Part shown: piece after piece, positions 1-64,000 of the stretch
How the letters are laid out: each line of letters begins with the position of its first letter
How positions within the stretch are numbered: the stretch's first letter is position 1
NCBI GenBank assembly: GCA_019055375.1
Contig: JAHQIW010005335.1
Location: forward strand, 124,001 to 188,000
DNA length: 64,000 bases
Source of the DNA: Parelaphostrongylus tenuis
Taxonomy: Eukaryota; Nematoda; Chromadorea; Rhabditida; Metastrongylidae
Direction of reading: 5' to 3'
The notes under the pieces: generated by a model
What the model saw: only the letters and a program-made list of their open reading frames with translations
Told to the model about the DNA's origin: nothing
Database searches by the model: none
Made by a program: the position numbers and the translations under genes

Positions 1-889
1 TGCTAAACTCAGGAAAAAGCGAAAACTGCCCTTCATCTCAAAAGCTTAGACGTTGAAACGATTTTCTTGATGCGAAAACATAATTACCGTTACAAAATCA
101 CACGCATTGAACGCCATGTACAAAAGTTCATTAGCAGAATTTTCTTGACAGATATAGAAATCCTTTGCCTATAGCGGTGGCGATGGTGGTGAACGACTTT
201 CCGTGACGGCTTTATTGTTGGAGAAGTACGTGCAAAAATACGCCCACAAAATTCTGCACAAAGTAAGTAGAAAAATTTATATTCGTAGGAAATTTTAATT
301 TTCTGGATCATGTTCGGAAACATAGTTGGAGACCTAATAACCATGCATCCAAAAAGATGCATGCCGTCGCGAAAAAGTCAACAGCGAAAGCATTCCATAG
401 ATGACTCACGATGCATAATACCCCAACGTTGTCAGTTGGATTGATGATAGTTCATCGGTTGTGCAAACTATGTTTCTATAATTTTACTGCTTTCTAATAG
501 TGGAACTAGGCTGAACTATTCATTGAAAAAAGAGTGGTCTTAAAGCGGAGGTTTTGGTGGCGTAGTGGTAGCATGCGCCTCCGCTAAGAGTGAAACGAAG
601 TTCCAACTCTTGCCACTGCCGATTTCTTGTGTACCTTTTAAACTCTTAGATAAATATTTCAACACCACACCACTGCTAGAAAGCAGTAAAATTACAGAAA
701 TGCGGGTCTTATACCAACGTTGTCACCATTCTATTATCAATTTAATATCGTCAACAAAAAAAAATCGACAAGGTAATACCTCCCAACTGAAATTTAGTGC
801 CATTCTCGAAATTCAATGTAAAATGGGAACAATACATAACAGGAACGAAATCTACGATCACCATTGATGGCATCATTCGGTTCATTCCA
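1..889. other. No gene seen
   Basis: AT-rich sequence without a recognisable protein. A weak tRNA-like A-box (GGCGTAGTGGTAGCATGC, 557) lies in it and is probably a repeat remnant. Confidence 0.5.
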
Positions 890-1110
890 GTTTGATAGCT
901 CGGGATGAAGGAACGATCTCTTTCGCAGGACAAGAATCTTTCACAAGAGTTCGCAATCATTAGAAAGCTTAAGTCTCTGGCTAGTGCCGTATATGGCCGT
1001 TTTAAAGGAGTCTTTCATAGCGCTGTAAATTTTAAAATAAAATTATGTTTTACATCTGTCTCGAAATTCTACTAGCACTTCGCTGAAAGTACGAAAAGCA
1101 TATGAAGGTG
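890..1110. repeat. Solo left arm of the long-TIR family
   Basis: TTCGCAGGACAAGAATCTTT, AAAGCTTAAGTCTCTGGC and TATATGGCCGTTTT match the arm of the 61.5-kb element. No matching right arm was found nearby. Confidence 0.5.
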
Positions 1111-1659
1111 TAGAGGTAACATCGTGGTATCAGAGCCATAAGCTCAATCTGAAGCTTCCTTCTGAGCAGAGAAGAAATTTTTGACTGAATAGCAAAAACT
1201 GCATCATATTGCATGATGCACCAGCTCCATCCATCTATCGTCGCGTTAAAACCGCCGGCAGACTCCTGCATTTCTACGCCCAACCCGTAGATTAGCCGGA
1301 AAAACACATGTTCGCTTACACAAATCCACTTCACTTTTCCTGTAGTACTGCAGAGAAGAGGTATTTCCAGAAAATCTTCCCGATTCAAATTTCTTCTGAA
1401 TCAATTCAGTAGTAATTCATTTGAAAAACCATAAAATGAATATGTAAAAATCGATCACATCGACTGGTTTACAACTCCAAACTTCTAGCGTTCTTACTGC
1501 CTTTGTCGCTGTGTCACGATGTTTCCTATATACCTAAGAGAATTGAGTGGTGAGCAAAACTACGACCTCAAACGGTAGTCGAACCCGCATTTCGTCCATT
1601 TTTTTTTATTCTTGCTCACCACTCAATTCGCTTAGTTATAGATGTTTGAAGCTTTTTCG

Positions 1660-1960
1660 AGGTTTATACGTACGTCAGTGCTATGCGTACGTTTCGACGG
1701 TGTCGTTCGCTTCACCAGAGGCCCACGCCTTAAACTTAACTCTACTTCCTAACCGGGACGGAGAGCCGTAATCCATCAACTGAAAAAATGGTAATAACAC
1801 ACTATCACGTGCTATCACCATGAGACGTCTTCCCACGCTTGCTTTAAAGTAGGATTCAGTGTGGGGCGTGGGCCACTGGTGAAGCGGGCGATACCGCCGA
1901 AACGTGAATATGGCTCTGACGCATCGGCCTTAAAAGGTTCTAAACATTCTCACAGACTAC
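1660..1960. mobile_element. MITE-like inverted-repeat element
   Basis: The arms ACGTTTCGACGGTGTCGTTC...CACCAGAGGCCCACGCC (1688) and its inverse GGGCGTGGGCCACTGGTGAA...GCCGAAACGT (1865) bound a short centre with GATAGCACGTGATAG-type sequence in inverse. A related half-copy is at 51160-51380. Confidence 0.6.
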
Positions 1961-2669
1961 CATAAGTCATCATTCACTATTAGTTCTATTATTAGAATGA
2001 CTTCAAGAATTATAACTGCGAATATTAAACATAAGCTGTATATGGCTTGTATAGTTGTCAGCTATAATCAGGAAATTTTGAGTGGTACAAAAATCAATGA
2101 TCAAATTCAGGAATTTTTGCTCAATAAACCACCAAGGCATTTACTAAGAGACATTACAGAACTGCTTGAATGACTAGAATCAAACGCTCAAATAACGATT
2201 CTCATCGAAAAAGACTTTTCAAATAGAGAACGAAGAAAGACGATGGACGAAAAATTTGCATCAAGTTACGAACTACTGAACAGTTTCGGTATGAAACACG
2301 TGATATATTGATGTCGAGTAAATCCGACTCCATAATTGTATGCACAAATCAAACCCACATCTAACTGAATCAACACTCAAACAATATATAATTGTCCAAC
2401 GCGGTTGACACTGACTGCTAATGAGAACAGACTGGATCCGATCGAGTGGACGGACTAACGAAATGGACAGATTCGGAGGAAGAAAGATGGACAAAAGTGG
2501 TGGAAGAGCTGCTCGGCAGTGATTCCGTTCGTCCTATCGCGGACAAATGACGGCTGTATGAAGTGTGTGCTTGGCGGGCATGTGGGTGCAATTATTCTGG
2601 ACAACGTCTCGTTGGCCGGCTGCGGGGTGAATTATAAAGTCCTTGGCGAGACGTTAACGATTCAGCCTC

Positions 2670-2930
2670 CTATTTGGATAAAAGCTTGATAAGAGCGCGT
2701 TCTGCGTAAAAGGAATTCCGACGTATACGCCATCCACTCTGCTCGATTCGTAGTATCGCATTCGGGTGATTTAATGGATGTGTGGTCACTGTAATGACTT
2801 GCGTGTGCCTACCGCTGCATGAAGCCCTCCCAGACAGGTCTTGTACGAGGTGGTTCCTCTCAGAGCGAATGCGAGATCGAACTAGAAACCCTCTGTGCAT
2901 CGCAGGGCACTTCCAACAACTACGCAACGC
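2670..2930 (-). repeat. Decayed SINE family A copy
   Basis: Keeps CCTCCCAGACAGGTCTTG, GCGAGATCGAACTAG and CGCAGGGCACTTCCAAC in family order on the minus strand. The open frames across it are accidental. Confidence 0.45.
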
Positions 2931-3388
2931 GCGTCAAGCATATGTTTGGATAAGAGGAAAAAATCGACATTACCGCCACCTGGACAAGCGGATTTCATGA
3001 GATTCAGCGATAAAAGCGACGACGACGGAAATGGCTGCTGTACGCCGGAAATTGGCGATTTTCCAAGAGGAACATGATGATGGGAGTCTGAGTTGATGAT
3101 GCCGGTTATCGAGAGATCAAATGAATGTGATAACAGATGAATAGAAGTGCTTATAGAAATTGAAACAACCGCAAACATCATCAGTATTAAGCCCAACAAT
3201 CGATTTGAGCGAGTGTGTGAGAGACGAAATTCTAGTTAGAGGCGTGGCACAAAGGAGGAGTCAGAAGCGACGGCAAACGGCAACCGGCTGCAGTAGCAGT
3301 AGGAACATCACCATTAGTAACCTGTGAAAAAAAACTACTAACAGCCGCCACCAAAACCACTGAAATTTCCACCATCACCACCACCACT

Positions 3389-3957
3389 AGGTTGGAAAGG
3401 AAATTTCGAGGCACTTTAATAGGCATGAGATAAGTCCCATGCACATCATGGGAATATTTCAGTTCCTTATGTGAGATTTCCCCTCTGAAGACCCAGATAT
3501 TATTCTTTAGTTTCACTTTGGTACAAGCTTTCGCAATGACCAACGATAGAATCGAAGTTCTGTTTTATGGAATTATTATCGCAGAAAGGGTCTTTCTCAG
3601 TAAGCTGTAGTCGATGTGAAATCAACGAAGTTGAAGGAGAAGGCACAACAAGCAAATCTGCTACTGGATGCTAGTTTCAACGGTTCTCAACGCCGGAGAT
3701 CTTGACCTCTTAGACAAGCCTCGTTCAGAATGTCCAATAAAGCTTAACAACGAAGATTTGATTGCTGTTCGGATAATGAACCATCGTCAAGTGCTCGCGA
3801 ATTGGCAAACGAACTTGATCTTTCTCATACAGAAAGCAGAAACTCGCAGAAAAATGATGGCCTCTATTCTGAAGGAAAGTTATTACTGTTTTTATTTGGA
3901 ATTCAAGCATAAATTTTCAATTTTTTCCGAGAACCTTAGAACTTTCTTCCAACCTAA
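3389..3957 (+). pseudogene. Internally deleted mariner-family element
   Basis: The ends are inverted (TAGGTTGGAAAG at the left, CTTTCTTCCAACCTA at the right). Broken frames give a mariner-type HTH N-terminus, then DLLDKPRSECPIKLNNE and SSSARELANELDLSHT. After a deletion of the catalytic region they give the C-terminal KNDGLY-type end of a mariner transposase. There are several stops and frameshifts. The copy at 43250-43650 has the same layout. Confidence 0.7.
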
Positions 3958-5714
3958 ACACCGCCATCAGCACCACTACGATTTAAGCCACTTCAAACTC
4001 TACATCACAACAGTATACACAATGCCGATGATCATCAACTAATAATAACTTGTGAAGGAAATCTTTCGCACTTCCAAAATGCATGAAAAAATTCACTTGC
4101 ACAACAATTCAGCTCAAACAGAAGAGAAATTAACCCCAGGGGCGACGTGTACCAGCTGAGGTGTCCGAATGCTTTCTTGCTTGACAAAACTTTCTCGCTT
4201 GACAAAACTTTTCTCTTCGAAGCTTCGCAATCATTCGAAAGCTAAAATCTCTACGATTTCAACAACATGTCTGATTTACGAATATGCTTTTTATCACGGT
4301 GTAGCAACGAAAATAAATTCGTGTTCCACACTCGATTTGCATTATTGGCTCGGCTGGGTCTTTACAATAGGTTTTTGAAAAGTTATTCTAGAACGCTGTA
4401 AGAGCTGAAAGAAGATTACGTTTCGCACTCGAAGTCTTTATCGTATAGAAAAGTTATACATGCAAGAAACATATGTCATGTAAAGAAAATCATGGAACAT
4501 CAAATGACATAAAAAGTCTAAGATTTAGACTCGAAATGGAGGAAAACCTTAATTGGATAACGAAAATCGCGCGCTTCTCCATCCCTAAAGGGTTAATAGC
4601 CGAAGTAGTTTACTTCCACATCAAGATAATTCAGTCACATATCCGGCAGCATAAATATTCCGCGCGGATGAAACTCGCGACTCGCGATCCTTCATTAAAA
4701 AAAATTTAAACTTTTGCTCAATTTCAGGGACACGTTGAAACTTCCTGCCTTTCAAAAAGTGCTCCATCGAACGGCAGAAGTAATATTATTCGAAAAACTG
4801 GAAAAACTTTGCTGTGTGAGGCGTTATGCTCAAATTCAAGCAAGATACATGTAACATCATTTTCTCCGGCAAACGACAGAATTTTTTCTACAACCTATTA
4901 CATTCCCAACGATGCAACATATACCAGTTTATAAAAGATTTAATCAACTAAATTGACAACCATTGAAAATCTAGATATCTCTGCAATGCAAAGAAAGTTT
5001 ACTTTTTACTCGATGACATTAAAATGCCGATTTTTGTAGAGCCCACAATACGCACCCGGTTTCAAGTCGTACTCCATAAAATAGTGTTACATGACTGTGG
5101 TCATGACCATTGCGACGGTTTAGTCTTTGCTACCCTACGGAACCCCCACTAGGCCATAAACCCTTGAAGCTTCAATTTTTTGAAAGCCTTAGTTCTTTTT
5201 AGAATGTAACCGAGGGTGACGAGATTTCCGTCGACGAACAAATCCGATTATCTCCATCACCGTCACCAGCACCTCAATCCGACATTTAATCAGCAAAAAC
5301 ACTGATATGATAAGAGATAACTGATGAGGCTGGATAACTTGGAAAACAACGACAACAATGCAGGTTTTTACACCTTATTTCAATTAATAAGGAATTTGTA
5401 ATAACGTACAGGAAATGATTAAATCAAGAAAAATTAGATAACTAAGCATCTAGGAAATGTCGACCAAAATATGAACTCAAGTGATTAGAATAGATGAAAG
5501 ATAGAACATAAAGAAAACGAACCGATTTTCACTTTACGAAGAACTTTTACAGATTTTTCACAATCATTTATGTAAAAGTTCAGATGTTAACTTATGAGCA
5601 CTCATAGTCAGGACACGCTGTCGTTCATCAATACCATCTACTTCTTATTTTTATTATTAATAATCGATTACTATGGTTTAGTATGAATTACTTATCTAAT
5701 TATTTCTACAAAAG
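3958..5714. other. No gene seen
   Basis: AT-rich, with scattered fragments of the repeat carrying TCTCGCTTGACAAAAC also seen near 39.7 and 54.9 kb. The open frames are short and have no family resemblance. Confidence 0.5.
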
Positions 5715-5840
5715 GAGGTCTTTCTCACACCTTCCTCTCCCTCCTTCCCTCTTTCTCTCTCTCTTTCCCTCCTTCCCTCTTTCTTTTCCTCTTACATTTT
5801 CTTTTGCTCTTTCACTTTCTCTTTCTCTTCCTCCTCATCT

Positions 5841-5871
<31 letters not shown>

Positions 5872-5900
5872 GCTCTCCTCTCTCTCTCTCCCTCGTCCTC
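5715..5900 (+). repeat. Pyrimidine tract rich in CT and CCT
   Basis: About 185 bases almost wholly of C and T, passing from CCTTCCCTCTTT repeats into pure CT dinucleotides. Open frames across it (Ser-Leu or Arg-Glu repeats) are artefacts. Confidence 0.9.
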
Positions 5901-6471
5901 CGCATATGAAATTGATTTCCGAAGAGAAACATAAAACTCTCTAAAGTTGACACTTCTCGCTGAAAAACGAACAACGAAATGAAAGTGGCAGGAGAAAAAT
6001 GCCAAGCGTTCGCCGACTATTGCGAAATTGGTGTCTCGGCTCTCCCTCCTTTCTTTCTCACCCGCTGTATTTCGTTGGACTCAAGGGCGCCATTTTCCAG
6101 ATTTCGAAATCCAACCAGTCGCTTGCAAATCCATCGATAATACAAAAAACAACAGGGAGCGGTGGAAGAGCAAAATTGCGTACATCGTTGAGTAATACGA
6201 TAATTGATAAAGTCAATGAACTTTGTAGAGATAGATTTTTATAGAGCAATTTGATCACTGCGCCATCCCGGTTAGTTTCGGTCTAACAGTGGTAAGAATC
6301 TTAGAAGAGCGATTCTATAGGAAGAATGAACTATCTAAAAATCTAACGGGATAGATTCCAATTATGAAGGATACGTAGAATGATGACGATATGAGAAATA
6401 CTCTAGGCACACTCTGGAAGCACCATACGTTCAAAGAAAAGCCTCCATCCACTTGGTGAGAAATTCGTGTG

Positions 6472-6474
<3 letters not shown>

Positions 6475-6553
<79 letters not shown>

Positions 6554-6555
6554 CC
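6475..6555 (+). repeat. (CT)n microsatellite
   Basis: About 80 bases of nearly pure CT, long enough to be length-polymorphic. It gives false Ser-Leu and Arg-Glu ORFs on both strands. Confidence 0.92.
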
Positions 6556-6599
6556 TCGTAAGCGAAGCATATCTGGACAGATCCTATAAAAATCCGCCA

Positions 6600-8154
6600 G
6601 CAATTTCTCTGACGCTTATCACCTTGTTTTCTCAATGATTTATTGAACTGAAAAGTGGAGGAAGAAAAACGACTGCAACTGGGATATCCAGAAGGGATCC
6701 TGCAACTATACCAACAGAATTTTATCATCATTTTTATGGCACTAGCATAGAAGAAAATCAAGCAAAATTGTTATTGCAAATCGATGACTAAGACAAACTC
6801 AGTTCTTCAGAAAGAACACACAGCCACATGTGTGTCACTGAGACGAAGTTTTGTGTGGATTGTTCTCACCATGTGCTTTTGGAAGAGCTTTTTTTACATG
6901 ACCTCTCATCACAATTTACCGTGTAAATGTCATCACATCTAGCATTCAATTCATTTCCTTGATCCATTCTCCGCAAAGGTCTTCGATTATTCCGAGTTGT
7001 GTTTCGGCTACTACTGGAGAATTTTGTCTTCTTTATGGATGTGTAGAATTGTGATCGAGGTGAGTCGTTTCTGCAATCTTGGAGGTATGCGAACTGAGGT
7101 ATTTCCATGCAGTCTACAAGATAACATTGGCAAATGGATTCGAACGTAGTTTCTCCATAGCGTCTATCATTGTCCACTGTCCACTGCGCTATCCGTTTTA
7201 TAGAGCAATGATTAGCCTTGTTTATTTCAATAAAAACCAGTCGAATCTGCAGATCTTTGCCAATAGGAGACAAATTAAGTTTCCAAAGTGCATTTCCAGC
7301 GGTAGGTTGATTGTTGAAAATTCCTCAAACTGTAGTCAATAGTTCAGCAATCAATTACTTAGAAGCCGACGGATATTGTGGGGAGTGACGAAGTACTATA
7401 GAACGATATTATTTAACCCCTAGGATTTCTCATTCTTTACAGATTATTTGGCTCAACGAGGTAGTCGTCCCCATTGTCTATTCGTACGAACCTCGTCTGT
7501 CATTCCGCAATAGCAGTGTGTAGTCAACATCAAATGTGCTCGTCACGTAATTACTGACTAGTGGCGAAGTCAATTTACGGCTTTAGCCGTGTCATGTTGA
7601 CCTTCGCCGACCAGTTCGGCATCATCAGTGAACTTCGAGAAATCAAACATAATGCAAACTATTTTTTTGCATAGCATAAGTAAAGAGGATTCCGGCAATC
7701 ACTTGCCACGGAATTCGATTTTATTTTGTTCCATTTTACCTCTAAAAGCCTTTTATTTGCTCCTCGGAACCTCTGATGTCCTGTTTTTGTGCGTAGTGAC
7801 ATAGTACCTGACTAACCGTTGGTATTACTGATACTTCTTTTTTTTATCGTTCTTCTCTATCAATAATCATTTTCACAACGAGTAAAGGCTACTCGACATT
7901 TGATGGGCACGCAGAATTTTGCAGTGTGATAGAAAAATAAGAGAAAAAACGAGAAAAAATGAGGCCGATACACGTAACATCTGTTTTGTGGTAGCATACG
8001 ACATAAAGCAAGAATCTATTGAGCGCCTAAGATATAATCCGAAATTTCTTTGATTCAAAGATGTTTGAGAGATTGTCGTAGTATGGAAAGCGATAGCTAT
8101 AATATAAGTTCCTCTAACCTACTCTTTAATTTACAAATAGTAGCCCTATGACCT
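6600..8154. other. No gene recognised
   Basis: A 135-codon minus-strand frame at 6866-7273 has no resemblance I can name and ordinary base composition. Short inverted repeats are present around 7540-7640 (ACGGCTTTAGCCGT). Confidence 0.4.
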
Positions 8155-8415
8155 CAGGTTCGATCTGGCGCTTATGGCCCACCTAGCCATCCATCCATCC
8201 GGGGTCGGCAAATTGCTACTAGACTGGTCTCAGACTTGTCTGGGAGGATAAGCGGTACTGACTCAGTTCAGCGAGAGGCCAACACGAGTGATTGTAAAGG
8301 CCAGATATGCATTTAATCACCTCAAACGAAGTTAGATTTTGAAGACGAATGCATGGCACATTCCTCAGGGATTGATCAACGCCGAGAGCTTTATCCTTTT
8401 TTAGCTTTATCCCCA
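8155..8415 (+). repeat. SINE family A copy
   Basis: Carries CACCTAGCCATCCATCC, TAGACTGGTCTCAGACTTG, CAGCGAGAGGCCAAC and CAGGGATTGATCAACGCC of the family body. The tRNA-like head is incomplete. Confidence 0.65.
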
Positions 8416-9749
8416 TGACTCCTCTCAGCATTGGAGTACTGCTCCACCGTCACTGGATAAGTGTCAAACTGGTATGTACATCAATGGATCCATTCCTCTA
8501 ACAAACTCCTTCGTTGAAATAGAGTTCCATATCTTAATTTGGAACCATAGCTAAGACTAAGAAGGTAATGTCATAAAAGAGTTCAAGAGAATATCCTCTA
8601 ACCCATAACATCAGTAACGTAGAGTCTCACCGCTGAACTACGATGTACAGCGGAAATGCATCCTGCTGGCAAGATTTCTTAAGCTGATAAGAAGTTCGAT
8701 ATTCCCAGTCGTTGGCCCCAGCTATGAGTAAAACAATGCCAAGAATTAGCACCAATCTCTTAGCAATTCAGTGGTAATTTAGTGGAATTTCTTTCAATAT
8801 ATCAATGGCCGGAGATTTCCCGTAGTAATAAAAATAAAAAAGTTTGTGCCATGACCATTTCGAGAGTCCATAGGGAAAAATGTTGTGTGGCTCGGAAAAT
8901 TACAAAACTAATAAAAATTCTACTTGTGCACGCATAATTCTTCATAAAGGCAGACATGTCTATAGAACAGTGCTTACTAAGAATTCTTAAACATAACTAG
9001 ATATCGATAGATGAGGTTGGAAACGCCCTCCAATCAATAGTACGACTAGAATCCATGAGATTTGAGGTATACGTAACCCTGGTATGAACTGGTGAAGGAA
9101 CAAGAAGGTGACACTGTAAAAGTCGTCAGTGCAGAGTTTATTTTCATTGGAAAACGTAGTTTTCTTTTTATTTGAATGAATAGCCTCTGAGGAATATAGG
9201 AAGCCATGGGTTTTTTTTTTTTGAACGATGCGTGAATGAATGCACTTTCAGTTGGTTCAGCTGTAACATGATGAATTGGAAATGCGCCAGACTCGACGGG
9301 CATAGGGCGTGACGAATAAATTATGACTCAACTACTTCAATGAACGATACCTTCACTTTCGACTGTTTATATAGACCCGCTCAGAAACAATACTTAGATA
9401 CTTAGATCTCCGTCTTCACTAGTTGTGCGGACCTCAGCACATATTCTATATTCTAAATGGTATATTGCTGGCGTGCACATAGTATTCCCTGGTTTCTGAC
9501 GCAACCTTGCAAGGGCTTCTTCAGGTCTTCATGATGTCGTTTCCAAGGAATGGCTTTTGTCGACGGATTCTTGACCGGACTTCCTACTGATCCGGAGATG
9601 ATGTTGGGCCGAATCAAAAGTAGGGGTATGAAAGAAAATCAAGCGACCCTTCACGGAGGATGTAGAAGCCGAAATCTAAATAGCAAAAAAAGAACAATAA
9701 TAGTCTTATAATATGGCAACATTTTTATGGCTTTTATGAGGTCTGGTAT
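8416..9749. other. No gene seen
   Basis: Repeat-derived AT-rich sequence. 9358-9395 (CGACTGTTTATATAGACC) looks like a solo end of the hammerhead-element family. Confidence 0.4.
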
Positions 9750-9812
9750 GGCATTTGTACAGTACTAAACAGCCCTGTTTCGTCTTCCCAGGCTCATCAG
9801 TAGCACGGTGCC
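9750..9812 (-). ncRNA. Type I hammerhead ribozyme, complete core, different stem I
   Basis: On the minus strand: outer stem GGCA/TGCC, inner stem I GTGCTA/TAGTAC (6 bp with one G-U), core CTGATGA (9800-9794), stem II closed by G-C at 9793/9782, GAA at 9781-9779, stem III ACAG-GG-CTGT, H17 = U at 9768. All core positions are present. The flank keeps the family arm (CAGACCTCAT on the minus strand). Confidence 0.83.
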
Positions 9813-11350
9813 TTTGTGGTATTTTAATGAACCTAGTTCCAGAGTAATTCATTGGTAGTTTAAGTACTTTTATGATAAGGTGATAGAATCAAAACGGAAG
9901 GAGAATGATGAGATGAACAGCAAGTAGTTTTTCAGCTTGTTCACTGCTGGGTTCATGCAGATCGCCAGGTGATTAAACAGAAGAACGGAAAGCTGTGATG
10001 TGGAAAGAACTAGAATAATGCTTTATCTATTGATTTTCAAAGCTATGTAATGCTAATAATTTTTCGCTATTTCAAAAACGTCAATGGGATTCTAAGCGGT
10101 AATTTATTGCGAAACAGATAGTGTTGCTATGGAAAAATTGAATCCAATCCAATATCACTGAGCAATAAGCAGAGACACGTTGAGGCTAAAAATAGTGTGG
10201 TCACCTGGCAACACAATCAGAAAGCATAGTGAATCATTGAGAGAAGTCTATGACTCTGTAACGAGCACGCTTTGCAATTCCATATAGACGGGATTGTTCT
10301 CGAAATGCTAGAAAAACGTACTTACTGTGGATTCTGAGAAAAAAGGATAGTATGTCCGGCTTTCATCAGCGCCGGAAAAGATACATCGTGGGTCCATTTT
10401 CAGTACCATAAAGATTGAATGCATTTTTTTTCCTATATAACTAGTCGCGAAATCGTTCTGCGTCAATGTATCAAGTCAGTTTTTCATGCTCGCAAACATT
10501 TATGACACCATTGGCCGACATTGGATGGATAGTTTAGTTGGCACTGGGGATGAAGAATAATGGGACTGAACAGAAGACTAATGATGTATTGAAGGGTCTC
10601 TCTAACCGTTGCGCCCACACGCTCCGCATTTTATAGGGGGAAAAGGAACCAATTCAGAGAAGGAATCATTATGTTCGATGAACAACAGATGCATGCTCAG
10701 ATATCTGGATTTTGCAGCTTATCACATCTCATGCGATTCTCAGCTCTCATCCGTTCATTTCGTTGTCTTAACGTTCCATAGCACAAATTGCTATCGATCC
10801 GCAAGACGCCTTGTCGCAAAAAGCACGAATATAAGCCTCTCATCCGATTCATAAAGCCCAGTGTGTTTTTGTGCTTGCGAATTTAGGAACGTTTTGGCAC
10901 TGGCTTCTCGAAAATCTAAAGGAAATGATTAATAAACCATGACATAGCGATGAATTAAAAAATGCGCTGGAACCTCTACTATTTTTTGTCCTGACGCATT
11001 ACTGAATACTAACGCTACAACTTGACCTTTAGGGAAGTCATTTATCATAGGACACAATGGCTGCTACGACCTCTGCAGAGGGCACTCAATTTTCGGTTGT
11101 TTATGTGGGCGAATGAAACTGTTTTTCTACACTTCCTGGAGCCAATCGATTGCTTATTCATCAAAGATGTTGTGGTGAGCAGCAATCGAGAAAAGCTCTA
11201 GTCCGCACTTGAAAATACACAAAAAAAAATCTTAAAATGTGAAGTCAGAACAGTTCATAAAACAAAAACCACTGTAGGGATCAGAGGCTCATGTCGAAAT
11301 TTTCTTTCTATGTAAAATTGATCTACTCATTCTGTGCAGAATTTATGTAT
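9813..11350. other. No gene seen
   Basis: AT-rich. The frame at 10609-10854 is unrecognised and has no splice or family support. Confidence 0.45.
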
Positions 11351-11945
11351 TAGGTCGTTCCATAAATTTCGGCACTAGAGCAATGAAGATCAAATTTTCT
11401 AGCCAGAAGGAAGTAAAATCGCATTGTTTTCTATCGCTCATGTGTGTAATTTCTTGGAAACATTTCGGTATAAAACTTACCTATACTTGCTTCAAGATGA
11501 AGCTGTCTTGGGAACAAATTCGTTTGCTACTCATCAACGAATGGCGCGTAGGGGAAAATGTTACTGAAGGGGCGCGCAAGATTAGTGAACGAATCGTTCT
11601 GTGGACCGCGTGAGCGCGACTAAACCTCCAGACTGTTCCTTTGCAGCTTTTAACTTTGCGAACCACCTCCTAGCCTTTCTTTCTGAAACTGTGCCATCGC
11701 CTCAGGCTCCATTACTCTTGCACGCCACTTCACTAGCATTTTCGCCTACGCGCCATTCGCGCATGAGTAACGAACGAATTTATTCCCACTACGCACCATT
11801 TCAAGCAAGTATAGGAAAGTTATATACCGAAATTTTTCGCAAGTAACTGCGCAATTGATGATATCAAAATAACGCAATTTTAATTACTTTTGGCCAATGA
11901 ATTTTATGTCTATTGCTCTAGTGCCAAAACTTATGGAACGACCTA
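11351..11945. mobile_element. Foldback mariner-derived element
   Basis: The terminal repeats TAGGTCGTTCCATAA and its inverse bound 595 bases. The left half codes in sense for the mariner N-terminal block MKLSWEQIRLLLINEWRVGE. The right half holds the same block in antisense. It is therefore a head-to-head duplication of the transposase 5' end rather than a normal transposon. Two more copies are at 27586-28742 and 49666-50243. Confidence 0.75.
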
Positions 11946-13239
11946 ATAGTATGCACCTCATGCTTCATTCGACGCAAATACAATCGACGTGAAGCATGTT
12001 AATGCCATAAGATATTTGAGAATTCATGTCGAGGATAACCCTTTGATGACCAACCAGTCAAAGCTTGTTGGGTAGTCGCATTGAAATCCAGCATTTATTT
12101 GGTAATCTTTGGTGAGTTTAGATGTGATCAACTAATTTCCTAAGATCGTCGACGGATTTTCCACGAAAAGTGGGAAAAGAGCTTAAAGAGGACTTATAGG
12201 GCTTGGAAAAACTTCTTCAATCGACTGTTTTCTTGAAACCTCGTCTGAGAACATTTATAAAACCTTAGGAATGTTCTTAGCCGTCCTTTTCGAGGTTTGT
12301 GATGTTATATGTACCACAATTCGGCATACACGCATTTCAGCGGTTTCGTCCATCATCTGTGCTTTTTCTCAGCCACTCGCTACCTATCTAGAAAAATTCG
12401 AGTGCCGAAGAACGGAAAACTGTCGGCAAGAAAAGTCATGCCTACCAGCGTACCTACACTCGATGCCTTGCGGCTGGCATGAACAATATAGTACCTTTTT
12501 CTTCGACACTCGATCTCTATGATACGGGATGACTGGCTGAGAAGATGCAGTGATGATGGCGAAACTGCCGAAAGGCGCTTATGCCGAACTGCTGCCACAT
12601 ACAATGTAACAGACTTCGAAAAGACGGTTGAAAGCATTCTCGAGAGCTTGGAAAATCGTTTAGAGTGACAAAATTGAAGGGCGGTGAGTACTGATATCTG
12701 TACGTACGTTCACCAAAGGGTTAAACGAAAACCAGTTTTCAAATATGCACTGTCGACATTCATCTGAAAGCATTAGCATTCTGAATAGATATATCATTGA
12801 GATAAAGAATAAAAGATTTATCTTAACTCCACTCGGGCTCATCAATACCCCAAGTCAAGAAAACGGTAGAACGGGGACCGGAAATCAAGTGGTTAATGAT
12901 GCTCGACGCGAGACTGATCACCGAGTGCCCCTCAACTCTCTTCGGGAATCAATAATGAATGCCCTAAGTAACATCCCAGCCGGTTATTCTCGAGATCACA
13001 AGGAGAAGTGCTCGACCAGTATTCTACGAAGTTCGTGAAGAAGATGAAATCTCGAGCATGCAAGGAGACGAACCGAACTCTAGAATCAATTGGACCGCAC
13101 AGGAAAAAACTGTCGTGCAGGTCGAATGAATAGATAATGTAAAGTAAAACAAAGTTGCGGCAGAGCAAATGAAAGCGACGACTCGGTTGCTTACATAGAC
13201 TCACTTTCTTTCATGATATCTCACAGTTTTTCTAGAGGA

Positions 13240-13450
13240 TCCCACTAGTTTCTAGCATTGAATTCGTTTTTTCGTCCTCTTCAATGTCGTAAAGTAGTGG
13301 TTGAGTACTTCTGGAAACCTCGTGAATACCTGGCTGTGGCGTCCCATAGGGCGTTTGTTGCTGACCGTAGAGTTACTGTGGGTGAGGATTGACCGCGCGC
13401 TACGTCACGACGAGCATCTTAACTCACTCAGCCAATGCCCCCCATATAGA
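13240..13450. repeat. Dispersed repeat shared with 19.5, 47.6 and 12.9 kb
   Basis: The pattern GCATTGAATTCGTTTTTTCG ... AGTACTTCT ... CTGGCTGTGGCGTCCCATAG recurs at 19500-19700 (GAACGGCGTAGAATACTGC), 47640-47870 (GAACGTCGTAGAATAATCG) and inverted at 12940-13080. No coding sense was recognised. Confidence 0.5.
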
Positions 13451-13575
13451 GGACCGGACTAACTTAAGTTATCGGATTGATGTCGTAGCTTCAGAGTTAT
13501 CAGAACCTTTAACCCAAGTAAATACATGTGTGACTCGGATTGCTTAGCTGTTGAGTCGAACAAAAGTGTTTTTAT

Positions 13576-13826
13576 CATATTATATCTTTCCTTCGAGTGC
13601 TTTGTTAAGACCACGCTCAAATTTCAATAGGTCCTTTCAGTATTATTTGAGCCAACCTGTCATGTGGTCTGGTTCCCGAGAGAACTGACTATGAAAAGAT
13701 CGAGAGACGACGGGTTCTGCCCGGACTGACGAGTCTGTAAGGACGAAACACGTGTCTCGGGCTGTACAAGAGCCCTTACCAGACCACATGACATGTTGGC
13801 TCAAATAATAATGGGAGGATCTATTG
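13576..13826 (+). mobile_element. Palindromic hammerhead-bearing element with 14-bp target duplication
   Basis: A 251-base element lies between two identical 14-base direct repeats, AAAAGTGTTTTTAT, at 13562-13575 and 13827-13840. Its inner arms 13625-13672 and 13779-13826 are imperfect inverted repeats of about 48 bases. A hammerhead ribozyme sits between them. There is no coding frame. A 14-base duplication fits target-primed reverse transcription better than cut-and-paste transposition, which usually duplicates 2-9 bases. Confidence 0.8.
13712..13775 (+). ncRNA. Type I hammerhead ribozyme (near-intact)
   Basis: Outer stem I GGGTTCT (13712-13718) pairs with AGAGCCC (13769-13775), including one G-U pair. 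Inner stem I is formed by 13719-13725 and TCGGGC (13757-13762) with one bulged G. The core is CTGACGA at 13726-13732, stem II GTCT/GGAC closes a GTAA loop, then GAA at 13745-13747, a 2-bp stem III with an ACGT loop, and H17 = C at 13756. The 6-base asymmetric loop TGTACA in stem I is where natural type I hammerheads make their loop-loop contact. Confidence 0.82.
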
Positions 13827-14417
13827 AAAAGTGTTTTTATAAACTAAATGCGTCAATTCGTTATACTAGATGCCGCGTGGATGCAAACAATACAATAACA
13901 AGTATCTCACTTTAGAGAAGCTTGAAATAATCGCTAACTAAATCTATTTAGGAGCACTCCTCGCCACTCTCTCACTAAAGGTGATATCATCATCACTATA
14001 GGATTAGGCTCTTCCTCAACGATCTCCTTGAAAAATCGATTCTTTTCGTGTTTTCCATGAAATAGAGGATGGGTTTGACAAGAAAACAGTCAGTGGAAAG
14101 GACACTATTCGAAAAAATACATGAAATGGCAATAGTGCCGGTTGGACTGCGATCGGCATGGAAACATTTAGATATCAGCACCGGCGTACGCCATACATTA
14201 TCGTTGACAACAATGTTTACTCTATCGGAAAAAGCCATGAAATCGTCGACTAAGGGTTATTTACAACGATTCTAAAGGTAGATAAATAAAAATAGATGTT
14301 TCATATTGAGTAAACACTATCGATACTCAGTGCATTCGGTTCCTTTGTAACGTTAATAAAATGGTGATTGAATACATATCTGCTAACATATCTTCAGCCT
14401 ATCATGGAGTGTGTTAT

Positions 14418-14478
14418 GGCACTTATACAGTGCTAGATAGCTGTCTCGGCATTGCAGCCTTATCAGTAGCACGATGCC
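14418..14478 (-). ncRNA. Decayed hammerhead ribozyme
   Basis: Stem I GTGCTA/TAGCAC is perfect and the outer stem GGCA/TGCC is kept. However, the core reads CTGATAA (G8 to A) and GAG instead of GAA, so activity is unlikely. Stem II can still form a GGC/GCC helix. Confidence 0.65.
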
Positions 14479-14691
14479 TTTCGGTTCAGCCAAACCCTTA
14501 CAAAAGGATAAACCCCTACATATAGAGGAAGCGACGCCTAATAACTAATTACCGCAAGTCGGGTGATGATATCCCAGTCGAGCTCATGGCTGGTAAATGG
14601 ATCATACTTATACATCTGACTGCTTTTTTAGACCTCGCTCAAAACAATAACAATCTGATAAGATATTTCAAGCGTTTCATGAGGTCTGTTA

Positions 14692-14748
14692 TGGGATTTA
14701 TGCAGTGCTAAATAGCTGTTTCGGCACAGCAGCATCAGTAGCGAGGTA
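14692..14748 (-). ncRNA. Decayed hammerhead ribozyme
   Basis: CTGATG is followed by C instead of the required A9, then CGAAAC, a damaged stem III and TAGCAC. The downstream arm CAGACCTCATGA is conserved. It lies 215-275 bases from the previous copy in the same orientation. Confidence 0.55.
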
Positions 14749-17614
14749 AATACATTAGTAAATACCCACCTTACCTAAATAATGACCAGCGTGTGGACCT
14801 ATCGAACTCTCACAAAGATCTGGTTTTATTTACCGACGCTGAAAGTTGAATTAACTCAATCTGCTCGCTGCTGAGGATTTGTACAGATGAACCATTGTTT
14901 AAGCAGCACCAAGCAGCTCAGCCGATGCGTTATGCAGGCCCATATTTCGCTGTTATTAGCCTATACAGCGAAATTTGAAGGGTCAGAATCAACGAAGATT
15001 GTGGATTACTGCATGATTATTATAGAATTTTACTGAGCCATCACGTGAGTATATGAAAATATACAAGTGGATTTTTGTGTAATAGCCAGATTGTCGAATT
15101 GCTTTGTATTAGATTCCTAGTGCATTTACGAAATATTAGCTGAACGATCAGATTGATATGATATCAGCACGTCTAGGCATGACGAAGTCGAGCTCGTCGG
15201 AAGTCATGCCATCAAATTTCAAGGAGGAGCATCAACCTCTTTCAAGTCTGTTCGAAAGAAAAAGACAGTTCGTAGGGATACTTTGCACTCTCATTACCCA
15301 CGCCGAGGTTTAGAGAGAGTTGGGCTTCTGAATTATTACATGTTAAGTGAGAATTCATTCACCCAGGGGTAACACATCACTGCATGTTCCAGTGGCATGA
15401 TCACCGGACATTGCAGTGATTAACAGTCGATTTGCTCAAGGCTGGTATCTTTATTACATACCCTTATATTCGACTGTTTTTTAAGACCTCGTTTGAAATC
15501 AATACATCCTGACAGCATTTTTGAAAATATATGTAGAAGTACTGACGGAACATTATCGTGACTAAATTGATGAAATGCAGCAGCAAGAGACTTCTATAAA
15601 AGTTTTATAGTTGGGGAATGCTCATGTATCGAATAATCATCTATGTTTCAGCGGGAAAAGCACATTGTTGTGAAAGAGAACATATTTTCAGCTGCTATAT
15701 AACTTCGTTTCTTTCTTTTTCATCCGTTTTCACAGCCGTTCGATAGCTTGAAAAATGCCTATTCTCCTCCAGCTTGCTTCGTTAAACGACTTTTGATTTA
15801 CTTTTTGCTAAAGAAAAAACTAACGCTCTGCGAGTAGAGTTCGTTTTAGTGAGTCTGCCTCTTCCCTCGAGATACGAGGTTTTAGGAGAGAGCATCGCCA
15901 TTGTTCCTGCTAGAGATAGTTCTATCGATGTCTCTTAAATCATATTTCACCATTTCCTAACAACGAAATTCCCTCTAGTGAAGATCGAAATCCACATTCC
16001 ATTAGAAACTCATACAACATCATTGTTGCCGCCGCGTACCGCGCAGGATTATAACGTCGTTGTCAACGAGTCAAGGAAGACGATAAGAAAAATGTTGAGT
16101 TACAACATAAAAAATATTTTAATTTGCTTTATTTGTACCAATTAACTTCACATACATGATTGTCATACATGAAGATCGTCGGGTTTATGTTTAAGTTCGC
16201 CTTCTCATAGTGTTTTGGCTTTCTTAATGAATATCACTAGATGATTCTAGAGTCAAATCTCTCTCAAATCCTACGATGGCCGCTCTAAAGCATTTCCAGG
16301 TCTTCTCGGCATTGGCCAGCCTTTGTGGAACTACGGAAACCTTTTCTGGACGATTTTTTGAGGAATAAAAGATTAAGCGCTCGAAGTTGATCAATCCTTG
16401 ATATGCCATGCATTCGGCTTCAAGATGCTCCACGAACTTTGTCAAGCATTATTGAAAGCACATGAGTACATATGGCCCATATAATCACTCGCGATGGTCT
16501 ACCAATCTATCTTATCAGTGCTGTTATCCACCCGCACAAGTCTGGTATCAAAATCCTCAACCCCAGAGGGATGATGGGTTTATTCTGTTTAGGGCGCAGA
16601 ACCAAAGACCAAGTGGGCACCAAGGGGATCCACTATTAGTGCACCATACGCTCCCACTTAAGTGTAGTACCATAATGATTTCCAGGCTATAAATTTGCTC
16701 TCTAAGAAAATTCCCGACTACTACGAGGCGCTAAACAAAATTTCTGTTTCTTTCAAATTCCGCTGAACATACTTTTTATCGATGTTTTCAAAATTCAATC
16801 TACATCTGCCTAGTGAGACACACAGAATGGTGAGTAATCAAGGCAGATTGGAAGAAGCCTCTTAAGTCCATGGAATACGAAGCTCTCTTCCGAGGTTTTT
16901 CATGGAGATGACTTTGGCTTTGTTCATACCTAGACTGAATCGAACTTGTAGTTCTAATTTCCTTCGTTTACATTACCTTCATAGAAAAAAATCAATTTTG
17001 GTCGAATATCAATGTTTAGATTATGTCCGTAAGGCTGTAGATCTTTACAATTCTTTCAAGTTGAATGGAGTACGGTAGAACACCGGACTGATGTCGATGG
17101 TACCATTTCGTGTAAGACGTTTTGCGGGTGACCTTGAAACGTAATCACTTAGTAATTTGGAACACCCACTATATCAATTGAAATGGGACTTTTTGTACAC
17201 TGTCTGGAAGAGTATATTGCGAGCGAGCATTATGTCGCAACCAAAATTCACGTAATTGGTACTAGAGACTAAATGACAGAACTGGAATGTCACAACTACA
17301 TCTATCGCCAACTAATAACAAAAGATCAAGAGCTGTAGTGAGTTGATCGACAACATGACTCTTTAGCCAACTTCATTTACTCAATAAATAGGAAAAAACA
17401 AAGGTTGATCAAGTAAGATCCATACGAATAACAATTCAATTAATGCAGGTTAACCAATCCAATTACACGACTGGAAACGTGAGATTTAAACAACATTTCA
17501 TATTATAAAACCACTTCAGTGGAAAGCTTTAAAAAATACAAGGAAAGCTGAAACAATTATAAAAATTCCACAATGACAAAACTTCAAAAACTTTAAAAAT
17601 TTGGACATATTAGC
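14749..17614. other. No gene seen; downstream region of the SNIP1-type gene
   Basis: Contains a solo hammerhead-family end at 15470-15520 (minus) and the SINE at 16380-16660. I found no AATAAA-type signal close to the SNIP1-type stop on the minus strand. Confidence 0.4.
16380..16660 (-). repeat. SINE family A copy
   Basis: Reverse-complement copy with GTTGATCAATCCTTGA, ATCACTCGCGATGG, CACAAGTCTGGTATCA and CCAGAGGGATGATGGG. The head with the A box is replaced or lost. Confidence 0.55.
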
Positions 17615-20600
17615 TTAGGATTTACCTGAACCTGGAGATCCAGGCTCAGAATCAGAAGCACCTCCGGCCGATTTCTCGTTTAACACGACGAATTCACGAC
17701 TTGAAAAACCGAATTTCAGCACATCCTTTTCTTTTAATTCGATATATCTGCAATTAAAATAATTTTCCACAGCTAGTAAAAGTGAACGCGCTTATTTCAG
17801 GTTGATACTGATTTTAGGGAATAAAATAGAACCAAACAAGCTAGTTATTAAATGAGGACTTCCGAAAAATTTTTTCTTCCGTAACAAAACCACATTTGTC
17901 GAAATGTGAGCAATGAAAACGAGCACACAAGGATAAATTTGAATTGCAAAAATAACCAATATAACTTATGAAACATGCCGTCCTAAACTCTTGAGATTTT
18001 ACTGAGAATACTTAGTAAGAACCCTCATAAAAAAGGCGAAATGTCACCTTTGGGGTTCAATCTTTGAACCATTAAGAAGAGTTCCGTTTGAACTTCCCAG
18101 GTCTATTATATACGGTAGAACACGACGTGCCTTTGTGCCATCGGCTCGCTCAAAAGGAACCGATCTAAAACATAGTTTTCGTTTATATAGAGAAATCTGA
18201 GAAAGAAAATCACTCCACCTGTACTGCAAAACAGCATGTTGCTTGCTACAACTTGGATGATCAATCGGTAAATCAGCAATTTTTCGATCCCTTCCAATCA
18301 GATAGGCCGATTGCCTGTGAATGTGAAGAACCGGCAACGCCTCTTCACCTTTGAAAGGATATAAGCGCCATCTGAATTTGAACGAATAAGTAGGAAAGCG
18401 TGAGTATTTCAAATCTACCGACTTTTCCTCCAAAAAGTGGTATTTTCACCAGGATAAAGGTTTTAGTTACATAGGGGAAATAACAATCTTAACGAAAACA
18501 TGGCTCACCTCAATGTTGGCTTCTTAGCCTCGGGAGGCTCATTATATTTTATCAGCACTCCGCGATACATATTAGTATCTTCGGCTAGTTTTCCACTGAC
18601 TCCAAGATTGACCTGGATGATTTATGAGTCAATGAGCACCTAGTGAGTCGTGGGTGAACACTGAAATAGTATAATTTAATACCTTTTCCTTTTCCTTTAC
18701 TGGAGGGTCATCATTCTTGCCGGATCCCCATCTTTCCGACACACCCCATCGATCTCTGAAATGTTCTGTTAACAATGAATTACCTCAATAAAAAGCCAAA
18801 GCTCAAGCAACTGATTCCACTAACTTAGACTTTGTCTCAGATTCCTTTGAAAAAGCATCATCCTCGTCAGCCTCACGTTTGATTCCTACAATTATCCTTT
18901 CCAGTTCTCAGACAGGATCACAAAAAGCGTAAAAACAATCGTGAATGGAGGAAAATTATACTACTACAAAATACACACTTTTTCCTGGCCCGCTATTCTT
19001 TCCAGATGAGCCACGGTCTGCAGAAGAGCCTTCGTCCTCCAATTCTCGCTTTATCTGGCGAACCCGGCTACTTCCGTTACCTTTTACACTTCTAAAACAG
19101 CAGCAGATAAAATTAAGGGGACTTTTCTGCTGAATGTACAGAACAATTAGCACCTATCCGTTTGAGAGCTGCGATTACGATCACCACCCCTATCGTGAGG
19201 AGATCGCCTGAATAAATGAAGATCTTAAACATTAAGGAAAGCACGAATTCCAAAGAATGAAAGATCAGATAATAAGCCTTAACGATTACGTGAAATCTTG
19301 ACAACTACAACCCTTTAGGGACCATGGATACCTCTCCTGTGCATCCCTAACACCTAGCGTGGCTGGACGCTGGACGACTTCTCCACCTCCTCTGCCCCCT
19401 AACCCCCATATGGGAATGCACTAAATGTATTTTCGTATTGTTTCAATTATATTTAGCACTTTCGCACTTTACTTGATTCGTCATCAAAGTGCTTTTTTTC
19501 ACAGTGCGGATACCAGTACTTCTAGCAATCAATTCGCTTTCGTCTTCTCCTTGAACGGCGTAGAATACTGCTTGAGCAACTCTCCTTGCAATCTCGAGGA
19601 TAGCCTGGCTAAGGCGTTCTATAAAGTTGCTGTTGACTACCGAAGAGAGTTGAGGGCCCACGCGCGCCGCGATGAGCATCATAACCACTCGGCCACGACG
19701 CCATAATTAAATTACATATTGTTTTTATTTCCTATGTTATGCTATATGTAAATATATTATGCTGCTATCACCTGTATCACCTGTCGTCCCGTTGATCGTC
19801 GAGTGACTCGAGCGGGTACCAGCAACTCTTCCATTTTTCCCTATCGCGTGCAAGAATAGCCCAGTGGGTCCTCCTTGCTCTAGGAATTCGCTGAGCATCA
19901 TATCTTTCTTCCATCGCTTTCGTGAAGAAATCGGACCAACGGGTCAGTGGTCTTCCTTTAGAGCGCTTGACGTCCCGAGGAATCCAGTCGGTAACGGCTC
20001 TCGTCCATCGGTTGTCGTTGAAGCGCATCACGTGTCCGGCCCACCTTATTTTCGATATCCTGGCGTGTAGAACGGCGTCTCTGATTTTCGATCGTTGACG
20101 TAGGTCGGAAGTTCGGATCCTTTGTCTCATTTGCGAAATACGAGATACTCCTAGCATCGACCTTTCGACTGCGCGTTCGATAACGGCAAGTGATCTTTCA
20201 TCCTGCTTACGTAGCGACCAGGTTTCTGCTGCATACGTTAGGGCAGGGATAATTGTCGAGTCGAAAAGGTGGGCACGGAGTCGGATGTTCTTTGTCCTCT
20301 TCACTACATCTTCGATGCTCTTAAACGTTCCCCAAGCCGCTCGTTTCCTCCTGCTCAACTCTGGGGCTAGGTCGTTCATCATGTTGATTTCACGACCTAG
20401 ATAGATGTAACTGGAGCATTCGGAAATTGTCGTTCCGTTGAGCGTGAATGGGGCATTAGAAACCCATCCGTTCCTCATGAACATTGTTTTCGTTAGATTC
20501 AGTTGAAGACCGATCTTTCCACAGGCGTTGTCGAAATCAGTCAACATTCGTTCCGCTTGGCTGATGTTTGGTGTTATGAGAACGATATCGTCAGCAAAGC

Positions 20601-23600
20601 GAAGATGGTTTAATTGTCGACCGTCAATTTTCACTCCCATTTCGTCCCATTCTAATGTTCGCATGACGTTTTGTAGGGTGGCAGTGAATAGTTTTGGCGA
20701 TATTGTATCGCCTTGTCGAACCCCTCTTCTTACGTCAATGGTGATATTATTGTAGAATGGAGATATTCTGGTCGTGAAATCTTTATAAAGCTCACGAAGG
20801 ATCATTATGTACCGAGTAGGGACGCCCTGGTTATCCAGAGCCTCTATAACCGCTTCTGTTTCCACTGAGTCAAAGGCTTTCTTCAGATCGATAAAAGTGA
20901 GACAGAGTGGTTGTTTGTACTCTCGCGAAACTTCAATGAGTCTTGTGATCGTGTGGATGTGGTCCATGGTACTAAATCCTTTTCTGAACCCTGCTTGTTC
21001 GCATGGCTGTCCTTCGTCCAGTGTTCTGTCAATCCTGTTCAGGATGACTCGAGTAAAGAGTTTATAGACAACGGACAGCAAGCAGATTGGGCGATAATTG
21101 CCTATGTCGTGATATGCTGCTATAAGTGTGAAAATAACAACAATAATACAGTCGGAACAACGCAATAGTTCAGAAAATGCGACTCTACGCTGGAGTTAGG
21201 GTTCAGAGGAGGTGAAGTAGACCGTCCAGCGCTGCTACGCTGGGGGTTAGAAATGCGGCTCCACGGTCCCGAAATGATTAAATGAAAAACATTTGAATCA
21301 AATCATCAAGATCTTCTCCTTACTTCATTTTTGTAATAAGGACTGATAGTACATAGACCAAATTCTGAGAAGAAAATTAGAACACTCTTACAGCAACCAT
21401 TTATATAAGAAAAACGAAATCAGTACCTACCTTTCCCTTCTTCGTGGAGAAACTGATCGTGATTTTGACCTGGAAGAACATAGGCTAAGTAATAAGGATT
21501 ATCAGTCGAAATATTTGATGAATGTACCACTAAAGGAGAAAAGAAACAAACTAGAGGATGACAAAAAGTCCACTTTCCACTGACAAAAATTGAGAGAATC
21601 CTATCGAACGAAGTTTCCTTAATACTACTAAAAGAGGTCAGAAACTACCATGCCTTGGAATCAACAAAGCACGAAAAATCTCCAATTCTTGCAATTAACA
21701 GCACCAAATTTTGCCATTCTATAATGTTGGAATGTTGGATCGAATGATGATCCTGAATGTCGCCTCACCTTCGCCGTTCTTTTCTCTTTTCTTCTAGATC
21801 GTCCGCATTTCTAGAGTACACTTGAAATAGAACAAATATGTGGGAAAAAATCAAGCCGATGGTTGAGATCAGATACCAACCTCTTCGGTGTTGATGAACT
21901 ATCTCTTCGAGGGCGCTTGGTTTCCGTTGATACCCTTAATAATAACTATCATGGATCAAACCGTAAATAATGACTTTCCCTTAAATATAACGTACTTTCT
22001 TGTCGCCGCTGAAGAGGAGGCTCCTTTGCTTCGCTTATTTTCCGGCGAAGGTGACCTGCAAAACAGATCGCCTATGAAATTTTAACTCGATATTTGAACA
22101 GAAACAGCTCACGAGTAGTCGTCATCGGAATCCTCAGAAGTGGTCACTTCTTTCTTCACTCTTTTGGGCCACATCTTAGGACTTTCAGCTCCTTCCCTTG
22201 AGTCATTCCGTCTTCCTCGACGACTTCGAGAATCATCTCTCCTTTTGCGATCCCTCGAATCATCCCGTCTTCTGCGATCCCTCGAATCATCTCTTCTCCT
22301 TCGATCCCTCGAATCGCCTCTTTTACGACGATCCCGAGGATCTTCCCATCTCCGATTTTCATCATGACGTCGAATGTCCCTATCACCACCCAAATAGCTA
22401 TCTCTTCGGAAGCGATCACGTCTATCACTGAATCGTCTAGGACTGTTTCTTCTTTTCCTATCATGTGGACTTCTGCTCCGCTCACGCGATCGATCACGGA
22501 TACTCTCTTTTCTACGTTGCACCGGCGACCTACTTCTATCTTTTCGTGTTTTTTCGTAAGACTTTTTGGCTTCACTTCGACGTCGTTCGTCCTCAGGTGA
22601 CTTCGGCTTGGGGCTGATACGATTACGTCTAGCAGGAGAACTGCTGCGACCACGCCTCTCAGGTGAAGATTCTTCTTTTCGACTTTTATTACTGACTTCC
22701 TTCTCTTCATTAGATGATGACCTACTTCCAGAGTCGTGCCTCTTTTTCTGAAGTTCTTTAGATTTCACCATTACTTCTTCAAGACGGCTTTGTTCCTTTG
22801 TCTCCTCAGGCGATCGCGAACGACTCCTCTGTGTTACTTTTATAGGAGGAGACTGCTCTTTTTCTCTTACAAATTCTTGCTCGTTGTAATTTTTCTTCCC
22901 ATCATCTCCTTCTTCACGAAATCGCACTGGTGACATATGATCAGACGCACTTCCTTCAGATTCCTTTCGTTTCTTTTTGTGTTTCTCCGAACTCTTTGAA
23001 CTCTTCTTCTTCTTCTTTTTTGACTTTTTCGCCTTCTTTCTAGCATGAGATTCTTCATCATTTTCAGATCCTGAAGCCGATGACGATCGACTCCGATGTT
23101 TCTTCTTACTGCCCGACTTGGATCGCTTTCGCTTCGAGTGTTTTTTCTTCTTCCCCTTCTTATTCTCGAGATGCCTGAAAGTGAAAAGAAATAGATTACA
23201 CCCCTAAGAAAAACAGTAAAAGTATGTTATCCGAAAACTAGTGAAAAACGATACCTTTCGCTGCACAAAAACTTTTCATGAGTGTTAGTAATCAATCGAA
23301 AGCTCAAATCTCTGGCCACTGAGCTGCTTAGCCGCTTTTGAAAAAACTCTTTTATAACGCTATAGCAATAAAAGTAAAATTATGTTTCACACCAGCCGCA
23401 CGCTTTTACTATTATTTCGCTAAAAACACGAAAAGCATACGAACGTGTAGAGGGAATTTCGAAGTAACAGCGCTATACGTTTTATGTGGAGTTTCTTCCG
23501 CAATAAAGCAAAAAATTATGATTTAATAACGAATTGCACGTCACATGTGTAAAGCATTAGCGTAATCGATAGATCACCGTACTGAAACCTCAGGCAGTCC

Positions 23601-26600
23601 CTGCCCCTTCCCATAGCCCGTAGATTAGCCGAAAAACAATGCCGCGCATATGTGAACCCCGTCTTACTTTCGTTGTTAGACTGCAGTGTAACCGTCTTTT
23701 CACAAATCAGGCACAACATTGGAATCACCCAAACTTACGCTGCCGAAAGGTCATTTATAGTCCCAGGAAGCAGTTTTGTCCTGAAAGAAATGTGCGTGTG
23801 AAACACAAATCTTTCCTTTGTACTGCAACGTTACAAAAAGGCTTTCTTAAGAAGAAGGGCAAGTAGCGCAGTAGCTAGATATTTGAGCTTTCGAATGATT
23901 ACTAACACTCTTATGAAAAATTCTTGTACAGCAAAAGGGGTCGTTTCTTCATTCGCTTCCGGATTTCTCGTACCGAAGAAAAAAAATAAAATTACTTCGC
24001 CATCTCCTCAGCAGAGTCGCTCGAAGTATCATGACGAGGACGTTCTGTCTCTTTTTGTGTTCTATCATCCCTGAAAATGGCAGGAATTGTATGGTTTTTT
24101 GACATCAAAGTCAAGTCATGCTATTAAAGAGACTAAAACAAGTTTGATCATAATTAAACCACTGATAATAAAAAAAAGCAGTTTCGAACTCTAGAAGCTC
24201 AGTACGTAAAAAGGCCGAGCACAACTCACAGTAATTTGCACCAAAAAAAAAAACACTCATAATACACATTTCACCTGGATGAAGAGCGATCGCCTACACT
24301 CCTTGAATCAGAATCGTGACGTTTCATTTTCTTGCGGGATTTTTTCTCGACTGAACGCGAACGCCTTTCAACAGGTGATCTTGAAAAATGCAGAGGTTAA
24401 ATTTGAAGCTCACCTTAAAAAAAATGCTCCAAACTTACGCAGAACGTTTAATGCTTTCTTTCGACCTCGAAGGTTCACTTCTCTCCGCCTTATCCCCCTG
24501 ATTTTTTCGGCCTGACGGACTTTTAGCTTTCGATTGATCTCCCGTGCTGAAACTTTGGCCCGAATCTAAGTATAATTACAAGTATAATCTGCACACTGCT
24601 TCCATTTGCTAGCAGACTTGTACTAAAAAAAATAGTGCACTTAATGGCATTCATAACGCACAGAATGAACCACGACCATTTGCAGTTCCAAAAATTTTGG
24701 ACGTAGCAAAATAATCAGACAAAATTTTTGATGGTCTCACAATGAATTACTATTGAACCAAAAACACCTTGGAAGAATTGGAAGAGATATTCATCTAATT
24801 ATCTATATCTTGGGAGTATTTCAAAATAGCAGACTGCAATGTTTGTTACATATGCCCACGTAACAACCATAAGCCATGCACGACAATCAATGACACTCGA
24901 CTCTTTGAAAAAACGCCACGGTGATTGTTACACCGTATATCGAGTGTAAAAATTTCGTCGCCGCTTCCTCTTTGTAGTGGGAGATTCCCGAGGAACTGAC
25001 TGAACGAAAAGGCACCGTGCAACTGACGACGATGGAAGGCCGAAACACGTGTATTGCACCGTATGAGCGTCCATATCAGACCTCATGAATGGCTCAAAAT
25101 ACATTGTCAGATTATACTGTTCTCCAACGAGGTCTCAGAATAGTTGATTGCAACGTTTGCTACATAATCATATTTCTTTTTTTTTCATAGTCATTTTCAT
25201 ATTTTTATTCAAAACGCCTTAATACACCTAAGAACCTAAGGTTTCGTTTTCTTAATATTATGCCAACGTAGAATAAAGCTTTCTTTTGTAGGATGGCAAA
25301 TTATAAGTGAGGAAAATTGAGGAGAACTAGAAGATAAAGGGAAGATAAATATCACAAGAGTGAATGCAAATCATAAATATTCATTGGGAGACACAAGGGA
25401 AAGAATCTTACTACGGACCTTTTTTTAGCAGAAGTAGAGCGGGTAGAACTCGAATGACGTTCCTCTTCCTTATTCTCAGATGATCTGGACCGTCGTCGTT
25501 TTTCAGCTAAGTGCATGATTTTCAACAAATATGTATATATCTTAGACACAGAAGAAATATACAAGATAAACGGCTGCGAGATACCCATAAAACGGAAGCT
25601 GAAAACAACTGCGGCAAAATGGACGTGGGAACAAAACGTAAAAATACCTGTCACTGCAGAGGACTTGCTTTTCGAAACCTCTTTTTTATGCTTCTTTCGC
25701 AGTAACCGGCGAACCACTGCGGGAAGCTGAAGATTTACTGGTAGTAGATTCCTTTGATGAGCCTGACAAGGTTTGAACAAAATAGTATTTTTAGAGGAAA
25801 GTATTTTTGCTGTCAGTGCAAAGAATGAAAAGGAGCCTACGTACCAGTCATGCTGTAAAAAAACCACGCTAGTGGAGGGTTGTAATCCTATCACTTTTTT
25901 GAGCCGAAACCCAAGTCTAGGCCTAAGGTTAAGGTTAAGCTAAGCCTAGACCTAGACTTGAGTCGAAGCGAGCCTAAGCCTACATCCAAGCTTAAGCCTA
26001 AACCTAGGCCGAAACTTAAGCCTAAGTCTAGACTCAAGCCTAAGCCTGAGCCTATACCTAAGCGTGCTCTCATAATTTTCTAATTAAAGAAATCAATTTA
26101 ACAAAAATCCTCAAGAAGTTGATGAGACCACAATTCTCCGTATGAGCCAAAGAAAGTAATTGGTTAGCATTTTGCTGACTAAAAAAACAGCGAATATAGG
26201 TTAGATTTCTATTGAAGATAAGGGATAGAGCTTCCGGCGTCGACCGATCCCAACGGAATGCTTCATGTATTCGACTTTATCGAGCATCGTAGAGGGTGAC
26301 TGAATGCATATCTGACCTTTACAAAGACTCGCGATAGCCTATAAATGCATAAAGTCGGTGCTTCTTTGCAAGTCAAAGATCAATTCGCTAACCCCGGAGG
26401 ATTGGCAGGCTTGATCAGTCTTGTCCACGGGAATGAACCATTGACGATGTGTGCGCCGCAGGGCACCTCTAACCACTGCACATGTACTCTTAGTTTTCTA
26501 TACGAATAAAAATAAAGTGTGACGATGGTAACGAGCTTGGCATCACGAAATGGGCCTCGTGTACGTCACCATGCTCGAAAGATCATCACCCTGGACGACA

Positions 26601-27451
26601 ACTGCGCGAGAAAGAAGCACTATCAGTGAAGACGGCCATCCAAATATCCTAGTAATCAAGTGTGTTGATTACCAAAAAATTACTCTGAACAAGGCAGCTC
26701 ATATCTCTGTCATATTTTATTTGAAAACGCATAAAAAGCAGGTCCTTTTCCGTTACACGGCACGTGATAAGAGAACGATTCTTCACGCTAAAAAAGAATT
26801 TTTCATGAGACTGTCTAGTAATTATTTGAGAGCTCAATCTCTGGCCAGTGCTCTACGTGATCGTATTTTGAAAAAGTTCTCTAATAATCCTTCACGAAAG
26901 GAAAACAAGTGCTTCACACGCGCATATTTTTCGCAGGACAGAAACGCGCGGACGATGTTATAACATATTTTCATCTTGAACTTTATACCTCTATAGAAGG
27001 ATGTTTTCAAAAAACGGTCATGTAGCACAATAGACAAAGACTCAAGCTTTCGAATGATTGCTAAAATTCTAGTGAAAACATTTTGTCCAGCGAAAGGGGT
27101 CGTCTCTTCATCCTTGCCGGCTCATGGAAAAGAACCAAGAGCACTTTAAATTTAGGAAATGGAAAAAAACTGGGTGCAGAGGCATCTTGAAAAGCTAGAC
27201 ATACTTCTATCGTTTGAACTACTTCGATCCGAATCGGTCGAGCTGGACGAATTGCTATCGGATCGTGTCTTTCTCTTCTCTGGCACTCTCTTCGAACCAC
27301 TTTCAGCGGATTTCTTCGATCGAATATCTTCGTCTCGCCTTGCTTTACGCGGCGCTAAGGCCGTTTCACTTGTACGTTCTTCAGGATCAGATGGAATTGG
27401 CTCGGCCTCGACGCTGTCATCCGAAGAGTCATGACGACGTTTTATCGACAT
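17615..27451 (-). CDS. SNIP1: SNIP1/Pml1-type FHA-domain nuclear protein, 18 exons, about 915 aa
   Basis: Exons (minus strand, 5' to 3'): 27451-27205, 25762-25648, 25506-25419, 24546-24439, 24379-24275, 24070-23996, 23174-22113, 22055-21996, 21810-21769, 21469-21431, 19207-19154, 19091-18979, 18885-18825, 18755-18683, 18612-18509, 18371-18219, 18164-18048, 17747-17615. All junctions are GT-AG and keep phase except for one extra base inside exon 2. The C-terminal third matches SNIP1 closely: a segment with AEDTN and YNEPPEA, then an FHA domain (about residues 785-885) with the family's RWRLYPFKG, IHRQSAYLIGR, DHPSCSKQHAV, PYIIDLGSSNGT and KIEPQR blocks and KEKDVLKFGFSSRE. The GR, S-x-x-H and SNGT phosphopeptide-binding residues are all present. 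The N-terminal 600 or so residues are RS/RD-rich and lysine-rich. Known family role: SNIP1 (yeast Pml1, RES complex) works in spliceosome activation and in small-RNA and signalling contexts in the nucleus. Human SNIP1 is roughly 400 aa, so this protein is about twice as long. Exon 13 could end at 18831 instead of 18825. Confidence 0.93.
18048..18371 (-). CDS. SNIP1: FHA-domain exons 16 and 17 of the SNIP1-type gene
   Basis: Two exons, 18371-18219 and 18164-18048, are separated by a 54-base intron that stays open in frame and therefore looks like an insertion in the FHA domain if it is not spliced out. The exons hold the hallmark FHA residues: Gly-Arg of strand 3 (LIGRD), the Ser-x-x-His of the phospho-binding loop (SKQH) and the Asn-Gly of the SNGT loop. 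Human SNIP1 runs straight across the position of this intron. Confidence 0.92.
19308..21285. mobile_element. RTE fragment lodged between two inverted MITE-like ends
   Basis: The left end (19308-19410, beginning ACCCTTTAGGGACCATGG) and right end (21185-21285, closing with CCACGGTCCCGAAATG) are inverted copies of one repeat family. The family is also seen at 29945-30120 and 56935-57090. The RT ORF and a CT-rich repeat at 19500-19700 lie between them. The simplest reading is that the RTE inserted into an older MITE copy inside the intron. Confidence 0.55.
19777..21165 (-). CDS. RTE-type non-LTR retrotransposon reverse transcriptase, 5'-truncated
   Basis: A continuous 462-residue ORF inside the 2.2-kb intron between SNIP1-type exons 10 and 11, on the same strand as the host gene. 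From the N-terminus it shows the RT fingers (NYRPICLLSVVYKLFTR), motif A (TFIDLKKAFDSVETEA), motif B (RGVRQGDTISPKLFTATL), the catalytic FADD box (LRFADDIVLI) and the RTE-type C-terminal region (RWAGHVMRFNDNRW, GRPLTRWSDFFTKA, REKWKSCW). The apurinic endonuclease domain that RTE elements carry upstream is missing. The first residues read from a TTG and are probably not a true start. No internal stop is present, so the insertion looks young. It is unlikely to move by itself without the endonuclease. Confidence 0.9.
   Translation of the reverse strand: MRCSDCIIVVIFTLIAAYHDIGNYRPICLLSVVYKLFTRVILNRIDRTLDEGQPCEQAGFRKGFSTMDHIHTITRLIEVSREYKQPLCLTFIDLKKAFDSVETEAVIEALDNQGVPTRYIMILRELYKDFTTRISPFYNNITIDVRRGVRQGDTISPKLFTATLQNVMRTLEWDEMGVKIDGRQLNHLRFADDIVLITPNISQAERMLTDFDNACGKIGLQLNLTKTMFMRNGWVSNAPFTLNGTTISECSSYIYLGREINMMNDLAPELSRRKRAAWGTFKSIEDVVKRTKNIRLRAHLFDSTIIPALTYAAETWSLRKQDERSLAVIERAVERSMLGVSRISQMRQRIRTSDLRQRSKIRDAVLHARISKIRWAGHVMRFNDNRWTRAVTDWIPRDVKRSKGRPLTRWSDFFTKAMEERYDAQRIPRARRTHWAILARDREKWKSCWYPLESLDDQRDDR
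22113..23174 (-). CDS. SNIP1: RS-rich giant exon 7 of the SNIP1-type gene
   Basis: This 1,062-base exon codes for about 354 residues made mostly of Lys, Arg, Ser, Asp and Glu. It opens with a run of polylysine blocks, continues with RSRS and SPxRR motifs typical of RS-domain splicing proteins, and contains a 27-base tandem repeat (see the repeat entry). An apparent stop at 22111-22109 is not reached: the donor GTGAGC at 22112 joins TC to G of the next exon at 22055 to make a serine codon. The acceptor precedes 23174. The first in-frame ATG lies well inside the exon, so an ORF-only annotation would wrongly start the protein there. Confidence 0.9.
22231..22338 (-). repeat. 27-base coding tandem repeat, about four units
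   Basis: Four successive 27-base units code for nine-residue repeats of the pattern D-S-R-D-R-R-R-R-D inside the RS exon of the SNIP1-type gene. The units differ at synonymous and a few replacement positions (GDS, DDS, RK), so they are not identical recent duplicates. Confidence 0.8.
23252..23968. mobile_element. Long-TIR element filling SNIP1 intron 6
   Basis: About 715 bases with inverted ends. The left arm runs from CTTTCGCTGCACAA through AATCAATCGAAAGCTCAAAT; the right arm ends with GTACAGCAAAAGGGG. It occupies nearly all of the 821-base intron between exons 6 and 7. Related copies with the same arms lie at 26770-27108, 32228-32960 and 61538-62398. No transposase reading frame was recognised. 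Confidence 0.7.
25017..25064 (+). ncRNA. Hammerhead ribozyme copy, weakened stem II, antisense in SNIP1 intron 3
   Basis: Stem I is a perfect GTGCAA/TTGCAC pair (25017-25022 with 25054-25059). The core CTGACGA is at 25023-25029 and GAA at 25042-25044, followed by the short stem III ACACGTGT and H17 = A at 25053. Stem II (25030-25041) has lost its first pair (C opposite C). The flank carries the shared arm CAGACCTCATGA then GGCTCAAA. The ribozyme strand is opposite to the host gene. Confidence 0.65.
25900..26070. repeat. Degenerate interstitial telomere-like repeat
   Basis: About 165 bases composed largely of GCCTAA and close variants (GCCTAG, ACCTAG, GTTAAG), the complement of the nematode telomere unit TTAGGC. 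It lies in intron 1 of the SNIP1-type gene. The variants make it an old or slipped array rather than a fresh telomere addition. It also creates a spurious Leu-Gly-rich open frame on the minus strand. Confidence 0.75.
26225..26480 (-). repeat. SINE family A copy in SNIP1 intron 1
   Basis: Reverse-complement copy with GCGTCGACCGATCCCAACGG, ACTCGCGATAGCC and GCAGGGCACCTCTAACCACT. Confidence 0.6.
26770..27108. mobile_element. Short copy of the long-TIR element in SNIP1 intron 1
   Basis: The inverted arms are recognisable at 26785-26900 (CTCAATCTCTGGCCAGTGC) and 26993-27108 (GATTGCTAAAATTCTAGTG, CCAGCGAAAGGGGTCGT). The internal part is mostly deleted relative to the copy at 61538-62398. Confidence 0.6.
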
Positions 27452-27470
27452 AACTCTAAAAGAAATACAT
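27449..27470 (-). promoter_or_regulatory. Probable spliced-leader acceptor and start codon of the SNIP1-type gene
   Basis: Reading the minus strand, a pyrimidine-rich TTTCTTTTAG acceptor ends 4 bases before the ATG at 27451-27449. No cis donor in the same frame is needed upstream. In nematodes an acceptor this close to the first ATG is the usual sign of SL1 trans-splicing. The sequence shows the acceptor; the trans-splicing is inferred. Confidence 0.65.
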
Positions 27471-28252
27471 TAGACTAATTAGGCTCAAAACCGAAGGTTG
27501 GCGAAAACAGAGAGATAAAGAACACGGTGGGAAATTCCGACCGAAAATCTGCCAACCTTGGCGTTTTCAATAATTTCTAGAATATTAGGTCGTTCCATAA
27601 GTTTTGGCAGTGTAGAATTAAACACTGAAGATAATCCAGAAGTAAATGGAATTGTATGGTTTTGGTATCGTTCAATTGCGCATTTTGTCGCGAATATTTC
27701 GGTATACAACTTGCCTAGACTTGTTTCGAGACAGAACAGTTCTAGGGACAGATTCGCTTACTGCTCATGCACGAATGGCGCGTGGGGAAAAATGCTAATG
27801 AAGCGGACGGCCCAAGCGTGACTGCTATTCCAGACTGTTCTCTCCAGAGAGCAGTCCCAGGAATAAATTCGCTTAATACTCACGCACGAATGGCGCGTAG
27901 GGAAAAATGCTGGTGAAGCGACGCGTAAGATGAGAATGGAACTTCTTGTGGACGGCCCAAGCCTGACTGATCTTCCAGACTGTTCTCTCCAGCTTTGAAC
28001 TTCACGAACCACTTCCTTACCGTCCCTTCTGCAACCGTACCATCGTCCCAAGACCCACTAACCTTTGCGCGCCGATTCATTAGCATTTTTACCTGACGCG
28101 CCTTTCGTGCATAAGTAGTAAGCGAATTTGTTCCCACGACAGCTTCATCTTAAAACTAGTATAGGCAAGTTGTATAATAAATTGTTCGCAATGTGCAATT
28201 GAACGATACTAAAATCATGCAATTATAGTTACTTCTGGGTGATAAACTTAGT

Positions 28253-28690
28253 CATATCTTTCGTTTCGAGTGTTTTCCTAAGACCACAGCTCGAATTTCG
28301 ATATGCCTGGTAATCATTTTTTGAGCCACGCATATCAGTGATCTGTCAAGGAGGACTGACTTATAGAGCACGATACACGTGTTGCGATCTTGCGATCTCA
28401 TCAGTCGGCAGTTACCCTTTCTCGTCTTTTGCCAATCCTGTGTGGGTGCTCCAGTCCTCACACTACGAGTCAGCGACGACGAAAGTTTTACACTCTATGT
28501 TCCAGTGAATTATCACCGAACACAGAGCGTTATACACTCGAATGTTCTTGGCTAGTATATTTAATATATCATATCTTTCGTTTCGAGTGTTTTCTTAAGA
28601 CCACAGCTCGAATTTCAATATGCCTGGTGGTATTTTTGAGCCAGAGATAGACCACTGACGTGCGTGGCTCAAAAATAATTACCAGGCATA
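28253..28690. mobile_element. Tandem ends of hammerhead-family elements
   Basis: Two left ends of the family, each with CTTTCGTTTCGAGTGTTTTC followed by AAGACCACAGCTCGAATTTC, occur at 28258 and 28570. The second is followed almost at once by its inverted right arm (28650-28690). The first is followed by the decayed ribozyme at 28366-28412. The pair interrupts the foldback mariner. Confidence 0.6.
28366..28412 (-). ncRNA. Decayed hammerhead ribozyme with perfect stem II
   Basis: On the minus strand CTGATGA is followed by stem II GATC-GCAA-GATC, then GCA in place of GAA (A13 to C), the stem III ACACGTGT, H17 = A, and a stem I that keeps only three pairs. It lies inside the nested region of the foldback mariner at 27586-28742. 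Confidence 0.6.
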
Positions 28691-28889
28691 ATGATAAATT
28701 TGGTGTTTATTTCTCCAGTGTCAAAACTTATGGAACGACCTAATAAATTGCATCCTAAGAACCTCGCGTTTGGTCGTCAAAAAGAAGAAAATGAAAAATT
28801 ATTGAAGGAGGAAATGTTCAGAAACGTTTGAAAATTTCAGAACAATGTGACGAAACACAACATAGTAACCACTCGAAGATGCAATAAAG

Positions 28890-29185
28890 GATACAGCTCT
28901 TCTCAGCGTCGATCAATCACTCAGGGATGCGCCATGCATTCGATTCAATTCGTAGCATCATAGAGCTGACTGAATGCATACCTCGCCTGTGAAATGACTC
29001 GCGATGCCAGTAATACATCAACAGAGCGCTGTCATCCTCCCAGATAGATGTGATTCTAATTCACCGCCTCTCGGGGACGGATAGAAGGCTTGGTGAGCGT
29101 TGCGAGCGGGGTCGAACCACCGAGTATCGATTGGTCGACCACGTGTTGCACACGGCACCTCTAACCACTGCGCTACACGCGCTTT
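28890..29185 (-). repeat. SINE family A copy
   Basis: Reverse-complement copy with AGCGTCGATCAATCACTCAG, CTCGCGATGCC and CACGGCACCTCTAACCACTG. The middle is shortened. Confidence 0.6.
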
Positions 29186-29604
29186 TAAACAAAGAAAAGC
29201 CTATTAAACCGAAGAAAGCCTGAAAAGCTGGAACATTTACGGAATATTTCCTTCTCTGACGTTCCTGGCGGCGTACCGGCGATTGTTTCGGCTTCCAGCG
29301 GAACGTTTTCGCCCATATTAAAATCGGCACGGTGTAATTAACAATTTATGACAATATAAGTAATCTTAAGAAAAAAAATAAAAAAAAAACCGACTACAAT
29401 TGGAAAAAAGCGCGTTGTAAATATGAAAATTATCCGAACGAATAGACTGAATCACTAAAAAGTAAGCTTCGCAGTTGTTGCCTGTTCCCTCGTAGGCTCT
29501 AAATGTCAGCGTCCTCCCCATTTCCTTACTACGGAGTGTTCCATGAATGTCCCTATTGATTAGCCCACTTAGTACTCCTGCTTCAGGAGCAAGTACCGTC
29601 ACCT

Positions 29605-29700
29605 GGAAGACATAGCTCAGTGGATAGTGACGCTGTGTATCAGAAAACGATCGGCAGAAGCGGTATGCTGGTTCGATCCCCTCCCTCAACACTATCATGC
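29605..29700 (+). repeat. tRNA-like pol III promoter remnant
   Basis: TAGCTCAGTGG (29609) is a perfect A box and GGTTCGATCCC (29673) a good B box. However, no 7-bp acceptor stem or CCA-side match can be drawn and the anticodon arm is not convincing. Probably a tRNA-derived repeat. Confidence 0.5.
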
Positions 29701-29944
29701 AACTCTCTTTGATTCGGTCACCTCCGAGATGGCAAGGAGCTCGACTCGATCAGAGTTCTGCAACATAAACAAGACGAAATCCTCAAGCAGCAGCCACAGG
29801 AACACGTGAAATGTCCGGAGACCTCTGTGAAGGATGAATCTAAGGAAGACCGAACGTAAGAAGTACTGAGATCTGCACAGAAAACTGTGATGACGGGTCG
29901 TGTAAATTGCAATAAATCATAGAGGGAAAAAACAAAATTTTCTA

Positions 29945-30120
29945 TTAACCCTTTCGGGACCGTAGACCTATACCCTCTACACCTCTAACTGGCAACTTTA
30001 GACGATCTGCCCCACTTCCTCTGCATCTCTAACCCCAGCGTGCTACGTTCAACGAGGGCACGCTGCTGAGTAAAACAGTGGCATGCTGCTGCGTCTAACA
30101 ATGGCGCGCTGGGGGTACTT
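29945..30120. mobile_element. MITE-like copy of the CGGGACC family
   Basis: Begins ACCCTTTCGGGACCGTAGAC and ends with GCGCGCTGGGGGTAC. It shares ATCTCTAACCCCAGCGTG with the copy at 56.9 kb. The right terminal repeat is not clear. Confidence 0.5.
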
Positions 30121-30860
30121 ATTTGCTTCTTAGTTATAAGTCGAAAGCCGGCTTTTCAAACCTAATCAGTACCAATTAATTATATTTTGATTAAAAATTT
30201 TATACGACCGACTGTTTCAAAGTTTTCGTCTTCTTCAGAGCCCTTGATTCGAGAAGACGATCTGAGAAGTCATTCTCAATAGCCACAGATTGGAGCGTAA
30301 CGCCGTTGTATTGAAAATCACTTAGGCGATTTGATACAGACATCTCAGCTCTACGTGCTCTTCGAGTTGCAGCACAACTTACTTCCTTCGTTGTCTTGTA
30401 ACGGCCATGCATGAAGGTGGTCGAATTTCTGTCTGAGTTGGCTTGCGTGTTGGGGATTTGTCTTCTCCCCGCAGTGACATGGACGAATGCTGGTTGAGAG
30501 TAATTTTTCGCGTAATCCAAAAACAGTCGGCTGGAGTGCTCTCAAGTGATCACCATAAGCATCGCCGACTCTTGTGGACCACAGTGTTCTCTGCTGCCAT
30601 GCAATTTAGCCTTTCCAGAACGACAGCGATTGATCAACCGAGTAGAGACGATAAAACAAGTCGAACCTGCCTTCGACCAGCAGACTTCGGGGACATGGTG
30701 AGCTGAGGACCAAGGAACAAAGTTAACCTAAGGATTGTCTGGGAAACGATACTCAACCGTGAATGAGCATGTTGATTTTGAGAGAAAGCAGCAGATGTTG
30801 AAGCACCCAAATCCAAATGAAAACCCAATTGCCTCCATGGTTAACGCTTGCAAATAGCTT
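30121..30860. other. No gene recognised
   Basis: A minus-strand frame at 30200-30520 (106 codons) ends in a segment related to 49220-49270 just behind an RTE relic (CTTCAGAGCCC), so it is probably repeat-derived. Confidence 0.35.
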
Positions 30861-31042
30861 GTAAGAATCTTTGACCAGTCAGTGAGAGGTATGACATATC
30901 CAATGATATCAGCCAAGAGCAATCGAGTGTAATACACTGCCATTCAGTGATATTTTCGATTAATGGCACGTTTAAAATGTTCGTCGTCGCCAACTCTATA
31001 TAGGAATCTGAGCTGTCCCAAGAGGATTGATTGAAGACGGAG

Positions 31043-31108
31043 GGTACTGCCCGACTGACGAGGTTGTCAAGGCCGAAACACGTGTACGTGCAACGGGCTC
31101 CGTAAGTT
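31043..31108 (+). ncRNA. Partly decayed hammerhead ribozyme
   Basis: The core CTGACGA (31055-31061) and CGAAACACGTGTA (31074-31086) are complete and stem II can form GG/CC plus two G-U pairs. Seven extra bases separate H17 from the CGGGC that would close stem I with GCCCG. The right arm (31125-31200) has GGCTCAAA and the long family end ACCACGCTCAA in inverse. Confidence 0.6.
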
Positions 31109-31209
31109 GCCCCACTACAGACCACGTGCTTGGCTCAAAAAATGATTATGAGGCATATTGAAAGTTGAGCGTGGTCTTAGAAACACTCGAAACAAAAGGA
31201 CTGTTAAGA

Positions 31210-32227
31210 AACTCCATCACAAGAACACTCTTTCAACCGAGCAATATAATTTGGATTTGAGCTACGAGCCAGATCTATTCTACTTGATTTTTTTGATTGG
31301 CTTGACTTATTCTCGCTTTTCAAGATTATCTTCCCAGACGTTTCAATCATCTGAGTGCACTGGAGAAAAGAAAAACTCACTGTAATGATGTCGCTTATAC
31401 AGGATTCATTCAATCTAGAGAATGTGTACACCTTACAATGGTTGGACAGCGAATATAGAATAGCTGATTTGATTGGTCTTGCTCTATACCTGTCAACTAT
31501 AGATGCTCGACTTCACCTAATTTGTCACGTGGAATTCCTACTCGTGCGTGTATGGCACAGTGAAGCTCTGGATGTTGGGTTCAAGCCTTTATATAGCAGT
31601 AACGATACGACAGTACCAGATCAATACGAAGAAAATTACGACAACAAGGTCAACAAACGGGATTATGGTGGTGTTTAAGAGGTTATCTAGAAGTGAGAGA
31701 GCATCTTTGCCATAGGTTAGTGGAGTTACACGATGTCAGGATGATATAGAACACAGAAGCGGTAGTACAGGAGTTTGACAAATCAGATTCGATATAGATG
31801 ATGTGACGGTCTTGACTTATGATAGCAGTGCAATGAGATCAACAGATGTACGCACAACAAGTATTAACACGGTCATCGTCAAGGCTGTCAAATCCTTAAA
31901 TAAGTCATAATAGTAATGAAGATGAGGTCTTTGCGAATTAATTGGTTTTTTTCTTGCACAGATCACACATCTACATCAGCTGATATTACGGATTTAAGGG
32001 CAAAGTAATATCAAAGAAATAAATTAAAGTGGTAGTAGTACTTTTCGTTAATTTACTTCAAGCATAAGGACTGCGAATGATGATCGTTATAACAATCCGT
32101 AGCGGCTATATAGGGTTTGAGGATAATTCCATTATTTCGATTAAGAGTGCAAGAAAATATTTTAATATACGCAAGTCGAGGGAAAATAAGCGGATGCGAT
32201 TAATACGGTTCTTTTCCATTATCCGGG
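31210..32227. other. No gene recognised
   Basis: A 107-codon plus frame at 31355-31678 has no family resemblance that I can see. The rest is AT-rich. Confidence 0.35.
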
Positions 32228-32960
32228 AAGAAATGAATATTTGACTTCATTCGCTGGACACGAACACTTCATAAGAGTTTCAGTAATCATTGCACAGCCT
32301 AAATCTCTGGCTGGCGCCGTATGTGGCCTTTTTTCGAAAAGACGCTTTTATAACTCTTCGGCGAAAGGAAGATATTCGTGTTTCACACAAGCGTTTTTTC
32401 TCGCCAGACGGAGCCCTTTCTAAAGACTATCAGTAATCATTCGATAGCGTAAGATTACAGATTCTTACGCTGTGCTTATTTTCTGGGAAGACCATTTCTC
32501 TGCAGTGCAGCAGGGGAAATAAGATTGAATTCACATACGCGGGCAAGTTGTTCTTTTTTCAGTTCACGGATTGCGGAGTCGGGAAGGGTGGCCAAGGGGG
32601 GGAGGGGTGGGGGAGTCGCCGCGATTAGCGATTGATGGCGCCTATGTGGAATGCAATTTTTGTTATTCAATTAGAAATTGTTTTCTTTTTCTCCTCTTCG
32701 AAAAGAATTCCACATAAAAGTATGACTCTGATATCAAAAGATTCCCACTGCAGGTTTGTGTGCTTTTCGCTGTCCCAGCGAAGAAAAAGTTGGCTTGTGC
32801 GGCCGAGGTGGAACATAGTATTATTTCAAATTTTGTAGCGTTATAAAAGGGTCTTGATAAAAACGAGCTACGTGTCGCGCTAGCCAGAGGTTTAAGCTCT
32901 CGAATGATTGTTAACACTATTGTGAAAAGTTCTTGTCCAGCGAGTGGGGTCTAATAAACT
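32228..32960. mobile_element. Long-TIR element
   Basis: The left arm starts ATGAATATTTGACTTCATTC and the right arm ends GTTCTTGTCCAGCGAGTGGG in inverse orientation. The interior includes the G-rich run at 32578-32617. Confidence 0.65.
32578..32617 (+). other. Potential G-quadruplex run
   Basis: Four or more G runs of three or longer (GGG AA GGG ... GGGGGGG A GGGG T GGGGG) within 35 bases, in an otherwise AT-rich setting, inside a long-TIR element. Confidence 0.55.
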
Positions 32961-34436
32961 TTTATTCCCGGATAGCGGAAAAGAGTCACCAATACATATG
33001 CGAGCGCAGCATTCCGCATGGGTGGCAAAATTCAAATCGCGCTCTGAAATTAGTACATATCTACTGAGCAGTAATCAGTAAAGTCGCGGCAAACAAAATT
33101 TGTAGAGATGTCATTCTATTCTTTGGAGAAAGACCTAAAGTATCTTGAGGTACTTGAATAAATAGTTTCCGGAGGGCCGACGATAGGAAGGCTGCACGGC
33201 TCAAAATCTGTGCATACTCGACTTGAAACATATGGACACTATGGACCAGCATGTGCTTATATGATTGCGAATATGTCAAATGGAGCAGCAAAGTTGTGCG
33301 GAAGGGTAATGAAGATCTCTATGTGTCGTCAGAAGACAAGAGACTTTATTGCGGAGCCTGATTGTGGTTAACGTATAGACATGGTGCACGTGTTAACCTG
33401 TAACGGTCTCACATGCAGTTCGAGCCAGCTGTGAAGCAAAAAGCATGAGCCGTTTGCTCTGGTGCTGTGTGATGAAGCAAGCATAACTGTGTGTTAACGT
33501 TGCTGGACAGCTAATGATTATTTTGAAGATTAGCCATTGTACACCTTCTATAAATCAAGATTTTACTAAACCTACTCAAAAAGAAGTTCTAGCTTCCGTA
33601 GACTGAAAAAGGTGGATCTGCCGAAACGCCAGCCGATATTGCATCGAAAAATCTTCTTCTTAACAGCTTACTTTTTTATTTACTTTCTAAGAAAGCAGTA
33701 AATTATTGATCAGTGCCAAGATCATCAGAAAGTCGATCTTGGAGAAATATTTCAGCGACAAAAGACCATGTCGTCGGACAACTGAAAAGTCGTTAAAATC
33801 TACCAGCGAAGGAAAACTCATATTTGACACAAATCGTTCGCCAGTATCTAGCTTACGGAAACCACACTATCATCTGACTTGTTGATCCAGGTTATGGGAA
33901 GTTGTAAATCTCCAACGACATATTAGTAACGTAGTATACAGATTAGACATCACACAAATGAGGCGATAGGGTGATTACCAAAAGAAAAAAAAATCAAAAG
34001 CAATTGAGTGATAAATTGCAAATTTGACATCCGCGATACTGCAGCGACGTTATTTTTCTAATTTCGCTCTTAAGCGCTACAAAATTTCTTAACAAAAACT
34101 GAGCACTGAATAATAAGGAAATTTGAAAAGTACGATATCATAGTAACATTGGAACATGAATCGTACTCCAACCAAAAAATGCTTAATATAACAGTGAAGT
34201 TGAGGCATTATCCCGTTAGAATCTAGCTTCAAAATGCATTTTACGCATTGAGTTCAATGCAATCACTATGAAAGCTTGAATTGCGCCTAATCCTACGCTG
34301 CTGTTGTGCAAAATTGGATGTTAGCGTATGTAGTTTAGAGAAGTTAGAAAGTATCATTTTCTCAACATTCTAGTGTAATTTCGCACTGCATTTCTAGAGA
34401 AGTATTTTGTTGAGTTGCGAATACATTTTGAAGCTG
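32961..34436. other. No gene seen
   Basis: AT-rich, without coding signal or a clear repeat family. Confidence 0.45.
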
Positions 34437-34446
34437 AATCGACATT

Positions 34447-34700
34447 ATACCTTCATTTCGAATGCTTTATTAAGATCCTTTCATTATCATTTGGGCTAAC
34501 TTATCATGCGGTCTGGTAAGGGCTCTCGTACAGCCCGATACACGTGTTTCGTCCTTACAGACTCGTCAGTCGGGCAGAACCCGTCGTCTCTCGATAATTC
34601 TCTGTCTGGTCTGTAAGGACGAACTCTGTATCGGGCTGTACGAGAGCCCTTACCAGACCACATGACAAGTTGGCTCAAATAATAATGAAAGGATCTATTG
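34447..34700 (-). mobile_element. Second hammerhead-bearing palindromic element with 10-bp target duplication
   Basis: A 254-base element flanked by AATCGACATT at 34437-34446 and 34701-34710. The palindrome here is longer than in the 13.6-kb copy: it runs through the 3' half of the ribozyme, so the right arm repeats the ribozyme's 3' strand in the opposite sense (34610-34665, plus strand). Its length and last bases (GGATCTATTG) agree with the 13.6-kb element, which fixes the family's 3' boundary. Confidence 0.78.
34520..34582 (-). ncRNA. Type I hammerhead ribozyme, complete core
   Basis: On the minus strand: outer stem I GGGTTCT/AGAGCCC, inner stem I GCCCGA/TCGGGC (perfect 6 bp), core CTGACGA, stem II GTCT-GTAA-GGAC, GAA, stem III AC-ACGT-GT, H17 = A at 34539. 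Every invariant hammerhead position (C3, U4, G5, A6, G8, A9, G12, A13, A14, A15.1-U16.1) is present, so self-cleavage is predicted after position 34539 of the minus strand. Confidence 0.87.
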
Positions 34701-34784
34701 AATCGACATTGTTTCTTCATGCACTGTAGTGTGAAAAGCAGGAATAAATTAGAAACGTGAAATATGTGAAAGGGAGTGGTGGCA

Positions 34785-34975
34785 AAACGGGCCTTTGTAG
34801 TGCAACGGGTTAGAGCACGCGCTTCTGGATAGAATGAAATGCGGGTTTGAGTCCCGTCCAACGCGAAAGTTTGCGCATCACTCTACATCAGTGTTGACAG
34901 GTAGGACATCATACCACCGCTAATTGCGCTTAAATAAAAGGATTTTTTGATCATCCAATACCCAGTATCTGTTAG
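34785..34975 (+). repeat. tRNA-derived SINE family B, with A and B boxes
   Basis: TAGTGCAACGGGTTAGAGCA (A-box side, 34798) and GGGTTTGAGTCCCG (B box, 34841) are spaced as in a tRNA-derived pol III promoter. They are followed by a tail with CACTCTACATCAG. It begins about 75 bases after a hammerhead element. Other copies: 35085-35195 (+), 59715-59860 (-), 59940-60015 (+, partial), 63905-64000 (+, cut by the window end). No cloverleaf acceptor stem could be drawn, so this is not called a tRNA gene. Confidence 0.65.
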
Positions 34976-35292
34976 CGTGATGAGCTTCAATGTCGATACC
35001 GATTACCTGGACCAAACCGTTGACGGTAGGTTGCTGACAGATAGTTGCGTTGTAGCGGGGAAAGATAGCTGGTAAAACGGGCGCCAGTAGTGTAACGGGT
35101 TAAAGCACGCGCTCTGGGGTAGAGTGAGATGCGAGTACGAGCAGCGCCTGACGTAAAACTTTTGCACAGCACTCTACATCACTGGGTATATCTAAAAAGC
35201 GAAGTAGTTGAACAGGGAAGCAAGCCAATAAGTATATAAAGCATTGCAAAAAAATATAGTCCCTATCCATTCACTATCCTGTTTGCATTTTT

Positions 35293-35547
35293 TTATATCT
35301 GAGGTGATATGCTCAACATTAAAACGCTGCGTTCCCAAATTTCCGCTAAAGCTGAGCTTAATGTGTGAAGCGTCACGCGGCCATGCTCTGTAAGGGGAGG
35401 AGCAAGAGCTTCTATGGCTCGAAGCCGCCGAGTGAACGTCGATAACGGCGAGGAGCAAGTGGGTGGTGGTGGTGTCCAAAGTAATGCTACATTCACGTCA
35501 TCGATTCCACTAAAACCAGCTGATAACTCGATATTTGATGACGTCAT
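35293..35547 (-). CDS. Unrecognised open frame with exon-like composition
   Basis: An 84-residue frame, more GC-rich than its surroundings, with DDVNVALLWTPPPP and RRLRAIEALAPPLTEHGRV. I do not recognise the family. It lacks clear splice partners and lies between a SINE and a decayed RTE copy. It could be a stray exon, a fragment of an unknown element or chance. Confidence 0.2.
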   Translation of the reverse strand: MTSSNIELSAGFSGIDDVNVALLWTPPPPTCSSPLSTFTRRLRAIEALAPPLTEHGRVTLHTLSSALAEIWERSVLMLSISPQI

Positions 35548-35849
35548 AATTGCCCGTTATTGATTGATTATCGACGACCTACTCAAAATAATCATCATGG
35601 CTACGCGACACTACGAAAATAATACCAGGTATGGAACTGAGCTTTTCATGTCCGCTATTTCCTATCAGTAGATGGTTTAATTCGTGTTTTCTATCATTTA
35701 TTTCATTCGGTGCTATAAAACAGACAACTTGCCTGGTATAAAATATTATAGCGTCAGATCGGTGAATGTTAAAATTTAGTGGATGGCCTATCTTCACTGG
35801 TAGTGTGGACCGCAGCATGATTTCCATTCGTTTCTCTCCACCACAGTTG

Positions 35850-37020
35850 TCATCTACAGTGGTGGCCTATTTCGAACATGCTGACGCCCGCGAGGCTCAT
35901 TTCGTAATCTTGATTCGTTTGCATTTCCGAAGCCAGATAGTGACGTTAGGCAACAAATATGTCCGCCCATTGTTTGCATGGTCGTCGAAGAGGCGGCCAC
36001 ATTTTCTTGAAGTCCACTTCACTGCTCTTTCCGTTCCTCTGTCATGAGTTCTTCTTATCACGTGATCGGACCAGTTTCGTTTCCCTATAGATCAGTATTT
36101 TCTCGGATCCCGATGCGATAGTCTTCGAAGATACGAGCTGCACATACCGACCGGCTCGACGTTGTGAGAGCGGGTACTATTCGGGTGAGATTGTACAAGT
36201 GATCTGTGATGAGCAGCAGATTTCCTGAAGTCGTTGAAGTGTCAGTCCACACCTTTGCTGTATGGAACGCTTAGAGGATGTTAAGTCGACAGATGAGCTC
36301 GGAGTTTTAGCTCTGTAGGGTTCATCAACGGCTTTGAGAGGTGCGAATGCGGCCCATGTTGCCTTTTATATTTACTCTAGATCCTTTTCCATATTGTTCT
36401 CCATGTATATAAACAACCAATCTGCTCGATTTCTTCTTCTTTACACTTTAGGCTCTCATGAACCAGATCTTCGTACTATTTGTGCGCAATCTAATCTTCT
36501 CCTTCATTAGTTCCTAAGTTCATTAAGCATCGTCTCTGCTTCACTGCTACTACTCGAAAAGATAACGATATAATCTGCGAAACGGCAGTTTTATAGGAAT
36601 TTTCCATCAATACGTGGTGACCTTCTTGTCCCAATTGAGTGACTTCATTATCCACTGCAGTGTGGCAGTAAACAGCTTTGACGATAGATGTCGCCTTATC
36701 GAACATCTTTTATGGGTATGGCAAAGGATCTATAGAAAAGCTGCACTTTTTGCGTTGTTTACGGCAACATTCAGATAATGCTCATCCCACGATAAGACCG
36801 CTTTCGTTTCCAGGGTGTCAAACGCTTTATCGTATTCCAAAGAGGACAAGGGAGATGGTATTCTCGGTGCTGTTAGAACTATACTTTCTTAATTTGTTAT
36901 GCCTCATCCAAGGGCTCTCATGTGAATAGCTTGTAGAGTTCACTGAGCAAGCATATCAGACGATAATTATGAAAATCCCTTCGATTACCCTTATTGAGTA
37001 GCATGACTATACGCGACTTC
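35850..37020 (-). pseudogene. Decayed RTE-type LINE reverse transcriptase
   Basis: Minus-strand fragments read NYRLICLLSELYKLFT (about 36960-36910), a motif B remnant with VKAVYCH at 36670, CRFADYIVIFSSSSSEAE at 36580-36520 (FADY for FADD) and RAAWAAFAPL near 36330. Stops and small deletions interrupt all of it. Confidence 0.7.
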
Positions 37021-38170
37021 CTCAACTGGTCTGAAATTTCTCTCTTTGAAGGACTGATGCCATGTACGTTGCGAGAAATCTATACAGTTTGCCTCCAGCT
37101 ATAAGGAAGTCGTCGGTGATACTATCAGGGCTTAGTGCTAACCCTCTCATCGTGCTTTCTATCGCAATTCAAACGTCAAAGTATAGAAATCTTGGCGGTT
37201 TATCTTGAGTCAAAGCCACAGTCCGTGATGGGCTGGTAGATTGGTACAGAACTTTTTCGTTTTGTTACAATTATGGCGAGATATAGAAATGATTCCATCT
37301 TCGATCGTTAGGGTGCAGTTTTCTTGTCATAATTTTTGCTTGTTGGTTTTAAAAAATCTATTCATATTCGGTTCAAACAGCCATTAAGCAGAAGTATAGC
37401 TTATAAACACACTAATATACACGTATTCGAGAATCTAAAAGATTAATAAACAATAGTAAAAACTGTACAAATTTGCGCCGAATTTTTCTATTGGACTTGT
37501 GAGTTATCGATTCAATGTGGTGTCTTGGATTGAAAATTCATGCATGGCTAATGTCAGGCAGAAAATGGAACAACGGCTTGATATCATTTATCGATGAACA
37601 CCAGCCAAATTCTATGTTGTTGATCTCATTATTGTTTATATATTTACATGATCCGTCACGACAAATTATTACGCCGATCTCAGCAGTTGTTTCAGATAAA
37701 TTCCCTTTCTAAATGTCTAGACTGCCTGTCGAGTCGATTCTCTTTGCAGTCTCGAAAATAACCGAGTTATAGGATTCCCCATGATTGCAGAAGAACGTTA
37801 CTAGAGGGTCGTACCACCACCTTACTTCTAGTAAACTGCCTCACTAACCACTCAGTTATGCTGGGCCTTTGAGTTCGCTGCATTTAAATGATTAGTCTTC
37901 ATACTGATGACTCTTTGAGTTTGAGCGAAGAATGCTTAACTAAAATTTTATTTTATTGTTGAATAAAAATACTCGTGTTTTACTTAAATAAGAGAATCAG
38001 GAATTATATTAAAGCATGCCGAGGTTAATAGAGTCGGTCTTGGGAATTGTTGAATATATGAATTTTTTTATCGCTTTTGTTACTGCACCACCACGGCGAT
38101 CTCATAGTTCTCCCTTCTTAATTGTGTTAATTGAAAGCGCTGTCAACAAATCGAAATACGTAAGCGTTAA
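37021..38170. other. Upstream region of ric-19, no other gene seen
   Basis: AT-rich. The ric-19 promoter should lie here or further upstream, because the visible acceptor at 38180 implies an unseen outron. No defined motif was recognised. Confidence 0.4.
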
Positions 38171-38184
38171 CATTTTCTAGTGGT

Positions 38185-38187
<3 letters not shown>
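38171..38187 (+). promoter_or_regulatory. Probable spliced-leader acceptor and start codon of ric-19
   Basis: CATTTTCTAG ends at 38180 and the ATG is at 38185, 4 bases on. The placement is the same as for the SNIP1-type gene and is typical of nematode SL trans-splicing. The acceptor is visible; trans-splicing is inferred. Confidence 0.65.
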
Positions 38188-53683
<15,496 letters not shown>

Positions 53684-53728
53684 CATTTATCCAGTATATC
53701 AACCACTTGTACCGATCTTCTAGTTGTA

Positions 53729-53734
53729 AATAAA
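53729..53734 (+). terminator. Poly(A) signal of ric-19
   Basis: AATAAA lies 46 bases after the ric-19 stop codon, a normal nematode 3'-UTR distance. Confidence 0.65.
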
Positions 53735-56700
53735 TTTTGACTTATACGATCAAGAACAAATTCGATGTTCTTAATCCCTTCGCATTTTAAAACCTCCTAG
53801 CATGCCTATGACATCATGTCCATCAAAAACAATAATACGCTTCACTGAAATTTCCTGAGTTTCCTACATTGCTCGAGAAAAAGTCTTCGTTTCCAAAATC
53901 GGCTGTAAAATATGCATTTCAGCTTTCAATAATACAACACGAGTTTTCCGAGGACATCAACTGACTTTAGAAGCAAAAGAAAAAAAATAAGAAAAAAGCT
54001 GTGAACGCTCAGCATAAGATAAACCATGAATTTATTTAAAGTCTTTAAAATGAGTCAGCATGAGCCGCGATATAGCCATGCTGAACCGTTCACGGAATTT
54101 ATCACAAACAGCTGCACGACTTTGTTGATCTAATAGATTTCCTTGATTTGGAATTTAGACAGTTTTACGACAACATCGCATCTCATCACTAATCGGCCAA
54201 GCGCTCCGAGAGAATACAACAAAGAAAATCCGTTATTATTCACTATAATGTTCGATCGAATTTCCACAGCAGTAAGCTTCTGCTAGGAATTTGATGAAAC
54301 GTGTTTAAAAAGCTGACCATCGATCCTAAGAGACCACTACTGTGGTGCGATAACGACTGATGAGATGACGAGCAACCATTTATGGAAATATTGTTATGAC
54401 TGACTCAAAAAAGGACGAACCAACTGTTGCACATGATGGTGCGACACCTATCGACTAGGCACCACCATGATGTTGCGTTGAAACTATTGAGGGAAAATGT
54501 TGACATTTCATGAGTGTAGCTTTACTTGTAAGTTTTGTTTCCTCAAAATCTGCTATTTTCCCCACATCTTCCATTTAGAAAATCTGAATTGATCATAAGT
54601 TGAGCCGAAAAATAAGGACGTCGATGTTTAAGATGCAATTTGAGTTTAAGAATAGTGTACAATAAGAAAAGAGACGAAAGGCTTTATTTGTGAGCAACAA
54701 TCAAACTTGAAATAGAGTAAACATTATTTACAACTCAATGAGATGATTCGAAGTTACCGAAAAAATTCTGTCACCCAAGCGGTAAAGGAAACCGGTAATG
54801 TCAATGCAGCCATACCTTCTAGCCATCCCAGTGCAGCACCTTAATCAGTAATACACCACATGTTAACCCATTCGGGACCAAGTGTACGAAAAATAGTATA
54901 AGAGCCTTTTCCGTGGTTTTCTCGTCGTGCACAGATTTTTTCACTGATTCGCTGATCGTTGATAAGTGAAAAATTGCAATTCTAACATTGAGCTTGATAT
55001 ATGGAAAGGCTTTTTTGATGCGTAAAACAACGGAGAGAAAATTACGTTTTGCCTTTTGAGCGTACTGTGTGTTCTGCACTCAGTTTGCCTCGAATTTTCT
55101 TCAGATATTTTTCGCCAGAGTTTTAGAATTCATTCGGTAAATTGAGAAAAGACAATTTTAACATGTAGTTTGACTTTCTAAAAGACCTTTTTACTGCGCT
55201 GTAGTAACAGCAAGAGATAATTTCGCTCCACACTCGGCGAGCGTAATTTCCTGGCTATGGTCTGCCTTTAGCTTTTAATCAGATTTTCAACACTAACTTA
55301 ATAATCATTTGACAGTAAAAATCTTGGTAAATCTAAAAACAATTTTAAATATCGAAAAAAGTCCTTGCAGAGTGCTGTAAGAGTGAAAAAAGATTACGTT
55401 TCTCACTCGGAGTAGTTACCTCGTTGCGTGAACTTCATATCGAGTTTACTGAGTGGTTTAGAATGAGATCATTCTCATATCTAGTTCATATCTATAGAAC
55501 GATAGAACACAGCCTTTTCCACACTAATGTAAGATTTGAAGATTTTTAAGAGACGGAGAAAAATTTCCAACGAATAACAAAAATCGCGCTCTTTCAAGGC
55601 AGCAATAGAAATCGCCGCCCACAACACTGATTCAAGAGAGCGCAATTTTCGCTGTTTGATCGAGAATTTTTCTCTTCCAAATTAATTTCAAGAGGTTTTT
55701 CCAGTCTTCCAACACGCCAAGATTTCCATAACACGCTAATACGCTATCGATGCAAATATATTTCATATGTGCAAGGAAAACTCCGAGGATGAAGCGCAAT
55801 TTTATTTCTGCTCTCATACAACCCATGACGACTTTTTGGCAGCCCAAATCGAGTGTAAGAACAGTGAAAATTAATGTTATCAAGTATCTACTAGACGTTT
55901 GGCCTCGCACCCTAGCCGAGAGACAAGGCAAACCGAATGCAAAGTATTATTTTATTTTGTTACAACAGCGCATAAAGGTTTTCTTAGAAAATCAAGCGGC
56001 GTACTAGAATGGCCGAGATTTCAGCTTTCATATGATTACTGCAGTCTGAGAGAAATTCCTTCTCCAATGAAAAAGGCTCGGTCTCGAAAGAGTGAGATTT
56101 CTAGAAAATGTGAAAGGTACGTTATGAAGTGAATAAGATTTATTGCATCTTGATAAGGCATAGTAACTCTCACCAAATATTTACATTGCTCTTCGTATAC
56201 GTCTAAATATTTCTGTCCTGGTACCAAAAAAACACATGATAAACTATGGAGGATAACCCAAAAACCCTAACCATAGCTACCACAAGAGCTGTGTCAGTCT
56301 CCTGGATTTCACGGACGTAGTTAATTATTCTATTATGTATTATTATGGTAATAACATCAAGATTTGAATGAATATTTGTTTGGAATGGACATTGTGAATC
56401 TGAAGAAAAAGGATATCTCCATATCTCCTATATATGCCTACCTCCTATGACATCACTGCAATAGTGCCGTCCCATTCCAACTCGACTTAGTGCGACAACC
56501 ACCGAAATTCCACGAACGACTACACGGTATTTTGGAAAGAAAGCACCACTAAATCATGGCATATTCTCACTGTTAGTCTTCAGGATTTTTCTACAGTTGC
56601 ATAGAAAAGTTTTGGTTTAATCTCAAAATGTCGACGTTTTTGTTTTTAGTTTCTTTTTTCTTTGCGCTACCCCATTCCGCCCACACCTCCTCCCCCTTCC

Positions 56701-56934
56701 TCAACCACCCCCCCCCCCCCTCCAGCCCTCCCTAGACTCTGAGAAAGTAATAAAGATGCTTAATTGTTTAGAAACCTAGTATATACTTGAGTATATGCTC
56801 CTAAAGAAGTGTCGAATGCTTCATCCTTTTCTGATTCATACAAAGACTGCTAAATAACTTTTACAAGCCGGATAACTCTTATTTTATTGCAAAAGAAGAA
56901 GCCTATGATCGTATGCAATGATCACCTCTAACTC
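53735..56934. other. No gene seen
   Basis: Includes decayed repeat sequence beginning CATTCGGGACCAAGTGTACG (54865), related to sequence at 39640. The open frames are short and unsupported. Confidence 0.45.
56690..56735 (-). other. Poly-C run, potential G-quadruplex on the minus strand
   Basis: A run of about 14 C bases is flanked by CCCCC and CCC groups. The complementary strand fits a G-quadruplex pattern. Homopolymer length may be unreliable. Confidence 0.5.
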
Positions 56935-57090
56935 TTACGGGATGGTGGACCCACGGCCTCCACATCGCTGACCCCCATCGTGTTGCGTCTACCAAGGGCA
57001 CGCTGGGGGTTAAACACCATTGTTAGACGCAACACGCTGGGGTATGAAATTCACAGGCCGTGTGTCTAAAGTCCCGTAAAGGTTCATAAT
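56935..57090. mobile_element. Short MITE of the CGGGACC family
   Basis: The ends TTACGGGATGGTGGACC and GTCTAAAGTCCCGTAAAG are inverted. The centre carries CACGCTGGGGGTTAAAC and its inverse. Relatives: 29945-30120 and the two ends around the RTE at 19308 and 21285. Confidence 0.55.
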
Positions 57091-57284
57091 GAATTTCCAC
57101 AGTGTACTTTACAAATAGGTAATGAAATAAATATCGTTAGAAATATCATAGACTGCATAGGTGCCTAGAAGTACTACGTGTCTCAAACTCACTCTATCAA
57201 AAAATTCCACTGATTTTCTAACTGAAACTATAGTAATCTTTTGAACATTATCGATACATTTGGAACAGCTATATGATAACATAC

Positions 57285-57797
57285 CAAATTGTAGCCAACA
57301 TTGCTGCTCGTGCGGAGTGCCCGGAAGGGAACGAGAACTCGTCAACGACTGGAGCTTCCAAGACCTGATTATGGCCAAAAATTCTGACGAGAAGAACCTT
57401 AGTATTATACATATCAAAGTCAAAGAAGAAGTAAAATACCAAAAATTGTGCCATAGTGGAGGTGGAATGAATGGGCCTGATATATACATGAAATAAGATA
57501 ATTTCCACTGAAGCATCAAAACACTAAAAAACTGAACCTGATCGTCGACGTTGTAGATAGGACGAGGTCGCTGAGATTGTTAGCTTGACCACACCCACGA
57601 TACATAAATCTGCTAAGAGCCCTAAAAAGATTTGCTAAGTGAATAATGGCAAATATGAGAAGGAAGGAAGAAAGATAATCGAAATATTTACCTATATTCA
57701 GAATGACAAGCTGATGCTGAGCCTCTGCATCCCATTTACCGGACACTGAACACACGAGGGCTAAAGAGCTTCCAACAAGCCATGGGAGACCATTCAT
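57285..57797 (-). CDS. Part of a PAP2 lipid phosphatase gene, PLPP6/7 type
   Basis: Three exon-like segments. 57797-57692 codes for MNGLPWLVGSSLALV...QLVILNI, 57621-57538 for LLADLCIVGVVKLTI...QRRRS (a membrane segment and a basic loop), and 57383-57285 for IFGHNQ...VVDEFSFPSGHSARAAMLATIW. FSFPSGHSARA is the second PAP2 phosphatase motif and GHNQ matches the loop before it in PLPP6. Family members dephosphorylate isoprenoid or presqualene diphosphates in the ER or nuclear membrane. The first junction is in phase (TTTTTAG acceptor before 57621). The junction into 57383 needs another phase, so a boundary is wrong or the gene is damaged. The first segment may be internal, because the acceptor AG directly precedes the ATG. 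The third PAP2 motif (SRxxxGRH...D) was not found downstream, so the gene is incomplete here. Confidence 0.6.
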
Positions 57798-58134
57798 CTA
57801 AAAAGACGATTCTTATCATCTCGTAGGGCTCATGTATCAGTTTTCCCAACATTGTTTGATGATCTACATAGTGGCTGATCAACGACTTCGAAATCTATGC
57901 ACGCTCTCGGAAACAGCTGGATTGATTATGTAGCAGCGGATAGACATTAGAGCCTTTTCGTTACCCAAACAATTTTTATCAACAGGACGCTTTTTGGGAG
58001 AGCAGGAGGAGAAGGAGGAGAGAGTCACAAGTTCACAGCGAAGTTACGTGAAAATAGTGAGCTGAGGAAAAAGTCCCTTAACACCCGCTGAAAATTCAAA
58101 ATTACTACATAAATTCAATTGAGAACAATTACTA

Positions 58135-58480
58135 TTATTCTTCAAAGTAAGGACCATCATTGTCCACAACCTTCTACCAACGGTCTGCGAGCTCCTGGAC
58201 CAGCTCGAATGCGCCATTCCTTGGGCTTCAAATCAAGAAAACTCCTGACATGCCTCTTCATCATGATGAAATATCTCAAATTGGAGTCCACAGCAGGAAA
58301 TGTTCTATTGAGCGAAAATCGTGCCATAATCGGCACGGCGCAGCATCTGGACTGTAGGTTGGGTACGGTAAAACCTCGACTCCCTCTAATTTATCGAACA
58401 TTTTCTAAGTCTTCTTTGCAGTGTGAAGTTTGGCTTGCCTTGTTGAAAGAGCGTACGCCTTCGATGATTCGATATCGGCT
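58135..58480 (-). pseudogene. Mariner transposase relic, catalytic and C-terminal part
   Basis: Minus-strand frames give RQAKLHTAKKT, then EVLPYPTYSPDAAP (the YSPDxAP block with the third catalytic Asp of mariners), then ELVQELADRW and KVVDNDGPYFE (C-terminus). Stops and frameshifts separate the blocks, so it is dead. Confidence 0.75.
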
Positions 58481-59714
58481 ACTCTTCCTTTAACGCGTCG
58501 TAAACTCGGCTCAGCTGCTATTTTATGGAAATATTCTTGAGATTTTCCCATGAATTTACACTATCCGTTACTGTGTGAAACGAACAGAAAATTTGAATTT
58601 TTCGCAGGCATTCGTATGAAATTATGTTTAGGATGAAAGTCTTAGTCAGGAATTGAACTGGAAAATCCAATAAAACTAATCATGAGAAAAAACCGTAATA
58701 TCCCGGATAATTTTGGAGTAAGTGAATAAGTATTCATGAATGGTGAGTGATATGAAAATCGACACCAGACGGGAGTTCAGCTCACGTTTTACCCCATACC
58801 GAGGCGCATGCTACCACTACATCATCATCGTGGCTTGCGCTCCGCAGTTTAATCACAAAAGAAAACGTTAAATCAATGCATCGGAAGACTTTTTACAGAG
58901 ATTTTACTGAAAATCGCATAAGAACCATTGATCTGGTGGCAAGCATGTGTCATGGAATTAACTTAGGCACCGGAAATATAATATAATATTAAATCAATGT
59001 TTCGTTATACAAGACTGACACCTATGACAAACAGATATAGTTGAAAATAAATTGAATCAAATTAAAATTCTCCTACAAAGTATTCAATCCACATAAGGGC
59101 ATTTCTTTTTGCAGGTGGTACGACCACCGCCTCACTGAACGATTCATCCAAACCACGGAGCGCTTTTAAGATCTCTAAAATGTATGAAAATATTGGACTA
59201 ATGTCAATAATAAGGTAGTAATAACAACAAAATGGTAGCAATATCTGCACAAAGGCCACCACTGAATTTCACAGATGCTGCCATTTCTCCAAACGCAATT
59301 TACTAGCAAACTATCTTATCAATGACTTGCATTGCAGCTCTTACCAGTAACTCGTGAACGCTAAGGTAGTTGGAATTTTGAAAAACCGTAGCAATAGTAG
59401 AAGTCAGTTTCAAACAAACGTTGAATATTATCTACGCTCTCAAAAAACATTCCTTGTCATGGGTGGCTATTGTGGCAGTGGAACTATTTTTGGTGCAAAA
59501 AAACCACTCTGCCTATCGGACAGCACCCACAAAATCATCGCAGAGATTTACTCGACGCTTAATACTTAATATTTTGTGGAATATGAACACTGATTCGTCC
59601 ACAGCGCAATTGTATTTTGATTGGAGATTTGTACGTAAAGCGATAAGACGACTATACAGGATAATGAAATTATTCTATTCAACCGCTTTGGCGGTGGTGA
59701 GATTAATAGATATG
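58481..59714. other. No gene seen
   Basis: AT-rich. 58795-58825 (GAGGCGCATGCTACCACTAC) is an inverted tRNA-like A-box matching the one near 557. Confidence 0.4.
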
Positions 59715-60015
59715 CCCAGTGATGTAGAGTGATGTGCAAAACTTTCGTGTCAGGCGTAACTCGAACCCACATCTCATTCTATCCGGGAGCGCGTGCTCTA
59801 ACCCGTTGCCTACTGACGCCCGTTTTAAACAGCACTCTTTTTACGCTACAGTGCATCTATCTGTCAGCGGCCAACCGTCATCGGCCTGGCCCGGGCAGTC
59901 GCTATCGACATAGAACCTCACTCACGCTGACGCTCCAGGATTGAGTAATATGCGGGTTCGAGTCTCGTCTGACGCGAAAGCTTTGCACAACACTCCACAT
60001 CACTGGGTATGCATG
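59715..60015. repeat. Two SINE family B copies in opposite orientations
   Basis: A reverse copy at 59715-59860 (CTCGAACCCACATCTC, GCGTGCTCTAACCCGTTG) is followed by a partial forward copy at 59945-60015 (GCGGGTTCGAGTCTCG). Both carry the CACATCACTGGGTATGC-type tail. Confidence 0.6.
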
Positions 60016-61537
60016 ATAATCTTGCTCCATAGTCTCGGAAACCGTGCAAGGGCTTTCTCAGCTTTGCTGTCATTTTACCACCTAGAGACACTACTACTAG
60101 AGCGGCTGATTTCTGCCACTGGTTCTATCCTAGCTGGGCTTTCAGAAAAACGTCAAACTTCTCAGCCTCACAAACTCTGTTGAGGAAATGAACCCAAGCT
60201 CCTATACATCGCAATTCCACACCTACAGGATTCTTGGTTTTGGAAATCAAAAACCTCACTTCTCTATTGCTAAACTGCAAATGTGATCTAAAAATATTTT
60301 GAACCCGAATGCCCTATGGATGAAATATGATGGATTTATGGAAAATGGAATTTATTATTGATTATATAGTGGAAACTGGGCACGAATACGGTTAAACAAA
60401 ACACATGTGGAAGTGCGCTAGTTAAAACCGGAAAAATTTCAGATCCACGCCACTCGAGTTCGAAAACTAACATACTAAGACTGATAACGACACAGCTACG
60501 GAAACAAAACCCGTCCCTCCCAAAAAAATATATATATACTGATAAGGTTTACACTCAGTGTCGCACACGAAAAGTGTATATATACAATGTATCATTTTTT
60601 ACGCAATCATATTTCGATATAATTCGAGCCGAATTCAGCCCTTCATTCACTTGATTCGATTCCTCCGTCGACCCTAAGGTATATCTACTAGGGCATTTCC
60701 ACGTCTAGACCACAGGAAAACACCACCGTCTGTTTATCAAGTGAATGCTCCCAAACATTTCTGGTCCTCATTTGCAAGACTGATCATAACTAAGGTTTCG
60801 TTAGCTTTGGAAGAGACTGGACTACACATCATGCGTGTGTTACAAAACATCTCTGAGCAGTGTTTTTACGAACACTCATGCGTTGTTGAAGCAGAAATTT
60901 CTACTGAAATTTGTGAATACAGCAGAAAGGTTTCGGTTTTTCATCTTGGGGCAATTCATCGGAGACCAGTTAATAAATTAAAGAGAAAAAAAGTTATCAT
61001 TGGGCAATTTCATCTTGATGATAAGCAATGAAAGCGAATTTTATCCATCTAAAATGCTTATTCAAGATCGCCGCATTTTTTAGCGCTGTCATGTGAACGA
61101 GTATCAAAATAAACATCACAGCTTATGCAGCAGAAAAACTTTTTCTCTTTCTCATCGAAGGCTAGAATTTTGCATTGATTCTTCCGTAATTTCATGCAGA
61201 TATGCCATCTACCGACTTGGAACTACACCTAAATTCCAGCTGTGCGTAGTGTTGTGCATCGAAATCAATGCATGTACTATTAGAGCTACGGCCTCCATCA
61301 TGACCGCAGATGTTGCGCATTCTTCGTACACTTCAGCTTTTCTATGTTGTTTTCTTATTCATTCATATGTCGTGCGTATTTCTCCTGCTTCTTATGCTTC
61401 TTTATGCTCTATTCCTTGCTTTTATACATTAAGACATCCTGTGTGTGTCAAGCAAACTTTTCAAAAAAACCGTAACCGGTCTTTGGCAATATTTATGTTG
61501 GAGAAATTTGATACTTATATGTTGAACGGCCATAAAT
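60016..61537. other. No gene recognised
   Basis: Two plus frames (60741-61031 and 61093-61539) are unrecognised. A short AT palindrome (TATATATACT...AGTGTATATATA) lies at 60530-60585. Confidence 0.35.
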
Positions 61538-62398
61538 GAATATTCGATCTCATTCGCTGGACGATTTTTTATAGGAATGTTAGTAACAACTCGAAAGCCT
61601 AAATCTCTAGTTAGAGCCGTACGTAGCCGGTTTATCAAAATACCCTTTTATTACGCCTGTAAAATCCAAAATAAAATTATGTCCCACACGAACACGCGTT
61701 CTTTTTTTGTCTTTACTCGCTTATATTTCGTTGGATGAACTATTTAGAGTGCTAGAATTCTTTCGACAGCACAATTCTCGAAGAATTCAAAGAAGTGTTT
61801 GCTTTTTGGAAAAGCTCTTTCGATAGAGCTGTATGAGAAAGAAAAGATTTGAGCTTTACACCTCACCGCATAGAGCTCTTTATTTAGACTATCGCAGAGA
61901 TTCAATAGCATAGGTTTCATTGATTGCGAGGCTGTTCTTATTTTCTGGGAAGGATCATTTCACTGTAGTGTAGTAGGGAAGATAAGGTTGAGCTTCACAA
62001 ATTCGGCGAGCTTAATTACCGACCAACTCACCGGCGAGGCGGATCTATTGATGCCCTAATGGGTTCGATGTGTGGGCTACAACTGATGGTAACTTGAGAT
62101 TTTTTCTCCACTTCTGAAGAAAATTCATATAAAACGACTGACTCAGATACTACGAGATTTTCTCGACACATTCAAATGCTTCTTGCACTTCCGGCAATTT
62201 ATACGCATGAAAAAAATGAAAGTCCGCGGAGAGTGCTAAACATAACTTCATTTCAAATGCTACAGCGCCATAAAAAGACTTTTTCAAAAACCGGCCACAT
62301 ACGGTTCTAGCCAGAGATCTAAATCTTCGAATGATTGGTAGCACTTCTATGAAGAATTCTTGTTCAGCGAATGAGGTCAAATATTCATTTATCGCTGT
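61538..62398. mobile_element. Long-TIR element, most complete copy
   Basis: About 860 bases. The left arm has TCATTCGCTGGACG, AAAGCCTAAATCTCTAG and ACGTAGCCGG. The right arm is its inverse, with CCGGCCACATACGG, AGATCTAAATCTTCGAATGA and TTCAGCGAATGAGG. ATAAATGAATATT starts both arms. There is no transposase frame in the centre. Confidence 0.7.
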
Positions 62399-63904
62399 CT
62401 AACATGTGATTACCAAAATTTTCTACGTTTCTCATAAACTTCTATTTTACCAGTCTTATAGCATTGTTAATATGTTATGGCTATAATTACAAGGATGCTG
62501 AGCGATATACAACACTTTGAACATCGAACGTGAATTATAACATCGTTTAACATATCGGAGCGCGTGTTGCCACTACATCACCGAAGCCAAAAAAATCCTA
62601 TGTACGCTGTCCTACAATAACGCTTTTAGAACGAGGTAATCTAGAATCCAAGTATACCAAAAATGGTACAATAGCCATTTCCTCTTTTCTCGTCGGGCAC
62701 AGATTTCTTACTAAACTTCTGAGAATCATACAATAATCGAAAACACTCCCATCCTAGCACTGGGCTCGGTTATTACAAGACCTTTTGATTTGCTGGAGAT
62801 TTTGAATTTTGGTACGAATGGAAGATTACGTTATGCCTCTAAGATGTGTAGTGTGTTTTGCGCTGGTGATTGTTTGACTTGTTCACGAACAGAGTTTTTC
62901 GCCGAGGTTTTCATTGTGCTGCAACAACCACGAAGGTAACATTACTCTATTACATTCGGCGTGCATTACTCTACACGGCTGGCGTGTGTGCTTGGCTTTT
63001 ACAGAATTTTGAATGATATTCTCCATCAAAACCTTTTCAGAATTCAAACCAAGTTTCAGAATTACTGGGCTGTATGCTACGAGTAGTTACAAGCGATTGG
63101 TAAAAGCCATTCGTAGATCCAACACGAGTGAACAAAGCGAATCGAGTGTGAGATGTGATTTTATTTCCGCCGTTACAGAGCGATAAGGCTTTTTCAAAAA
63201 CCAAACGAAGTATTGAAGTTGCCGATAGTTGGAAGACCGATGATAAAGTCTATAAGAAAAGCTTTCTCCAGTGAAAAAGCTCGTTCTCGAAATGATTTAA
63301 GGGAAAGAGTGTTAGCAGAAAGGTAACTTCGGTGGTGCACTAGTAGCACGCGCTTACAGTGTGGACGAAATGTGAGTTCAACTTCTGGCACAAGTTTAAA
63401 GCTTTGCAATCACTCAGCGCTTTTAGACATATAGCTTGCTCTGTATGAGAGTATACCTTGTTCATTTTGAATCTTTTCTTACATATAATTAGTACAATAA
63501 AGTTGACGACGTGTGATAATCTCAAAAATGCATTGTAGGCAAGCGCACTGATGAAAATGACTATGGATTACTGTAACAGAAAATCTTAGTAGACTTTTAT
63601 CAGTAATGGTCCTTCTAATTGGTGAGATGTTGACACTTTATTCGCTAGCAGCAATTTCACACCCATATAAACAACTCGTCAAAATTTTTTTTTGATAAAT
63701 TAAGTATAGAACAGGCGAATTTTTGATGAGCGAGAAATGGAGTAAGTGCGCAAAATTTGAGAGATTAATGAGATCATGTAACAAAATGACTAGCGCAAAA
63801 GAAATTCGTTGTTATCGATGCATGCATGTGGTCAGGAAACGGTTAGAAATAACGCCGGGATGTAAACTCGGGCAATAAATCTCCATCTTCCCAGTGATGA
63901 AGAC
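62399..63904. other. No gene seen
   Basis: Repeat-derived AT-rich sequence. A tRNA-like A-box (TGCACTAGTAGCACGCG) occurs at 63333. Confidence 0.4.
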
Positions 63905-64000
63905 TGATGTGCAAAAACTTTTATGTCGCTAGTGCAACGGTTGAGCACGCGCCCCGAATAGGATGAAATAGGGTTCGAATCCCAGCTGACGCAGAAAGTC
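63905..64000 (+). repeat. SINE family B copy, cut by window end
   Basis: TAGTGCAACGGTTGAGCACG fits the A box and GGGTTCGAATCCC fits the B box better than in any other copy here. Confidence 0.62.

Follow-up and report, generated by a model that had tools for sequence, protein, structure and literature searches.

The window, by which we mean the whole 64,000-nt stretch of DNA analyzed here, carries a palindromic element of approximately 250 bp (copy A) between target-site duplications (TSDs). The duplication is 12 bp long, with TGAATCGACATT on both sides (34435..34446 on the left and 34699..34710 on the right), rather than the 10 bp given in the initial annotation, which had rightly recognized its presence. 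The arms of the palindrome (34473-34542 and 34627-34696) measure 70 nt and are 93% complementary. When mapped on the circular unit of its family, copy A consists of a minus arm at 34444..34595, the ribozyme strand, which begins at a site termed beta (reference position R198) and runs back to R26 with an internal gap of approximately 20 nt near 34475, and a plus arm at 34602..34702, which runs from R52, inside the ribozyme core, out to a second site termed alpha (R154). The outermost few bases of each arm are shared with the TSD. With the start of the plus arm lying within the core, the palindrome spans the 3' part of the ribozyme, as had been noticed initially, and the opposite strand has only a partial second ribozyme. 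The longest ATG ORF found inside copy A is 55 aa, in keeping with the original description of the element as free of ORFs. Two tRNA-like sequences adjoin copy A at 34791-34865 and 35081-35155, approximately 290 bp apart. The first is called a tRNA-Ser by ARAGORN (Rfam score 30.4 against a threshold of 29) and the second lies far below threshold; the pair has the appearance of a repeat derived from a tRNA, not of genes.

The minus strand of copy A encodes a type I hammerhead at 34533..34575 with its core and stems intact. From 34575 to 34533 it reads, in segments, GCCCGA, CTGACGA, GTC-TGTAAG-GAC, GAAA, CACGTG, T and A, followed beyond the predicted cut (between 34539 and 34538) by TCGGGC. Direct reading of the sequence extends the ribozyme to 34520..34582, and a constrained fold agrees: an outer stem I of 7 bp (GGGTTCT/AGAGCCC, 34582-34576 with 34526-34520) is separated from the inner stem by a 6-nt bulge (TGTACG, 34532-34527). 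The Rfam model RF00163 matches from end to end (1-45 of 45) at 31.6 bits, with E-values of 2.4e-5 in the 2.2 kb scanned and 7e-4 for the whole window and all 4227 families. This score falls short of the strict Rfam threshold, the gathering score of 34, below which the initial annotation was to be considered refuted; the E-value and the relatives of copy A say otherwise. A relative elsewhere in the genome that belongs to the same subfamily (L065) scores 34.9 bits, above the gathering score, and three others (L081-L083) score exactly 31.6 bits, as copy A does. A hammerhead was found at E <= 0.01 in 8 of the 12 relatives' loci scanned with Rfam, and none at E 0.01 in the remaining four (L050, L068, L073, and L076). 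At the level of sequence, we therefore consider copy A confirmed as a type I hammerhead by its E-value and its relatives, despite the sub-threshold score.

Among the nine family cores parsed in the window, copy A is the sole one with an intact core, six of six inner stem I pairs, and three of three stem II pairs. A strict core pattern matched the window 19 times (two pairs of matches overlapping) against 7.9 expected, a count as high in none of 100 shuffles, and five of these matches fall within copies of the family. The genome-wide search for the hammerhead model that had been proposed for this element returned 31 matches to RF00163, 20 of them above the cut-off, among 74 scored of 119,811 first-look candidates.

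Copy A as a whole folds at -159.5 kcal/mol (z -22; none of 200 shuffles equal it). Forcing the ribozyme stems in the whole element gives -126.1 kcal/mol, a cost of approximately 33 kcal/mol, and the arms pair instead; in the isolated 94-nt ribozyme, the same forcing costs 0.3 kcal/mol relative to the best fold. On these models, the isolated ribozyme is predicted to cut and a palindromic transcript would be expected to cut poorly. Since one ribozyme alone cannot release unit-length RNA, and since the strand bearing it base-pairs with the opposite arm, copy A probably represents the product of an insertion rather than a functioning source. Palindromic copies in general are likely to be end products, and tandem copies such as L016 are the likelier sources. 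Forcing the first ribozyme in the L016 tandem array (955 nt) costs 11.9 kcal/mol, compared with 1.7 kcal/mol in an isolated stretch, which counts against a working source.

A blastn search found relatives of copy A dispersed through the window. Copy B (13575..13829) is palindromic, with a minus arm from beta, a plus arm to alpha, and a 14-bp TSD (AAAAGTGTTTTTAT, 13562-13575 and 13827-13840); its plus-strand ribozyme (13719-13762) scores 27.7 bits and has one extra base in stem I, and the forced stems are disfavored by 13.9 kcal/mol even in isolation, which counts against activity. Copy F (28252..28690), also palindromic, joins a minus arm of 392 nt from beta, longer than one 317-nt unit, to a short plus arm to alpha, and its ribozyme core is mutated (GCAA). 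The palindromic copy G (52757..53060) likewise has a mutated core and, by eye, has beta at the left and alpha at the right, an arrangement that it shares with copies A and B. Copy D (30884..31198, plus strand) is unipolar and goes once around the entire unit, starting and finishing at beta, with 67% identity to the reference, and copy H (14430..14744, minus strand) contains two degenerate head-to-tail ribozymes 272 bp apart and is a decayed tandem dimer. Two further ribozyme cores belong to copy C (25017..25059, plus strand; stem I GTGCAA/TTGCAC, stem II broken) and copy E (9762..9806, minus strand; stem I GTGCTA/TAGTAC, one stem II mismatch).

Copy A belongs to an abundant retrozyme family that lacks ORFs and whose units are circularly permuted. 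The units are approximately 317 nt long in the subfamily of the window and 285 nt in a second subfamily, with GC contents of 43.5% and 44.2%. A genome search with copy A produced 843 first-look candidates, of which 40 were scored (91 matches), and a search with the 285-nt unit produced 2618, of which 40 were scored (150 matches, the best per locus at 98-100% identity). The element had been introduced as a single palindromic hammerhead; the palindrome is real, and with these numbers its singularity is lost. Tandem arrangements are best developed in the 285-nt subfamily, where L016 has approximately 3.3 head-to-tail units, 7 of the 40 scored loci have at least three units in total (L016, also C1610, included), the longest single arm among these 40 best loci reaches approximately 5.3 units (C407), and the most units per locus is 8.2 (C149). 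In the window subfamily, we found only arms of approximately 1.2 units and the one decayed dimer. The family has several of the features by which metazoan non-LTR retrozymes are recognized: a type I hammerhead, a unit of 170-400 nt without an ORF, GC below 50%, tandems, and TSDs of more than 4 bp. Covariation on alignment A1 was left uncounted, as this alignment does not bring stem I of the two subfamilies into register. A third ribozyme family with intact-looking ribozymes (stem I GGGTCA/TGACCC) occurs on both strands of one inverted pair at L016:961 and L016:1189, and a possible fourth lies at L071:8780 (stem I ATGGTA/TACCAC, five of six pairs; stem III CGTACG).

To describe how copies are inserted, we mapped loci on the circular unit, numbered from the ribozyme cleavage site. 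Two fixed start sites emerged, beta lying approximately 45 nt downstream of alpha, and in a first mapping of 30 loci most showed a minus block with a plus block after it. A second mapping covered 72 loci and the window, omitting L004 and L006 as duplicates, and groups of at least 150 nt were retained (40 groups, one of which, copy F, is the source of the 317-nt reference). The script did not recover copies A, B, and G whole; A and B were mapped separately and G by eye. All 26 bipolar groups were minus-plus, that is, head-to-head, and none was plus-minus. Their ends were alpha and beta in 15 groups, alpha and alpha in one (L002), and beta and beta in none, with an end outside the windows defined for the two sites in the other 10. 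These alpha and beta windows make up 12-15% of the unit, with boundaries chosen after part of the data (the first mapping) was known, and they captured 48 of 66 reverse transcription (RT) start ends, 5 of 14 other outer ends, and 6 of 52 inner junction ends. The cleavage site was read across in 39 of the 40 groups.

Two further sets of loci gave similar results. Twelve loci chosen by similarity to copy A (L073-L084), some covered in part, included 10 bipolar loci, all minus-plus, and 16 of their 18 visible RT-start ends were at alpha or beta in a count made by eye with windows named only at that stage. Two of them, L074 and L078, lack a TSD and end in beta on either side. Both ends could be classed in 23 bipolar copies of the 72-locus set, L073-L084, and the window: 20 of these are alpha-beta, one is alpha-alpha, and two are beta-beta. 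The cleanest set comprises the 40 best-scored loci of the 285-nt subfamily, picked from the 2618 candidates by similarity alone (98-99% identity). Here, alpha denotes a block ending near U39, and overhangs shorter than approximately 20 nt go unreported. The set has 29 bipolar loci, all 29 head-to-head and none tail-to-tail, with alpha and beta ends in 23, alpha and another end in five (four at q71-73 and one at q264), alpha at both ends in one (C4390), and beta at both ends in none; the other 11 are unipolar and start at alpha in 10 cases and at beta in one. These counts may include allelic duplicates, as C3883 and C54 look like one insertion represented twice; L016 (C1610) also belongs to the 72-locus set. 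The four ends at q71-73 (C1000, C407, C2162, and C1450 of G000, 4 of the 29 bipolar copies) mark a possible third start site. An alpha-beta rule without exceptions is ruled out by L074, L078, L002, C4390, and the q71-73 ends.

Ends read at base level in 21 loci typically close with ...GCAGTCGATAGCAGAAG at beta and with ...CATATCCTTATC(AGATTAAATC) at alpha. Exact flanking duplications of at least 11 nt were present in 12 of 32 rows checked, corresponding to 11 distinct elements, and the other 20 rows had no exact 11-nt duplication and showed a shorter TSD or no clear one; of the 40-locus set, this check covers L016 only. The right copy of the TSD is displaced outward from the mapped end by 21 nt in L016 and by 15 nt in L019. 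By simple arithmetic that ignores base composition, an exact 11-mer would match by chance between the two stretches searched in approximately 6e-4 of loci. The head-to-head palindrome is the usual form in which this family inserts and is not a feature of the ribozyme.

Inverted repeats between TSDs resemble, at first sight, a MITE-like DNA transposon, and inverted repeats can also be produced as an artefact of assembly or amplification. We looked for the matching terminal inverted repeats and fixed-length TSD of a MITE or DNA transposon and did not find them; the two ends differ (alpha and beta), the copies are circularly permuted and multimeric, and the length of the TSD varies. From an artefact, neither TSDs nor a single orientation would be expected. 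We give this pair of explanations almost no credence. It is also very improbable that the palindromic copy replicates in the manner of a viroid, as a single RNA whose two strands each carry ribozymes. L005/L006 has ribozymes above the cut-off on both strands approximately 200 bp apart, relatives of copy A align across its palindrome, and L077, L080, L079, and copy B all join near 99-104, so that some sharing of junctions is conceivable. Against such an RNA, the inner junctions vary from copy to copy (42/32, 58/6, 62/11, 79/8, 42/22, 82/1, and others, for the reference ending at 1), and 46 of the 52 inner ends lie outside the alpha and beta windows.

The same genome contains Penelope-like elements (PLEs) that are inserted in a comparable way. 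A genome search for the GIY-YIG domain produced 1723 candidates and 150 scored matches, among which 22 neighbor pairs lie within 6 kb: 20 minus-plus, none plus-minus, one minus-minus, and one plus-plus. All 20 opposite-strand pairs are thus head-to-head. We examined 12 PLE loci, nine from these 20 pairs and three others. In the nine pair loci, the longest inverted arm pair per locus spans 1.4-2.2 kb with arms 86-99.8% alike. The other three loci (L070-L072) all contain an ORF, of 902, 894, and 813 aa, with RVT_1 and GIY-YIG domains. Judged by eye, eight of the nine pair loci have one short (alpha) and one long (beta) end, approximately 40 nt apart, and seven of these eight have a TSD of 9-13 bp. 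In L068, we found only an 8-mer repeat misplaced off the end, and L063 is short at both ends and has no TSD. PLEs and retrozymes of this genome bear the same two-site, two-strand scar. The initial annotation had rightly linked the element to the world of retrotransposons, and the palindrome that it had ascribed to the ribozyme element is the usual form of these PLEs as well. Copy A has no RT and GIY-YIG ORF, and the retrozymes show PLE-type head-to-head ends, a one-sided tail, and a TSD; the retrozyme inserts like a PLE without being one. The initial observation is confirmed and its interpretation is supported in part.

PLEs carry minimal hammerheads, according to the literature. At the 3' ends of the PLEs of this genome (L031-L072), a conserved motif, CTGAAGAAGGCGAACTGCCGAAACGTC, precedes the PLE ends; it resembles a hammerhead by eye only and has an additional base ahead of stem II. 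It was present in 24 of 30 further PLE loci, of which five (L034, L042, L047, L053, and L059) reach the beta stop and most others break near alpha, again as judged by eye. In PLEs, Rfam reported no hammerhead when eight loci were scanned with E-values of up to 1 allowed, nor in 241 nt of L071 with the limit raised to 10. The tails of PLEs and retrozymes showed no likeness beyond that of shuffles (192-264 of 2000 as good), which counts against a PLE link and rules out sequence homology of the two tails as an explanation; the same comparison between the two retrozyme subfamilies found them alike (0 of 2000 shuffles as good for F1a and F2, 11 of 2000 for F1f and F2). A hairpin may conceivably lie between alpha and beta in both PLEs and retrozymes. 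In 2 of the 30 PLE 3' loci (L048 and L050, sense strand, near 2200), a retrozyme begins directly at the PLE beta end, with no visible TSD at the junction in L048; such junctions could be nested insertions or could reflect template jumping, with retrozyme RNA copied first and PLE RNA next.

Head-to-head palindromes could also arise by snap-back, in which a first cDNA folds back and copies itself from a single start. Such self-priming on an antisense template is the published proposal for rotifer PLEs, as set out in the available text of Arkhipova (2013; PMC3846280), and it accounts for the head-to-head form. By our reasoning, snap-back should give mirror-image arms with equal outer coordinates. 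The ends differ in 23 of 29 retrozyme loci and also in eight of nine PLEs, and arm lengths are unequal, as in C407 with one unit against more than five, so that we hold snap-back to be unlikely. Unequal head-to-head arms with two different preferred outer sites fit instead a pair of priming events, each from its own target end, on RNA of a single kind.

Two primings might alternatively be supplied by a LINE through twin priming on circular RNA. L1 twin priming yields 5' inversions, and the window itself contains at 19777-21195 a 472-aa RT ORF (RVT_1) that resembles R2 and L1 ORF2 and apparently belongs to a LINE, whose family would be a candidate for moving the element. We know of no LINE twin priming that uses two fixed RNA sites, and it is the PLEs of this genome that show a matching alpha/beta scar and TSD range; we regard a LINE as a quite unlikely carrier.

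The copies thus document the unit with its ends and orientation and, for some of them, TSDs; they also show that the cleavage site is read through and that their scar is shared with the PLEs of this genome. Blocks that cross the cleavage site and are several units long need a circular or concatemeric template. We propose that the family is a non-autonomous, non-LTR retrozyme whose circular or multimeric RNA is probably copied from both target ends by PLE machinery. Tandem source copies would be transcribed, and hammerheads, if active as their sequences suggest, would cut the transcript into units of approximately 285-317 nt, which a host ligase may close into circles by analogy with published retrozymes. 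A Penelope-like RT/GIY-YIG protein, the enzyme that the scar points to, would then bind the region between alpha and beta and cut the target with a stagger of approximately 12 bp. Both target 3' ends would serve as primers, one copying from alpha and the other from beta, and each cDNA would cover anything from a fraction of a turn to several turns of the circular or multimeric RNA; the two cDNAs, joined head-to-head, would form the palindrome between the TSDs. In this scheme, we infer the activity of the ribozyme, the identity of the enzyme, and a template that is circular rather than tandem and linear. Extended to animal retrozymes, we lean modestly toward the view that they are moved by PLE enzymes, with both target ends priming on one kind of circular RNA, at alpha and at beta, for up to several turns. 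Each insertion would then consist of two rolling-circle reverse transcriptions joined head-to-head and would preserve a record of target priming from two sides as it occurs in vivo.

Metazoan non-LTR retrozymes are described in the accessible parts of two reports as having a type I hammerhead, a unit of 170-400 nt without an ORF, GC below 50%, a TSD of more than 4 bp, and tandems (Cervera and de la Pena, 2020, PMC7229834; PMC7761336), and the family described here agrees with them in hammerhead type, unit size, GC content, TSD, and tandems. It differs in that the published elements, as presented there, are tandem repeats, whereas most young scored copies here are head-to-head palindromes with two preferred starts. 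The Sm-alpha and W-elements of Schistosoma are likewise repeats with type I hammerheads, one of them with TSD-like repeats; the portion of the account available to us (PMC8490949) describes no head-to-head, two-site form of insertion. Among the titles and abstract openings listed from openly licensed PMC literature, there was no report of palindromic or head-to-head retrozymes or of retrozymes of nematodes. This genome has thousands of first-look candidates, near-identical young ones included.

PLEs have been proposed as partners of retrozymes since the two co-occur, and no motif names the partner in the accessible text (PMC7761336). Retrozyme ends with a scar shared with PLEs bring the question of the partner within direct experimental reach, with a single purified protein and a single small RNA as all that is needed. 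Rotifer PLEs, in the text available, have inverted ends, mostly head-to-head, with a 31-bp tail on one and TSDs of 8-10 bp that some copies lack, a structure called conserved among animals with such PLEs (Arkhipova, 2013; PMC3846280). According to the sections accessible to us, work with a purified Anolis PLE protein showed that it cleaves the two strands of the target and extends them both, with RT initiating at a pair of neighboring internal sites in the RNA; the stretch between these sites corresponds to the genomic PLE tail (Frangieh, 2024; PMC11167929). The retrozymes described here depart from PLEs in lacking an ORF and any sequence similarity to the PLE tail that we could detect. With GIY-YIG PLEs, as portrayed in these two sources (PMC3846280; PMC11167929), they share head-to-head inverted ends, a tail of 30-45 nt at one end, a short TSD, and partial tandems, and their palindromes provide genomic evidence for the both-strand priming that was reported in vitro for the lizard PLE.
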